From: Microlunatus sagamiharensis
Lineage (GTDB): Bacteria; Actinomycetota; Actinomycetes; Propionibacteriales; Propionibacteriaceae
DNA length: 64,000 bases
NCBI RefSeq assembly: GCF_900105785.1
Contig: NZ_LT629799.1
Span: forward strand, 992,001-1,056,000
Reading direction: 5' to 3'
Positions 1-64,000 of the stretch are shown here, piece after piece (the first letter of the stretch is position 1; each line of letters opens with the position of its first letter). The notes beneath the pieces were generated by a model. The model was not told the origin of the DNA, searched no databases, and saw only the letters and a program-made list of their open reading frames with translations. Both the position numbers and the translations under genes were made by a program.

Positions 1-877
1 CCCCGGAGAGGGACCGTGGGCCGGACCGCCGACGGGACGGGTGACGGCCATGGCCACGGGGATGGCCTCGTGCACGCTGCGCGACCAGCCACCGGTCGGG
101 CCGTGGGTGCCCGGCAGCCCGGACCGGACGCACGAGCACCGGCGCGACGGGAGGTTCGCGGTGCGCCTCGGGCTGAGCGAGGTGCAGGGCATCGGGCGGG
201 CCCAGGCCCAGCGCATCGTCGACGCCCGTGCCGACGGCCCGTTCACGAGCATCAACGACGTCGTCCGCCGCACGGGGCTCAGCGTCGCCCAGACCGAGGC
301 GCTGGCCACGGCGGGTGCGTTCGACTCCTTCGGGCTGTCGCGGCGCCAGGCCCTGTGGAACGCCGGGTACGCCGACAGCGCCGACACCCTGCCCGGCACG
401 GCGGTCGACGCGGCGCCGCCCGAGCTGCCGGGGATGAGCGCCGCGGAGCTGACCCTGGCCGACCTGTGGGCCACCCAGATCAGCCCCGACGACCACCCGG
501 TCTCGCACCTGCGGCCGGTGCTGGACGAGCACGGGGTCCTCGCGGTGAGCACGCTCGGCAAGGGCCACGACCGCACCCGCGTCCGGGTGGCCGGGCTGGT
601 CACCCACCGGCAGCGGCCCTCGACCGCGGGCGGGGTGACGTTCCTCAACCTGGAGGACGAGACGGGCATGCTGAACATCGTCTGCTCGCGCCCGATGTGG
701 CAGCGCTTCGTGCGGGTCGGGCGGCGGACGAACGCCCTGCTGGTCCGCGGCACCGTCGAGCACGTCGACGGCGTGACCAACCTGGTCGCGGACCGCCTGG
801 AGCCGCTCAGCGCGCTGTTCCCCAAGGAGACGACGGCCGCGATCCCGCAGAGCTACCGGTCGCGGGACTTCCGGTGA
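1..877 (+). CDS. dnaE2: Error-prone DNA polymerase DnaE2, C-terminal part (5' truncated by window edge)
   Basis: Alpha-subunit-like DNA polymerase used in SOS mutagenesis and translesion synthesis together with ImuA/ImuB (family knowledge). Only about 290 C-terminal residues are visible, reading from base 2. They contain a helix-hairpin-helix region (GIGRAQAQRIV, then a segment starting FTSINDVV) and a C-terminal OB-fold (VRVAGLVTHRQRP, FLNLEDETGMLNIV, LLVRGTVEHVDG). The chain ends in SRDFR, a typical DnaE2 rather than DnaE1 ending. The first 45 or so residues after the window edge are Pro/Arg-rich and poorly recognisable, so a frame problem upstream cannot be excluded. The downstream gene is convergent, 66 bp away. 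The catalytic PHP/palm part lies outside the window. Confidence 0.88.
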   Translation, partial: PGEGPWAGPPTGRVTAMATGMASCTLRDQPPVGPWVPGSPDRTHEHRRDGRFAVRLGLSEVQGIGRAQAQRIVDARADGPFTSINDVVRRTGLSVAQTEALATAGAFDSFGLSRRQALWNAGYADSADTLPGTAVDAAPPELPGMSAAELTLADLWATQISPDDHPVSHLRPVLDEHGVLAVSTLGKGHDRTRVRVAGLVTHRQRPSTAGGVTFLNLEDETGMLNIVCSRPMWQRFVRVGRRTNALLVRGTVEHVDGVTNLVADRLEPLSALFPKETTAAIPQSYRSRDFR

Positions 878-943
878 GGCAGGTACGCGTACGCCGGATC
901 GCGCCCGACCGGCGCACCGCCCGCGGCTCCGGAGGCCGCCCCG

Positions 944-2008
944 TCAGTGCCCGGACTGCGACCAGGGCCCGACGTAGGTCGAGCCGGGGTCGAGCGGGGG
1001 CGGCGGGCCGAAGCCCGACCCGGGCATCGGGTGGAAGCCCGCGCCGAGGGCCGGGTCCGGGGCGGTGGGTGCGTACGCGCGCTGCAGCCCGGCGCGCGAG
1101 GCCCAGAACCACAGGGCAGCGGCGCTGAGCAGCAGGATGACGCCCGGCAGGAGCACCGAAGGGCCGGCGCTGCCCGCGCCGCGGTCGAAGACCGTCGAGG
1201 TGTCCTGCTGCAGCAGGACGAGGCTGCCGAAGGCCACGAGGTTGTTGAAGGTGTGCAGCAGCACCGCGAGCTCCAGCCCGCCCGTGCGCCAGGTGACGAG
1301 CGACAGCACCACGGCGAAGGCGAAGTAGAAGGCGATCAGCCACGGGTCGCCGGCGCCGTGGGCGAGGGTGAAGACCGCGCCGGAGAGCAGCGTGCCGACC
1401 AGCAGCGCGAGCCGCGGTGAGGCGAACCACGACCCTGCCCCACGCGTGATGAGCCCGCGCGCGCCGTACTCCTCACCGGCGGCCTGCAGCGGGGTGGTGA
1501 GCAGGACGATCAGCCCGAGGGCGATGTAGGTCCCGCTCGGCACCTGGACGTCCTCGGGCGCGAAGACCAGGGTGGTGACGAGGTAGAGGACCCAGAAGGG
1601 GAGCGCGACCAACGCGCCACGGCCGAGGACGCGCCAGCGGAAGCGGCCGGTCACCGAGTGCAGCCACCGCCCGCGCTGCCCGAAGAACGCGCGCTGCAGC
1701 AGCATGCTGAGCGGGATGCACGCGGCGTTGGTCAGGTTCACCGCGATGAGCAGCGTCGGCGTCAGGGCCAGCTTCATGGCCAGCAGGTCCTCGACCGAGG
1801 TGGCCCCGCGGGCGACGTCGACCGCCAGCGCGCCGCCCTGCAGCACCGCGCTGATCAGCAGGTAGGCCGCCACGAAGCAGACGATCATCAGCACCCCGCG
1901 ACCCCGGGTCGCGCGGGGCGTGCGCAGCATCTGCGGGTAGGAGACGGGCTCCAGCGGCATCGGGTCGGGCTGCGGTCGCAGCGGGGCGGGCACGGGCAGC
2001 GCCGTCAT
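944..2008 (-). CDS. CPBP-family (CAAX protease/bacteriocin-processing) intramembrane metalloprotease
   Basis: Integral membrane protein of 354 residues with about seven hydrophobic segments between residues 40 and 330. The Abi/CPBP catalytic motifs are present: EE at 179-180 followed by R184 (GEEYGARG), then H217 (FTLAHG), then H252/N255 (HTFNN). Family members are glutamate-type intramembrane endopeptidases; the substrate here is unknown. The N-terminus is Pro-rich and the C-terminal 40 residues are Pro/Gly-rich, probably cytoplasmic tails. The ATG at 2008 was chosen because GGAGGA lies about 5 nt upstream; a longer reading frame to 2212 has no such site and an Arg-rich non-conserved extension. 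Monocistronic between convergent dnaE2 and a divergent secreted protein. Confidence 0.85.
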   Translation of the reverse strand: MTALPVPAPLRPQPDPMPLEPVSYPQMLRTPRATRGRGVLMIVCFVAAYLLISAVLQGGALAVDVARGATSVEDLLAMKLALTPTLLIAVNLTNAACIPLSMLLQRAFFGQRGRWLHSVTGRFRWRVLGRGALVALPFWVLYLVTTLVFAPEDVQVPSGTYIALGLIVLLTTPLQAAGEEYGARGLITRGAGSWFASPRLALLVGTLLSGAVFTLAHGAGDPWLIAFYFAFAVVLSLVTWRTGGLELAVLLHTFNNLVAFGSLVLLQQDTSTVFDRGAGSAGPSVLLPGVILLLSAAALWFWASRAGLQRAYAPTAPDPALGAGFHPMPGSGFGPPPPLDPGSTYVGPWSQSGH

Positions 2009-2389
2009 GGTCGTCCTCCAGGTGGTGCCGGTCGTCGCCGGGCACCCAGTCTGCCCGCCGCCCAGGACGGCGAGGCCCGCGCGACGCTCCGCGCGTGCCC
2101 GGACCGAGATCCTGAGACGCCTGCCGGGAAAACTCAGTAACAGAGAGGTCACGGCGGACGAGATCGCGTACGGACGGCGCGGTCGTCCGGTGCGCGGGGG
2201 CACACGAGCCACTCTCTCCGGCTGCTGAAGCGGCCTCTCACCGAGGAGTCACCCATGGCCCAGGCCCGTTTCTCGCCCCTTCCCGGGCGTGTGCTGCGAC
2301 GTCAGGGGCTCGTGGTGCTCCAGTCGCATCACGAGAATGTCTCGGCGAACCCCTGGACCTCTCAGGCAGATCACGGCAGGATCACGGCC
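2009..2389. promoter_or_regulatory. Divergent intergenic region with leaderless promoter for the downstream nuclease-like gene
   Basis: About 380 bp separate two divergent genes. On the + strand CAGGAT at 2377-2382 sits 7 nt before the GTG at 2390, matching the TANNNT-like spacing seen for leaderless genes elsewhere in this window. An open frame from ATG 2255, with GAGGAG in front, joins the downstream gene in frame, but its codons have many A/T third positions, unlike real genes here. I treat it as non-coding. No RNA gene was recognised. Confidence 0.5.
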
Positions 2390-3472
2390 GTGACTCGTGG
2401 AAGCGTCAACCACCGCCGGCTGCGGGCCTCGCTGGTCAGCGCCTCGCTGCTCGCCTCCGTCGCCCTGGCCGGCGCCCTGCCGCTCGGCACGACGACGCAG
2501 GCGCAGGCCGCGCCGGTGGCGGCGAGCGCCGAGGTGGCCTCGGCCCCGCTGCGCGTCGCCAGCTACAACATCCGCAACGCGAACACGTACCAGAAGCACA
2601 AGAACGAGAAGCGGTGGGTCGACCGCCGCGCGGCCGTCGTGGCCGGCATCAAGGGCCAGGACCTGGACGTCCTCGGGGTCCAGGAGGCCAGCCAGGGCCT
2701 GCTGTCCGACGCCACGTCGCAGCGCAACCGGACCAGCCAGTTCGACGACCTCGTCGCCCGTCTCGGCGGCGGCTGGAAGGTCACCAACGACCGCCACTAC
2801 AACTGCGTGAACACCGACTCGCCGAACCGCTGCACCAAGGTCGACCAGGGCGCCTCGGGCGGCACGCGCATCCTCTACGACAGCACCCGCGTCGAGCTCC
2901 TCGCGCAGGGCTCGGAGCTCCTGCCGCTGCCCAAGGGCGAGCCGGAGAAGTACACCGCGTGGGCCCAGCTGCGCCAGCGCAGCACCGGCAAGCGCTTCAT
3001 GGTCGCGAACCTGCACACCGTGGGCACCGACGCCCAGTACGCCTACCGCACCAAGCAGGCCAAGGTCGCCCTGGCCGCGCTGAAGGAGCACAACCCGGGC
3101 GGGCTGCCGATGATCGCGCTCGGCGACTGGAACTCCAGCCGCTTCGAGAAGCCGAGCAACGGCCCGTACGACGTCTTCGTCAAGGCCGGCTTCGTCGACC
3201 CGCTGGGGCAGAAGTACCGCTCGACCTCGGCCGTGAAGCCGACGGCGGAGAAGCGGGTCCGCGCCTGGATCAACAGCTCGAACCCCAGCTGGAGCCGCAC
3301 GGCGCCGAACCACAAGAGCTGGGGCCAGGGCAGCTACATCGACTACATCCTGACCACCAAGATGCGGGTCAGCGAGTGGGAGACGGTCGCCCGCCTGGAC
3401 AAGAAGGGCAAGTTCGTCGGGGTGATCCCGTCCGACCACAACATGGTCCGCGCGACCGTCTGGCTTCCCTGA
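2390..3472 (+). CDS. Secreted endonuclease/exonuclease/phosphatase (EEP) family protein
   Basis: Exported DNase-I-fold hydrolase of about 360 residues; family members cut phosphodiesters in nucleic acids, phospholipids or inositol phosphates, and the substrate here is unknown. An N-terminal Sec signal peptide is clear (Arg-rich start, hydrophobic LVSASLLASVALAGA, then a TQAQAAP cleavage region). EEP motifs follow in order: LRVASYNIRNAN, a catalytic Glu in GVQEAS, the metal/active-site GDWNSS and the C-terminal SDHNMVRA. The GTG at 2390 was preferred over ATG 2255 because it puts the signal peptide at the N-terminus and follows a CAGGAT -10 box. The alternative start would add 45 residues with poor codon usage. 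Convergent with the following MFS gene. Confidence 0.82.
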   Translation: MTRGSVNHRRLRASLVSASLLASVALAGALPLGTTTQAQAAPVAASAEVASAPLRVASYNIRNANTYQKHKNEKRWVDRRAAVVAGIKGQDLDVLGVQEASQGLLSDATSQRNRTSQFDDLVARLGGGWKVTNDRHYNCVNTDSPNRCTKVDQGASGGTRILYDSTRVELLAQGSELLPLPKGEPEKYTAWAQLRQRSTGKRFMVANLHTVGTDAQYAYRTKQAKVALAALKEHNPGGLPMIALGDWNSSRFEKPSNGPYDVFVKAGFVDPLGQKYRSTSAVKPTAEKRVRAWINSSNPSWSRTAPNHKSWGQGSYIDYILTTKMRVSEWETVARLDKKGKFVGVIPSDHNMVRATVWLP

Positions 3473-3486
3473 CCCCAGCTTGACCT

Positions 3487-3503
3487 GGCCCGCGTCGCGG
3501 GCC
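3487..3503. terminator. Bidirectional hairpin between convergent genes
   Basis: GGCCCGC, loop GTC, GCGGGCC: a 7-bp perfect GC stem in the 35-bp gap between two convergent genes. It has no T-run, as is common for terminators in high-GC actinobacteria. Confidence 0.5.
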
Positions 3504-3507
3504 GGCC

Positions 3508-4893
3508 TCAGCGCCGACGGTGGCCAACGAGCGCGACGACCGCGGCGGCCAGCATCCCGATCGCGGCCCCCCCGTAGGACCAGGCGGGGCCGGCGGCGTC
3601 GATGACCACCCCGGCCACGGCGGTGCCGAGGGCCGCGCCGGTCGTGTTCGAGGCGGACAGGAAGGCCTGGGCCTCGTTGAGCCGTCCCGGCGGTACGAGC
3701 TGGTCGAGCAGGGCCTGCTGCATGATCAGGGTGGGGGCGATGGTGAGGCCGGTGAGGAAGAGCACCGGCAGCAGCACCACCAGCGTCGTCACCCCCGAGG
3801 ACAGCAGCAGCGCGAGGGTGGTGAGCAGGACCCCGAAGAGGGCGAGCAGCGCCGGCACCGCACGTCGCTCGCTGACCCCCCAGTGGCGGGCGCCGTACGC
3901 GAGCCCGCCGATGGTGCTGCCGCCGGCGATCGCGGCGAAGAGGATGCCGACGCGGTCGGTGCTGCCGAGCGCGAGGTCGGCGGTCGCGGCCATCGAGGTG
4001 TCGAGCTGGCCGAAGCCGATGCTGAGGACGAGCATCACCAGCAGCACGGCGGGGACGCCGGCGGCGGTCAGGGCGGTCCGCGGACCTGCCTGGTCCGTGT
4101 CGGGGTCGTGGCCGGCCGCGAGCCGCTGCGTCCGCGCGTCCGCCCGGCGGGCCACCCCGGTCAGGCAGTAGCCGACCCCGCCGGCCACGAGCAGGCCGGC
4201 GGTGACCAGGAGCGGGAGCGGCCCGATGCCGGGCAGCAGCAGGCTCGACAGGAACAGCGGCCCGAGCACGAAGGTCAGCTCGACCGACACCCCGTCGAGC
4301 GCGAAGGCGACCCGGCGTGACCCGGCGTCGGGCAGCGCGATGCGAAAGCTCGAGCGCAGCGCCGGCCCGATCGCCGGGTAGGCGAGCCCGACCCCGGCCG
4401 CGAGCAGCATGAGGACGTGCTCACCGGCGCCGCGCGTCGTGGCGAGGGTGAGCGCGACGAGCAGCCCGGCGCTGGCGAGGCTGGTGGGCAGCAGCACCCG
4501 CAGCTGCCCGAGGCGGTCCATGAGCCGGCCCCACAGCGGCGTGCCGAGCGCGGCGCCGACCGCGTACGCGCCGCTGACCAGCCCGGCGAGGGCGTACGTG
4601 TGGCGCTCGGCCTCGACGAGGATCAGGATCCCGAGCGGGATCATCGACAGCGTCAGACGGGCGAGCGTGGCGAAGAGGAAGGGCCCGGCGGCCGGACCGT
4701 GGCGCAGCAGCCGCCCGTAGGCCTTGAGCCCGGTGCCCAGCCGGACCTCGGCGGCGGGCTGCGGGGCCACGGGCGTGCGCACGGTTCTCCAGAGAAGGTC
4801 GAGGGCGGTCCGGGCAGCGTGCCCGGTCCCGCGCGACGCCGCACCGACCCGTGACCGGTCCGAGCCGGTCGGCCTGGGTTCGGGGTCGGTCAT
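3508..4893 (-). CDS. MFS transporter, putative drug/metabolite exporter
   Basis: Major facilitator protein of about 461 residues with 12 predicted membrane segments, after a hydrophilic N-terminal tail of roughly 60 residues. The MFS motif-A-like loop GRLMDRLGQLRVLLP lies between segments 2 and 3, and small-residue-rich helices (GAALGTAVAGVV) lie near the C-terminus. The layout suggests an antiporter of the DHA type; the substrate cannot be deduced. The start is ATG 4893, with GTG 4896 immediately before it as an alternative. It is transcribed divergently from the LacI-type regulator 130 bp away, but it does not carry the operator repeat close to its own start, so membership in that regulon is uncertain. 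Confidence 0.75.
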   Translation of the reverse strand: MTDPEPRPTGSDRSRVGAASRGTGHAARTALDLLWRTVRTPVAPQPAAEVRLGTGLKAYGRLLRHGPAAGPFLFATLARLTLSMIPLGILILVEAERHTYALAGLVSGAYAVGAALGTPLWGRLMDRLGQLRVLLPTSLASAGLLVALTLATTRGAGEHVLMLLAAGVGLAYPAIGPALRSSFRIALPDAGSRRVAFALDGVSVELTFVLGPLFLSSLLLPGIGPLPLLVTAGLLVAGGVGYCLTGVARRADARTQRLAAGHDPDTDQAGPRTALTAAGVPAVLLVMLVLSIGFGQLDTSMAATADLALGSTDRVGILFAAIAGGSTIGGLAYGARHWGVSERRAVPALLALFGVLLTTLALLLSSGVTTLVVLLPVLFLTGLTIAPTLIMQQALLDQLVPPGRLNEAQAFLSASNTTGAALGTAVAGVVIDAAGPAWSYGGAAIGMLAAAVVALVGHRRR

Positions 4894-4953
4894 CACTCTA
4901 TCGGCCGGCGCCCGGGCGGCCGACGGGGCGCGAGCGCCGAACCTCCCGACCGC

Positions 4954-4971
4954 GAGTTTCGAGGAGTTTCG
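4954..4971 (+). promoter_or_regulatory. LacI-type operator (direct repeat GAGTTTCGAGGAGTTTCG)
   Basis: Two GAGTTTCG half-sites in tandem, 10 bp apart (one helical turn). The same 18 bp occurs in reverse complement at 12132-12149, upstream of the RraA-like gene. Here it lies about 54 bp before the regulator's start and just upstream of a CAGGAT -10 box at 4991-4996, so autoregulation is likely. Confidence 0.7.
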
Positions 4972-5024
4972 CCCGTGGCGCGTGCCGTGCCAGGATGACG
5001 CCGTCGTCCAAGGAGGGGGTGCTC

Positions 5025-6095
5025 GTGGCGCTCGACGGTCAGGGCCCGGCCGGCTCGCCCACCCGGGTCACGGTCGCCGACATCGCCCGGGACGCCGGCG
5101 TCTCCATCGCGACGGTCTCCAAGGTGCTCAACCGCCGTCCGGACGTGGCGGCGGAGACCCGGGCGCGGGTGAACGCGCTGCTGGCCGAGCGCGGCTACGT
5201 GCCGTCCACGCGGACCCGGAACAAGGCCCGGGCCGACCGTCCGGCGCGCGGCGGGCTCGTCGACCTCGTCTTCAACGACCCCGGCTCCCCCTGGGCCACC
5301 GAGGTCATCCGGGGCGCGGAGGTGGCGGCCCGCGCGGTGCGCGCCTCGGTCGTGGTGAGCGCGCTCGACCCCGCACCGCGGGCGCGCCGGCGCTGGCTGG
5401 ACGACCTGGCCGAGCGGGGCTCGCTCGGGCTCGTCCTCGCCGTGTCCAGCCTGTCGCCCGACGAGCAGGCCGCCGTGCGCCGGCTGGGCCTGCCGGTCGT
5501 GCTCATGGACCCGGTGGGTGACTTCGAGTCGACGCTGCCGGCCATGGGCTCCGGCAACTTCGGCGGCGGGCTCGCCGCCACCCAGCACCTCCTCGACCTC
5601 GGCCACCGCCGCGTCGCGACGATCACCGGCCCGATGCGCTACCTCTCGAGCCAGGCGCGCCTGGCGGGCTACCGCGCCGCCCTGGAGCGGGCGGGGCTGC
5701 CGGTGGTCCCGGAGCTGGTCCGCGAGGGCGACTTCCACCACGCGTCCGCGCGGGCGGCGAGCGAGGTGCTGCTCTCCCTCGCCGACCCGCCGACCGCGGT
5801 CTTCGCGGCCAACGACGAGCAGGCGCTCGGCGTGTACGCGACGGCGCAGGCCCGCGGGCTGCGGGTGCCCGAGGACCTGAGCGTCGTCGGCTTCGACGAC
5901 GTGCCGATGTCGCAGTGGGTGCTGCCGCCGCTGACCACGGTGCAGCAGCCCATCCGCGAGCTCGCCGCGATCGCGACCCGGTCGCTCCTCGGGCCGGCCG
6001 AGGGCGAGGGCCTCCCGCTGCGCGGGCGCGTCGAGCTGCCGACCACGCTCGTGGTCCGGGGGAGCACGGCGCCGGCGCGCGCCGCCGGCACCTAG
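5025..6095 (+). CDS. LacI/GalR-family transcriptional regulator
   Basis: DNA-binding regulator of 356 residues. The N-terminal LacI helix-turn-helix is textbook (VTVADIARDAGVSIATVSKVLN, residues about 14-35, followed by the hinge region), and the rest is a periplasmic-binding-protein-like sensor domain ending near VVRGS. The effector is probably a sugar or sugar acid imported or degraded by the adjacent genes (inference). The GTG at 5025 is preceded 8 nt upstream by AAGGAGG. The stop codon overlaps that of the convergent ABC ATPase (shared CTAG at 6092-6095). An operator identical to one before the RraA-like gene lies upstream, which argues that this protein controls both itself and the catabolic genes. 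Confidence 0.9.
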   Translation: MALDGQGPAGSPTRVTVADIARDAGVSIATVSKVLNRRPDVAAETRARVNALLAERGYVPSTRTRNKARADRPARGGLVDLVFNDPGSPWATEVIRGAEVAARAVRASVVVSALDPAPRARRRWLDDLAERGSLGLVLAVSSLSPDEQAAVRRLGLPVVLMDPVGDFESTLPAMGSGNFGGGLAATQHLLDLGHRRVATITGPMRYLSSQARLAGYRAALERAGLPVVPELVREGDFHHASARAASEVLLSLADPPTAVFAANDEQALGVYATAQARGLRVPEDLSVVGFDDVPMSQWVLPPLTTVQQPIRELAAIATRSLLGPAEGEGLPLRGRVELPTTLVVRGSTAPARAAGT

Positions 6096-7081
6096 CCGGC
6101 GGAACCGCCCGCGCCCACCGCGGCGGCGGGTTCGTCGCGGCGCTCGCGCGCGAAGTGGCAGACCGCGAGGTGGACCCGGCCCTCGGCGCCGAGCGCGGGG
6201 TCGGTCGTGGCGCACACCTCGCGCCCGGGCTCGACCGCCGGGCCGACCGGGCAGCGCAGCCGGTAGTCGCAGCCGGGCCCGGGGGCGGGGCTGGACGCGG
6301 CCGACGCCTCGATCGCGGTGTCGGACAGCAGCCGGTGCTGGCCGACCTCCGGCACCGCGGCGAGCAGCGAGCGGGTGTACGGGTGCTGCGCGCGGCCGAG
6401 GATGTCGTCCACGCCGCCCTGCTCGACGATCCGGCCGTTGAACATGACGGCCACGTCGTCGCACATGTAGCGCACGACGGCGAGGTTGTGGCTGATGAAG
6501 AGCATGGACAGCCCGAGGTCGGCCTGGAGCCGGCGCAGCAGGTTCAGCACCACGGCCTGCACCGACACGTCGAGGGACGCGGTGACCTCGTCCGCGACGA
6601 GCACGTCCGGACGGGCCGCGAGGGCGCGGGCGATGGCCACCCGCTGACGCTGGCCGCCCGACAGCTGCCCGGGCCGGCTGCGCACCAGGCCCTCGTCGAG
6701 GCTCACCAGGTCGAGCAGCTCCCGGATCCGTCGGCCCGCGTCTCTACGCTCGCCGGCCGGCAGCCCCTCGGCGACGCACTGGCCCACAGTGAAGCGCGGG
6801 TCGAGCGAGCTGCGCGAGTCCTGGAAGACCATCTGCACCCGGCGGCGGGCGTCCCGCGCGGCCCGGCTCCGCGGCGAGGACGCGTCGGCGTCCCCGACGC
6901 GGATGGTCCCGCTGAAGGGCGCCAGCCCGACCACGGCCCGCGCGGTCGTGCTCTTGCCCGAGCCCGACTCGCCGACCAGGCCCAGCACGGAGCCGGGGCG
7001 GAGGTCGAAGGAGACGGAGCGGACGGCGGTGACCGGGCCGTAGCGCACGGTGAGGTCCTGCACGGACAGCGCGGGGGTCAC
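6092..7081 (-). CDS. Oligopeptide-type ABC transporter ATPase (OppF/DppF-like)
   Basis: Cytoplasmic ATPase of 329 residues driving an importer. Walker A GESGSGKST, Q-loop MVFQDS, signature LSGGQRQR, Walker B VLVADEVTASLD and the switch His in FISHN are all present. The C-terminus carries the OppD/F extension with conserved cysteines (CDYRLRCP, then VC and VCHFA), typical of peptide/nickel-type ATPases and often an Fe-S or structural motif. The GTG start overlaps the stop of the upstream fusion gene (GTGA), so translation is coupled. Last gene of a four-gene minus-strand transport operon. Two ATPase domains (this one and the fusion) make the usual OppD/OppF heterodimer. Confidence 0.9.
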   Translation of the reverse strand: MTPALSVQDLTVRYGPVTAVRSVSFDLRPGSVLGLVGESGSGKSTTARAVVGLAPFSGTIRVGDADASSPRSRAARDARRRVQMVFQDSRSSLDPRFTVGQCVAEGLPAGERRDAGRRIRELLDLVSLDEGLVRSRPGQLSGGQRQRVAIARALAARPDVLVADEVTASLDVSVQAVVLNLLRRLQADLGLSMLFISHNLAVVRYMCDDVAVMFNGRIVEQGGVDDILGRAQHPYTRSLLAAVPEVGQHRLLSDTAIEASAASSPAPGPGCDYRLRCPVGPAVEPGREVCATTDPALGAEGRVHLAVCHFARERRDEPAAAVGAGGSAG

Positions 7082-9087
7082 GAAGCCGCCCTCTCGTCGA
7101 CGAGGCCCGCGGCCCCGGGGTATGTGGTGGAGGACCCGTCGGCCAGCGGGTGCCAGCAGGCGGCCCGGTGGCCGGGTGCCCCGATCTGCAGCAGCGGCGG
7201 CCGGGCGTCACGGCAGTCCTGCTCGGCCCGCGGGCAGCGCTCGGCGAAGTAGCACCCGGGCAGGTCCACCCCCGGACCGGGCATCCGGCCGTCGAGCATG
7301 GGGAGCGGCTGCGTACGGTCGGCGTCCATGTCGGGGCTCGCGGCGAGCAGCAGCCCGGTGTACGGGTGCGCCGGCCGCGCCAGCAGCTCGTCGGTCGTCG
7401 CCTCCTCGACGACGAATCCCGCGTACATGACGAGGATCCGGTCGCTGATCTCGGACACGACCGCGATGTCGTGGGAGATGAAGAGCACGCTCGCGCCCGT
7501 GTCGGCCCGCACCTCGGCGACCAGCCGCAGGATCTGGCGCTGCACGGTCACGTCGAGCGCCGTCGTCGGCTCGTCGGCGACCAGCAGCCGGGGCTCGCCC
7601 ATCAGGCCGATGGCGATGCAGACGCGCTGCTTGGTGCCGCCCGACAGCTCGTGCTGGTGCTGGTCAAAGCGCCGCTCCGGGTCGTTCACCGCGACTGCCC
7701 TCAGGGCGTCCAACGCGCGGCGCCGGGCCAGCGCCTTGTCCTGGTGCAGGTGCACGACCGCCGGCTCGACCAGGTGGGTGCCCACCTTCACCGCCGGGTT
7801 CAGCGCCTCGCCCGGGTCCTGGAAGATCATCGCCATCGAGCGGCCGAGGACCCGCTCGTCCTCGGCGGTGCGCCTGGTCAGGTCGACGTCGTCGAAGCGG
7901 AGCACCTCCGCGTGCACCGCGCCGGGCGCCTCGACGAGCTGGGCGACCGCGGAGGTCGCCATGCTCTTGCCCGAGCCGGACTCGCCGACGATGCCGACGG
8001 TCTCACCCGGCGCGATGCTGAACGACACGTCGCGCACCGGCGTGACGACGCCACCGTCGGGTCCCGGGTAGACGACCCGGAGGTGGCGCACCTCGAGCAG
8101 GGCCTCCCCGGCGGCGTCCGTCTCCGGCGCCACGGCGGCGACGGCGGGACCGGCGGCGTCGGCATTCGCGGACGGATCGACGTCGTCGCCGGTCGAGGGC
8201 CGCTGCGCCTCGGCGGCGACGGCGGTGCGCGGCGCCGTGCGCCGGCCGCCGACGAGGTCGGCGAGGTGCTCGCCCGCCATGTTGAACGTCAGCCCGGCCA
8301 GCACGATGGCCACCGCCGGGCCGACCGCCGCCGTGGGGGTGATGTAGACGCGGGTCAGGCCGTCGCTGAGCAGGCGTCCCCAGTCGTACGCGGGCGGCTG
8401 CACGCCGAGGCCGAGGAAGCTCAGCCCGGAGAGGGCGAGGATCGCCGTGCCGATGTGGATGGTCGTGTAGAGGATGACCGGCTCGGCGATGTTCGGCAGC
8501 ACGTGGCGCAGGACCACGGTGACCGGGCCCTTGCCGAGGACCCGGGCTGCCTCGACGTAGTCGCGGCTGACCGCCGACGCGGTGAGCGTCTGGGTGATGC
8601 GCGCGAAGCCGGGGGCGAAGGACGCCCCGACCGCGAGCACGGAGCCGACCGAGCCGATGCCGAAGAGCACCGCGAAGAAGATCGACAGCAGCAGCGCCGG
8701 GAAGGCCATCAGCAGGTTGATCACGGCGCCGAGGACCTTGCCCAGCCGGTGCGACGCGCCGGACAGCAGGCCGAGGGCGACGCCGACCACGCCGCCGACC
8801 ACGGTGGCCAGCACGGCGAGGACGAGCGAGCTGCGGGTCGCGTACAGCGTGCGCGCGAACAGGTCGCGGCCGAGGTCGTCGGTGCCGAGCCAGTGCTCGG
8901 CGCTCGCCGCCTGGTTGGCGTCGACGACGTTGGTGTCGCCCGCGGCGTGGCCCCAGATCCACGGGCCGGCGACGCTGAGGAAGACGAAGACGAGCAGCAG
9001 GGCGAGCGCGACGCCGCCGGGCAGCCGGACGCGCCGCCGTCGGGCGGTGGACCGGGTCGGGACGACCGTGGCGACGGTGGTGCTCAC
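7078..9087 (-). CDS. Permease-ATPase fusion of a peptide-type ABC transporter (DppC + DppD)
   Basis: A 669-residue fusion. Residues about 1-285 are a DppC-type permease: a short cytoplasmic N-terminus, the HWLGTDDLGRDLFAR motif, about six membrane segments and an EAA loop (EAARVLGKGPVTVVLRHVLP). A linker of about 45 residues rich in Ala/Asp follows. Residues about 335-665 are a DppD-type ATPase with Walker A GESGSGKSM, signature LSGGTKQR (Thr-Lys replacing the usual Gln-Arg/Met-Arg), Walker B LLVADEPTTALD and the Cys-containing C-terminal extension (CYFAERCP). The GTG start overlaps the preceding permease stop (GTGA). Such fusions occur in actinobacteria and fix a 1:1 stoichiometry. Confidence 0.9.
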   Translation of the reverse strand: MSTTVATVVPTRSTARRRRVRLPGGVALALLLVFVFLSVAGPWIWGHAAGDTNVVDANQAASAEHWLGTDDLGRDLFARTLYATRSSLVLAVLATVVGGVVGVALGLLSGASHRLGKVLGAVINLLMAFPALLLSIFFAVLFGIGSVGSVLAVGASFAPGFARITQTLTASAVSRDYVEAARVLGKGPVTVVLRHVLPNIAEPVILYTTIHIGTAILALSGLSFLGLGVQPPAYDWGRLLSDGLTRVYITPTAAVGPAVAIVLAGLTFNMAGEHLADLVGGRRTAPRTAVAAEAQRPSTGDDVDPSANADAAGPAVAAVAPETDAAGEALLEVRHLRVVYPGPDGGVVTPVRDVSFSIAPGETVGIVGESGSGKSMATSAVAQLVEAPGAVHAEVLRFDDVDLTRRTAEDERVLGRSMAMIFQDPGEALNPAVKVGTHLVEPAVVHLHQDKALARRRALDALRAVAVNDPERRFDQHQHELSGGTKQRVCIAIGLMGEPRLLVADEPTTALDVTVQRQILRLVAEVRADTGASVLFISHDIAVVSEISDRILVMYAGFVVEEATTDELLARPAHPYTGLLLAASPDMDADRTQPLPMLDGRMPGPGVDLPGCYFAERCPRAEQDCRDARPPLLQIGAPGHRAACWHPLADGSSTTYPGAAGLVDERAAS

Positions 9088-10106
9088 TCGAGGCCCCCGA
9101 TCCGCGAGCGCGGGTCGAGGACGCCCAGCATCACGTCCACGAGCATGTTGAGCAGCAGGACGGCGGCACCGAGGACGAGCAGGACGCCCTGCACGAGCGG
9201 GAAGTCCTTCTGGACCACCGCCTGGGAGATGACGGTCCCGACGCCGGGCCAGCCGAAGACGTTCTCGACGAGCACGGTCCCGGCCACGAGCCCGGACAGG
9301 ATCATGGCGCCGAAGGTGAGCGACGCGGTCATCATGTTCGGCAGCACGTGGCGCAGGTAGAGCAGCCGGCGCGGCAGGCGCCGCGACTTGGCCGCGCGGA
9401 CGTACTCGGTGTCGAGCACCTTGAGCGCCTCGACGCGCACGATGCGCGAGAGCGAGGCCGCGGGCCCCACCACGAGCGCCGCGACCGGGAGCACGTACGA
9501 CCGCGGTCCCGACAGCCCCGCCGCGGGGAAGAGCTTGAGGCCCACGACGAAGATCACGCTGAGCACCGTGGCCATGACGTAGTCCGGCACGGAGTTGAAG
9601 AAGCCGGTGACGTTGACGAAGACCCCGCGGGTGACGCGGCCCCGGCCGCCCCGCGTGCGCACGGCCGTCAGCAGCCCGACCGGCAGCGCGATGAGGATGA
9701 CGAGCACGAACGCGGGCAGCGCCAGCCGCAGCGTGTTCGGGAAGCGGGTGCCCAGCAGGTCGGCGACGGGCGCCTCGGTGACGATCGAGCTCCCCAGGTC
9801 GCCGGTGACGACCCCGCGCAGGTAGTGCACGTACTGCAGGGGGAGCGGCTGGTCGAGGCCGAGCTCGTGGCGCCGCAGCTCGACCAGCTGCGGCGTCGCC
9901 TGCTCGCCGAGCGCGGCCTGGACCGGGTCGCCCGGGATCAGGTGCACCATGACGAACGTCGCGGTGACCAGCACCAGCAGCGACACGACGAGCCGCAGCA
10001 GCCGGCTCGCGACGAAGCGCAGCCAGGGGTGGCCCGTCCTCCTCGCCGCCCGGTCGGCGGCAGGCGCGGGCAGCGGCCCGGCCGGTTCCAGCGTGGTGGC
10101 GCTCAT
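9084..10106 (-). CDS. Peptide-type ABC transporter permease (DppB/OppB-like)
   Basis: Inner-membrane permease of 340 residues with six membrane helices. It has the DppB hallmark after helix 1 (VHLIPGDPVQAALG), the HELGLDQPLPLQY segment and an EAA-type cytoplasmic loop (YVRAAKSRRLPRRLLYLRHVLPN). The C-terminal LVENVFGWPGVG region is typical of this family. It starts at ATG 10106 with a GGACGGGGA-like ribosome site. A stable hairpin at 10152-10192 separates it from the upstream binding-protein gene; the next gene overlaps its stop codon. Forms the translocation pore with the permease half of the fusion protein. Confidence 0.9.
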   Translation of the reverse strand: MSATTLEPAGPLPAPAADRAARRTGHPWLRFVASRLLRLVVSLLVLVTATFVMVHLIPGDPVQAALGEQATPQLVELRRHELGLDQPLPLQYVHYLRGVVTGDLGSSIVTEAPVADLLGTRFPNTLRLALPAFVLVILIALPVGLLTAVRTRGGRGRVTRGVFVNVTGFFNSVPDYVMATVLSVIFVVGLKLFPAAGLSGPRSYVLPVAALVVGPAASLSRIVRVEALKVLDTEYVRAAKSRRLPRRLLYLRHVLPNMMTASLTFGAMILSGLVAGTVLVENVFGWPGVGTVISQAVVQKDFPLVQGVLLVLGAAVLLLNMLVDVMLGVLDPRSRIGGLE

Positions 10107-10151
10107 CGGCGTCCCCGTCCTCTCGTCCGACGTCCGGCTCTGGTAGTCAGC

Positions 10152-10192
10152 CCGGCCGTGCGCCGCGTCGGGTCGACGCGGCGCACGGCCGG
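10152..10192 (-). terminator. Strong hairpin between binding-protein and permease genes (attenuator or mRNA stabiliser)
   Basis: A perfect 18-bp GC-rich stem (arms 10152-10169 and 10175-10192) with a 5-nt loop lies 8 nt after the binding-protein stop codon. It has no T-run. Such stem-loops after binding-protein genes in ABC operons commonly let that gene be expressed more than the permeases, by partial termination or 3'-end protection. Confidence 0.75.
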
Positions 10193-10200
10193 CGCGGTCG

Positions 10201-11799
10201 CTACTGGCTCAGCCGGATGCTCGTCGGCACCGCGAACAGGCCGACGGTCTGCAGGGTCGCCTTGGAGGTGTAGAAGGGCCGGTCGCCGTTCGACACGGGG
10301 ATCACGTCGGCCCGCTTGAACAGCTCCTGGTGGGCCTTGGTCCACAGCGGGCAGGCCTCCTCGGCCGGCGCGGCGGCCGCCTGGGCCGACAGCTCCTCGA
10401 ACTGCGGGTTGCGGATGTCGCCGGAGTTGCGCCCGCCGTCGGCCGGGGTCGCCCCGCCGAAGAAGGTGGTCGCCATGTAGGGGAACTCGACGTTGATCGC
10501 GCTGTAGAAGATGTCGAAGTCCGCGGTGGTGTAGAGCGACTCGAGGAAGGCGGCGTTGGTGAGGCCGACGAGGTCGCTGCCGATGCCGGCGGCCTTGAGC
10601 TGCTGGCCCAGCAGCTCCACCGCGGAGGCGGTCTGCGGAGCGCCGGTCTGGTAGATGACCTTGACCGTGAGCGGCTTGCCGTCCTTGGTCCGGGTGCCGT
10701 CGGCGCCCTTCGTCCAGCCCGCGGCGTCGAGGACCGAGTTCGCCTTGGCGACGTCGAAGGTCGGCAGCGCGCCGGTCGTCTCGTCACCGGGGCAGGCCAC
10801 GGGGGCCTCGGCGATGAGGTTGGTCGCCAGCGTGCCCTGGTTGGCGGTGCTGACCGGGGCGAGGTCGTCGCGGTTGACCGCGGAGGCCGCGGCCTGGCGC
10901 AGCTGCTCGTCGTTGAAGAGCCGGCCGGCGGCCTCGTTGAAGTTGATCTCGCCGACGATCACCGGGACGTCGAAGCGCTGCACGCCGGGCGTCTTGTCCA
11001 GCCGCGCCCGGTCGGGACCGGTGATCTGCGCGGCGTTGATCTGGCCGGAGACGAGCTGGTTGGCCATGGTCGACTCGTTGGCGACGAAGGCGATGGTGAC
11101 CTTCTTCGGCACGCCGGGCGTGCTCGTCGCGGCGCCGGCCGGACCCCAGGTGTAGCCGTCGCGGCGCTCGAAGTCGTAGTGGTCGCCGGAGACGTAGTTG
11201 GTGATCTTGAACGGTCCGGTGCCCGCCGAGGCGTGCTCGATGGAGTCGGGGTCCTTGAGCCCCGCGGGGCACACGATCGGCACGGCGCCCGCGCCCTGCA
11301 GCAGCGAGCCGAAGGGCTTCTTCGAGGTGATCGTGAACGTCCCGGCCGCGTCGTCGGAGGAGACCGTGTACGCGACCGGCACCGACAGCGCCACCCAGGG
11401 CGAGAGCGTCTTCGGGTCCTTGATGTAGTTGAAGTCGGCCTCGATGTCGCTCGGCTTGAGCTTCTGGCCGTCGTCGCAGGTCGCGGCCTGGCCGAGGGTG
11501 TAGGTGACCGAGTCGCCCTTGACCTCCCAGCTGGTGGCGAGCTGGGGGACCGGCTTGCCGTCCGCGCCGCGCCCGACCAGCGTGTCGTAGGCGAAGGCGT
11601 ACACCTGGCGGTTGAAGCCGCCGGTGCTCTTGTAGGGGTTCACGCTGCCCGGGTCGCTGCCGAGGTTCATCGTGAACGTGCCGTCGACCTGCGGCGCACC
11701 CTGGCTCGTGGTCCCGCCGGCGTCACCCCCTCCGCCGCAGGCCGCGAGGAGGGTCAGGAGTGAGGCTGCGGCCACCGCGGGCAGCGTCGTGCGCTTCAT
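10201..11799 (-). CDS. Extracellular solute-binding lipoprotein, family 5 (peptide/oligosaccharide ABC importer)
   Basis: Exported binding protein of 532 residues. The signal peptide ends in a lipobox (LTLLAAC, then Gly-rich GGGGDAGG), so it is anchored to the outer face of the membrane. The SBP_bac_5 pattern is present: an N-terminal DPGSVNPYKSTGGF segment, AYDTLVGRGADGKPVPQLATSWE, the AGTGPFKITNYVSGD region and NEAAGRLFNDEQLRQAAASAVNR. Family members bind oligopeptides, but some bind oligosaccharides or opines. With a sugar-acid dehydratase divergent from it, a carbohydrate-derived ligand is plausible (inference). ATG 11799 has AAGGTG upstream. First gene of the minus-strand transport operon. 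Confidence 0.9.
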   Translation of the reverse strand: MKRTTLPAVAAASLLTLLAACGGGGDAGGTTSQGAPQVDGTFTMNLGSDPGSVNPYKSTGGFNRQVYAFAYDTLVGRGADGKPVPQLATSWEVKGDSVTYTLGQAATCDDGQKLKPSDIEADFNYIKDPKTLSPWVALSVPVAYTVSSDDAAGTFTITSKKPFGSLLQGAGAVPIVCPAGLKDPDSIEHASAGTGPFKITNYVSGDHYDFERRDGYTWGPAGAATSTPGVPKKVTIAFVANESTMANQLVSGQINAAQITGPDRARLDKTPGVQRFDVPVIVGEINFNEAAGRLFNDEQLRQAAASAVNRDDLAPVSTANQGTLATNLIAEAPVACPGDETTGALPTFDVAKANSVLDAAGWTKGADGTRTKDGKPLTVKVIYQTGAPQTASAVELLGQQLKAAGIGSDLVGLTNAAFLESLYTTADFDIFYSAINVEFPYMATTFFGGATPADGGRNSGDIRNPQFEELSAQAAAAPAEEACPLWTKAHQELFKRADVIPVSNGDRPFYTSKATLQTVGLFAVPTSIRLSQ

Positions 11800-11987
11800 G
11801 AATGCACCTTTGCTTCAGGAACGTTCGCTTGGGAGGCGTTGCTCGCGGGCGCCGCGTCGGAGGACGGACGGCCGGGGCAAGAGGCGTCGGAGAGGGCACG
11901 TGCTCCGAAAGAACGGCTTCTCTTTCGACGTTGCGTGCACCGTACGTTCAGCCTTGGTCGACCGTCAAGGGTCGCGTGGCGCGTTTC

Positions 11988-12001
11988 CGAAACCGGTTTC
12001 G
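11988..12001. promoter_or_regulatory. LacI-family operator palindrome CGAAACCGGTTTCG
   Basis: Perfect 14-bp palindrome with the central CG typical of LacI/GalR operators. It lies between the divergent promoters of the transporter and the catabolic genes, about 20 bp upstream of the transporter -35 box. Confidence 0.7.
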
Positions 12002-12131
12002 ACAGCCGCGGCGGATCGGCGTGCTGGTGCTGACAGCGAGCGCGAACACGCGTACGGTGACGACACGAAACCGTCCTCCCGCCCTGCGGGGCGGTCCACG
12101 GTTCCGCGAAGGGCCGGCTGTCCTCGAGCCT

Positions 12132-12149
12132 CGAAACTCCTCGAAACTC
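12132..12149 (+). promoter_or_regulatory. LacI-type operator, second copy (CGAAACTCCTCGAAACTC)
   Basis: Exact reverse complement of 4954-4971. It lies in the long 5' leader of the RraA-like gene, about 75 bp downstream of its predicted -10 box, where bound repressor could act as a roadblock. Confidence 0.7.
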
Positions 12150-12225
12150 ACGACGTGCTGCCGGACCCGCCCGTCCCTCCCGTCGCGCACGGCGCGCCGG
12201 GCGCACCCGCAGGAGAGAGCCCCTC

Positions 12226-13005
12226 ATGGTCGAGACCTCCGACATCCAACGCCCCGACCCCGCGGTGGTGCGCGGGCTGGAGGCGATCGGCAGCGCCACC
12301 GCCAGCAGCGAGCTGAACAAGCTCGGGGTGCGCAGCGCGCACATCCGCGGCCCGGTGGCCCGGACGCCCGGGGCGCGCATCGCCGGCCCGGCGCTCACGC
12401 TGCAGTTCCTGCCCAAGCGCGAGGACCTCTACCAGGTCGACGAGTACGCCGAGCCGGAGAAGCAGCTGCACCGCCACGTCATGTACCACACCCAGCCCGG
12501 CGACGTGATCGTCGTCGACGCCCGCGGCGACATGGCCAGCGGCGTCTTCGGGGAGATGATGCTGACCTACTTCGCCGGTCGCGGCGGCGTCGGCGTCGTC
12601 GTCGACGGGTGCATCCGGGACTTCGGCGAGGCCAAGGACCTCGGGGTCGGCCTGTGGCTGAACGGCACCACCCCGAACTTCCACTCCCAGACCGACATCT
12701 TCCCGCACGCGGTGAACGTCCCCGTGGCCTGCGGCGGCACGGTCGTGGTGCCCGGCGACATCATCGTGGCCGACGACGACGGCGCGGTGGTCGTGCCGAT
12801 CGCGCTCGCGCCGCGCTTGCTCGAGGAGGCGAGCCAGCACGCGGAGTGGGAGGACTTCTCGCGGCTGCGGCTCTCCCAGGGCGGTGACCTGCGCCTGTAC
12901 TACCCGCTGTCGGAGGCCGCCCGCCCCGAGTACGAGGCGTGGCGCGCGGCGCAGGCCGACGAATCCGGCGCCTCCACCGCGACCGCCGCGGGGGGCTCGC
13001 GGTGA
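12226..13005 (+). CDS. RraA/HMG-aldolase family protein, probable 2-oxo-acid aldolase
   Basis: A 259-residue member of the RraA-like family, which includes 4-hydroxy-4-methyl-2-oxoglutarate and related class II pyruvate aldolases. The active-site pattern is present: a glycine-rich turn with Glu (MASGVFGEMM) and the metal-binding VDGCIRD (Arg-Asp pair). The substrate is not determinable from sequence. Adjacent to an enolase-superfamily acid-sugar dehydratase, it most likely cleaves the 2-keto-3-deoxy acid made by that enzyme, giving pyruvate plus an aldehyde (inference). It starts at ATG 12226 with AGGAGAG upstream. The next gene overlaps its stop (GTGA), so the two are co-translated. The alternative RNase-regulator role of E. 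coli RraA is unlikely here. Confidence 0.8.
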   Translation: MVETSDIQRPDPAVVRGLEAIGSATASSELNKLGVRSAHIRGPVARTPGARIAGPALTLQFLPKREDLYQVDEYAEPEKQLHRHVMYHTQPGDVIVVDARGDMASGVFGEMMLTYFAGRGGVGVVVDGCIRDFGEAKDLGVGLWLNGTTPNFHSQTDIFPHAVNVPVACGGTVVVPGDIIVADDDGAVVVPIALAPRLLEEASQHAEWEDFSRLRLSQGGDLRLYYPLSEAARPEYEAWRAAQADESGASTATAAGGSR

Positions 13006-14165
13006 AGGTCACGGCCGTGGTGCCCTGGCTCGTCTCGTCCGCGGCGTCCTTCTGGGGCGAGTTCCTCTTCGTCGAGGTCCGCACCGACGAGGGCGTCACC
13101 GGCTGGGGCGAGGTCACGAGCACCACGCGCACGGCCAACCGGTCGGTCGCGCGGATGGTCCGCGAGGTCGAGGAGCTCGTGGTGGGGGAGGACCCCGCCG
13201 CGATCGAGCTGGTCTGGCACAAGCTGTTCCGCGCCTTCACCTACGCCGGGAGCCGGGGGGCGGCCTGCCTGGTCGCGAGCGCGGTCGACATCGCGCTCTG
13301 GGACGTCCGCGGCAAGGTGCTCGGGCTGCCGGTCGCCGAGCTGCTCGGCGGACCCGTACGGCGTGACCTGCTGCTCTACACCCACCCCGACCAGAGCCGG
13401 TTCGGCACGCCCGAGGGCGTGGCCGAGGAGATCGGCCGCATCGTCGGCGCGGGCTACACCGCGATCAAGTTCGACCCGTTCCCGCACGCCGAGGACGTGC
13501 CCGAGGCGAACGACCGCTACCTCGACGGCCGCCTGTCGCGGCGCGACGAGAACCGGGCGATCGAGCTGTCGCGCCAGATCCGGGAGGCGGCCGGTCCCGA
13601 CGTCGAGCTGCTCGTCGACGCCCACGGCCGCTTCGACGTCCCGACCGCCATCCGGCTCGCCAACCACCTCCACGAGGCGGTCGACCTGCACTGGTTCGAG
13701 GAGCCGGTGCCGCCGGAGAGCCAGCACGCGCTGCGCCAGGTGCGGGAGCGGACCGAGGTGCCGCTGTCGGTGGGCGAGCGGCTGCACACCCGCTGGGACT
13801 TCGTCACCGTCCTCGAGCAGGAGCTCGCCGACTTCGTGATGCCCGACGTGACCTGGACCGGCGGGATCAGCGAGCTCAAGAAGATCGCCACGCTGGCCGA
13901 GGCCCACTACGTGCCGGTCTCGCCGCACGACGCGGCCGGTCCGGTGAACCTCCTCGCCGGGGCGCACGTCATGGCCACGACGCCGAACTTCTACCGCATC
14001 GAGTCGAGCAGCTTCGACCTCGCGGTCTACAACGAGCTGCTCGAGGAGCCGCTGGCCGCGGTCGACGGCCGGCTGCCGCTGCCGACCGCGCCGGGGCTGG
14101 GCGTGGCCTTCGACCTGGACCACCTGCGCGCCCACGCCGTCGACGGGTTCGGCGGCACCGACTGA
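13002..14165 (+). CDS. Mandelate racemase/enolase-superfamily enzyme, probable acid-sugar dehydratase
   Basis: A 387-residue protein with an N-terminal capping domain (to about residue 125) and a C-terminal TIM-type barrel. Metal ligands are visible in order: Asp in LLVDAHGRFD, Glu in WFEEPVPPE and Glu in SVGERLHT; the catalytic His lies in VSPHDAAGP. A KFDPF motif sits at the second strand. This pattern fits the dehydratases of the MR subgroup (galactonate/fuconate/gluconate-like) that remove water to give 2-keto-3-deoxy acids. The exact sugar acid cannot be named. The GTG start is within the stop of the RraA-like gene. Together they form a two-step breakdown module next to a dedicated importer. 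Confidence 0.85.
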   Translation: MKVTAVVPWLVSSAASFWGEFLFVEVRTDEGVTGWGEVTSTTRTANRSVARMVREVEELVVGEDPAAIELVWHKLFRAFTYAGSRGAACLVASAVDIALWDVRGKVLGLPVAELLGGPVRRDLLLYTHPDQSRFGTPEGVAEEIGRIVGAGYTAIKFDPFPHAEDVPEANDRYLDGRLSRRDENRAIELSRQIREAAGPDVELLVDAHGRFDVPTAIRLANHLHEAVDLHWFEEPVPPESQHALRQVRERTEVPLSVGERLHTRWDFVTVLEQELADFVMPDVTWTGGISELKKIATLAEAHYVPVSPHDAAGPVNLLAGAHVMATTPNFYRIESSSFDLAVYNELLEEPLAAVDGRLPLPTAPGLGVAFDLDHLRAHAVDGFGGTD

Positions 14166-14186
14166 GGGGGGGACCCCGCGTACGCG

Positions 14187-14218
14187 AAAGGCCCGTCGGC
14201 AGCTGCCGGCGGGCCTTC
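14187..14218. terminator. Bidirectional terminator after the dehydratase gene / tRNA-Leu
   Basis: AAGGCCCGTCGGCAG paired with CTGCCGGCGGGCCTT, about 15 bp with one G-T pair, ending in TTCGTCGTCT. It lies between the plus-strand dehydratase operon and the minus-strand tRNA gene and can serve both. Confidence 0.75.
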
Positions 14219-14260
14219 GTCGTCTCGTGCGCCCCGCCCTTGGGGCGGATCCTTCACCTG

Positions 14261-14346
14261 TGTCCGAGGGGGGACTTGAACCCCCATTCCCCGTAAAGGG
14301 AACTAGCACCTCAAGCTAGCGCGTCTACCTATTCCGCCACCCGGAC
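14261..14346 (-). tRNA. tRNA-Leu (anticodon GAG)
   Basis: An 86-nt class II tRNA. The acceptor stem GTCCGGG pairs with CTCGGAC and the discriminator base is A. The D-arm contains GGTAGACGC. The anticodon stem is CTAGC/GCTAG with loop TTGAGGT, giving anticodon GAG (reads CUC/CUU). The long variable arm (TTCCC, loop, GGGAA) is typical of leucine. The T-arm is GGGGG TTCAAGT CCCCC. The 3' CCA is not encoded and must be added by nucleotidyltransferase. Confidence 0.95.
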
Positions 14347-14379
14347 GAGTGGTTCGACCCGTTCCCGGGCCGGTGGATG

Positions 14380-14385
14380 ACTATA
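14380..14385 (-). promoter_or_regulatory. -10 box of the tRNA-Leu promoter (TATAGT)
   Basis: TATAGT on the minus strand, 34 bp before the mature tRNA 5' end, in an otherwise GC-rich gap between the tRNA and the upstream MFS gene. No clear consensus -35. Confidence 0.5.
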
Positions 14386-14485
14386 GCCGGAACTCGCCCG
14401 TGACTTCGAACCCGATCCACCTCCTGGGCGCGAGAGCCCGGTCACTCCCCGTCGGGAGGCATGCGCAGGGCGTGCGGCCCGTGGA

Positions 14486-15799
14486 TCAGCGCTGGCCGCG
14501 GTCGTGCCAGTGCCGGGCGATGGCCCGGGGGAGCGGGTCGATCACCGACCCCTGCGCGGCCAGCCCGGCGCGGGTGAGCCGACGGCTGCGGACGAGGCTC
14601 CAGAAGCCGAACGCCCACGGCAGGTACTGGAAGCAGAAGGCGAGCTTGAAGTCGCCGAGGTCGTACGCCCCGGACGGCGAGCGCAGGTCGAGCACCAGCC
14701 CCACCACGAGGATGGTGAGCAGCGACGCGGTGAACCCGCCCACGTTGACGATGCCCGAGGCCACGCCGAGGCGCGGCGTGGGGTTGAACGACCGGGCGAA
14801 GTCGAAGCCCACGGCGGAGGCGGGCCCGTTGGCCGAGAGCACGAGCAGCAGCAGGACGACCACCGGCAGCGGGGCGGCGCCGGGCCACAGCAGGACGACG
14901 GTCCAGGCCACGACGGTGGCGATGCTGACGGTCAGGACGAGGTTGGAGCGACGGAACGGGTACGCCGCGGTCAGCTGCCCGAGGACCGGCGCGACCACGA
15001 GCCCGGACAGCACCATCATCGTGAGCAGCGTCCCGGCCAGCGCCGGGCTGTAGCCGAGCCCGACGGTGAGGAACGGGAAGCCCCAGAGCAGCACGAAGAC
15101 CATCTGGGAGAACTGCGACGTGAAGTGCGACCACAGCCCCAGCCGGGTGCCCGGCTCCGCAAAGGACAGCCGCAGCTGCGTCGCCGCCTCGCGGAAGGAG
15201 ACCGGCGGGACCGCGCTGCGCCCGAGCGGCGAGTCGCGCACCGTGAGGACGACCGCGACCGCGACCACGACACCCACGCCGGCCGCGCCGAGGTAGGCCG
15301 GGGTCCAGCCGTACGCCCCCAGCACCAGGACGAGCGGGATGGTGCTCGCGACCTGGCCCAGCTGGCCGAGCAGGCCCGTCACCTGCGTGAGGACGGGCAC
15401 ACGGCGGGCCGGGAACCAGGACGGCACCAGCCGCAGCACGCTGACGAAGGTCATCGCGTCGCCGGTGCCGACGAGCATGCGGGCCACGACCGCGCCGGAG
15501 GTCTCGGTGCTGGTCGCCATCAGCACCTGGCCGCCGGCCATCACCAGCGCGCCGATGGTCACCAGCACGCGGGGGCCGTAGCGGTCGACGAGCACGCCGA
15601 CGGGCACCTGCATGGCCGCGTACATGACCAGCTGGAGCACGACGAAGGTGGAGAACGCCGACGCGCCGATGCCGAAGCGTTCGGTGGCGTACGTCGCGGC
15701 GACCCCGAGCGAGCTGCGCTGGAGGACCGCGACCGCGTACGCGAGGACCCCCACGCCCCAGACGAGCCAGGCACGCCGGGGGAAGTCCACGTGCCTCAT
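14486..15799 (-). CDS. MFS transporter (nitrate/sugar-phosphate-type fold)
   Basis: A 437-residue major facilitator with 12 membrane segments. The N-terminus is short (MRHVDFPRRAWLVWGVGVLAYAVAVLQRSSLGVAA). The conserved loop after segment 2 is DRYGPRVLVTIG, and the central cytoplasmic loop is about residues 200-225. The FNPTPRLGVASGIVNVGGF region in the second half suggests relatedness to organic-anion or sugar-phosphate porters; the substrate is unknown. ATG 15799 was chosen because it places the first helix at the N-terminus; the open frame continues far upstream only as antisense to the M20 peptidase. Divergent from the M20 peptidase gene. Confidence 0.78.
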   Translation of the reverse strand: MRHVDFPRRAWLVWGVGVLAYAVAVLQRSSLGVAATYATERFGIGASAFSTFVVLQLVMYAAMQVPVGVLVDRYGPRVLVTIGALVMAGGQVLMATSTETSGAVVARMLVGTGDAMTFVSVLRLVPSWFPARRVPVLTQVTGLLGQLGQVASTIPLVLVLGAYGWTPAYLGAAGVGVVVAVAVVLTVRDSPLGRSAVPPVSFREAATQLRLSFAEPGTRLGLWSHFTSQFSQMVFVLLWGFPFLTVGLGYSPALAGTLLTMMVLSGLVVAPVLGQLTAAYPFRRSNLVLTVSIATVVAWTVVLLWPGAAPLPVVVLLLLVLSANGPASAVGFDFARSFNPTPRLGVASGIVNVGGFTASLLTILVVGLVLDLRSPSGAYDLGDFKLAFCFQYLPWAFGFWSLVRSRRLTRAGLAAQGSVIDPLPRAIARHWHDRGQR

Positions 15800-15895
15800 T
15801 CTCGCCCTCGCGGCGCTGTTCGATTCTGGGAGCGCCACCGAGTGGAATCCCGCGGGGGGTGTGGGGGGTCGCCCCCCCCTCACGACAGGGGTGGA

Positions 15896-15901
15896 CACAA
15901 T
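15896..15901 (+). promoter_or_regulatory. -10 box of leaderless promoter (CACAAT)
   Basis: Ends 6 nt before the GTG start of the M20 peptidase gene at 15908; only a weak GAGG precedes the start. Confidence 0.5.
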
Positions 15902-15907
15902 GAGGCG

Positions 15908-17266
15908 GTGACCTCCTCCAGCACCGACCGTCCGCAGACCGACTCCGGCGACGCTCCCGCCGGGCGCCCCGACGGCGAGGTCGTGGAGCTGTGCCGCGAC
16001 CTGATCCGCATCGACACGACGAACTTCGGGTCCGAGCCCGGCCCGGGGGAGCGCGACGCCGCCGAGCGGGTGGCGGGCTGGCTCGACGAGGTCGGGATCG
16101 AGAGCGAGCTGTACGAGGCGGCGCCGCGGCGTACGTCCCTCGTCGCGCACTGGTCGCCGGAGGGGACCGACGAGAGCCTGCCGCCGCTGCTCGTGCACGG
16201 CCACCTCGACGTGGTGCCGGCCAACGCCGACGACTGGAGCGTCGACCCCTTCTCCGGCGAGGTGAAGGACGGCTGCGTGTGGGGCCGCGGCGCGGTCGAC
16301 ATGAAGGACTTCGATGCGATGGTGCTCAGCGTCGTGCGCGACCGGGTCCGCACCGGCCGCGCGCCGCGCCGGCCGATCCGGCTGGTCTTCACCGCCGACG
16401 AGGAGGCCGGCAGCGGGCTCGGCGGCCGCTTCCTCGTCGACAAGCACCCTGAGGTGGTCGAGGGCTGCACGGAGGCGATCGGCGAGGTCGGCGGCTTCTC
16501 GCTCACCGTCCGCGACGACCTGCGCCTCTACCTGGTGCAGACGGCCGAGAAGGGCCTGGCCTGGCTGAACCTCATCGCCGACGGCCGCGCCGGGCACGGC
16601 TCGTTCCGCAACGACGACAACGCGGTGACCGAGCTGGCCGCGGCGGTCGGGCGCATCGGCACCTACGCGTGGCCCAACCGCATCACCGACTCCCAGCAGG
16701 CCTTCCTCGAGGCCGTCTCCGAGGCGCTGCAGGTCGAGCTCGACCCCCACGACGTCGAGCCCACGCTGGCCAAGCTCGGCAGCATCGCGCGGATGGTCGG
16801 CGCGACCATGGGCAACACGGCCAACCCGACCATGCTGAAGGCCGGCTACAAGCACAACGTGATCCCCGGCCGCGCCACGGCCTCGGTCGACGGCCGCTTC
16901 GTGCCCGGCGGGCGCGAGGAGTTCTTCGACACGATCACCGAGCTGCTCGGCGACAAGGTCCGCTACGAGATCGAGAACGTGCAGCCCGCCGTGGAGACCG
17001 AGTTCTCCGGGGCGCTGGTCGAGGCGATGCAGGCCTGCCTGTCGGCGGAGGACCCGGCGGCGAAGGCCGTGCCCTTCCTGATGAGCGGCGGCACCGACGC
17101 CAAGTGCTGGGACGCCCTCGGGGTGCGCTGCTTCGGCTTCGCGCCGCTGCGGCTGCCCGCCGACCTCGACTTCGTGGGCATGTTCCACGGCGTCGACGAG
17201 CGCGTGCCGACCGAGTCGCTGGAGTTCGGCGCGCGGGTCCTCGACCGCTTCCTCGACGCCGCCTGA
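15908..17266 (+). CDS. M20/M25/M40-family metallopeptidase (dipeptidase/deacylase-like)
   Basis: Zn-dependent hydrolase of 452 residues, ArgE/DapE/CPG2 fold. Catalytic motifs are intact: LLVHGHLDVVPA (first metal His and following Asp), WGRGAVDMKDF (bridging Asp), FTADEEAGSGLG (catalytic base Glu and metal Glu) and the C-terminal FHGVDERVP metal His. The dimerisation/lid domain lies around residues 200-330 (GHGSFRNDDNAVTELA). It probably cuts an N-acyl amino acid or small peptide; the exact substrate is unknown. GTG 15908 was chosen from the CACAAT box 6 nt upstream. Followed by a small DUF5703 gene with its own promoter. Confidence 0.88.
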   Translation: MTSSSTDRPQTDSGDAPAGRPDGEVVELCRDLIRIDTTNFGSEPGPGERDAAERVAGWLDEVGIESELYEAAPRRTSLVAHWSPEGTDESLPPLLVHGHLDVVPANADDWSVDPFSGEVKDGCVWGRGAVDMKDFDAMVLSVVRDRVRTGRAPRRPIRLVFTADEEAGSGLGGRFLVDKHPEVVEGCTEAIGEVGGFSLTVRDDLRLYLVQTAEKGLAWLNLIADGRAGHGSFRNDDNAVTELAAAVGRIGTYAWPNRITDSQQAFLEAVSEALQVELDPHDVEPTLAKLGSIARMVGATMGNTANPTMLKAGYKHNVIPGRATASVDGRFVPGGREEFFDTITELLGDKVRYEIENVQPAVETEFSGALVEAMQACLSAEDPAAKAVPFLMSGGTDAKCWDALGVRCFGFAPLRLPADLDFVGMFHGVDERVPTESLEFGARVLDRFLDAA

Positions 17267-17308
17267 GACAGGCGGGGTCGATCGCCGTCACGGGCTGGGG
17301 TGGCGGAT

Positions 17309-17314
17309 TACCCT
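17309..17314 (+). promoter_or_regulatory. -10 box of leaderless promoter (TACCCT)
   Basis: Ends 8 nt before ATG 17323 of the DUF5703 gene; no Shine-Dalgarno sequence is visible. Confidence 0.55.
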
Positions 17315-17322
17315 CGATCTCG

Positions 17323-17535
17323 ATGATCACGAGCTACGACGACGTCAGGTCGGTCGACTACGAGGTCCAGAAGGTCCGCCTGTCCCGCGACCTGTCGCGC
17401 GGTGCGGTCCGCCAGCTGCTCAGCGAGCGCTGCGAGCACGGTGGGTGGGAGCTCACCCGCCTGCGGCGCTACCGCGACGGCACCCGCGACGTCTGGGTCC
17501 GCCGCAAGATCATCCGCGCCCGCCTGACCGTCTGA
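17323..17535 (+). CDS. DUF5703-family small protein
   Basis: A 70-residue, strongly charged, soluble protein (YEVQKVRLSRDLSRGAVRQLL, WELTRLRRYRDGTRDVWVRRKI). It resembles the small actinobacterial DUF5703 family, commonly found beside M20 peptidase genes. The function is unknown. Its basic, beta-rich C-terminal half could bind nucleic acid, but nothing in the sequence proves that. It starts at ATG 17323, directly downstream of a TACCCT -10 box, 56 bp after the peptidase stop. Confidence 0.75.
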   Translation: MITSYDDVRSVDYEVQKVRLSRDLSRGAVRQLLSERCEHGGWELTRLRRYRDGTRDVWVRRKIIRARLTV

Positions 17536-17539
17536 CGTC

Positions 17540-17788
17540 GGACGCTCCCTGATCCGGGCGAGGGGGCTGAGCACGGTCCCTGAGCTTGTCGGAGGGGGCC
17601 TCGAAGAGGTCGGGGTCGAGGGCAGGGAAGACGCCAACCGCTTCGGGGCCCTTCGACAAGCTCAGGGAGCGTCTCTCGCCTCACCGACCGGCCTTGAGAA
17701 CGCTTCCTGAGCCTGTCGACGGGGCCGAGGGACGCTCCCTGAGCCTGTCGAAGGGCCTCGAAGAGGTCGGCGTCCCTCCGGGAACCGG
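17540..17788. repeat. Cluster of CCCTGAGCTTGTCGAAGGG-type dispersed repeats
   Basis: Four copies of a 20-bp imperfect-palindromic element: 17577-17596 (TCCCTGAGCTTGTCGGAGGG), 17649-17668 (inverted), 17704-17723 and 17736-17755. Two are followed by GGCCTCGAAGAGGTCGG, and a degenerate fifth starts near 17546. Another exact copy lies at 55293-55312. The units fill the gap between convergent DUF5703 and aldo/keto reductase genes. The inverted pair can fold back and may act as a bidirectional terminator. Confidence 0.85.
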
Positions 17789-18757
17789 TCAGCCGTGCGC
17801 CCGCAGGGCGTTCGGCCCGCCCGAGACGTCGTCGAGCGCCGAGGCGATCTCGGGTGGCAGTGTCAGCTCCTCGGTCGCGAGCGCGGGCGCGAGCTGACCC
17901 GCGGTCCGCGCGCCGAGCAGGGGAGCGGTCACCCCCGGCGCGTCGCGGACCCAGAGCAGCGCGACCTGCAGCGGCGTCAGGTCGAGCCCGTCGGCCGCCT
18001 TGCAGACGGCCTCGACGACCCCGCGGCTGCGCGGCTCCAGGTAGGGCTCGACGAACCAGGCGAAGTGCTCCGTCGCCGCGCGCGACCCGCGGGGTACGCC
18101 GGTGCGGTACTGCCCGGTCAGCACCCCGCGCCCGAGCGGCGACCAGGGGAAGCAGCCCATCCCGAAGGCGTGCAGGGCCGGCAGCACCTCGACCTCGGCC
18201 CGGCGGGCCAGCAGCGAGTACTCGACCTGCGCGCTGGCCAGCGCGGTCCGCGCGGGGTCCGCCCGCTGCCAGGTCGCGGCCTGGGCCGTCTGCCAGCCGA
18301 CGAAGTTCGACACCCCGGCGTAGCGGACCCGCCCGCTGGCCACGGCGTGGTCGATAGCGCTGAGCGACTCCTCCAGCGGCGCCTCGCCCCAGGCGTGGAC
18401 CTGCCACAGGTCGAGGTGGTCGGTCCCGAGCCGGGCCAGGGAGGCGTCGAGGTCGCGCAGCAGCGCCCGCCGCGAGGTGTCGACGACGCGCTCGCCCCGA
18501 CGCACGACGAACCCGGCCTTGCTGGCGATGACCACGTCGTCGCGGCCGGCCACCTGCTCGACGAGCCGGCCGACCAGGCGCTCCGCGTCGCCGGCCCCGT
18601 ACGCGGCCGCGGTGTCGATCAGCGTCCCGCCGGCCTCGACGAACGTCTCGAGCAGCCCGCGGGCGGCGTCCTCGCCGGTGTCGCGGCCCCAGGTCAGCGT
18701 CCCCAGCCCGAGCCGGGAGACGACGAGACCGCTGTCCCCGACGCGCCGCTGCTCCAC
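17789..18757 (-). CDS. Aldo/keto reductase
   Basis: NADPH-dependent oxidoreductase of 322 residues with a TIM-barrel fold. The catalytic tetrad region is recognisable: LIDTAAAYG (Asp and Tyr), VIASKAGF (Lys) and LWQVHAW (His). GVSNF, SLLARRAEVEVLPA and the cofactor-binding C-terminus (LLGARTAGQL) are typical of the YajO/YghZ-like branch that reduces sugars and aldehydes. The GTG start at 18757 lies 8 nt after a minus-strand TAGGGT box (complement of 18766-18771), so the mRNA is probably leaderless. It is divergent from the LLM oxidoreductase, with only 59 bp between the two starts. Confidence 0.88.
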   Translation of the reverse strand: MEQRRVGDSGLVVSRLGLGTLTWGRDTGEDAARGLLETFVEAGGTLIDTAAAYGAGDAERLVGRLVEQVAGRDDVVIASKAGFVVRRGERVVDTSRRALLRDLDASLARLGTDHLDLWQVHAWGEAPLEESLSAIDHAVASGRVRYAGVSNFVGWQTAQAATWQRADPARTALASAQVEYSLLARRAEVEVLPALHAFGMGCFPWSPLGRGVLTGQYRTGVPRGSRAATEHFAWFVEPYLEPRSRGVVEAVCKAADGLDLTPLQVALLWVRDAPGVTAPLLGARTAGQLAPALATEELTLPPEIASALDDVSGGPNALRAHG

Positions 18758-18816
18758 GACGCCAGACCCTAGTGGGGCGCGGGGACACCGGGACGCGGCG
18801 CCCGTACCGTCGGGGC
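18758..18816. promoter_or_regulatory. Compact divergent leaderless promoters
   Basis: Minus strand: TAGGGT (complement of 18766-18771) 8 nt before the aldo/keto reductase GTG. Plus strand: TACCGT at 18805-18810, 6 nt before the LLM gene GTG. The two promoters overlap back to back in 59 bp. Confidence 0.6.
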
Positions 18817-19878
18817 GTGCGGCTCGCTCTCAACCTCGGCTACCTCACCGGGCGCCCCGACCCGGCCGAGACCCTCGCGCTCGTCCGGCACGCCGAGCGA
18901 CTCGGCTTCGCCGCGGTGTGGGCCGCGGAGGCGTACGGGTCGGACAGCCCGAGCGTGCTCGCCTGGCTCGCGGGGCAGACCTCGACCATCGACGTCGGCT
19001 CGGCGGTCATGCAGGTCCCCGGGCGGTCGCCGGCGATGACGGCGATGACCGCGGCGACCATCGACCTGCTGAGCGGCGGGCGCTTCCGGCTCGGGCTGGG
19101 GGTCTCGGGGCCGCAGGTCTCCGAGGGCTGGCACGGCGTGCGGTTCGCCGAGCCGCTCGCCCGCACCCGCGCCTACGTCGAGGTCGTCCGTGCCGCGCTG
19201 GCCCGCGAGACCGTGCGCCACGGCGGGCGCCACTTCCCGCTCCCGCTGCCCGACGGACCCGGCAAGGCGCTGCGGCTGTCCTTCCAGCCGGTCCGCGAGC
19301 ACGTCCCGCTCTACCTCGCCGCCGTGGGCCCGAAGAACCTCGCCCTCGCTGGGGAGGTCGCCGACGGCTGGCTGGCCGTCTTCTTCGACCCGCAGACCGC
19401 CGGCGACCAGCTCGACCGGCTGCGTGAGGGGCGCGTCCGCGTCGGGCTCGACCTCGACGGCTTCGACGTCGTGCCCACCGTGCCGCTGTCGGTCGGCGCG
19501 GACCCGGAGGCGTGCGCCGAGCCGGTGCGGGCGTACGCCGCGCTCTACGTCGGCGGGATGGGCAGCCGCGAGCAGAACTTCTACTTCTCCCTGGCCGTGC
19601 GGACGGGGTTCGGCGAGGCGGCCGCCGAGGTCCAGGACCTCTACCTCGCCGGGCGCCAGCGCGACGCCGCCGCCGCCGTGCCCTACGCGCTCCTCGAGCG
19701 GACCTCGCTGCTCGGCGACCGCGACCGCGTCGCCGCCGGGCTCGCCCGGCTCCGCGACGCCGGGGTCACGACCTGCGCGCTCGCCCCCCACGGCCGCACC
19801 CTCGACGACCGGCTCGCCGCGCTCACCACCGCCGCCGAGGCGCTGGAGCAGGTGCAGGGAGCGACACTGGGGCCGTGA
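18817..19878 (+). CDS. LLM-class flavin-dependent oxidoreductase, probably F420-dependent
   Basis: A 353-residue luciferase-like TIM barrel (LALNLGYLTG, FAAVWAAEAYGSDSPSVLAWLA, TIDLLSGGRFRLGLGVSGPQVSEGWHG, VPLYLAAVGPKNLALAGEVADGWL). These motifs match the actinobacterial branch often annotated as F420-dependent; the substrate is unknown. The GTG at 18817 follows the TACCGT box by 6 nt. The stop codon overlaps the start of a flavin-reductase-like gene (GTGA), so the pair would have been co-translated: a reductase that supplies reduced flavin beside a flavin-using monooxygenase-like protein is a familiar pairing. Confidence 0.85.
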   Translation: MRLALNLGYLTGRPDPAETLALVRHAERLGFAAVWAAEAYGSDSPSVLAWLAGQTSTIDVGSAVMQVPGRSPAMTAMTAATIDLLSGGRFRLGLGVSGPQVSEGWHGVRFAEPLARTRAYVEVVRAALARETVRHGGRHFPLPLPDGPGKALRLSFQPVREHVPLYLAAVGPKNLALAGEVADGWLAVFFDPQTAGDQLDRLREGRVRVGLDLDGFDVVPTVPLSVGADPEACAEPVRAYAALYVGGMGSREQNFYFSLAVRTGFGEAAAEVQDLYLAGRQRDAAAAVPYALLERTSLLGDRDRVAAGLARLRDAGVTTCALAPHGRTLDDRLAALTTAAEALEQVQGATLGP

Positions 19879-20425
19879 CCATCCACAGCGAGCACCCCTT
19901 CGCCACGCCGGTGGGGGACCGGGACCCGCTGCGCCGGCTCCGCGGCCGCACGACGTCGCCGGTGAGCCTCTGGACGGCCGGCACCGGGCGCGACCGGGCC
20001 GGTTGGACGGTCTCGTCCTTCCTGCTCGCCGACGGCGACCCCGGCGAGGTGGTCGGCCTGCTCGACGAGGACAGCGACCTCGCCACGCTCCTGACCACGG
20101 GCGACGGCGCGGCCCAGCCGGGGGCGACCCTCGTGGTGACGCTGCTGGGCTGGGAGCAGCGCGCGCTGGCCGACGCGTTCGCCGGGCTCGCCCCGCGCCC
20201 GGCGGGGTCTTCCGGCTGGGCACGTGGACGGACTCGGACTGGGGCCCCGTGCTGGACGGCTCCGCGGGCTGGGCCGGCGTACGGCTCCGCCCGGGCAGGG
20301 TCGACCACGCGGGGTGGGGGCTGCTCGTGCGGGGCACGGTCGAGCACGTCGAGCTGCCCGACCCGCCGGACGGAGGGCTGCTCGTCCACGCCCACGGGCG
20401 CTACCGCGCCGCAGAACTAGCCTGA
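19875..20425 (+). pseudogene. Flavin reductase-like FMN-binding protein, broken by a -1 frameshift
   Basis: From GTG 19875 the frame reads HSEHPFATPVGDRDPLRRLRGR, then AGWTVSSFLLADGDPGEVVGLL and ALADAFAGLAPRPAG, the N-terminal two-thirds of an actinobacterial flavin-reductase-domain protein. The family-like sequence then continues in another frame (VFRLGTWTDSDWGPVLDG, GWAGVRLRPGRV, ending RYRAAELA) to the stop at 20425. The break falls at the GGGG run 20204-20207; one extra G there would restore a single frame of about 183 residues. It may be a real inactivation or an assembly error. It starts inside the stop of the LLM gene. Confidence 0.75.
20418..20423 (+). promoter_or_regulatory. -10 box of leaderless promoter (TAGCCT)
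   Basis: Ends 6 nt before GTG 20430 of the phosphomutase-like gene and overlaps the end of the flavin-reductase reading frame. Confidence 0.6.
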
Positions 20426-20429
20426 GGCG

Positions 20430-21200
20430 GTGACCACCGTCCTCCTCGTCCGCCACGGGCGCACCTCCGCCAACACCGCCGGCATCCTCGCCGGCCGCTC
20501 CGAGGGCGTCCGGCTCGACGAGACGGGGGAGAAGCAGGTCTCGGCCCTCGCCGGCCGGCTCGCCAAGGTCCCTCTCGTCGCGGTGGTCAGCTCGCCGCTC
20601 GAGCGCTGCCGGCAGACCAGCCAGGCGCTGCTGGACGCCCGCGAGGACGGCCTCGGCCTCGCCCTCGAGGACGGGGTGACCGAGTGCGGCTACGGCGACT
20701 GGACCGGGAAGGCGCTCAAGGACCTCGCCAAGGAGGACCTCTGGAAGACGGTCCAGACCCACCCCTCGCACGTCCGCTTCCCGGGCGGGGAGTCGATGAG
20801 CGAGATGTCGGCCCGAGCCGTGCAGGCGGTCCGGCGCCGCGACGCCCAGATCGCCGCCGAGCACGGCGACGACGCGGTCTGGGCGCTCGTGTCGCACGGC
20901 GACCCGATCAAGGCGATCCTGGCCGACGCGCTCGGCCTGCACCTCGACAGCTTCCAGCGGATCATGGTCGACCCCGCCTCGCTGTCGATCATCCGCTACA
21001 CCGCCACCCGCCCGTACGTGGTCACGAGCAACTCGACCGACGTCGACCTGGTGGCCCTGCTGAGCCCGCCGAAGAAGGACGCGCCCCGCAGCGAGGACGC
21101 CGCGGTGGGTGGAGGGCTCGGTGCCGCGGGCGATGCGGCGTCGGAGCAGCCTGCGGCGTCCCCGACGCCCGACCCGACGAGCGCGGCGACGCCCGCCTGA
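20430..21200 (+). CDS. Histidine phosphatase, MSMEG_4193-type putative phosphomutase
   Basis: A 256-residue histidine-phosphatase-superfamily enzyme. The phosphohistidine motif VRHGRTSAN lies at the N-terminus, SSPLERCRQTSQ carries the second Arg, and the second catalytic His is in LVSHGDPIKA. The last 40 residues are Ala/Pro/Ser-rich and non-conserved. It matches the family fixed upstream of mshC in many actinobacteria (as Rv2135c in Mycobacterium tuberculosis), here followed by DUF3090, SCO1664-type and mshC genes. The substrate is not established. GTG 20430 follows a TAGCCT box by 6 nt. Confidence 0.88.
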   Translation: MTTVLLVRHGRTSANTAGILAGRSEGVRLDETGEKQVSALAGRLAKVPLVAVVSSPLERCRQTSQALLDAREDGLGLALEDGVTECGYGDWTGKALKDLAKEDLWKTVQTHPSHVRFPGGESMSEMSARAVQAVRRRDAQIAAEHGDDAVWALVSHGDPIKAILADALGLHLDSFQRIMVDPASLSIIRYTATRPYVVTSNSTDVDLVALLSPPKKDAPRSEDAAVGGGLGAAGDAASEQPAASPTPDPTSAATPA

Positions 21201-21229
21201 TCAGCGCCGGGGCTGTCGGCCGCCTGACC

Positions 21230-21235
21230 TAGGCT
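21230..21235 (+). promoter_or_regulatory. -10 box of leaderless promoter (TAGGCT)
   Basis: Ends 7 nt before ATG 21243 of the DUF3090 gene. Confidence 0.6.
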
Positions 21236-21242
21236 GGAGAGT

Positions 21243-21848
21243 ATGGCGATTCTCGTGCACCGCTACGACGCGCCGGACCGGTTCGTCGCCGGCACCGTCG
21301 GCCAGCCGGGCGAACGCACCTTCTTCCTCCAGGCCCGCGAGGGCAACCGCATCACCAGCGTCGCCTGCGAGAAGCAGCAGGTCTCCGTGCTCGCCGAGCA
21401 CCTCGACCGCGTCCTCGACGAGGTCGTGCGCCGCGGCGTCGCCGGCAGCGGCACCTCCGTGGGGACCGGCCGGGCCAAGGACGTCGACCCGCTCGACGCG
21501 CCGATCTCGGAGGAGTTCCGCGTCGGCACCATGACGATCGCCTGGGACCCGAGCATCGACCGCATCGTCATCGAGCTCTTCTCCAACGTCGACCGCGACG
21601 CCGACGAGGGCGACGAGCCCGAGGCCGGCGCGAGCGCGGGCACGGGCGCCGACCTGGAGGACGAGGTCGAGGCCGACGAGGTCTTCGTCGTCAAGATCAC
21701 CGCCTCGTACGCGCGCGAGTTCGTGACGCGCGCCCAGGCCCTCGTCGCCGCCGGGCGGCCACCGTGCCCGTTCTGCCTGCAGCCGATCGAACCGACCGGC
21801 CACATCTGCCCGCGCGCCAACGGCTACCGCCGCGCCCTCTTCTCCTGA
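21243..21848 (+). CDS. DUF3090-family protein with C-terminal zinc-ribbon-like motif
   Basis: A 201-residue soluble protein of unknown function. The family N-terminus is clear (RYDAPDRFVAGTVGQPGERTFFLQA), followed by CEKQQVSVLAEHLDRVLDEV. The C-terminus has PCPFCLQPIEPTGHICPRANGY, whose CxxC and downstream His/Cys could bind zinc. A Glu/Asp/Ala-rich insert lies near residues 120-140. Members sit next to SCO1664-type and mshC genes across actinobacteria (Rv2134c-like), so a link to that conserved cluster is likely but its biochemistry is unknown. Confidence 0.85.
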   Translation: MAILVHRYDAPDRFVAGTVGQPGERTFFLQAREGNRITSVACEKQQVSVLAEHLDRVLDEVVRRGVAGSGTSVGTGRAKDVDPLDAPISEEFRVGTMTIAWDPSIDRIVIELFSNVDRDADEGDEPEAGASAGTGADLEDEVEADEVFVVKITASYAREFVTRAQALVAAGRPPCPFCLQPIEPTGHICPRANGYRRALFS

Positions 21849-21882
21849 GCGGGCGCACCACGACCACGCGACCGGCCACGCC

Positions 21883-22710
21883 GTGAACGCCGTCGTGCCC
21901 GCCGAGGGCACCCCGCACCCCGCGCTGACGACGCCGCTGCGCAGCGGCCGGCTCAGCCGCGAGGAGCTCGAGCTGACCGGGCGGCTGCTGTCCGCCTCGA
22001 ACGCCACCTTCGTCGGCCAGCTGCGCACCGACGCCCTCGACGTCACCTGCGTCTACAAGCCGACGCAGGGCGAGCGGCCGCTGTGGGACTTCCCGACCGA
22101 CACGCTCGGCCGGCGTGAGGTCGCCGCCTTCGAGGTCTCGCGGGCGGCCGGCTTCGACTGCGTCCCCGTCACCGTCTTCATCGACGGGCCGCTGGGTCCG
22201 GGTTCGCTGCAGGTGTGGGTCGACTCCGAGGAGGACGCGGTCGCCCGCCTGGTCGACCTCGTGCCGAGCCGCAAGGTCCCCAAGCACGGCTGGTTCCGCT
22301 GCGTCGAGGGGCTCGACGCCGACGACTCGGCGGTCGCGGTCATCCACGCCGACGACCCGGCGCTGCGGCGCCTGGCCGTGTTCGACGTGCTGGTCAACAA
22401 CGCCGACCGCAAGGGCGGGCACATCCTCTCCAGCGAGGGACACCTCTTCGGCATCGACCACGGCGTCACCTTCAACGTCGAGAACAAGCTGCGCACCCTC
22501 CTCTGGGGCTGGGGCGGCACCGAGCTGACCGAGACCGAGCGCGAGCTCGTCCGGCGCGCCCGCGACGAGGCGCCCGCAGTGCTGGTCGGCCTGCTCGACG
22601 ACGAGGAGGTCGACGTGTTCGCCCGGCGCGCCGACCGGCTGCTCGACCGGGGCCACCTGCCCCGGCCGCCGCGCGGCCAGTGGCCGTCGATCCCGTGGCC
22701 GCCGTTCTGA
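21883..22710 (+). CDS. SCO1664-family protein (PI3/4-kinase-like fold)
   Basis: A 275-residue conserved actinobacterial protein resembling SCO1664 and Rv2133c. Remote similarity of the family to phosphatidylinositol-kinase-like enzymes is reflected in CVYKPTQGERPLWDFP (nucleotide-binding Lys), FDVLVNNADRKGGHIL (catalytic-loop-like N and D) and HLFGIDHGVTFN (metal-binding Asp). It may therefore be a small-molecule or protein kinase; the substrate is unknown. GTG 21883 is 35 bp after the DUF3090 stop, with no clear ribosome site, so co-transcription with it is likely. A large inverted repeat begins 16 bp after its stop codon. Confidence 0.82.
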   Translation: MNAVVPAEGTPHPALTTPLRSGRLSREELELTGRLLSASNATFVGQLRTDALDVTCVYKPTQGERPLWDFPTDTLGRREVAAFEVSRAAGFDCVPVTVFIDGPLGPGSLQVWVDSEEDAVARLVDLVPSRKVPKHGWFRCVEGLDADDSAVAVIHADDPALRRLAVFDVLVNNADRKGGHILSSEGHLFGIDHGVTFNVENKLRTLLWGWGGTELTETERELVRRARDEAPAVLVGLLDDEEVDVFARRADRLLDRGHLPRPPRGQWPSIPWPPF

Positions 22711-22725
22711 GTTGTTTGTCGCTCT

Positions 22726-22841
22726 GGGCGGGTTCGCTGATCGCGGGCACCTGACTCCCTGGCGGTGAAGCAGCGCTTTGCGGTCGTCGCCTCGGTCGTG
22801 CTTCACCGCCAGGGACTCAGGTGCCCGCGGCGAACCCGCCC
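22726..22841. repeat. Large near-perfect inverted repeat (arms of about 43-47 bp)
   Basis: The left arm 22726-22772 and right arm 22799-22841 are complementary except for a 4-nt insertion (TGAT at 22738-22741) and one mismatch, with a 26-nt loop. The outer ends are GGGCGGGTTCGC and its complement. No T-run follows either end. It fills most of the gap between the SCO1664-type gene and the mshC promoter. It could be a terminator, an RNA processing site or a miniature inverted-repeat element; the arms are far longer than an ordinary terminator. Confidence 0.85.
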
Positions 22842-22915
22842 GTAGCTCCGGCGGCCGTGGTCCTGTTCTCGTAGTTCCGTCGGCGGGACCGGGCGGTCGG
22901 TCGGGCTGGCGCGGC

Positions 22916-22921
22916 TAGGGT
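22916..22921 (+). promoter_or_regulatory. -10 box of leaderless promoter (TAGGGT) for mshC
   Basis: Ends 6 nt before GTG 22928. Confidence 0.6.
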
Positions 22922-22927
22922 GCTGCG

Positions 22928-24181
22928 GTGCAGGCCTGGCGTTCGCGAACCGTCCCCGACCTCCCCGCGACCGGCGAGCAGCCGCGCGTGCGGGCGTACG
23001 ACTCGAAGGCGCAGGGCCTCGCCGAGGTGGGGCCGGACGGCGGGACCGCGCGGATGTACGTCTGCGGGATCACGCCGTACGACGCGACGCACCTCGGGCA
23101 CGCGAACACCTACGTCGGCTTCGACCTGCTCAACCGCGTGTGGCGCGACAGCGGGCTCCTCGTGAACTACGTGCAGAACGTCACCGACGTCGACGACCCG
23201 CTGATCGAGCGGGCCGACCGGGACGGGGTCGACTGGCGCGAGCTCGCCGAGGAGCAGATCGCGCTGTTCCGCGAGGACATGGAGGCGCTGAACGTCCTCG
23301 CCCCGGCCAGCTACGTCGGCGCGGTCGAGGCGATCCCGATGATCGTCGAGCTGATCGAGCGCCACCGGCGCGAGGGGCTCGTGTACGCCGTCGAGGACCC
23401 GACCGACCCCGAGCACCCCGACCTCTACTTCGCGCAGGCGTCGGACCCGACGTTCCTGTCGCTGTCGCACCTCAGCCCTGAGGAGGCGCGCCCGGTCTTC
23501 GCCGAGCGGGGCGGCGACCCCGACCGGCCCGGCAAGCGCGACCCGCTGGACGCCCTGGTGTGGCGCCTCGAGCGCCCGGGCGAGCCGGCCTGGGACTCGC
23601 CCTTCGGCCGCGGCCGTCCGGGCTGGCACGTCGAGTGCACCGCGATCGCGCTCGACCGGCTCGGCGCCGCCTTCGACGTGCAGGCCGGCGGCAGCGACCT
23701 CGTCTTCCCCCACCACGAGATGTCGGCGGTGGAGGGGCAGGTGACGACCGGCGAGGTGTTCGCGCGGGCGTACCTGCACAGCGGCATGGTCGGGCTCGAC
23801 GGCGAGAAGATGAGCAAGTCGCGCGGCAACCTCGTCTTCGTCTCGGCGCTGCGCCGCTCCGGCGTCGACCCGATGGCGATCCGGCTCGCGCTGCTCGCGC
23901 ACCACTACCGCTCCGACTGGATGTACTCCGACGCCGACCTCGCCGCCGCGGCTGAGCGGCTGGCGACCTGGCGCGAGGCGGTCCGGCTGGACAGCGCCCT
24001 CAACGCCGAGGCGACGCTGGCCGAGGTGCGTGCCGCGCTGGCCGACGACCTGGACGCCCCGCGCGCCCTCGCCGCGGTGGATGCCTGGGCGGGTGCGTCG
24101 CTCGCGATGGACGGCGACGACACCGAGGCCCCCGGCCTCGTCGCGCGGCTCGCGGACGGGCTGCTGGGCGTCGTGCTCTGA
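22928..24181 (+). CDS. mshC: Cysteine:1D-myo-inositol 2-amino-2-deoxy-alpha-D-glucopyranoside ligase (mycothiol biosynthesis)
   Basis: ATP-dependent ligase joining cysteine to GlcN-Ins, the third enzymatic step to mycothiol. It is a 417-residue class I cysteinyl-tRNA-synthetase homologue. The Zn-site Cys lies in [10 protein letters not shown], next to the HIGH-like [42 protein letters not shown] (Zn Cys), [12 protein letters not shown] and the KMSKS loop [10 protein letters not shown] are all present. The chain stops after a short helical domain and lacks the anticodon-binding region of true CysRS, which identifies MshC. Its presence implies mycothiol as the main thiol buffer. GTG 22928 follows a TAGGGT box. 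Confidence 0.95.
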
Positions 24182-24240
24182 CCATCCCGGAGCCGATCGA
24201 CGTCGAGGTGGTCGTGCTGCGGAATAACCGCGCGATCTCG

Positions 24241-24246
24241 TACGCT
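24241..24246 (+). promoter_or_regulatory. -10 box before the FMN riboswitch (TACGCT)
   Basis: TACGCT about 30 nt upstream of the riboswitch 5' stem, the likely transcription start region for ribM. No strong -35. Confidence 0.4.
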
Positions 24247-24274
24247 GGGCGGACAACGAGTTGAACTAGCTCGC

Positions 24275-24411
24275 GCGTGTTCCGGGGTCGGTGAAAGTCC
24301 GAGCCGGCGGTGACAGTCCGCGACCCGTACGCCGCTCCGTCAGGAGCAGCGTCCGGTTGATGTGGTGAAACTCCACGACCGACGGTGAGAGTCCGGATGG
24401 GAGGACCACGC
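24275..24411 (+). ncRNA. FMN riboswitch (RFN element)
   Basis: Conserved RFN blocks appear in order: TTCCGGGGTCGGTGAAAGTC, GAGCCGGCGGTGACAGTCCG, a variable arm (GCCGCTCC/GGAGCAGC), then GACCGACGGTGAGAGTCCGG and ATGGGAGGACCACG. The closing stem pairs GCGTG (24275-24279) with CACGC (24407-24411). It lies about 95 nt before ribM, so FMN should shut off riboflavin uptake, probably by hiding the ribosome site or by premature termination. Confidence 0.95.
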
Positions 24412-24505
24412 CGCAGCCTGTCCACGCGCCCGCTCGGAGCCGAGCGTGCTCGTGGGCGTGCCTGTGCACCCCGGACGCCGCGGCGTACGGAGCGGAGCAC
24501 AGGAC

Positions 24506-25213
24506 ATGGAACTTCTCACCCGGCTGCTGGAGGCCAAGCTCGACTGGGGCCCGGGCGTCTACTGGCGCGAGATCGTCGGCAACGTCTTCGGGCTGGCGAG
24601 CGCGCTGCTCGGCATGCGGCGCCGCGTCGCCGCCTGGCCGGTGGGCATCGTCGGCAACGTCCTGCTGTTCACCGTCTTCGTCGGCGGCGCGCTCGGCGGG
24701 CCCTTCGACGAGGCCGGCAAGGCCGACCTCTGGGGCCAGGCCGGCCGGCAGGTCTTCTTCGTCATCGTCAGCGTGTACGGCTGGGTGCGCTGGGCGCAGT
24801 TCCGTCGGCAGGGCGCTTCCGGCGGCGCCGGGGTCAAGGTCCGCTGGGCCGGCACTCGCGGTCGCCTCGAGCTGCTGGTCGGCGCCGTGGTGCTGTGGGT
24901 CGCCTTCTACTTCATCCTCGGCGCGCTGCACTCCTACAACGCCCCGGCCGACGCCTGGATCCTCACCGGTTCGATCCTCGCGACCTACGGCATGGCGCGC
25001 GGCTGGGTCGAGTTCTGGCTCGTCTGGGTGGCCGTCGACGTCGTCGGCGTGCCGCTGCTGCTGGTCGCGGGCTACTACCCGAGCGCGATCATGTACATCG
25101 TCTACGGCGCCTTCTGCATCGTCGGCTTCGTCTCCTGGCTGCGCCTCGAGCGGGCCGGTCGTCGAGCCGAGGAGGCCGGCGTCGCCGACCCCGTGATCGA
25201 GACCGTCGGCTGA
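24506..25213 (+). CDS. ribM: Riboflavin transporter, PnuC/RibM family
   Basis: Membrane transporter of 235 residues with about six to seven helices, PnuC superfamily (YWREIVGNVFGLASALLGM, WPVGIVGNVLLFTVFVGG, FFVIVSVYGWVRWAQF, WVEFWLVWVAVDVVGVPLLL, YYPSAIMYIVYGAFCIVG). PnuC itself moves nicotinamide riboside, but the FMN riboswitch directly upstream identifies this as the riboflavin branch (RibM/PnuX, facilitated uptake with intracellular trapping). ATG 24506 was chosen because it gives a short cytoplasmic N-terminus; an upstream in-frame ATG at 24446 would sit just after the riboswitch and lacks a ribosome site. Single-gene unit. Confidence 0.88.
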   Translation: MELLTRLLEAKLDWGPGVYWREIVGNVFGLASALLGMRRRVAAWPVGIVGNVLLFTVFVGGALGGPFDEAGKADLWGQAGRQVFFVIVSVYGWVRWAQFRRQGASGGAGVKVRWAGTRGRLELLVGAVVLWVAFYFILGALHSYNAPADAWILTGSILATYGMARGWVEFWLVWVAVDVVGVPLLLVAGYYPSAIMYIVYGAFCIVGFVSWLRLERAGRRAEEAGVADPVIETVG

Positions 25214-25239
25214 GTCGGAGCGGTCGCGGTCGGCCCGGC

Positions 25240-25245
25240 TAAGGT
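25240..25245 (+). promoter_or_regulatory. -10 box of leaderless promoter (TAAGGT) for hisE
   Basis: Ends 8 nt before GTG 25254. Confidence 0.6.
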
Positions 25246-25253
25246 GACCGACC

Positions 25254-25529
25254 GTGACCAGCACGCCCAAGACCTTCGAGACCCTGTTCGCCGAGCTCAA
25301 GGCCAAGGCGGCGGCCCGCGAGCCCGGCTCCTCGACCGTCGCCCGGCTCGACGCCGGTGTGCACGAGATCGGCAAGAAGGTCGTCGAGGAGGCCGCCGAG
25401 GTCTGGATGGCCGCCGAGCACCAGTCCCGCGACGAGGCGGCCACGGAGATCAGCCAGCTGCTGTACCACCTGCAGGTCATGATGATCGCCCTCGACCTGA
25501 GCCTCGAGGACGTCTACGAGCACCTGTGA
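25254..25529 (+). CDS. hisE: Phosphoribosyl-ATP pyrophosphohydrolase
   Basis: Second step of histidine biosynthesis: phosphoribosyl-ATP to phosphoribosyl-AMP plus pyrophosphate. It has 91 residues, the normal length of stand-alone HisE. The all-alpha NTP-pyrophosphohydrolase motif is visible ([14 protein letters not shown], then [20 protein letters not shown]), giving the Mg-binding Glu/Asp ladder. hisG follows 71 bp downstream with its own promoter, as in other actinobacteria (Rv2122c-Rv2121c order). The start is the GTG after a TAAGGT box. Confidence 0.93.
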
Positions 25530-25588
25530 GCGGCGCCGCGGCGTCACCGGGCGGCTGAGAAGGACAGGGTGGCCGCGACGGCCCCACC

Positions 25589-25594
25589 TAGGAT
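25589..25594 (+). promoter_or_regulatory. -10 box of leaderless promoter (TAGGAT) for hisG
   Basis: Ends 6 nt before GTG 25601. Confidence 0.6.
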
Positions 25595-25600
25595 GACGCC

Positions 25601-26482
25601 GTGACCAGCCCGGGCAGCCCAGACGACGGACGCCGCCTGATCCGGGTCGCCGTGCCCAACAAGGGCGCCCTCTCCGAGGCGGCCTCGAGCATGCTGCGCG
25701 AGGCGGGCTACCGCCAGCGCACCGACTCCAAGGAGCTCGTCCTCCTCGACGAGGAGAACGGCGTCGAGTTCTTCTACCTGCGTCCCCGCGACATCGCCGT
25801 CTACGTGGGGGAGGGCACCCTCGACGTCGGCATCACCGGCCGCGACATGCTCCTCGACTCCGGCGCCCCGGTCACCGAGGTCCTGCCGCTGGGCTTCGGC
25901 CGCAGCCGGTTCCGGTTCGCCGCACCCGCGGGGAGCGCGTACGACGTGCGCGCGCTCGACGGCCTGCGGGTGGCGACGTCCTACCCGGGGCTGGTGGAGG
26001 CGCACCTGGCCGAGCACGGCGTGACCGCCCGGCTGATCACCCTGGACGGCGCGGTCGAGACCGCCATCCGCCTCGGCGTCGCCGACGTGATCGCCGACGT
26101 GGTCGAGACCGGGACGACCCTGCGCCAGGCGGGCCTGGAGCTCTTCGGCGACCCGCTGCTGGTCAGCGAGGCCGTGCTCGTCCGCCGTCGCGACGCGGCC
26201 GTGCCCGCCGGTCTCGACCAGCTCGAGCGGCGCCTCAACGGCGTCCTCATCGCGCAGAACTACGTGATCATGGACTACGACGTGGCCGACGAGGTGCTCG
26301 CCGACGCCTGTGCGGTGACCCCTGGGCTGGAGGGGCCGACCGTGTCGCCCCTGGCCCGTGACGGCTGGAAAGCGGTCCGCGTCATGGTGCTGCGGCGCGA
26401 GGCGCAGCGGGTGATGGACGACCTCTGGAGCGTCGGCGCCCGGGCGATCCTCGTCACCGACATCGCCGCCTGCCGGCTCTGA
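25601..26482 (+). CDS. hisG: ATP phosphoribosyltransferase (long form)
   Basis: First, committed step of histidine biosynthesis (ATP + PRPP). It has 293 residues, matching the long, self-regulated HisG with a C-terminal ACT-like histidine-binding domain. Seen: RVAVPNKGALSEAASSMLREAGY at the N-terminus, YLRPRDIAVYVGEGTLDVGITGRDML, the PRPP-binding loop ADVIADVVETGTTLRQAGLE, and the regulatory domain from about residue 215 (NYVIMDYDVADE, TVSPLARDGWKAVRVMV). Feedback inhibition by histidine is expected. GTG start after a TAGGAT box. A PH-domain gene follows after 8 bp. Confidence 0.95.
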   Translation: MTSPGSPDDGRRLIRVAVPNKGALSEAASSMLREAGYRQRTDSKELVLLDEENGVEFFYLRPRDIAVYVGEGTLDVGITGRDMLLDSGAPVTEVLPLGFGRSRFRFAAPAGSAYDVRALDGLRVATSYPGLVEAHLAEHGVTARLITLDGAVETAIRLGVADVIADVVETGTTLRQAGLELFGDPLLVSEAVLVRRRDAAVPAGLDQLERRLNGVLIAQNYVIMDYDVADEVLADACAVTPGLEGPTVSPLARDGWKAVRVMVLRREAQRVMDDLWSVGARAILVTDIAACRL

Positions 26483-26490
26483 GCGCGGCC

Positions 26491-27042
26491 GTGCCCGCCG
26501 AGCCCGCTCAGTCCTCCAGATCCCCGGTGCCGCCGACGCCCGGGAAGGACGCGGTCGTCTTCGCCCCGAAGCGGCTGCGGGGCGTCGCCGGCCTCATCGC
26601 CGCCGCCCTGGTCGCGCTGACCTTCTACGGGTGGTTCGCGCTGCCGCGCGAGATCCGCGTGCTCTTCACCGTCTTCCAGCTGCTCACGCTGCTCGCCGTC
26701 CTGGCCGCCCTGGTGCTGGTGGTCGTCGGGGTGGCGGCGAGCTCGGTGCGCGCCGACGCCGAGGGGATGCGGGTGCGCAACGGCCTGCGCGTCCACCACG
26801 TGCCCTGGGACCGGGTGCACCGCGTGATGATGCGCCCGGGGGACGCCTGGGCCTTCGCCCTGCTGCGACCCGAGGGCGACGACGGCCAGACGCCCTTCAC
26901 CCCGGACCTCGACACCCAGAAGCGCCACCTCGTGGGCATCCAGTCCCACGACGGCGCGTACGCGGAGCAGGCCGTGGCCGAGCTCCGGAGGCTCCGGCAG
27001 GAGTCGCTCCGGCGCTCCGGACGAGGGCTTCCGCCCTCCTGA
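26491..27042 (+). CDS. Membrane protein with bacterial PH domain
   Basis: A 183-residue protein with a hydrophilic Pro/Ser-rich N-terminus, two closely spaced membrane helices (GLIAAALVALTFYGWFAL and LLTLLAVLAALVLVVVGVAA) and then a bPH-type beta domain (ADAEGMRVRNGLRVHHVPWDRVHRVMM). It matches the conserved gene found downstream of hisG in actinobacteria (Rv2120c position). Its role is unknown. It starts at GTG 26491, 8 bp after hisG, so it is probably transcribed with it. Convergent with the next gene, 19 bp away. Confidence 0.8.
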   Translation: MPAEPAQSSRSPVPPTPGKDAVVFAPKRLRGVAGLIAAALVALTFYGWFALPREIRVLFTVFQLLTLLAVLAALVLVVVGVAASSVRADAEGMRVRNGLRVHHVPWDRVHRVMMRPGDAWAFALLRPEGDDGQTPFTPDLDTQKRHLVGIQSHDGAYAEQAVAELRRLRQESLRRSGRGLPPS

Positions 27043-27061
27043 CCCGGGTCCCGGGAGTCGG

Positions 27062-27562
27062 CTACTGGATCCCGCGGGACTTGAGCAGGGCCTCGATCTC
27101 GGCCATGTCGTCGTCCTGCAGCGGAGCCTGCTTTGTCCCAGCTCGCTTGGCCGGGGCGCGCCCGGCGGGAGCCGCCTGACCACGACCCGCTTCGACGGGC
27201 GCGGGGGTCCTGCCGGCGGCCTTGGCCGCGCGGGCGGCGCGGGCCTCCTTGGCGCTCGGGCTGCGCCGGGCCACGATCCCGCCGACGACCCAGAGGACCA
27301 CGCACAGGCCGAGGACCCCGAAGCCGACCCAGGCGGCGAGGTCGAAGACGTTCGAGCCCGCCCATCGCACGACCGCGACGACCGCGTCCCACACGAGCCG
27401 CAGCAGCCCGGTGAGGTAGAGCGCGGCGGGCAGGAGGGCGAGCGCGAGGCCCTGCAACGCCCGACCTCGGCGTGCTCGCCGGAAGGACACGACGACCGCG
27501 ACCAGCCCGACGAGGGTCAGACCGATGGCCAGGGGCAGGAGGACGGCGTCCGCGGCGGGCAT
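27062..27562 (-). CDS. Conserved membrane protein, four hydrophobic segments
   Basis: A 166-residue protein I do not recognise by name. It has about four hydrophobic segments (AVLLPLAIGLTLVGLVAVVVS; LQGLALALLPAALYLTGLL; DAVVAVVRW region; VGFGVLGLCVVLWVVGGIV), then a basic Ala/Lys-rich cytoplasmic tail ending in a short acidic helix (DDDMAEIEALLKSRGI). The ATG at 27562 follows a CAGGCT -10-like box (complement of 27569-27574) by 6 nt; the longer frame to 27652 adds an unconserved Arg-rich stretch. Divergent from the SseB-like gene. Confidence 0.7.
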   Translation of the reverse strand: MPAADAVLLPLAIGLTLVGLVAVVVSFRRARRGRALQGLALALLPAALYLTGLLRLVWDAVVAVVRWAGSNVFDLAAWVGFGVLGLCVVLWVVGGIVARRSPSAKEARAARAAKAAGRTPAPVEAGRGQAAPAGRAPAKRAGTKQAPLQDDDMAEIEALLKSRGIQ

Positions 27563-27666
27563 CGTCCAAGCCTGCCACCGCCGTCGTGCCCGAGCATCGG
27601 GGAGACGCCCGGGCGCGCCCCTGAGAGCGGGGCGCCCGGCTCGCCCGGCCACGTACGGTGGCCCGC
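27563..27666. promoter_or_regulatory. Divergent leaderless promoter pair
   Basis: Minus strand: CAGGCT (complement of 27569-27574) 6 nt before the membrane-protein ATG. Plus strand: TACGGT at 27654-27659, 7 nt before ATG 27667 of the SseB-like gene. Confidence 0.55.
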
Positions 27667-28206
27667 ATGGTCCACGAGCGCACCCTCGCCCCGTCGCCCT
27701 TCCCGGGTGACGACGGCCTCGCCGACCCCGCCGCCCGCCGCGCCCTCGCCGCCGCCGTGCGCGAGCCCGGGACGACCCCCTACCTGCGCGCCGTCGCCGC
27801 GCTCTGCGCCACCAGGGTCCTGGTGCCCGTCGTGGCGACGGCCACGCGGACGGCGACCACGACCGAGGGGCTGTCGTCGGACAAGGAGGCCGACATGTCG
27901 GTCGTGATGCTCCAGTCGGCCGACGGCCGTCGTGCGCTGCTGGGGTTCACCGGGCTCGACGCGCTCACGACCTGGCGCGCCGACGCCCGTCCCGTGCCCG
28001 TGACCATCGACCTCGCCGCGCGCACCGCCCGCGCGGAGGGCGTGGACACCGTCCTGGTCGACGTCTCCGGTCCCTTTCCGCTGGCCATCGACGGAGAGGT
28101 CCTCGACGCGCTGGCGCAGGGCCACCGGTTGGTCGAGCTCGACGAGGGCGGCTTCGGCTGGGCCGTCCCCGTCGACGAGGCCGGGGAGCCCGGCGCGGCC
28201 GGCTGA
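27667..28206 (+). CDS. SseB-family protein
   Basis: A 179-residue soluble protein with an SseB N-terminal-like domain: pairs of short beta strands around RVLVPVVATATRT, SVVMLQSADGRRALLGFTGLDALTTWR, TVLVDVSGPFPLAIDGEVLDALAQ. Actinobacterial members often lie beside translation genes, as here upstream of infC; the molecular role is unsettled. ATG 27667 was chosen over GTG 27658 because of the TACGGT box 7 nt upstream. A hairpin at 28286-28302 (CTCGGGC, loop TTG, GCCCGAG) lies about 80 bp after the stop and may end transcription. Confidence 0.78.
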   Translation: MVHERTLAPSPFPGDDGLADPAARRALAAAVREPGTTPYLRAVAALCATRVLVPVVATATRTATTTEGLSSDKEADMSVVMLQSADGRRALLGFTGLDALTTWRADARPVPVTIDLAARTARAEGVDTVLVDVSGPFPLAIDGEVLDALAQGHRLVELDEGGFGWAVPVDEAGEPGAAG

Positions 28207-28285
28207 ACCGCGACCGCGCCTCGCGCGGGAACAGCGGGGCGCGCACCGGCGTTGACAGCCCTGTCGGGCTTCCGCCCGGGACCTG

Positions 28286-28302
28286 CTCGGGCTTGGCCCG
28301 AG
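28286..28302 (+). terminator. Hairpin downstream of the SseB-like gene
   Basis: CTCGGGC-TTG-GCCCGAG, a 7-bp stem followed by GTGTCCC; no T-run. It lies just upstream of the infC promoter. Confidence 0.45.
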
Positions 28303-28317
28303 GTGTCCCACCGGTGG

Positions 28318-28323
28318 TAGCAT
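28318..28323 (+). promoter_or_regulatory. -10 box of the infC-rpmI-rplT promoter (TAGCAT)
   Basis: Strong TANNNT box about 270 nt before infC; the -35 region is weak. It gives a long 5' leader containing two stable hairpins. Confidence 0.55.
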
Positions 28324-28431
28324 CTGTTCCGACCGGTCTGGCGCACGCGCCGGACCCGCAAGCGGAGACCTGATCTCCCACCCGTACGACCCCTCCGCCA
28401 GCCGGAGCGTGGTGGTCGGGTCGGTCCATCG

Positions 28432-28496
28432 CCGCCGGCGCACGCGCCGGCGGTCGTTGGTGCTCAGGGTCTTCGCACGCGGTGCGAGGACCCTTT
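28432..28496 (+). promoter_or_regulatory. infC leader: tandem hairpins, second is terminator-like (attenuator candidate)
   Basis: Hairpin 1: CCGCCGGCG (28432-28440), 4-nt loop, CGCCGGCGG (28445-28453). Hairpin 2: AGGGTCTTCGCAC (28466-28478), loop GCG, GTGCGAGGACCCT (28482-28494), followed by TTCTCGTT, an intrinsic-terminator look. Both lie in the 5' leader, about 100 nt before infC. In other phyla this operon is controlled through its leader by L20 or IF3; a similar control here is inference. Confidence 0.6.
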
Positions 28497-28592
28497 CTCG
28501 TTCCCGCGGCGGGTCTGCGCGACGTCGAGCCGGCCGAGCGACCGGGACGGAACGCCGCGGCAGCACGAGCACCACAACCACCTGGAGGACAT

Positions 28593-29297
28593 ATCAGCAC
28601 CGAACCGCGAATCAACGACCGCATTCGCGTCCCCGAGGTCCGCCTCGTCGGACCCGCGGGGGAGCAGGTCGGGATCGTCAAGATCGAGACCGCCCTGCAG
28701 CTGGCCCACGACTCCGAGCTCGACCTGGTCGAGGTCGCGCCGATGGCCCGCCCGCCGGTCGCCAAGCTCATGGACTACGGCAAGTTCAAGTACGAGAACG
28801 CGCAGAAGGCGCGGGACAGCCGCCGTAACCAGACGAACACGATCATCAAAGAGATGAAGCTCCGCCCCAAGATCGACAGCCACGACTACGAGACCAAGAA
28901 GGGTCACGTCGTGCGCTTCCTCAAGGGCGGGGACAAGGTCAAGATCACGATCATGTTCCGCGGTCGCGAGCAGTCGCGTCCCGAGCTGGGCTACAACCTG
29001 CTCAAGAAGCTCTCCGCCGACGTCGACGAGTTCGGCTTCGTGGAGTCCTCGCCCAAGCAGGACGGGCGCAACATGATCATGGTTCTCGGCCCGCACAAGA
29101 AGAAGACCGAGGCCAAGGTCGACGCCGCCGTCGAGCGTGAGCGCCGCATGGCCGACCGCCAGGCCGGTCTCGACGCCGAGGCCGCCGCGGCCGCCGAGCA
29201 GCGTGCGGCGCACGCGGCCCAGGTCGCCGCCCAGGCGGAGCCGAAGCAGCGTCGTCGCGGCCCCGCCGACAACATGGACCCCGACATCGACCTCTGA
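28593..29297 (+). CDS. infC: Translation initiation factor IF-3 (non-canonical ATC start)
   Basis: Binds the 30S subunit, prevents premature 50S joining and checks start codons. The protein (about 234 residues) begins at the conserved [20 protein letters not shown]; the N-domain is followed by the linker helix [21 protein letters not shown] and the C-domain ([38 protein letters not shown]). A lysine- and alanine-rich tail of about 60 residues is added. No ATG/GTG/TTG fits: the family start falls on ATC 28593, 4 nt after GGAGG. Rare starts on infC are known to allow IF3 to regulate its own translation. An upstream in-frame start at 28482 would lie inside the leader hairpin. Confidence 0.92.
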
Positions 29298-29428
29298 GGT
29301 CGGGGACCCCGGACCGCGAGGTCCGGACCCAGCAGCACGAACGACGAAGGACCCGCCGGGGCAGCCCCCGGCGGGACGTGACAGGCCCGCGCGACGAGCG
29401 CGGGTGTGGGACAGAAGTGGAGCGGCAG

Positions 29429-29629
29429 ATGCCGAAGATGAAGACGCACTCCGGTGCGAAGAAGCGGTTCCGGTTCACCGGCACCGGCAAGGTCATGCAC
29501 CGCAAGGCCGGCAAGATGCACCTGAACGAGCACAAGCCGACCTCGCAGACCCGCCGGCTCACCGGCGACGCGGTCCTCGCTCCGGGCGACGCGGCCAAGG
29601 TGCGCCGCATGCTCGGCAAGCGCGGCTGA
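29429..29629 (+). CDS. rpmI: 50S ribosomal protein L35
   Basis: A 66-residue basic ribosomal protein ([20 protein letters not shown], then KHL-type [16 protein letters not shown], ending MLGKRG), normal length for L35. It lies 131 bp after infC and 75 bp before rplT in the conserved infC-rpmI-rplT operon. ATG 29429 begins the family sequence exactly; the ribosome site AGCGG is weak. Confidence 0.96.
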
Positions 29630-29704
29630 GCGACCTCCTCCACCACCTCCCTCCCGCCGGGCGCTGACGAGCGCGCCCGGCCCCCAGACCAGTAAGGAAC
29701 ACCG

Positions 29705-30094
29705 ATGGCACGCGTCAAGCGCGCAGTCAACGCGCAGAAGAAGCGTCGTGAGGTCCTCGAGCAGGCGTCCGGCTACCGCGGGCAGCGCTCGCGTCTCTAC
29801 CGCAAGGCGAAGGAGCAGGTCACCCACTCCCTCGTCTACGCCTACCGCGACCGCCGCGCCCGCAAGGGCGACTTCCGCAAGCTGTGGATCCAGCGGATCA
29901 ACGCCGCGGCCCGCGCGGAGGGCATGACCTACAACCGCTTCATCGCCGGTCTCAAGACCGCCGGCGTCGAGGTGGACCGCAAGATCCTCGCCGAGCTGGC
30001 CGTCTCCGACGCGCCGGCCTTCGCCGCGCTCGTCGCGGTGGCCAAGGCGGCGGCCCCGGCGGAGACCGCCGAGACCGCGCCCAGCGCGGCCTGA
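29705..30094 (+). CDS. rplT: 50S ribosomal protein L20
   Basis: A 129-residue basic protein needed early in 50S assembly ([61 protein letters not shown]). The family normally has about 118 residues; the extra C-terminal part is an Ala/Glu-rich tail. AAGGAA precedes ATG 29705. In Bacillus L20 represses this operon by binding the leader; the structured leader here suggests looking for a comparable site. The stop codon is followed 7 nt later by the apparent start of an rRNA methyltransferase. Confidence 0.96.
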
Positions 30095-30101
30095 GGTCGT
30101 C

Positions 30102-30899
30102 CTGCACGCCGATCCGTCGAGGGATCGTCCCGGGCCCGGCCGGCTCACGCGCCGCAAGGAGCGTGAGGCGGCCGGGCTCTTCCTCGCCGAGGGACCCCAG
30201 GCCGTCCGCGAGGCGCTGCGGGCCGGGGCCGTCACCGACCTCTACGTCGAGCCCGCCGCCTCGGCCCGGCTCGCCGACCTGCGCACGCTGGCCCTCGAGG
30301 CGGGCGTCCGGGTCTCGCCGCTGGCCGGCCGCGACCTCGCGGCCCTGACCGACACGGTGACGCCGCAGGGGGTCGTGGCCGTCTGCCGCCGCGTCGACGT
30401 CGGCCTCGGGCAGGCCGTACGCCCCGGTGCGCAGCTCGTCGTCTGCTGCGCGCAGGTCCGCGACCCGGGCAACGCCGGCACCGTCGTGCGCTGCGCGGAC
30501 GCCTTCGGCGCCGACGGGGTCGTGCTGAGCACCGGCTCGGTCGAGCTCACCAACCCCAAGACTGTGCGCGCGAGCGTCGGCAGCCTCTTCCATCTCCCGG
30601 TGAGCGTGGGGGCCGACCTGGCCGAGGTCGTCGCGACCGCCCGCGCCGCGGGCCTGCAGGTCCTCGCCGCCGACGGCAGCGGCGAGGACGACCTCGCCTC
30701 CCTGTCGAGCTCCGGCGTGCTCGCCGCGCCGACGCTGTGGGTGTTCGGCAACGAGGCGTGGGGGATGCCCGAGCAGGACCGCGCCCTGGCCGACCGCGTG
30801 GTCCGGGTCCCGCTGTACGGGGCCGCCGAGAGCCTGAACCTCGCCACCGCCGCCGCGGTGTGCCTGTGGACGAGCGCGTCGGCGCAGCGCGCCGCCTGA
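30102..30899 (+). CDS. TrmH/SpoU-family rRNA 2'-O-methyltransferase (start codon uncertain, possibly CTG)
   Basis: SAM-dependent RNA ribose methyltransferase of about 265 residues. The N-terminal substrate-binding domain is visible in frame (GRLTRRKEREAAGLFLAEGP, AVREALRAGAVTDLYVEP), followed by the knotted SPOUT domain: motif 1 RDPGNAGTVVRCADAFGADGV, motif 2 LWVFGNEAWGMPEQ, motif 3 VPLYGAAESLNLATAAAV. No ATG/GTG/TTG occurs in this frame before 30357 (GTG), which would delete the whole N-terminal domain. CTG 30102, 8 nt after the rplT stop, is the best candidate. The position after rplT is typical of this family in actinobacteria. Which nucleotide it methylates is unknown. Confidence 0.82.
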   Translation: MHADPSRDRPGPGRLTRRKEREAAGLFLAEGPQAVREALRAGAVTDLYVEPAASARLADLRTLALEAGVRVSPLAGRDLAALTDTVTPQGVVAVCRRVDVGLGQAVRPGAQLVVCCAQVRDPGNAGTVVRCADAFGADGVVLSTGSVELTNPKTVRASVGSLFHLPVSVGADLAEVVATARAAGLQVLAADGSGEDDLASLSSSGVLAAPTLWVFGNEAWGMPEQDRALADRVVRVPLYGAAESLNLATAAAVCLWTSASAQRAA

Positions 30900-30909
30900 C
30901 CGGGTCCCG

Positions 30910-33636
30910 TCAGCCGACGGCCGAGCGCGGGCCCGTCGGCCGTCCGGCGCCGTCCTCGGCGCGGACGAGGGCCAGCAGCTGCGCCTTGGACGCGACGCCG
31001 GTCTTGGCGTAGATCCGGGTGAGCGACTTCTCCAGGCTGCGCAGCGAGACGTAGAGCCGGGCGGCGACCTCCTTGTTCTTCTGGCCCAGGAGCAGCAGCC
31101 GCACGATGCCTGCCTCGTGGTCGTCGAGCCGGGTGTCCAGCAACCGGTCCTGGGCGCCCGGGTCCTGCGGCGGCGGCTCGGCCTCGCGCGCGTGCCGCGC
31201 CCAGCCCTCGGCGCCCAGGTGGGCGAAGACCAGCGCGGCCTCCTCGCGCAGGCCCGCGGCCTCGTCCTCGGCCCCGACCGCCCCCAGGCGTCGGGAGAGG
31301 GCGAGCAGCGTCCGCGCCCGGCCCAGAAGACCGTCCTCGGCCTCAGCCGCCGCCAGGGCCCGCGCGAAGGCGCCGCGCGTCTCGAAGGGTGACGCGACGA
31401 GCGCCGCGGCCCGGGTCGTCGCCGCGTCCGTCGCCGGGCCACCGGTCCCGGACGTGGAGCGGACGAAGGACTGCTGGGCCCCCGCGAGGTCCCCGGCCGC
31501 GACCTGGGCCTCCACGAGGTCGGCCAGCACGGCCCGACGCGCCTCCTCGGGCAGCGGCGGCTCGGCCCGCAGGAGCGCCGTCAGCGCCACGGCCGCCTCC
31601 CGGTGCCGGCCCCGGACCAGCGCCCGTTCGGCCTCGGCCCGGGCGAGCGCCGCCGGCTCCGACGCGGAGCCGTCGTGACCGTCGACCAGGGTGCCGGCGG
31701 GCAGGTCGGCGAGCGTCTCCAGACGGACCAGGGCCGGTGCGAGACCCCGGACGTGCACCGGCCCGGCCACCTCGTGCCCCGCCAGCTCCTCGACCGTGGC
31801 CAGCGCCGCGGCGACCTGCGACCCGGCGACCTCGAGCTCCAGCCGCGCGGCGAGCAGGAAGTACCGGCCCAGGCGGCCGGCGTGCCGGTGCGCGCTGCCG
31901 GCGACGAAGAGGTGCTGCCGGGCGTCGGCCAGCGCGTGGGCCTCGACGAGCGTCGTGACCAGCAGGAAGTCGTCGTACCAGGGTCGGGCGCCGGTGCAGT
32001 CGCGCCAGCGCAGGGCGGCCTCGCGCAGCGCCTCGTCCGTCCCCGTGCCCGAGGCCGCCCGTTGCCAGCCCGTGTCGACCAGGCGCCAGAGCGCCCGGTC
32101 CTCCGGGCGGGCCGCCCGGCTCGCCTGACGGGCGCGGTCGAGGTACAGGCGCGCCTGGTCGGGCGCACCGGCCAGCAGGCTGTTCCAGGCCGTGCGTGTC
32201 ATCGTCTCGAAGACGACGGCCGGGTGCACGAGCTCGAGGGAGGAGAGCAGCGTCGTCGACGGGACGACGAGCGTCCGGTCGTCCGTGACCTGGCTCAGGA
32301 ACCCTCGCGTCCGGGTCAGCAGCGGAAGGTCCTCCTCGTCGATGGCCGAGGCGTGCACGGCGTGCTCGAAGGCGTCCCGGGCGTCGGCGAGGTGCCCGGC
32401 GCGCTCGGCGCATCCGGCCAGGACCAGCCAGTCGTTCGTGGTCGGGGGCTCCGCCCGGGCGACCACGGCCCACGCCAGGGCCTCGGCCAGCCGGTCGTCG
32501 GCCGCTGAGCTCGCTCCCGCAGTCGTGGCGAGCGCCCGGCGGCCGCGCTCGAGCACCTCCTCGCTCGGGAGCCCCTCGTCGACCGCGTGCAGCGCGGCTC
32601 GGACGGGGTCGAGCACCGACCACGCCGACGCCAGGGCGCCCGCCAGCGCGTGGCGCGTCGCGGCGTCGAGCCGCGCCTCCGCCGTACGTCCGAGCAGGGC
32701 GCTGGTGCAGCGGTAGCCCTCGGGCACCGCCTCGAGGAGGTTCGCGTCGACCAGGGCGTCGACGGGACCGAGCCCGACCGCGCGCTCCAGCACGACGACG
32801 GGCACCGGCAGCCCGAGGGAGAAGCAGGCGAGCGTCCGCAGCGCGTCGACGTCCAGGTCCTGCAGCGGCCCGGACGCGACGGCGGCGCTGGTCGGGGTGA
32901 GGGGGAGGCGCAGGGGCAGGGTCCGGCGGCCCTCGAGCTGCTCGGGACCGACCTGGCCGGCGATCTCACGCAGCAGGCGGGGGTTGCCGTCGGTGAGCCG
33001 GGCGAGCTCCGCCGCCACATCGGTGCCGACCGGTCGACCGGTCCACGCGTGCAGGGCCTCGCGCGTCGCGCCGGCGTCCAGGGGCCCGAGCTGCACGCGG
33101 TCGAGGTCCAGCGCGTCCTCGGGCAGCGCACGCGTGGGGCAGGTGAGCACGTACGACATGTCGAAGGTGTGGTTGACGTGGGCGAGGAGGAGGAGCACGG
33201 CGCGCGACTGCGGGTCGAAGCGGTGCACGTCCTCGGCCACGAGGACCACGGCGCCGGGCCGGGGCGGGAGCGACTGGTAGTGGCGGGCGAAGGCGCGGGC
33301 GACCTCGACCGTCGAGGACTCGCCGGCGAGGGCCCGGGCGACGACCTCGTCGCCGCCGCTGCCGAGGAAGCCGGGCACGGAGCGGAAGGTCCCGCGGGCG
33401 CTGCGGAGGGTGGACCACGGCTCGTCGTCGACCGTCGCGCTGCCGGCGAACCAGACGACCTCGCCGTCGAGGTCGGCGAGCGCGGTCGCCACCAGCGACG
33501 TCCGCCCCGAGCCGGGGGGACCGGTCACCAGGAGGCTCCGGCCGGTCGGTCCGCGGTTCTCGGCCACGCGGCGCACCCGCTCCAGCACCCGGTCGCGCCC
33601 GACCAGGGGTCCGGCACCCGCCGGGATGTCCGCCAC
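30910..33636 (-). CDS. Large LuxR-type ATP-binding transcriptional regulator (LAL/MalT-like)
   Basis: A 908-residue regulator. The N-terminal AAA/STAND ATPase has Walker A GPPGSGRT at residues 39-46 and Walker B-like [15 protein letters not shown] long alpha-helical, TPR-like middle part is rich in Ala, Leu and Arg. A C-terminal LuxR helix-turn-helix spans about residues 845-900 ([42 protein letters not shown]). Such proteins activate promoters on ATP and ligand binding; the ligand is unknown. GTG 33636 has GGGGAGGG upstream. Divergent from the aquaporin gene (294 bp), which may be a target. Convergent with the rRNA methyltransferase. Confidence 0.88.
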
Positions 33637-33829
33637 GTCCCTCCCCGGTCCGCCGTCGTCGTGCGTACGCCGCCCGGCGTCCCACGAGTGTTCCTCTCCT
33701 CGTGGTCCGGCCGGATGCGCCCCGACGCGGCCCGGTGCGGGGCCGCCTCGGCGGGCGGCCCTGGCGCGGCGGACGGCCGGCGGCGCGGCTCAGCGGTCGT
33801 GGTCTCCGCGACGCCGAGCGTTCCGGGCA

Positions 33830-33855
33830 CAGACTGCGGGGCGTCGAAGCCCCGC
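33830..33855 (+). promoter_or_regulatory. Probable aquaporin promoter with hairpin at the transcript 5' end
   Basis: CAGACT at 33830-33835 is a plausible -10 box. It is followed at once by GCGGGGC (33836-33842), loop GTCGAA, GCCCCGC (33849-33855), which would form a hairpin at or near the 5' end of the aquaporin mRNA. The rest of the 294-bp gap to the LuxR-type regulator shows no gene. Confidence 0.4.
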
Positions 33856-33930
33856 CCACCGAGATCCGTGACTCATCGGGCCGTGGTGGCGTCCTCCTCT
33901 CTGACACACCGCCGCCCCACAGGAGCTCTC

Positions 33931-34710
33931 ATGGCAGCACGTCTTCGCGCCCGGCTCGGCGCGGAGTTCCTCGGAACCTTCGGCCTCGTCTTCGGCGGCT
34001 GCGGCAGCGCGGTGCTCGCCGCGACGTTCCTCGGCGACGACGGCGTCCAGCTCGGCATCGGCTTCGTCGGCGTGGCCCTCGCCTTCGGGCTCACGGTGCT
34101 GACCGGGGCGTACGCCTTCGGCCACGTCTCCGGCGGTCACTTCAACCCGGCCGTCACCATCGGGCTGGCCGTCGCGAAGCGCTTCGCGTGGAAGAGCGTG
34201 CTGCCCTACGTGGTCACGCAGGTCGTCGCCGGCACGCTCGCGGCCACCGTGCTCTTCGTCATCGCCAGCGGGAGGGCCGGCTTCAGCGCGTCCGAGAGCG
34301 GCTTCGCCGCGAACGGCTACGGCGCGCACTCACCGGGTGGGTACGGCCTGGGGGCGGCGCTGCTGACCGAGATCGTGCTGACCGCGGCCTTCCTCTACGT
34401 GATCCTCGGCGTCACCGACGACCGGGCACCCAAGGGCTTCGCCCCGGTCGCGATCGGCCTCGCGCTGACCCTGATCCACCTGATCAGCATCCCGGTCACC
34501 AACACCTCGGTGAACCCGGCCCGCTCGATCGCCGTGGCCTGGTTCGCGGGCCCCGCCGCGCTGTCGCAGCTGTGGCTGTTCATCATCGCGCCGATCATCG
34601 GCGCGGTCATCGCGGGCGCCAGCTACGCCGCCATCACCGGCGCGGCGAAGAGCACGCTGGACGAGGGCGTCGCGAACAACCCGGAGCGCACCCGCGCGCA
34701 CCGGGCCTGA
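33931..34710 (+). CDS. aqpZ: Aquaporin Z-like water channel
   Basis: MIP-family channel of 259 residues with six membrane helices and the two half-helix NPA motifs intact ([10 protein letters not shown] and NTSVNPARS). His in the segment before the second NPA and the Arg directly after it (NPARS) give the narrow ar/R filter of water-selective aquaporins rather than glycerol facilitators. ATG 33931 has AGGAG 5 nt upstream. The gene ends in a shared bidirectional hairpin. It sits divergent to a LAL-type regulator, so osmotic or stress control is possible but not shown. Confidence 0.9.
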
Positions 34711-34718
34711 GCACCGGT

Positions 34719-34756
34719 GGCCGCTGACGGGACCCGCGTGCCGTCCGTCAGCGGCC
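34719..34756. terminator. Bidirectional terminator, aquaporin / RibD-like gene
   Basis: GGCCGCTGACGG (34719-34730) pairs perfectly with CCGTCAGCGGCC (34745-34756), 14-nt loop. The right arm contains the stop codon of the convergent gene. Confidence 0.75.
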
Positions 34757-35356
34757 GACCCGGTAGCGCAGGTGCGTGGCGAGCGGCGAGGAGCTGACCG
34801 ACAGCAGCTCCAGGCCCGGGTCGGCGACGCCGTCGAGGAGCCGCTCGCCGGAGCCGAGGAGCACCGGGGCCACGTCGAGGGTGATCTCGTCCAGCACCCC
34901 GGCAGCGAAGGCCTGCCGCACGGTCGAGGCCCCGCCCGTCACGCGGACGTCCCGGCCGTCCGCCACCTGCAGCGCCCGTGCGTACGCGGCCTCGAAGCCG
35001 TCGGTGACGAAGCGGAACGTCGTCGCGCCGACCACGACGTCGTCGTGCGGGTGGTGCGTGAGCACGAAGACCGGCGCGCGGTACGGCGGCTCGTCGCCCC
35101 ACCAACCGCGCCAGTCGCGGCCGAAGGACTCCCACGGCCCGCGCACCGGGCCGTACATGTTGCGGCCCATGACGTACGCGCCGCGCGGGCGCTGCAGGTC
35201 GGCCGACGCGTCGGCGTCGGCGTCGTTGGCGAAGTCCGCGGTCAGGTGCCAGGCGTGCACCCGGTGCCCGCCCACCCCCAACGGGTGCTCGAGGCTCTGG
35301 TCGGGCCCGGCGAGGTAGCCGTCGAGGGAGATCGAGACGTGGCAGTCGGTGGTCAT
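34748..35356 (-). CDS. Dihydrofolate reductase-family protein (RibD C-terminal-like)
   Basis: A 202-residue NAD(P)H-dependent reductase of the RibD C-terminal/DHFR superfamily ([83 protein letters not shown]). Proteins of this type, found alone, have no settled substrate; true riboflavin synthesis is unlikely because the deaminase domain and rib operon context are missing. ATG 35356 was chosen by family start; a longer frame to 35557 runs into the pheS promoter. Divergent from pheS. Confidence 0.82.
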
Positions 35357-35493
35357 GGCGCTCCGACCTCCGCACGACGTCGGACTCATCGGGTCGGCGC
35401 CGGGTCGTCGCCTCGCCGGGGCGCACCCGCTCGACGCCCCCGCCCGCGCCGGACGCGGAGCGGAACCCGGTAGGCCGTCGCCTCCGCGCTTCC

Positions 35494-35499
35494 TAGACT
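35494..35499 (+). promoter_or_regulatory. -10 box of the pheST promoter (TAGACT)
   Basis: TAGACT 41 nt upstream of ATG 35541, giving a short leader of about 35 nt. No T-box or leader peptide is visible. Confidence 0.6.
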
Positions 35500-35540
35500 G
35501 TCGGGGCCCGTACGCCGAGAGAGAGTCGAGCGCCCCACCC

Positions 35541-36650
35541 ATGTCCGGCCCCAACAAGACCTACGACCCGGTCCAGGTCACCCCGTTGAACGCCGACGAG
35601 GTGGAGGCGATGGTCGCGGCGGCGCAGGCGGCGTTCGCGGAGGCGACCAGCACCGCCGACCTCAAGGCCGCCCGCCTGGCGCACGCCGGGGACCGCTCGC
35701 CGATCGCGCTCGCCAACCGCGAGATCGGCGCGCTGCCGCCCCAGGCGCGCAAGGACGCCGGGGCCCGCATCGGTCGTGCGCGCGGGGCCATCAACGCCGC
35801 GCTCAAGGCCCGCGAGGCCGAGGTCGTCGCCGCCGAGCTCGAGCGCACGCTGCGCGAGGAGCGGGTCGACGTGACCCTGCCCGTCGCCCTGGGTCCCGTC
35901 GGCGCCGTGCACCCCATCACCGGCCTGATGCACCTCGTCGAGGACGTCTTCGTCGCCATGGGCTGGGAGGTCGCCGAGGGCCCCGAGCTCGAGGCCGAGT
36001 GGCTGAACTTCGACGCCCTGAACTTCGTGCCCGACCACCCCGCCCGCACGATGCAGGACACGCTGTTCGTCGGCCCCGAGGGCACCAACCGCGTCCTGCG
36101 CACCCACACCTCGCCGGTGCAGGCGCGCACCATGCTGACCCGCGAGCCCCCGATCTACGTGGTCTGCCCGGGCAAGGTCTACCGCGCCGACGAGTACGAC
36201 GCGACGCACACGCCCGTCTTCCACCAGATCGAGGGGCTGGTGGTGGACCGCGGCATCACGCTCGCGCACCTGCGCGGGACGCTCGACCACTTCGCGCGGT
36301 CGATGTTCGGGGAGACGCGGACGCGCATGCGCCCCAACTACTTCCCCTTCACCGAGCCGTCGGCCGAGGTCGACCTGCTCTGCTTCGTCTGCCACGGCGA
36401 CTCCGTCGGCAACCCCGACCGTCCCTGCAAGACCTGCCGCAGCGAGGGCTGGATCGAGTGGGGCGGCTGCGGGGTGGTCAACCCGCGGGTGCTGGCGGCC
36501 TGCGGCATCGACCCCGAGGAGTACTCCGGCTTCGCCTTCGGCATGGGCGTCGAGCGGACCCTGATGTTCCGGAACAACGCGGAGGACATGCGCGACATGG
36601 TCGAGGGCGACGTGCGGTTCAGCCGCTCCCTCGTGGGGACCGCGCGATGA
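35541..36650 (+). CDS. pheS: Phenylalanyl-tRNA synthetase alpha subunit
   Basis: Catalytic subunit of the (alpha-beta)2 PheRS; class II synthetase. It has 369 residues: an N-terminal coiled coil that grips tRNA (about residues 10-100), then the catalytic core with motif 1 ([20 protein letters not shown]), motif 2 ([22 protein letters not shown]) and motif 3 ([16 protein letters not shown]). [12 protein letters not shown] forms the Phe pocket. pheT starts within the stop codon (ATGA), coupling the two subunits. Confidence 0.97.
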
Positions 36651-39154
36651 GGGCGCCGGTCAGCTGGCTGCGCGACGTCGCGGCCCTGCCCGCCGACCTC
36701 ACCGGCCGGCAGCTGTCGGACGCCCTCGTGCGGGCCGGCCTCGAGGTCGAGACCGTCGAGGAGGCCGGGGCCGACGTGCAGGGCCCGGTCGTGATCGGCC
36801 GCGTCCTCGCCTTCACCCCCGAGGAGCACAAGAACGGCAAGACGATCCGCTGGTGCTCGGTCGACGTCGGTGAGGCCGACCCGCGCGGCATCGTCTGCGG
36901 CGCCCCGAACTTCGCCGTCGACGACCTCGTCGTCGTCGCCCTGCCCGGCGCCCGCCTGCCCGGCGACTTCGAGATCGCCGCGCGCAAGACGTACGGCCAC
37001 GTGTCCGACGGCATGATCTGCTCGGCGAAGGAGCTGGGTCTCGGCGACGACCACTCCGGGATCATGGTCCTCACCGCCGCGCCCGGCGAGGCCGAGCCCG
37101 TGCCCGGCCAGGACGCCCGTCCCGTGCTCCGGCTCGACGACGAGGTCCTCGACATCGCCGTCACCCCCGACCGCGGTTACTGCCTGTCGATCCGCGGCCT
37201 CGGCCGTGAGGCGGCCCAGGCCACCGGCACGGCCTTCACCGACCCGGTCGACCGGCCGGTGCCGGCCCCGCGCTCCGAGGGCCACCCCGTCGCGATCGAG
37301 TCCGACGCCTGCCTCGTGTTCACGGCGCTCACCGTGACCGGTCTCGACCCGTCCCGGCCGAGCCCGCGGTGGCTGACCCGTCGCCTGCAGCTGGCGGGGA
37401 TGCGCCCCATCTCCCTCGTCGTCGACGTCGCCAACCACGTGATGCTCGAGACCGGCCAGCCGCTGCACACCTACGACGCGGCCGCGCTCGCGGGCGCGGT
37501 CGTCGCCCGGCAGGCCCGGCGCGGGGAGAAGCTGCGCACGCTCGACGACACCGTGCGGGCGCTCGACGAGTCCGACCTGGTCATCGCCGACGACTCGGGA
37601 CCGATCGGGCTCGCCGGCGTCATGGGCGGCGCGGCCAGCGAGGTCACCGCCTCGACCACCGCGGTCGTCATCGAGGCTGCGGCCTTCGACGCGCTCACCC
37701 TCGCCCGCACCTCGCGGCGCCACAGGCTCTCCTCGGAGGCCTCGCGGCGCTACGAGCGCGGCGTCGACCCCGCGGCGGGCTACGCGGCCGCGCACCGGGC
37801 GGCTGCCCTGCTCGTCGAGCTCGGCGGCGGGACGCTGGAGCCGGGGGAGACCGTCGTCGGGACGGTGCCCACCCCGCCCGCGACGCGCCTGCCCGCCGAC
37901 CTGCCGCAGCGCGTCCTCGGCACGCCGGTCGGGCATGCGCGCGTGGAGGAGCTGCTCGCCGCCGTGGGTGAGCAGGTGCGCCTGCTGCCGTCCGACGGCG
38001 ACGGGCGTGAGGTCCTCGAGGTCACGCCGCCCACCTGGCGTCCCGACCTGCGCGACCCGTACGACCACGTGGAGGAGGTCGGCCGCCTGGTCGGATTCGA
38101 CACGATCACCCCGGTCGTCCCGCTCGCCCCGCCCGGGCGCGGGCTGACCCGCTCGCAGCGCGACCGGCGCGCCGTCACGACGCGGCTCGCGGCCGTGGGT
38201 GCCGTCGAAGTGCTCAGCTTCCCCTTCACGTCGGCGGCCGACCTCGACCGGCTCGGCCTGCCGGCCGACGACCGTCGCCGCGCGCTGAACGTGCTGCTCA
38301 ACCCGCTGTCGGACACCCAGCCGGCGCTGCGCACCACGCTGCTGCCCGGCCTGTTCACCGCGGTCACCCGCAACACCAGCCGCGGGCTGGACGACCTCGC
38401 CCTGTTCGAGACCGGGTCGGCCTTCTTCGCGCCCGGCGAGCCGCTCGTCGCCCCCCGTCCGCCGGTGGACCGCCGGCCCGACGAGGCCGACCTCGCGCGG
38501 ATGGACGACGCGCTGGGCGACCAGCCGCGGATGCTCGCCGCGGTGCTGACCGGGGACTGGGTCCGCGCGGGCTGGCAGGGCCCGGCTCGGCCGGCCTCGT
38601 GGACGCAGGCCGTCGCGCTCGCCGAGGAGGCGGCCGCCGCGGTCGGCACGACGCTCGACCGCCGTCCGGTCGAGCTCGCCCCGTGGCACCCGGGCCGCTG
38701 CGCCGAGCTGCGTCTGGCGCAGACCGACGTGGTCGTCGGCCACGCGGGCGAGCTGCACCCCCAGGTCTGCGCCGCGTACGGGCTCCCGCCCCGGACTAGC
38801 GCGCTCGAGCTGGAGCTCGACGTCCTGCTCGCCGGCGCGCCCGACCGCGGTGACATCGCCGCGCTGTCGTCCTACCCGGTGGCCAAGGAGGACGTGGCCC
38901 TGGTCGTCGACGAGGGCGTGGCCGCCGAGGACGTGGCCGACGCGCTGCGCCGCGGCGCCGGTCCGCTGCTCGAGGCGCTCGAGCTCTTCGACGTCTTCCG
39001 AGGGACGCAGATCGGCGAGGGCCGCAAGTCGCTGGCGTACGCGCTGAGGTTCCGGGCCGACGGCCGCACGCTCACCGCGGCCGAGGTCGCCGCCGCGCGC
39101 GACGCCGCCGTGGTGGCGACGGCCGAGCTGGGGGCGGTGCAGCGGACCGAGTGA
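36647..39154 (+). CDS. pheT: Phenylalanyl-tRNA synthetase beta subunit
   Basis: Structural/editing subunit of PheRS, 835 residues. In order: an N-terminal EMAP-II-like tRNA-binding domain (residues about 40-150, [28 protein letters not shown]), B1/B5 DNA-binding-like folds, the B3/B4 editing domain ([43 protein letters not shown]), a catalytic-like B6/B7 region and a C-terminal anticodon-binding ferredoxin fold ([18 protein letters not shown]). Length and order are normal. The ATG overlaps the pheS stop. Convergent with the broken P450, 12 bp apart. Confidence 0.97.
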
Positions 39155-39166
39155 CGGCGTCCGCGC

Positions 39167-42734
<3,568 letters not shown>

Positions 42735-42738
<4 letters not shown>

Positions 42739-43844
42739 GCCACGCATCACCGCGCTCCGAGGAGGCGCTCTCCCTGGTCGAGAAGGCTTCGATCCTCACC
42801 GAGGCGCTCCCGTGGCTGGAGACCTACGTCGGCAAGACCGTCGTGATCAAGTACGGCGGCAACGCGATGGTCGACGACGACCTCAAGCGCGCCTTCGCCT
42901 CCGACATCGTCTTCATGAAGCGCTGCGGCGTGCACCCCGTGGTCGTGCACGGCGGCGGTCCGCAGATCAGCTCGATGCTGGGTCGGCTCGGCATCGCCTC
43001 GGAGTTCCGCGGCGGTCTGCGGGTCACCACGCCGGAGGCCATGGAGGTCGTCCGGATGGTGCTGGTCGGCCAGGTCGGCCGCGACCTGGTCGGGCTGATC
43101 AACGCGCACAGCACCCTGGCGGTCGGGCTGTCCGGCGAGGACGGCGGGCTCTTCACCGCCGCCCGCCGCGGCACCGTCGTCGACGGCGAGGAGGTCGACC
43201 TCGGCCTCGTCGGCGACGTCGCGCACGTGCGCACCGAGGCCATCCGCGGGCTGATCGACTCCGGCAGCGTCCCGGTCGTGGCCAGCATCGCCCCCGACGC
43301 GCACGGCGTGGTCCACAACGTCAACGCCGACACCGCGGCCGCCGCGCTCGCCGTCGCCCTGGGGGCCGAGCGCCTCGTCGTGCTGACCGACGTCGAAGGC
43401 CTCTACCGCGACTGGCCGTCCTCCACCGAGGTGATCGAGGAGCTCAGCGCGTCCGAGCTGCGCGAGCTCATGCCCTCGCTCCAGTCGGGCATGGTGCCCA
43501 AGATGGAGGCCTGCCTGCGCGCCGTCGAGGGCGGCCTCACCCGGGCCACGGTCACCGACGGCCGCGTCCCGCACGCGCTGCTGCTGGAGATCTTCACCAA
43601 CTCCGGGATCGGCACGATGGTCACCCAGGACGGCCTGGTCCGCCTGGGCAGCCGCGTGTTCTCGGCCGCCGAGGGCATCCCGCCGCACGAGTACGCGAAC
43701 GGCGACGTCAGCCGGGCCGCGTCCGCGTCCGCGTCCGAGACCGGGACCGGGACCGCGGAGCCGGCCGGGCCACAGCCGGTGCACGGGTCTGGACCTTCGG
43801 CACCCGAACCTTCCGCCCTCGATGACGTAGGAGGACTGTCGTGA
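42735..43844 (+). CDS. argB: Acetylglutamate kinase with C-terminal low-complexity extension
   Basis: Phosphorylates N-acetylglutamate; usually the arginine feedback-inhibited step. Motifs: [34 protein letters not shown], the substrate site [39 protein letters not shown] and [15 protein letters not shown]. The family core ends near residue 305 (GTMVTQDG). Another 55 residues follow that are Ser/Ala/Pro/Gly/Glu-rich with a short tandem repeat (SASASE), so the protein reaches 369 residues instead of about 300. The ATG overlaps the argJ stop; the next gene overlaps its own stop. Confidence 0.93.
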
Positions 43845-45072
43845 GCAGCGACGTCATGGTCAGCGCCGAGCTGGCCGGTCCCGCCCCGCGGGGCTCGGCC
43901 GGCGTGCTCGAGGCGTACGCGCACTCGGTCATGAACACCTTCGGCCCGCCCAAGCGCGTCTTCGTGCGCGGTGAGGGCTGCTACGTCTGGGATGCTGACG
44001 GCCGGCGCCACCTCGACCTCCTGGCCGGCATCGCCGTGAACGCCCTCGGCCACGCCCACCCGACCGTGCTGGCCGCGGTGACCGGGCAGATCTCGACGCT
44101 GGGCCACGTCAGCAACTTCTTCGCCACCCCGGCCCAGGTCGCGCTGGCGACCCGGCTCGCCGGGCTGACCGGCGACGACGACGCCAAGGTCTTCTTCACC
44201 AACTCCGGCACCGAGGCCAACGAGGCGGCCTTCAAGCTCACCCGGATGACCGGGCGCACGAAGATCATCTCCACCGAGGGCGCCTTCCACGGCCGCTCCA
44301 TGGGCGCGCTCGCCGTCACGCACAACCCGAAGTACCGTGCGCCGTTCGAGCCGCTGCCGGGTGAGGTGACCTTCGTGCCGTACGGCGACGCCGAGGCCCT
44401 CGCCGCCGTCGTCGACGAGACGGTGGCGGCCGTGGTGCTCGAGCCGATCCAGGGCGAGAACGGGGTCGTCGTGCCCTCGGCGGGCTACCTGGCCCGGGCC
44501 CGCGAGCTGTGCGACGCCGCGGGCGCGCTGCTCTGGATCGACGAGGTGCAGACCGGCATGGGGCGCACGGGCTCGTGGCTCGTGCACACCGCCCAGGGCG
44601 TGCGGGCCGACGTGGTCACGCTGGCCAAGGGGCTCGGCAACGGCTTCCCGATCGGTGCGTGCATCGCCACGGGCCGGGCGGCGACGATGCTGCAGCCGGG
44701 GAGCCACGGGTCGACGTTCGGCGGCAACCCCGTCGCGGCGATCGCGGGCCTGGCCGTCATGAACGTCATCGAGCGCGACGGGCTGCTCGACCAGGTCACC
44801 GCGACCGGCGAGCACCTGGTGTCGGTGGTCATGGGCCTCGGCCACCCGCTGGTCTCCGAGGTCCGCGGCCGGGGTCTGCTGCGCGGGATCGTGCTCAACG
44901 CCGACGTCGGACCGGCCGTGGCCGACCTCGCCCTCGAGGCCGGGTTCGTGATCAACGCGCCGCGCCCGCACGTGCTGCGGATCGCGCCGCCGCTGGTCGT
45001 CACGCCCGCCCAGCTGGACACGTTCGTCGAGGCCCTGCCCGGCCTGCTCGACGCCGCGTCCGGGGCCGCCTC

Positions 45073-45076
<4 letters not shown>
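43841..45076 (+). CDS. argD: Acetylornithine aminotransferase
   Basis: PLP-dependent class III aminotransferase making N-acetylornithine from the semialdehyde, with glutamate as amino donor. It has 411 residues: [48 protein letters not shown] (phosphate binding), [31 protein letters not shown] (PLP-ring Asp) and the PLP-Lys in [16 protein letters not shown]. The GTG overlaps the argB stop and is preceded by GGAGG. Confidence 0.95.
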
Positions 45077-48094
<3,018 letters not shown>

Positions 48095-48105
48095 GGTTGG
48101 CGACC

Positions 48106-49374
48106 GTGAGCGACGTGCTGGACGAGCTGAAGTGGCGGGGCCTGCTGGCCAACTCGACGGACGAGGAGGCGCTCGGCGCGCACCTCGACGCGGGGCCGGT
48201 GACCTTCTACGTCGGCTTCGACCCGACCGCGCCGAGCCTGCACTTCGGCAACCTGGTGCAGCTCGTCGTGGCCCGCATCTTCCAGCGCGCGGGACACCGG
48301 CCGCTGCTGCTGGTGGGTGGTTCCACGGGGATGATCGGCGACCCCAAGGAGTCGGGGGAGCGCGTCCTCAGCAGTCCGGAGGTGGTCGCCGCCCGGGTGG
48401 AGCGGATCCGGACGCAGGTGGCGCGGTTCATCGACCTCGAGGGCCCGGAGGCGGCCCGGCTGGTGAACAACCTCGACTGGACGGGCCCGATGTCGGTCCT
48501 GACCTTCCTGCGCGACATCGGCAAGCACTTCCCGGTCAACCGCATGCTGGCCCGCGACGTGGTGCGCAACCGGCTGGAGGAGGGGATCTCCTACACCGAG
48601 TTCTCCTACGTGCTGCTGCAGTCGATGGACTACCTCGAGCTGTTCCGCAGCCACGGCTGCACGCTCCAGTTCGGGGGGAGCGACCAGTGGGGGAACATCA
48701 CCGCCGGCGTCGAGCTCGTACGCCGCGCCGAGGGGGAGCGGGTGCACGCGCTCGCGACACCGCTGCTGACCAAGGCCGACGGGACCAAGTTCGGGAAGAC
48801 GGAGAGCGGCACCGTGTGGCTCGACGCGGAGATGACGTCGCCGTACGCCTTCCACCAGTTCTTCCTCCAGGCCGAGGACGAGAAGGTCGTCGACTACCTC
48901 AAGGTCTTCTCCCCGCGGGGGAGGGACGAGATCGCCGAGCTCGAGCGGCAGGTCCGGGAGGAGCCCCACCGCCGGGCGGCCCAGCGGGCGCTGGCCGACG
49001 ACGTGACGGCGCTCGTGCACGGGGAGGCCGAGCGGGACGCGGCCGTGGCTGCCGGGCAGGCGCTGTTCGGGCAGCACGACCTGGCCGAGCTGCCCGAGTC
49101 GGTGCTGAGCGGCGTGGTGTCCGAGCTGGGTGGGGTCGAGATCGACGTCGACGCCGGGTGGCCCAGCGTGGCCGAGGTCCTGCAGGCCGGGGGAGTGGTC
49201 GCGAGCCGGTCCGCGGGACGCCGCGCGGCGAGCGAGGGTGGTGCCTACCTCAACAACCGCCGGGCGTCGGACGGCGACGCCCCCCTCACGCCGGAGGACC
49301 TCCTGCACGGGCGGTGGGTCATCGTCCGACGGGGCAAGCGGACGGTGGGCGCGGTTACCATCGCCGGCGCCTGA
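48106..49374 (+). CDS. tyrS: Tyrosyl-tRNA synthetase
   Basis: Class I synthetase charging tRNA-Tyr; 422 residues. The HIGH-equivalent lies in FDPTAPSLHFGNLVQ, the tyrosine pocket in YTEFSYVLLQSMDYLELF, GGSDQWGNITAGVELV follows, and the KMSKS-equivalent is LTKADGTKFGKTESG. The C-terminal S4-like RNA-binding domain runs from about residue 350 (WPSVAEVLQAGGVVASRSAGRRAASEGGAYLNNRR). The GTG start follows the TAGGGT box. The next 565 bp are the rRNA leader. Confidence 0.96.
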   Translation: MSDVLDELKWRGLLANSTDEEALGAHLDAGPVTFYVGFDPTAPSLHFGNLVQLVVARIFQRAGHRPLLLVGGSTGMIGDPKESGERVLSSPEVVAARVERIRTQVARFIDLEGPEAARLVNNLDWTGPMSVLTFLRDIGKHFPVNRMLARDVVRNRLEEGISYTEFSYVLLQSMDYLELFRSHGCTLQFGGSDQWGNITAGVELVRRAEGERVHALATPLLTKADGTKFGKTESGTVWLDAEMTSPYAFHQFFLQAEDEKVVDYLKVFSPRGRDEIAELERQVREEPHRRAAQRALADDVTALVHGEAERDAAVAAGQALFGQHDLAELPESVLSGVVSELGGVEIDVDAGWPSVAEVLQAGGVVASRSAGRRAASEGGAYLNNRRASDGDAPLTPEDLLHGRWVIVRRGKRTVGAVTIAGA

Positions 49375-49426
49375 ACCGAAGCCGGGAGGGCTCTGGAGCG
49401 GTGTGAGAACGCCCACCGCTCAGGAG

Positions 49427-49455
49427 TTGCGAGGGCTGTCATCTGGGCGTAATGT
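49427..49455 (+). promoter_or_regulatory. rRNA operon promoter P1
   Basis: -35 TTGCGA (49427-49432), 17-bp spacer, -10 TAATGT (49450-49455), about 490 bp before 16S. Confidence 0.75.
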
Positions 49456-49634
49456 TCTTTCTCGCCCCCCGGGGCAGCGAACGAGCAAGGCAGGGACTTT
49501 CGGGTCTTGGCTGGGATTCGGTCGGAACCGGGTGGGACCCACTGGGCAGGTCTGGTCCGGATTGGTGTGCGCTCTTGTCGAGCCCATCGTGTCCGGTGCT
49601 GGGGTGTGTCTGGTGGGGGTCGGTGGGGGCGGAT

Positions 49635-49663
49635 TTGATTCGCTGAGGCTGATCGGGTAATGT
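49635..49663 (+). promoter_or_regulatory. rRNA operon promoter P2
   Basis: -35 TTGATT (49635-49640), 17-bp spacer, -10 TAATGT (49658-49663), identical -10 hexamer to P1. Confidence 0.75.
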
Positions 49664-49717
49664 TTTCCGAGTTGCCTCAAGCAGATCTGGAAGGGTCTGT
49701 GCGGTGTGCGAGCGAAG

Positions 49718-49738
49718 TTTGAGAACTCAACAGCGTGC
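49718..49738 (+). promoter_or_regulatory. rRNA leader antitermination/processing motif
   Basis: The sequence beginning TTTGAGAACTCAACAGCG resembles the leader element common before actinobacterial 16S genes; a related TTGAGAACTTCACAG occurs in the 16S-23S spacer (51773-51787). The rest of 49375-49940 is AT-richer than coding DNA and shows no gene. Confidence 0.5.
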
Positions 49739-49940
49739 TTAAAAGTCAATGCCAAATAGCACTATCGAACCCGTGCCCTGGCTTGCTTCTCCACTGATGT
49801 GGGGTGGTTTGGTTGGGGGCGGTTCCTTTGAGATTGATTGTTGATTGACCCAGCAATGGGTCCATGTCATGGTCGATTCTCGTTGTTTGTGACGATTCAC
49901 TGCAGGCGCTCTTCGGGGTGGTTGTGGTTGTCGATATTTT

Positions 49941-54935
<4,995 letters not shown>

Positions 54936-55049
54936 TACAAAGATGCTACGCGTCCACTGTGAGGTCTCTCGAGACACGGTCGAAAGACCAGTCTCGATCG
55001 AGATCTAATCTTTGATCGGTGATTGGTTTCGCACCTACATCTCCATAGA

Positions 55050-55167
55050 GTTTCGGTGATCACAGCGACAGGGAAACACCCGGATCCATTCCGAACCCGG
55101 AAGTTAAGCCTTTCAGCGCCGATGGTACTGCACGGGGGACCGTGTGGGAGACTAGGACGTCGCCGGA
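55050..55167 (+). rRNA. rrf: 5S ribosomal RNA
   Basis: About 118 nt: GTTTCGGTGATCACAGCG at the 5' end, GGGAAACACCCGGATCCATT, CCGAACCCGGAAGTTAAGCC, GCGCCGATGGTACTGC and GGGAGACTAGGACGTCGCC. It lies 115 nt after 23S; that gap contains the 3' arm of the 23S processing stem. Confidence 0.95.
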
Positions 55168-55178
55168 CAACACACACA

Positions 55179-55220
55179 CCTCAGGGTCAACCATTCGTGG
55201 TTGACCCTGAGGTATTTGTG
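55179..55220 (+). terminator. rRNA operon terminator
   Basis: CCTCAGGGTCAACCA, TTCG tetraloop, TGGTTGACCCTGAGG: a perfect 15-bp stem starting about 12 nt after 5S, followed by TATTTGTG. A classic intrinsic terminator. Confidence 0.93.
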
Positions 55221-55292
55221 CGTCTACTTCCAACTCCAATTCCGAATGCCGCGTGCGCAGATCGTCGGCGGTGACGGGATGAGTGGGGACTC

Positions 55293-55312
55293 TCCCTGAG
55301 CTTGTCGAAGGG
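55293..55312 (+). repeat. Dispersed repeat copy (TCCCTGAGCTTGTCGAAGGG)
   Basis: Same element as the four copies at 17577-17755; it differs from 17577-17596 by one base. Located in the gap after the rRNA operon. Confidence 0.8.
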
Positions 55313-55460
55313 CTGCGAAGGGCCAGTGTTCGATGTCGAAGCACTTCTCTTCGTCACTGCGTTGTCCCAAGCCTCAGCGCCTCGGGGCGAAGCCACGAGG
55401 GGAGCTACGGAGGGATTTGGTTTCATCCCGACAGCTCCTACGTCCACTGTGCGAACCACA

Positions 55461-55493
55461 AAGCGCCGGCGACCCGAAGGTCGACCGGCGCTT
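55461..55493 (-). terminator. Terminator of the xylB-like gene
   Basis: AAGCGCCGGCGACC paired with GGTCG-A-CCGGCGCTT (one bulged A), CGAA loop; on the minus strand it ends in GCTTTGTGG, 18 nt after the gene's stop codon. Confidence 0.75.
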
Positions 55494-55510
55494 CGTGCGT
55501 TCTAGGGAGC

Positions 55511-56923
55511 TCAGCGGGCGAAGGACGGAACCTCGAAGTGGTCATGCAGCACCTCGGTGTAGCGCGCCATCAGGGCGTCCGCGGCCGTCACATCGGCGTC
55601 CGTGGGGTCGTAGCGACCGGCCACCGGCACGCGCCACTCCGGGAGCTCACCGCTGAGCGCCCAGGCGGCCTGACGCGCGGCACCCACGGCCACGCTCTCG
55701 AACGCCTCCGTCACCACGACCGGCAGGCCGAAGACGCTGGTGGCGATGCGGCGTACGGCCTCCGACTGCGAGGCCCCACCGGTCAGGGTGATCGCCGAGA
55801 TCTCACCGGTCTGCTGACGCAGGACGTCCACGCCGTAAGCCAGGCTCCACAGCACGCCCTCGATGGCCGCACGGGCGAGGTTGGCGGGCTTCATGCTCGA
55901 CAGCGTGAGGCCGACGAGCTCGCCGGTGGCCTCGGGCAGCGACGGCGTCCGTTCTCCCTCGAGGAAGGGCAGGAACACCAGACCACCGCTGCCGGCGGGC
56001 GCCGACAGGGCCAGGCGTGCGAGCTCGTCGAGCGAGACCCCGAGCACCTCGGCGGTGGCGACGAGGTTGCGTGCCCCGTTGAGCGTGCAGACCAGGGGGA
56101 GGAACTCGCCCGTGGCGTCCGCGAAGCCGGCGACCGTCCCGCTCGGCTCGTGCGTCGGGGTGGTGCTCCGGGTGAAGGCGGTCCCGCTGGTCCCCAGGGA
56201 CACGACGGCGGAACCGGACTCGAGCCCGAGACCCAGGCCGGCGGCCATGTTGTCCCCGGTGCCGGCGGCGATGGCGATGCCGTCGGGGGTGTGCCCGACG
56301 ATCTCGGCCGGCGAGGCAACCCGGGGCAGCTCGACGGAGCGGCCCAGGGCGCGCTGCACCAGGTCGTCCCGGTACTCCCCGTCGGACGCGTCGTAGTAGC
56401 AGGTGCCCGAGGCGTCGCCCCGGTCCGTGACGGGCGCGAACGAGCGGCCGCCGAGCTCCCAGGTCAGGTAGTCGTGGGGGAGGATCACCGACGCCACACG
56501 CTTGGCGGTCTCGGGCTCGGCGCGGGCGAGCCAGCGCAGCTTGGTGACCGTCATCGACGCGAGGGGCACCGTCCCGACCGCGTCGGCCCAGGCCTGACCT
56601 CCGCCCAGCTCGTCGACCAGGTCGCGGGCGTCCTGCGCGGAACGGGTGTCGTTCCACAGCAGCGCGTCACGGACGAGGCCGCCCTGCTCGTCGAGCGTGA
56701 CCATCCCGTGCTGCTGCCCGCCGACCGCGATCGCCTCGACGTCCTCGAGGAGACCCGGGGTGCTCGCGGCCTTCCGGTACGCGTCCCACCACGCCGCCGC
56801 CGACACCTCGGTGCCCTCGGGGTGCGAGGCGCGACCGGAGCGGACGACCTCGCCCGTCTCGGCGTCGCAGACCACGATCTTGACCGACTGGGTGGACGAG
56901 TCCACCCCTGCGACCAACGTCAA
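55511..56923 (-). CDS. xylB: FGGY-family carbohydrate kinase, xylulokinase-like
   Basis: ATP-dependent sugar kinase of 470 residues. The FGGY N-domain has VAGVDSSTQSVKIVV (phosphate 1), AIAVGGQQHGMV and ALLWNDTRSA; the C-domain has IAAGTGDNMAAGLG, VVSLGTSGTA (phosphate 2) and ITLTGGASQSEAVRRIA (adenosine). D-xylulose is the most likely substrate by overall similarity; a pentitol-derived ketose is possible. The start is TTG 56923, overlapping the stop of the upstream DeoR gene (TTGA) with AGGAGAGG upstream. The overlap makes the unusual start convincing. No isomerase or transporter lies beside it. Confidence 0.85.
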   Translation of the reverse strand: MTLVAGVDSSTQSVKIVVCDAETGEVVRSGRASHPEGTEVSAAAWWDAYRKAASTPGLLEDVEAIAVGGQQHGMVTLDEQGGLVRDALLWNDTRSAQDARDLVDELGGGQAWADAVGTVPLASMTVTKLRWLARAEPETAKRVASVILPHDYLTWELGGRSFAPVTDRGDASGTCYYDASDGEYRDDLVQRALGRSVELPRVASPAEIVGHTPDGIAIAAGTGDNMAAGLGLGLESGSAVVSLGTSGTAFTRSTTPTHEPSGTVAGFADATGEFLPLVCTLNGARNLVATAEVLGVSLDELARLALSAPAGSGGLVFLPFLEGERTPSLPEATGELVGLTLSSMKPANLARAAIEGVLWSLAYGVDVLRQQTGEISAITLTGGASQSEAVRRIATSVFGLPVVVTEAFESVAVGAARQAAWALSGELPEWRVPVAGRYDPTDADVTAADALMARYTEVLHDHFEVPSFAR

Positions 56924-57774
56924 CTTCTTCGTCCTCTCCTGGTGACGGCCACGGACCGTCGGTCGGTGCACGGGATGCCATGCTCGCTGAGCTCGGAGAC
57001 CAGCGACGGTGCGGGGTCTCCGGCGACGACGACGCGCTCGACCTCGTCGAGCCCGGCGAAGGTGACGAACGAGCGCCGCCCCAGCGCGGCACCCTCGGCG
57101 AGGGCCACCACGCGTGTCCCGGCGGCGACCTCGGCCTGGGACACGGCGGCGGCGGCCGGCGACGGCTGACTCAGCCCGTCCGGCGTGACTCCCGCCGGGC
57201 AGACCACGCTGACGTCGGTGTGGAGACGGTGGAGCTCGGTCAGCGCCCAGTCGCCCTCCTGCGCGTGGGTGCTCGGGCTCACCGTGCCGCCGATGTTGTA
57301 GACGGAGACCTGCGAGACCCGTGCCAGCAGCAGCGCGACGTCGAGGGAGCTCGTCACCACCGTGAGCTCGTCCTCCGGCGGGTCGTTGACCATCACCTGC
57401 GCCAGCTCGAGGGTGAGGCGCCCGGTCCCCAGCAGCAGGGTCCCCGTCCGCGGGAGTTCGCTCCACAGGCAGTCGAGCAGCTCGCGGTCCTCGGAGGCGA
57501 CCACGGCGGGGGCGCTCGCGGCGCCGGGCAGGGCCGGCGTGCCGGCCAGCTCCGGCTCGATCTGCACGGCGCCGCCGTGCACCCGCAGCAGCAGCCCGCG
57601 GGACTCCAGCACGCGGAGGTCGCGGCGGATCGTCTCCTGCGCCACGGACAGACGGGCGGCGGCGTCGCCGACGTCGAGCCGGCCCTCGGCGTCCAGCCAG
57701 ATGAGCATGCGCTCGAAGCGCTGCTCGGGTCCGAGCGTCGCCACCTGGCCGTCACCGGCTCGTCGCGTCGTCAT
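56920..57774 (-). CDS. DeoR/GlpR-family transcriptional regulator (with xylB)
   Basis: A 284-residue sugar-responsive repressor. The N-terminal DeoR helix-turn-helix spans about residues 18-70 (RFERMLIWLDAEGRLDVGDAAARLSVAQETIRRDLRVLESRGLLLRVHGGAV); the C-terminal DeoRC phosphosugar sensor has LLLGTGRLTLELAQVM, LTVVTSSLDVALLL and VVALAEGAALGRRSFVTFAGLDEVERVVV. The xylB start lies in its stop codon, so the regulator and kinase are made together and xylulose or its phosphate is a likely effector (inference). ATG 57774 has GGAGG 10 nt upstream. Divergent from a second DeoR gene, 168 bp away. Confidence 0.88.
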   Translation of the reverse strand: MTTRRAGDGQVATLGPEQRFERMLIWLDAEGRLDVGDAAARLSVAQETIRRDLRVLESRGLLLRVHGGAVQIEPELAGTPALPGAASAPAVVASEDRELLDCLWSELPRTGTLLLGTGRLTLELAQVMVNDPPEDELTVVTSSLDVALLLARVSQVSVYNIGGTVSPSTHAQEGDWALTELHRLHTDVSVVCPAGVTPDGLSQPSPAAAAVSQAEVAAGTRVVALAEGAALGRRSFVTFAGLDEVERVVVAGDPAPSLVSELSEHGIPCTDRRSVAVTRRGRRS

Positions 57775-57942
57775 GGAACGGCGCCTCCTCGAGCCAGTCC
57801 GGTGCGGCCGTCGGTCGTGGGACCCGGCTCCGCGGAGGACGAGCGTACGCCGACGGCACGCGGCTGACCGAAGCGTCCCGGTCCGGTGCCCGACTCGTTT
57901 GACCTGCGAGGATGACGGCCCCGGGACGCGAGGCACGAGGAG

Positions 57943-58728
57943 GTGACGGCGCTGACCAGGTACCCGCCGGAACGGCAGCGCGCCATCGCCGACTTCCTGC
58001 TCGCGCAGGAGGACCGCCGTGCGACCGTGACCCAGATCAGCGAGCACCTCGAGGTCACGACCGAGACAGTCCGGCGCGACCTCGACACGCTCGAGCGTCG
58101 AGGGCTGCTCCGCCGCGTCCGCGGTGGGGCCCAGCTGCTCGACGCGGTCCCGTTCGAGGTCGCGCTGGCCGCCCGTCACGCCGAGCAGCACGAGGACAAG
58201 CGGCGCATCGCCACCCGGCTCGCCGAGGAGCTGCCGCACGACGGCGTGCTCGTCCTCGACTCCGGCTCGCTCACCCTCTTCGCCGCGCAGGCCGTGCCGC
58301 GCGACGCGGTCCTCACCGTCGTCACCAACAACCTGCCGGCGGCGCGCCACCTCGCCGACCACCCCGGCGTGCAGGTGATCACCCTGCCGGGCATGGTGCG
58401 CGGGCTCACGAGCGCTGCGGTCGACGCCTGGACCAGCCGGCGCCTGCAGTCGCTCACCGTGGACGTCGCTGTCGTCGGCGTCAACGGCATGAGCGCTGCG
58501 CAGGGCCTGACCACGACCAACCCCGAGGAGGCCTCCGCCAAGCGGGCCATGCTCCTCAGCGCCCGCCGGCGGATCGTGCCCGTCATCTCCGGCAAGCTCG
58601 GGCGCAACTCGTTCTGCTCGTTCGCCGCGGTCTCCGAGCTCGACCTGGTGCTGACCGACGCCGCGGCGCCGGACACGATCATCGCCGAGCTGGCCGCCGC
58701 CGGCCCGGAGGTCGTGGTCGTCGGCTAG
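57943..58728 (+). CDS. DeoR/GlpR-family transcriptional regulator (second)
   Basis: A 261-residue regulator of the same family: HTH RQRAIADFLLAQEDRRATVTQISEHLEVTTETVRRDLDTLERRGLLRRVRGGAQ; sensor LVLDSGSLTLFAAQAV, LTVVTNNLPAARHLADHPGV, DVAVVGVNGMSAAQGLTTTNPEEASAKRAML, GRNSFCSFAAVSELDLVLTD. The GTG at 57943 sits directly after GAGGAG, so the true start could be slightly downstream. No metabolic gene follows. A hairpin 58758-58778 ends the unit. Its targets may include the divergent deoR-xylB pair (inference). Confidence 0.88.
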   Translation: MTALTRYPPERQRAIADFLLAQEDRRATVTQISEHLEVTTETVRRDLDTLERRGLLRRVRGGAQLLDAVPFEVALAARHAEQHEDKRRIATRLAEELPHDGVLVLDSGSLTLFAAQAVPRDAVLTVVTNNLPAARHLADHPGVQVITLPGMVRGLTSAAVDAWTSRRLQSLTVDVAVVGVNGMSAAQGLTTTNPEEASAKRAMLLSARRRIVPVISGKLGRNSFCSFAAVSELDLVLTDAAAPDTIIAELAAAGPEVVVVG

Positions 58729-58757
58729 GACCTTCCGACCCGGGACCCGCCGTGCCA

Positions 58758-58778
58758 GCAGCCACGACCCGTGGCTGC
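58758..58778 (+). terminator. Hairpin after the second deoR gene
   Basis: GCAGCCACG, loop ACC, CGTGGCTGC: a 9-bp perfect stem, no T-run. Confidence 0.55.
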
Positions 58779-58825
58779 GACCCCGGTCCTCGTCGGACGT
58801 GGTGTCACCACCTCCCCGGGTCAGG

Positions 58826-58831
58826 GAGGAT
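58826..58831 (+). promoter_or_regulatory. -10 box of leaderless promoter (GAGGAT)
   Basis: Ends 6 nt before GTG 58838 of the repeat-rich protein gene. Confidence 0.5.
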
Positions 58832-58837
58832 GGTGCG

Positions 58838-60997
58838 GTGGTGGAGGAGAGTCGTCCGAACGATCAGGGCCGCGACGGAAGTCGTGGCGGGAGCCGTGGC
58901 GAGGGTCGCGGTGGCGGCCGCGGCGGTGGTCGCGGCGCGGGTGACCGTTCCGGCGGACGCGGCTACGGCGGTCGTGACGCCGGCCGCGGGCAGGGCCGAC
59001 CGCCCGGGCAGGGCGGCGACCGCCCCTGGAGCGGGCGCGACGAGCGGCCCCGCAGCGGCGGGCAGCGCGACGAGCGCCCGCGCTACGACCGTGGGGCCGG
59101 CGGCGACCAGCGCGGCGAGCGTCCGCGCTACGACCGGCCTCAGCGTGACGACCGGCCTCAGCGTGACGACCGGCCTCAGCGTGACGACCGGCCCCAGCGT
59201 GACGACCGTCCTCGCTACGAGGGGTCTCGGGGCGACGACCGTCCCCGCGACGACCGTGGGGCCGGTGGCGACCAGCGGGGCGACCGTCCTCGGTACGACC
59301 GTCCTCGGTACGACCGTCCGCAGCGCGACGACCGTCCTCGCTACGATCGGTCCCAGAGCGACGACCGTCCCCGCTACGACCGTGGTCCCGCTGGAGATCA
59401 GGGCGGTGGTGGGCGTGGTCGTGACGACCGTCCGCAGCGGGACGACCGTCCGCGCTACGACCGTCCGCAGCGCGATGAGCGCCCCCGCTACGACCGGTCT
59501 CAGGGCGACGACCGTCCCCGCTACGACCGTGGTCAAGGTGGCGACCAGCGTGGTGGTGGGCGTGGCCGGGACGACCGTCCGCAGCGGGACGACCGTCCTC
59601 GCTACGAGGGGTCCCGGGGCGACGACCGTCCGCGCTACGACCGTCTGCAGCGTGACGACCGTCCCCGCTACGACCGCGGCGCCGGCGGCGACCAGCGGGG
59701 CGAGCGTCCCCGCTACGACAATCCGCAGCGGGACGACCGGCCTCGATCCGACCGTCCGCAGCGTGACGACCCTCCGCGTTACGAGCGCGCCCAGGGCGAC
59801 GACCGTCGGAGGGAGCGCCCGCGCTTCGACCGTGACCAGCGCGACGACCGACGCCGTCCGGCGGGCGATCGCCCGTTCTCGGGTGGACCGCGCGCGGACC
59901 GGTCGGGCGACGACCGCCGTGGCGGCGACCGGCCCTTCGGTCAGCGCGGGGGCGGCGCCGGTGGCGGTCGTCCCACCGGTGCTCGTGGCGACGACCGCCG
60001 TGGCGGGGCCGACCGTCCGCCGCCACGTCCGGGCCTGGCCCGTCGACCCGACGAGCCGGACGTTCCTCAGGGCGTCGACGTCCGCACGCTGAACCGCGCG
60101 GTGCGCGCCGAGCTGAGGGGTCTGCCCAAGGAGCTCGAGGAGATCGTGGCGGGCCACCTCGTCGCGGCGGGCGAGCTGATCGACACCGACCCGAAGCTGG
60201 CGTACGCGCACGCCGAGGCCGCGCGGCGGCGCGCCGCCCGGCTCCCGGTGGTCCGCGAGGCCGCCGCGGAGACGGCGTACGCGGCGGGGGAGTACGCGGC
60301 GGCGCTCTCGGAATACCGCGCTCTGCGGCGGATGACCGGGGCGCCGGACTACCTGCCGGTGATGGCCGACTGCGAGCGTGCGCTGGGCAACCCGCAGCGC
60401 GCGCTGACGCTCTCCCGCGAGGCCGCCGACCTCGACCTGCCGCCGGCGCTGCGCGTCGAGATGACGATCGTCGCCGCCGGTGCTCGCGCCGACCTCGGGC
60501 AGCAGGCCGAGGCGGTCCGGATGCTGCGTCAGGCCGTGGCGGCACCGGCTCCCGCCCGCACCGAGTCGCTCCAGGGCCGGGGTGCCGCCTCCGCGCGGCA
60601 GGAGGAGCAGCAGGCCGCCGCGCGGCTCCGCTACGCCTTCGCCGACGCGCTGCTGCAGACCGGGGCGACCGAGGAGGCGCGCCGCATGTTCGCCGAGGCC
60701 GCCCGGCGCGACCCCGAGCAGCTGACCGACGCGCAGCAGCGGGTCGACGAGCTCGACGGACTGACCCTCGACCTCGAGGAGCTGGAGCTCGACGACCTCG
60801 ACGGCGACCTCGAGGATGACGACGAGGAGTCCGACGACGAGGAGTCCGACGAGTCCGACGACGAGGAGTCCGACGACGAGCACGACTCTGACGACGCCGA
60901 CGAGGACGACGCCGACGAGGACGACGCCGACGCGGACGACGCCGACCACGAGAACGACGACCTGGAGGCCATCGAGCCGACCGACGGGCGTGGCTGA
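58838..60997 (+). CDS. RGG/RDDRPRYDR-repeat protein with TPR-like domain and acidic tail
   Basis: A 719-residue protein in three parts. Residues about 1-390 are low-complexity and rich in Arg, Asp, Gly, Pro: an RGG-type stretch (GRGGGRGGGRGAGDR), then tandem units built on RDDRPRYDR (14 RPRY cores). Residues about 410-630 form a helical TPR-like domain (VRTLNRAVRAELRGLPKELEEIVAGHLVAAGELIDTDPKLAYAHAEAARRRAARLPV begins it). The last 65 residues are almost only Asp/Glu/Ser. TPR proteins with a charged N-terminus occur at this place before the HAD-tlyA-nadK cluster in related actinobacteria; the function is unknown. The basic/acidic architecture suggests RNA binding or condensate formation (inference). 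GTG 58838 was chosen from the GAGGAT box; GTG 58799 is an alternative. Confidence 0.82.
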   Translation: MVEESRPNDQGRDGSRGGSRGEGRGGGRGGGRGAGDRSGGRGYGGRDAGRGQGRPPGQGGDRPWSGRDERPRSGGQRDERPRYDRGAGGDQRGERPRYDRPQRDDRPQRDDRPQRDDRPQRDDRPRYEGSRGDDRPRDDRGAGGDQRGDRPRYDRPRYDRPQRDDRPRYDRSQSDDRPRYDRGPAGDQGGGGRGRDDRPQRDDRPRYDRPQRDERPRYDRSQGDDRPRYDRGQGGDQRGGGRGRDDRPQRDDRPRYEGSRGDDRPRYDRLQRDDRPRYDRGAGGDQRGERPRYDNPQRDDRPRSDRPQRDDPPRYERAQGDDRRRERPRFDRDQRDDRRRPAGDRPFSGGPRADRSGDDRRGGDRPFGQRGGGAGGGRPTGARGDDRRGGADRPPPRPGLARRPDEPDVPQGVDVRTLNRAVRAELRGLPKELEEIVAGHLVAAGELIDTDPKLAYAHAEAARRRAARLPVVREAAAETAYAAGEYAAALSEYRALRRMTGAPDYLPVMADCERALGNPQRALTLSREAADLDLPPALRVEMTIVAAGARADLGQQAEAVRMLRQAVAAPAPARTESLQGRGAASARQEEQQAAARLRYAFADALLQTGATEEARRMFAEAARRDPEQLTDAQQRVDELDGLTLDLEELELDDLDGDLEDDDEESDDEESDESDDEESDDEHDSDDADEDDADEDDADADDADHENDDLEAIEPTDGRG
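59020..59900 (+). repeat. In-frame tandem repeats coding RDDRPRYDR units
   Basis: Degenerate tandem units such as GACGACCGTCCCCGCTACGA and CGTCCGCAGCGCGACGAC recur many times, mostly 24 or 27 bp and always in frame. A run of four near-identical 15-bp units (CCTCAGCGTGACGAC type) lies near 59140-59205. The pattern produces long open frames on all six strands, which are artefacts. Confidence 0.85.
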
Positions 60998-62036
60998 GGT
61001 GACCGAGGCGGTCGGGGCGACGGGGTCGCCTGCGCTGGTGGACGCGTACGACGGGGTCCTCTTCGACCTCGACGGCGTCATCTACCTGGGCCCGGTCGCG
61101 GTGCCCGGGGCCCCGCCCGCGCTGGCGGGCCTGCGTGAGCGCGGCGTCCCCGTCGGGTTCGTGACGAACAACGCCGCCCGGACGCCCGGTGCGGTCGCGG
61201 AGCACCTGACCGAGCTCGGCATCCCGGCGGAGCGGAGCGACGTGGTCACGTCGGCCCAGGCCGGGGCGCAGGTCCTGCGCCACGACCTGCCCGCCGGCAC
61301 CAAGGTCCTGCTCGTCGGCGGCGACGGCGTCCGCGAGGCGCTCGCCGAGGCCGGGCTGAGCGCCGTCGAGTCGGCCGACGACGAGCCGGTCGCGGTGCTG
61401 CAGGGCTACGGCGTCGACCTCACCTGGCAGCAGCTCATCGAGGCGTCGATCGCGATCAACCGCGGCGCCCGCTGGGTCGCGACCAACGACGACCCGACGC
61501 GTCCGACCGACCGGGGCCTCGTGCCCGGCAACGGTGCGGCGGTGCAGGCCGTGCGCCTCGCGGTCACCGTCGACCCGGAGGTCGCGGGCAAGCCCTACCG
61601 CCCGCTGCTCGACGAGACGATCGCCCGCCTCGGCGTGCACCGGCCGCTCTTCGTCGGCGACCGGCTGGACACCGACATCGCCGGGGCCGTCAACGCGGGG
61701 CTCGACGGGATGCTGGTGCTCAGTGGGTCCCACGGACCGGCCGACCTGCTCGTGGCCGGACCCGGGACGCGGCCCACGCACCTCGGCCTCGACGCGGGCG
61801 CGCTGCTCCAGCCGGAGCGGTCCGTGACGCTCGACGGCGACCGGGCCTGCTGCGGGAGCGCGGTCGCCCGGGTCGAGGACGGCCGGCTCCTGCTCGAGGG
61901 CGACCCGCCGACGACGGCCCAGGGCTGGGCCGAGGCGACCTGGGCGGCCGCGCACCTGGCCTGGCGCGCGATGGACGAGGGGCACCCGCTCGACCTCACG
62001 GCCGTGCTCCCGGTCCTCGCCCGTCCCTCGTCCTAG
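60990..62036 (+). CDS. HAD-IIA family hydrolase (NagD/PGP-like phosphatase)
   Basis: A 348-residue haloacid-dehalogenase-type phosphatase. The nucleophile motif is YDGVLFDLDGVIYLGP, followed by motif II VGFVTNNAARTPG, a C2 cap domain (residues about 85-200), GKPYRPLLDETIARLG (motif III Lys region) and the metal motif LFVGDRLDTDIAGAVNAGLDGMLVL. The C-terminal 75 residues extend beyond the family core. The substrate is unknown; relatives dephosphorylate nucleotides, glycerol phosphate or phosphoglycolate. GTG 60990 overlaps the previous gene by 8 nt; GTG 60999 is an alternative. Confidence 0.88.
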   Translation: MAEVTEAVGATGSPALVDAYDGVLFDLDGVIYLGPVAVPGAPPALAGLRERGVPVGFVTNNAARTPGAVAEHLTELGIPAERSDVVTSAQAGAQVLRHDLPAGTKVLLVGGDGVREALAEAGLSAVESADDEPVAVLQGYGVDLTWQQLIEASIAINRGARWVATNDDPTRPTDRGLVPGNGAAVQAVRLAVTVDPEVAGKPYRPLLDETIARLGVHRPLFVGDRLDTDIAGAVNAGLDGMLVLSGSHGPADLLVAGPGTRPTHLGLDAGALLQPERSVTLDGDRACCGSAVARVEDGRLLLEGDPPTTAQGWAEATWAAAHLAWRAMDEGHPLDLTAVLPVLARPSS

Positions 62037-62039
62037 ACT
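62034..62039 (+). promoter_or_regulatory. -10 box of leaderless promoter (TAGACT)
   Basis: Overlaps the HAD gene stop codon and ends 6 nt before GTG 62046. Confidence 0.6.
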
Positions 62040-62045
62040 CCCGAC

Positions 62046-62333
62046 GTGCCTGCGTACCGGTCGCTGTTCTCGGGGTTCGCGCAGCTGGCCGAGGAGGTCG
62101 GCCAGGCCAGCCGCGCCAACCGCGAGCTCTTCGAGCAGCTCGTCTCGGCCGAGGTCGGTCGCGTCGCCGCGCGCCTGGGGATCGTCCCGGCGACGGAGCT
62201 CCACGAGGCCCGCGAGCGTCTCGACGAGGCCCGCTCCGAGCTCGCCGAGCTGCGTCTCGACCTGGAGGACCTGCAGGTGCGCCTCGCGACGCTGGAGGCC
62301 ACCCGCAACGGTGGCTCCGGGGGCCCGGCGTGA
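62046..62333 (+). CDS. Small coiled-coil protein, resembles BMFP/UbiK-type accessory proteins
   Basis: A 95-residue protein. The N-terminal helix (LFSGFAQLAEEVGQASRANRELFEQLVSAEVGRVAARLGI) is followed by LVPATE-like turn residues and a long heptad-rich coiled coil (ELHEARERLDEARSELAELRLDLEDLQVRLATLEA). The pattern of an amphipathic helix, a short turn, then a C-terminal coiled coil ending in LEA recalls membrane-fusogenic BMFP proteins, but this is only a resemblance. It is always near tlyA in related genomes as far as I recall. The next gene starts in its stop codon. Confidence 0.72.
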   Translation: MPAYRSLFSGFAQLAEEVGQASRANRELFEQLVSAEVGRVAARLGIVPATELHEARERLDEARSELAELRLDLEDLQVRLATLEATRNGGSGGPA

Positions 62334-62524
62334 GCGAGAGCGCGGGCAGCGAGCAGACCGACGCCCCGGAGGCGCCGCACACCGGCGACCAGCGCGTCGA
62401 CGACGCCTTGCGCGGCGTGGCCGGCCTCGACCGGACGCCCGTGGACGAGCACGCCGAGCTCCTCGCGGACGCCCACGGGGCGCTGCAGGAGGTGCTCCGG
62501 CACCCCACCGAACCGCAACCGTGA
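62330..62524 (+). CDS. Small conserved acidic protein upstream of tlyA
   Basis: A 64-residue soluble acidic protein of unknown function. A disordered N-terminus (SESAGSEQTDAPEAPHTG) is followed by a helical half (VDDALRGVAGLDRTPVDEHAELLADAHGALQEVL). It overlaps both neighbours by 4 nt (GTGA), so it is translated as part of a coupled three-gene unit with the coiled-coil protein and tlyA; that supports it being a real gene despite its size. Confidence 0.75.
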   Translation: MSESAGSEQTDAPEAPHTGDQRVDDALRGVAGLDRTPVDEHAELLADAHGALQEVLRHPTEPQP

Positions 62525-63303
62525 CCCCGGTGCGGCTCGACCGGGCGCTCGTGGAGCGCGGGCTCGCCCGGTCGCGCGGCCAGGCCCAGGAGCTGATCCG
62601 GGCGGGGCGCGTCACGCTCGCGGGCCGCTCGGACCTGCGGGCCTCCGACCCGGTGGGCGAGCAGGACCAGCTGGAGGCACGTACCGACCCTTACGTCTCC
62701 CGCGCGGCCCACAAGCTGCTGGGCGCGTTTTCCGACCTCGACCTGGACGCGCGGGTCGCCGGGGTGTCCCGGGCGCTCGACGCGGGCTCCTCCACGGGCG
62801 GCTTCACGCAGGTGCTGCTCGAGCGGGGGGTGGAGGAGGTCCACGCCGTCGACGTCGGCACCGACCAGCTGGCCCCGCGGCTCCGCGACGACCCGCGCGT
62901 GCACGTCCACGAGCAGACCAACCTGCGCGACCTGACGCCGGCGCTCCTGGGCGATCGGCCCGTCGACCTCGTCGTCGCCGACGTGTCCTTCATCTCGCTG
63001 ACGCTGCTGCTCGAGCGGTTCGCGGCGGTCTCGGCGGCCGACGGCTGGTGGCTGCTGATGGTCAAGCCGCAGTTCGAGGTCGGCCGCGCGGCGCTCGGCC
63101 CCGGGGGCGTCGTGCGGGACCCGGACCTGCACCGCCGGGCCGTCGACGACGTCGCCGCGGCGGCCTCCGCACTGGGCTGGCACGTGCAGGCGCTCGCGCC
63201 CAGCCGCCTGCCGGGGCCGGCGGGCAACCGCGAGTTCTTCGTGCACCTGGGCCGCGCGGCGGGCGTCGGCCCGGGACCGGCGTGGGAGTCCTCCCTATGC
63301 TGA
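62521..63303 (+). CDS. tlyA: TlyA-family rRNA 2'-O-methyltransferase / hemolysin-like protein
   Basis: SAM-dependent methyltransferase; the family modifies 16S C1409 and 23S C1920 and determines capreomycin susceptibility in mycobacteria. It has 260 residues: an N-terminal S4 RNA-binding domain (VRLDRALVERGLARSRGQAQELIRAGRVTL), SRAAHKLLGAF (catalytic Lys), SAM loop ALDAGSSTGGFTQVLLERG, DLVVADVSFISL (Asp), LLMVKPQFEVG (Lys) and NREFFVHL (Glu), completing the K-D-K-E set. GTG 62521 overlaps the preceding stop. Confidence 0.93.
   Translation: MTPVRLDRALVERGLARSRGQAQELIRAGRVTLAGRSDLRASDPVGEQDQLEARTDPYVSRAAHKLLGAFSDLDLDARVAGVSRALDAGSSTGGFTQVLLERGVEEVHAVDVGTDQLAPRLRDDPRVHVHEQTNLRDLTPALLGDRPVDLVVADVSFISLTLLLERFAAVSAADGWWLLMVKPQFEVGRAALGPGGVVRDPDLHRRAVDDVAAAASALGWHVQALAPSRLPGPAGNREFFVHLGRAAGVGPGPAWESSLC
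63296..63301 (+). promoter_or_regulatory. -10 box of leaderless promoter (TATGCT)
   Basis: Lies across the end of tlyA and ends 6 nt before GTG 63308 of the NAD kinase gene. Confidence 0.6.
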
Positions 63304-63307
63304 CGCG

Positions 63308-64000
63308 GTGACGACCGCTCCCGGCTCGCAGCGCCGTGTCGCCGTGCTGACCCACATGGGCCGCCCGACGGCGATCGATGCCGCCACCCGGCTCATCCAG
63401 GGCCTGCACGCCTCGGGCGTGACCAGCCTCCTGCCGGCCGGCGACGAGCAGTGCCTGCCCCGACCGCTCGCCGACACCGTCGAGCCGCTCGGGTCGCCGA
63501 CCGACGCGTCGCCGGAGATCGAGCTGATGGTGGTGCTCGGCGGCGACGGGTCGATCCTGCGCGGCACCGAGTGGGTGCTGCAGGCCGACCTGCCGCTGCT
63601 CGGGGTCAACCTCGGCCACGTCGGCTTCCTCGCCGAGGCGGAGTCCTCCGAGATCGACAGCATCGTCACCCGCATCGTCGACCGCTCGTACGCGGTGGAG
63701 CAGCGCTCGACCATCGAGGTCACCCTGCGCGACTGCGACAGCGGCGACGTGGTCTGGTCCTCCTACGCGGTCAACGAGGTCTCGGTCGAGAAGGCCGCGC
63801 GCGAGCGCATGGTCGAGGTGCTCGTCGAGGTCGACGGGCGCCCGCTCTCGCGCTGGGCCTGCGACGGGGTGCTGATGGCCACCCCGACGGGGTCGACGGC
63901 GTACGCCTTCTCCGCGGGCGGCCCGGTGATCTGGCCGAACGTCGACGCGCTGCTCGTGGTCCCGCTCAGCGCGCACGCCCTGTTCTCCCGGCCCCTGGTG
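63308..64000 (+). CDS. nadK: NAD kinase, 5' part (runs off the window)
   Basis: Phosphorylates NAD to NADP. 231 residues are visible from GTG 63308. RRVAVLTHMGRPTAIDAA begins the N-domain; the catalytic GGDGS motif lies in LMVVLGGDGSILRG; LGVNLGHVGFLAE, AVNEVSVEKAARERMVEVLVEVDG and the substrate loop DGVLMATPTGSTAYAFSAGGPVIWP follow. The C-terminal part is beyond base 64000. Position after tlyA (and before recN in many genomes) is conserved in actinobacteria. Confidence 0.94.
   Translation, partial: MTTAPGSQRRVAVLTHMGRPTAIDAATRLIQGLHASGVTSLLPAGDEQCLPRPLADTVEPLGSPTDASPEIELMVVLGGDGSILRGTEWVLQADLPLLGVNLGHVGFLAEAESSEIDSIVTRIVDRSYAVEQRSTIEVTLRDCDSGDVVWSSYAVNEVSVEKAARERMVEVLVEVDGRPLSRWACDGVLMATPTGSTAYAFSAGGPVIWPNVDALLVVPLSAHALFSRPLV

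Follow-up and report, generated by a model that had tools for sequence, protein, structure and literature searches.

Tandem half-sites upstream of a LacI-family gene without canonical hinge residues and of a nearby putative sugar-acid operon in Microlunatus sagamiharensis

The stretch of DNA analysed here (the window, 64,000 nucleotides), from the soil actinobacterium Microlunatus sagamiharensis, contains two copies of an 18-base element with head-to-tail half-sites, one upstream of a gene encoding a LacI-family protein without canonical hinge residues (LacI-A) and the other upstream of an operon at the same locus, whose divergent regulatory region also contains a palindrome. These two types of site probably correspond to two repressors acting on one divergent region: LacI-A would read the tandem elements without the constraint imposed by the hinge, and a second protein of the same family (LacI-B) would read the palindrome.

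Results

Gene organization of the locus

The genome holding the window is a single contig of 4,405,185 bases. Profile search of the window shows a locus with three parts: lacI-A, an ABC transporter operon that runs leftward, and two rightward genes for an RraA-like protein and a dehydratase. The first candidate tandem operator (4954..4971, forward strand) has AGTTTCG at 4955-4961 and 4965-4971 and lies upstream of lacI-A (5025..6095, forward strand), whose product shows the Pfam LacI and Peripla_BP_3 domains; the GTG start at 5025 was picked by eye from a ribosome-binding site common to Microlunatus flavus, and an alternative ATG is found at 4995. The reverse strand contains, according to profile matches, genes encoding an ABC transporter ATPase of the DppF/OppF type (6092..7081), a fused ABC permease (DppC type) and ATPase (DppD type) (7078..9087), and an ABC permease of the DppB type (9084..10106), followed by a gene encoding a solute-binding protein of the Pfam SBP_bac_5 family (10201..11799). 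Upstream of the latter there is a CGAAAG-N10-CTTTCG inverted pair (11906..11927), a candidate LacI-A site on the basis of its conservation. The second candidate tandem operator (12132..12149, reverse strand) has CGAAACT at 12132-12138 and 12142-12148 and lies upstream of a gene of the RraA-like aldolase family (12226..13005, forward strand; Pfam RraA-like). This gene, rraA, is followed by one encoding an enolase-superfamily dehydratase (13002..14165, forward strand; profile match, GTG start at 13002 set by eye), whose nearest NCBIfam model is the galactonate dehydratase, with a score below the cut-off. Judged from family membership, this is a putative cluster for sugar-acid uptake and catabolism. 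A promoter scan of both intergenic regions found none, and promoter positions were set by eye: in the window the second tandem would lie downstream of the rraA promoter, and the -35 region of the lacI-A promoter would be overlapped by the proximal tandem half-site.

The tandem element in the genome and in the genus

The 18-mer GAGTTTCGAGGAGTTTCG is present at 4954-4971 of the forward strand and its exact reverse complement at 12132-12149, as a preliminary description of this DNA had stated, and the coordinates of AGTTTCG and CGAAACT bear out that the half-sites are tandem with a 10-bp step. With up to three mismatches the window shows two matches, against 0.04 expected from shuffles, and a scan of the whole genome at the same threshold gives the same two matches only, so that no copies are found at unrelated loci; about 1.6e-5 exact matches would be expected in the whole genome from its base composition. 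Pairs of TTTCG or CGAAA in direct orientation with a step of 10 or 11 are found at these two places only within the 64-kb window. The preliminary description also held that an exact 18-bp repeat within 7 kb is very unlikely to arise by chance. This stands on the genome scan, but not on length alone, because the first 20 kb contain four more repeated stretches of at least 18 bases, and repeats of this length are no rarity in this GC-rich DNA. The element differs from the usual LacI palindrome, as had been proposed, and the tandem arrangement is conserved upstream of lacI as well as of the rraA operon. The alternative that each CGAAAC of the 18-mer is half of a degenerate palindrome was rejected, since by eye the dyad has at most about four bases.

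The shorter pattern GTTTCG-N4-5-GTTTCG shows 14 matches in 20 genomes of the genus, and its reversed control pattern shows four. Five of the 14 are at relevant loci: two in the window, one at the rraA gene of M. flavus and two in a further species (genome G100). The remaining nine showed no link to this locus and had no recognised LacI gene up to 1.5 kb away; taken by itself, the hexamer pair classifies poorly. Across the family, the 18-mer with up to two mismatches is found in 27 of 198 genomes, a raw count which includes its own.

Conservation of the tandems

Comparison of orthologous loci, which the preliminary description had suggested as a check, shows tandems before both genes in M. flavus and in G100. 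The nearest named relative of LacI-A is an M. flavus protein (88% over residues 24-359). In that species the rraA tandem is CGAAACT-cac-CGAAACT, with 14 of 14 half-site bases kept, and the lacI tandem is AGTTTCG-ccc-ACTTTCG, with 13 of 14 kept; relative to the window, the spacers of both are replaced and the halves are maintained. The CGAAAG/CTTTCG pair keeps 12 of 12 half-site bases, with a spacer of 11. When the tandems, the palindrome and this pair are marked in both intergenic regions and gaps are counted as changes, 53 of 54 marked bases are identical between the window and M. flavus, as against 287 of the 498 intergenic bases outside the marks (Fisher 3e-11). For the tandem half-sites taken separately, 27 of 28 bases are identical (Fisher 7e-6). 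The preliminary description took the two tandems to define the regulon boundaries; this is too strong, since the further conserved CGAAAG...CTTTCG pair lies before the solute-binding protein gene.

G100 is the third species with both the repressor and the operon, and its LacI-A is 61% identical. It shows GTTTCG-aacga-GTTTCG, with an 11-bp step, before lacI-A and CTTTCG-gaca-GTTTCG, with a 10-bp step, before rraA; the latter has the opposite orientation to that of the window and a third TTTCG 22 bp further on. Judged from shuffles (0.03 per 53 regions for each step), a pair with either of these steps should turn up about once in a thousand regions, and the G100 stretches (34 kb) contain three such pairs: those at lacI-A and at rraA, and a third that follows a different LacI gene.

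Of the 391 genomes of the order, five have a close rraA orthologue (E up to 1e-80), and the tandem is present in all three of these that contain LacI-A. The other two, G101 and G093, have rraA followed by the dehydratase gene and lack a LacI-A orthologue, and no tandem is found in the 16 and 15 kb examined, respectively; the region upstream of rraA in G093 has two single TTTCG, separated by 40 bp. No match to the solute-binding protein or to Dpp was found in either stretch examined. Two genomes of another family (G654 and G767) contain LacI-A homologues (61%) with no CGAAA or TTTCG within 300 bp upstream. In both proteins an Arg replaces the Ile before ATVSKVLN, and neither rraA nor the solute-binding protein gene has a match in the stretch examined. 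These two genomes are evidence against a universal rule, and we read them as having a different regulon.

LacI-A and its hinge

LacI-A belongs to the LacI/GalR family (PF00356, E 4.2e-15; PF13377, E 2.6e-40). Its best NCBIfam model is CytR, with 201.6 bits against a cut-off of 436; by this cut-off it is not CytR. Docking of the hinge helix on a central CG is described as typical of the family although not universal, with a conserved hinge Leu inserted into the central CG and a hinge Ala also described (PMC2978694). In our alignment the hinge Ala/Leu is found in none of the 41 members of the hinge-less clade, LacI-A included, versus all 15 hinge-bearing controls, which are mostly near-identical Lentzea sequences and not independent events. 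The residues were scored at offsets +6 and +9 after the helix-3 aromatic, offsets which follow the E. coli LacI and PurR sequences. A quick tree groups LacI-A with the homologues of loci L077 and L078 (SH-aLRT 100), within the hinge-less rows. The AlphaFold model of LacI-A has a pLDDT of 58 in the linker block 61-70, with a helix drawn at 62-70; that of a hinge-bearing control, a poorer model (mean 71.9), is lower still at its hinge, with under 50 at 47-58. These models do not show a LacI-A linker looser than a normal hinge; that the linker is flexible is suggested by the sequence.

The CGAAA half-site in the hinge-less clade

The regions upstream of 53 hinge-less lacI genes contain 92 CGAAA half-sites, versus 28.5 in shuffles (the largest of 200 shuffles had 40). 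These are oriented 250-bp regions, with distances taken from the start of the homology match and not from the true gene start. They correspond to loci L076-L105 and L124-L147 (54) minus the hinge-bearing L103, orthologues included; rows L051 and L054 of the scan have no assigned orientation. The main arrangement is convergent with step 6 (CGAAAnTTTCG), found in 16 of the 53 regions, and convergent step 7 is found in five. Direct step 10 is found in five regions and direct step 11 in one, and these cases represent about three lineages (LacI-A; L094/L095; L091), not independent events. Between 0.01 and 0.03 regions are expected for convergent step 6 and for each of the direct steps, and other geometries occur in one to three regions each. 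In L091, L094 and L095 the direct pairs overlap convergent pairs; the upstream regions of L076, L077 and L078 show no convergent pair with step 6 or 7. None of the 53 regions has a pair arranged as in the window palindrome (CGAAA-N4-TTTCG, step 9).

Among 20 permutations of CGAAA, convergent 6/7 pairs come from CGAAA alone (20 of 53 regions), and direct pairs come from CGAAA (six) and from the overlapping GAAAC (two). In the 19 hinge-bearing control regions no CGAAA pairs are found, although ACGAA, another of the permutations, yields a single direct pair there. The genome has four instances of CGAAA-N1-2-TTTCG, versus about one expected, and three of them are at loci with a hinge-less LacI gene. 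Because LacI-A belongs to the hinge-less clade and CGAAA/TTTCG is enriched upstream of the lacI genes of this clade, LacI-A is the likely reader of the tandems, in a CytR-like mode.

The palindrome and LacI-B

The canonical palindrome CGAAACCGGTTTCG is located at 11988-12001, within the divergent region, as previously noted. The genome scan shows one more exact copy and one copy with a single mismatch, about 1.93 Mb away; they are 2.1 kb apart and flank the gene of LacI-B, a protein with both hinge residues present. The neighbours of this gene encode an enolase-superfamily dehydratase, a PfkB-like kinase and an aldo-keto reductase, the last two named by eye. M. flavus shows the corresponding three palindrome sites at the same two loci and one further site with one mismatch. 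Two of the 20 genus genomes have exact CGAAACCGGTTTCG, and these are also the only ones with LacI-B (E up to 1e-60), although the two species are close relatives and the co-occurrence may represent a single evolutionary event. G100 has no LacI-B, and shows no palindrome in the locus stretch examined and no exact copy in its genome. Its rraA operon is adjoined by a dehydratase gene whose product is 65% identical to that of LacI-B's neighbour, a placement which supports a functional link between the two loci. Even, CG-centred sites are those used by most surveyed LacI-family regulators (PMC4052901); the tandem element has no dyad. Given its co-occurrence with LacI-B and the palindromes at the LacI-B locus, the palindrome is best read as a LacI-B site, that is, as cross-regulation of this region by LacI-B.

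Discussion

Proposed regulation of the divergent region

We propose that the LacI-A clade, having lost the residues with which the hinge docks on a central CG, recognises half-sites of the CGAAA/TTTCG type. This loss would free LacI-A to bind two head-to-tail half-sites, one helical turn apart on the same face of the DNA, either as one symmetry-broken dimer or as two dimers. At the tandem of its own promoter LacI-A would repress its own gene. At the tandem before the rraA-dehydratase operon it would act from within the leader in the window and, in G100, from close to the promoter, and it probably also binds the CGAAAG-N10-CTTTCG pair before the solute-binding protein gene. It would come off the DNA in response to a sugar-acid inducer. 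The hinge-bearing LacI-B, encoded at a second sugar-acid locus, would read the palindrome in the middle of the region.

A wider extension of this proposal, which we put forward only tentatively and consider rather doubtful, is that a large actinobacterial clade of hinge-less LacI proteins has a near-fixed recognition helix and an equally near-fixed CGAAA half-site, and that the arrangement of the half-sites distinguishes the paralogues of each cell. The half-sites would either converge, with one or two bases between them, or follow each other head to tail at 10-11 bp. The specialist for the latter arrangement would be LacI-A, binding as a symmetry-broken dimer, and loss of the hinge would have made arrangement the specificity determinant.

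The preliminary description had suggested two binding modes for one repressor. LacI-A would then recognise the palindrome as well as the tandems, and CytR does bind repeats of both orientations, inverted and direct (PMC3454398). CGAAAC/GTTTCG is indeed common to palindrome and tandem, and both sites lie within a region most likely controlled by LacI-A. However, the step-9 geometry is absent from all 53 clade regions, G100 contains LacI-A and tandems but has neither a palindrome in its locus stretch nor an exact copy in its genome, and the palindrome tracks LacI-B across the 20 genomes. We do not favour this explanation and think it unlikely; from the sequence comparisons, two repressors are more likely than one.

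Direct repeats one helical turn apart are more usual in the response-regulator and AraC-type families. A third, unlinked regulator of such a family could thus read the tandems, with lacI-A as one of its targets, the more so as binding by LacI-A is something that we infer from sequence; yet the same half-site is enriched upstream of LacI-A's own relatives, no tandem is found where rraA occurs without LacI-A, and in this genome the 18-mer is limited to this locus, which makes this explanation improbable. The further 18-base repeats in the first 20 kb, and the nine hexamer pairs with no link to this locus and no LacI gene recognised within 1.5 kb, might suggest that the 18-mer recurs by chance or has no function. 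This is very improbable, given that the genome has no further match, that the two copies lie in two regulatory regions, that M. flavus keeps the halves and changes the spacers, and that G100 has tandems at the same two genes.

Comparison with known systems

LacI-family operators are described as generally palindromic and usually even with a central CG (PMC4052901), and the ability to read direct repeats is said to be confined to a small number of regulators, most of which belong to the AraC family (PMC9723621). In the open-licence literature we recognised no LacI case with direct-repeat operators besides CytR. CytR, a LacI member of Enterobacteriales and Vibrionales, has direct-repeat sites with relaxed spacing and acts with CRP (PMC3454398), and its linker is reported as unstructured in the title of a paper cited there. 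LacI-A resembles it in its family, in its predicted direct-repeat sites and in a variable half-site arrangement, for LacI-A the steps 10 and 11 seen in sequence; the reported CytR direct repeats have spacers of about 1 bp between octamers, whereas the LacI-A 7-mers are 3 or 4 bp apart. For BxlR of Streptomyces the reported recognition motif is CGAANxTTCG, and CGAANNTTTCG has been linked to a BxlR homologue (PMC12772271). The half-site of the BxlR motif, CGAA/TTCG, is that of the convergent motif dominant upstream of LacI-A's relatives; unlike this motif, the LacI-A sites are head to tail, with no convergent pair at lacI or rraA. Within the LacI family, LacI-A can thus be placed in a CGAAA clade resembling BxlR; in the open-licence literature we found no description of its half-site arrangement for that clade. 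The crevar sites of CcpA, also of the LacI family, have flexible half-site spacing (0-40 nt; PMC5263246), but their half-sites are inverted and those of LacI-A are tandem. A large LacI-family survey looked for palindromic motifs only and notes an underrepresentation of Actinobacteria (PMC4052901); if an actinobacterial clade has lost the hinge and some of its members use tandems, palindrome surveys miss their regulons. ArdK, of the KorA family, binds direct repeats as a dimer by breaking symmetry (PMC9723621). It belongs to an unrelated family, is plasmid-borne and is a mechanistic parallel to LacI-A only; the reading proposed here, if true, makes testable how a family of symmetric-dimer repressors reads a direct repeat.

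The centre of the palindrome in the divergent region (window 11988-12001), a candidate operator of the hinge-bearing repressor LacI-B, and the centre of the tandem half-sites upstream of rraA (window 12132-12149) are separated by 146 bp in both M. sagamiharensis (window 11994-12141) and M. flavus (L035 17006-17153, the counterpart locus). Alignment of the window with M. flavus shows one-base gaps between the two elements, which compensate each other. This equal distance is perhaps a looping distance, or perhaps ordinary colinearity. The same intergenic region contains a lone CGAAAC at window 12066-12071, close to the rraA start site placed by eye, which is not kept in the aligned intergenic region of M. 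flavus. Elsewhere in the window, a single reading frame of 669 aa (7078-9087) fuses a DppC-type ABC permease and a DppD-type ATPase, and clustered near-identical repeats, inverted and direct, with arms of 49 nt at 90%, are located past the peptidase gene (17540-17774).

Outside the window, the M. sagamiharensis genome shows a fourth CGAAAGTTTCG site at L177 position 1501 (genome 3825475), between genes that resemble, by eye, a sugar kinase and a transport gene. The genome of another species, G101, which has rraA and no LacI-A orthologue, contains two palindromes with one mismatch (CGAATCCGGTTTCG) at C1:2695731 and 2697284; these are 1.55 kb apart and perhaps flank a further LacI gene. Tandem GTTTCG-N5-GTTTCG half-sites, with an 11-bp step, are found directly past the 3' end of another hinge-less LacI-type gene in G100, a Microlunatus-group genome (L106:2439-2455), and of a second, hinge-less LacI-type gene in two species of another family (L192 and L193). 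Given these further tandems, such half-sites may recur across the hinge-less LacI clade.
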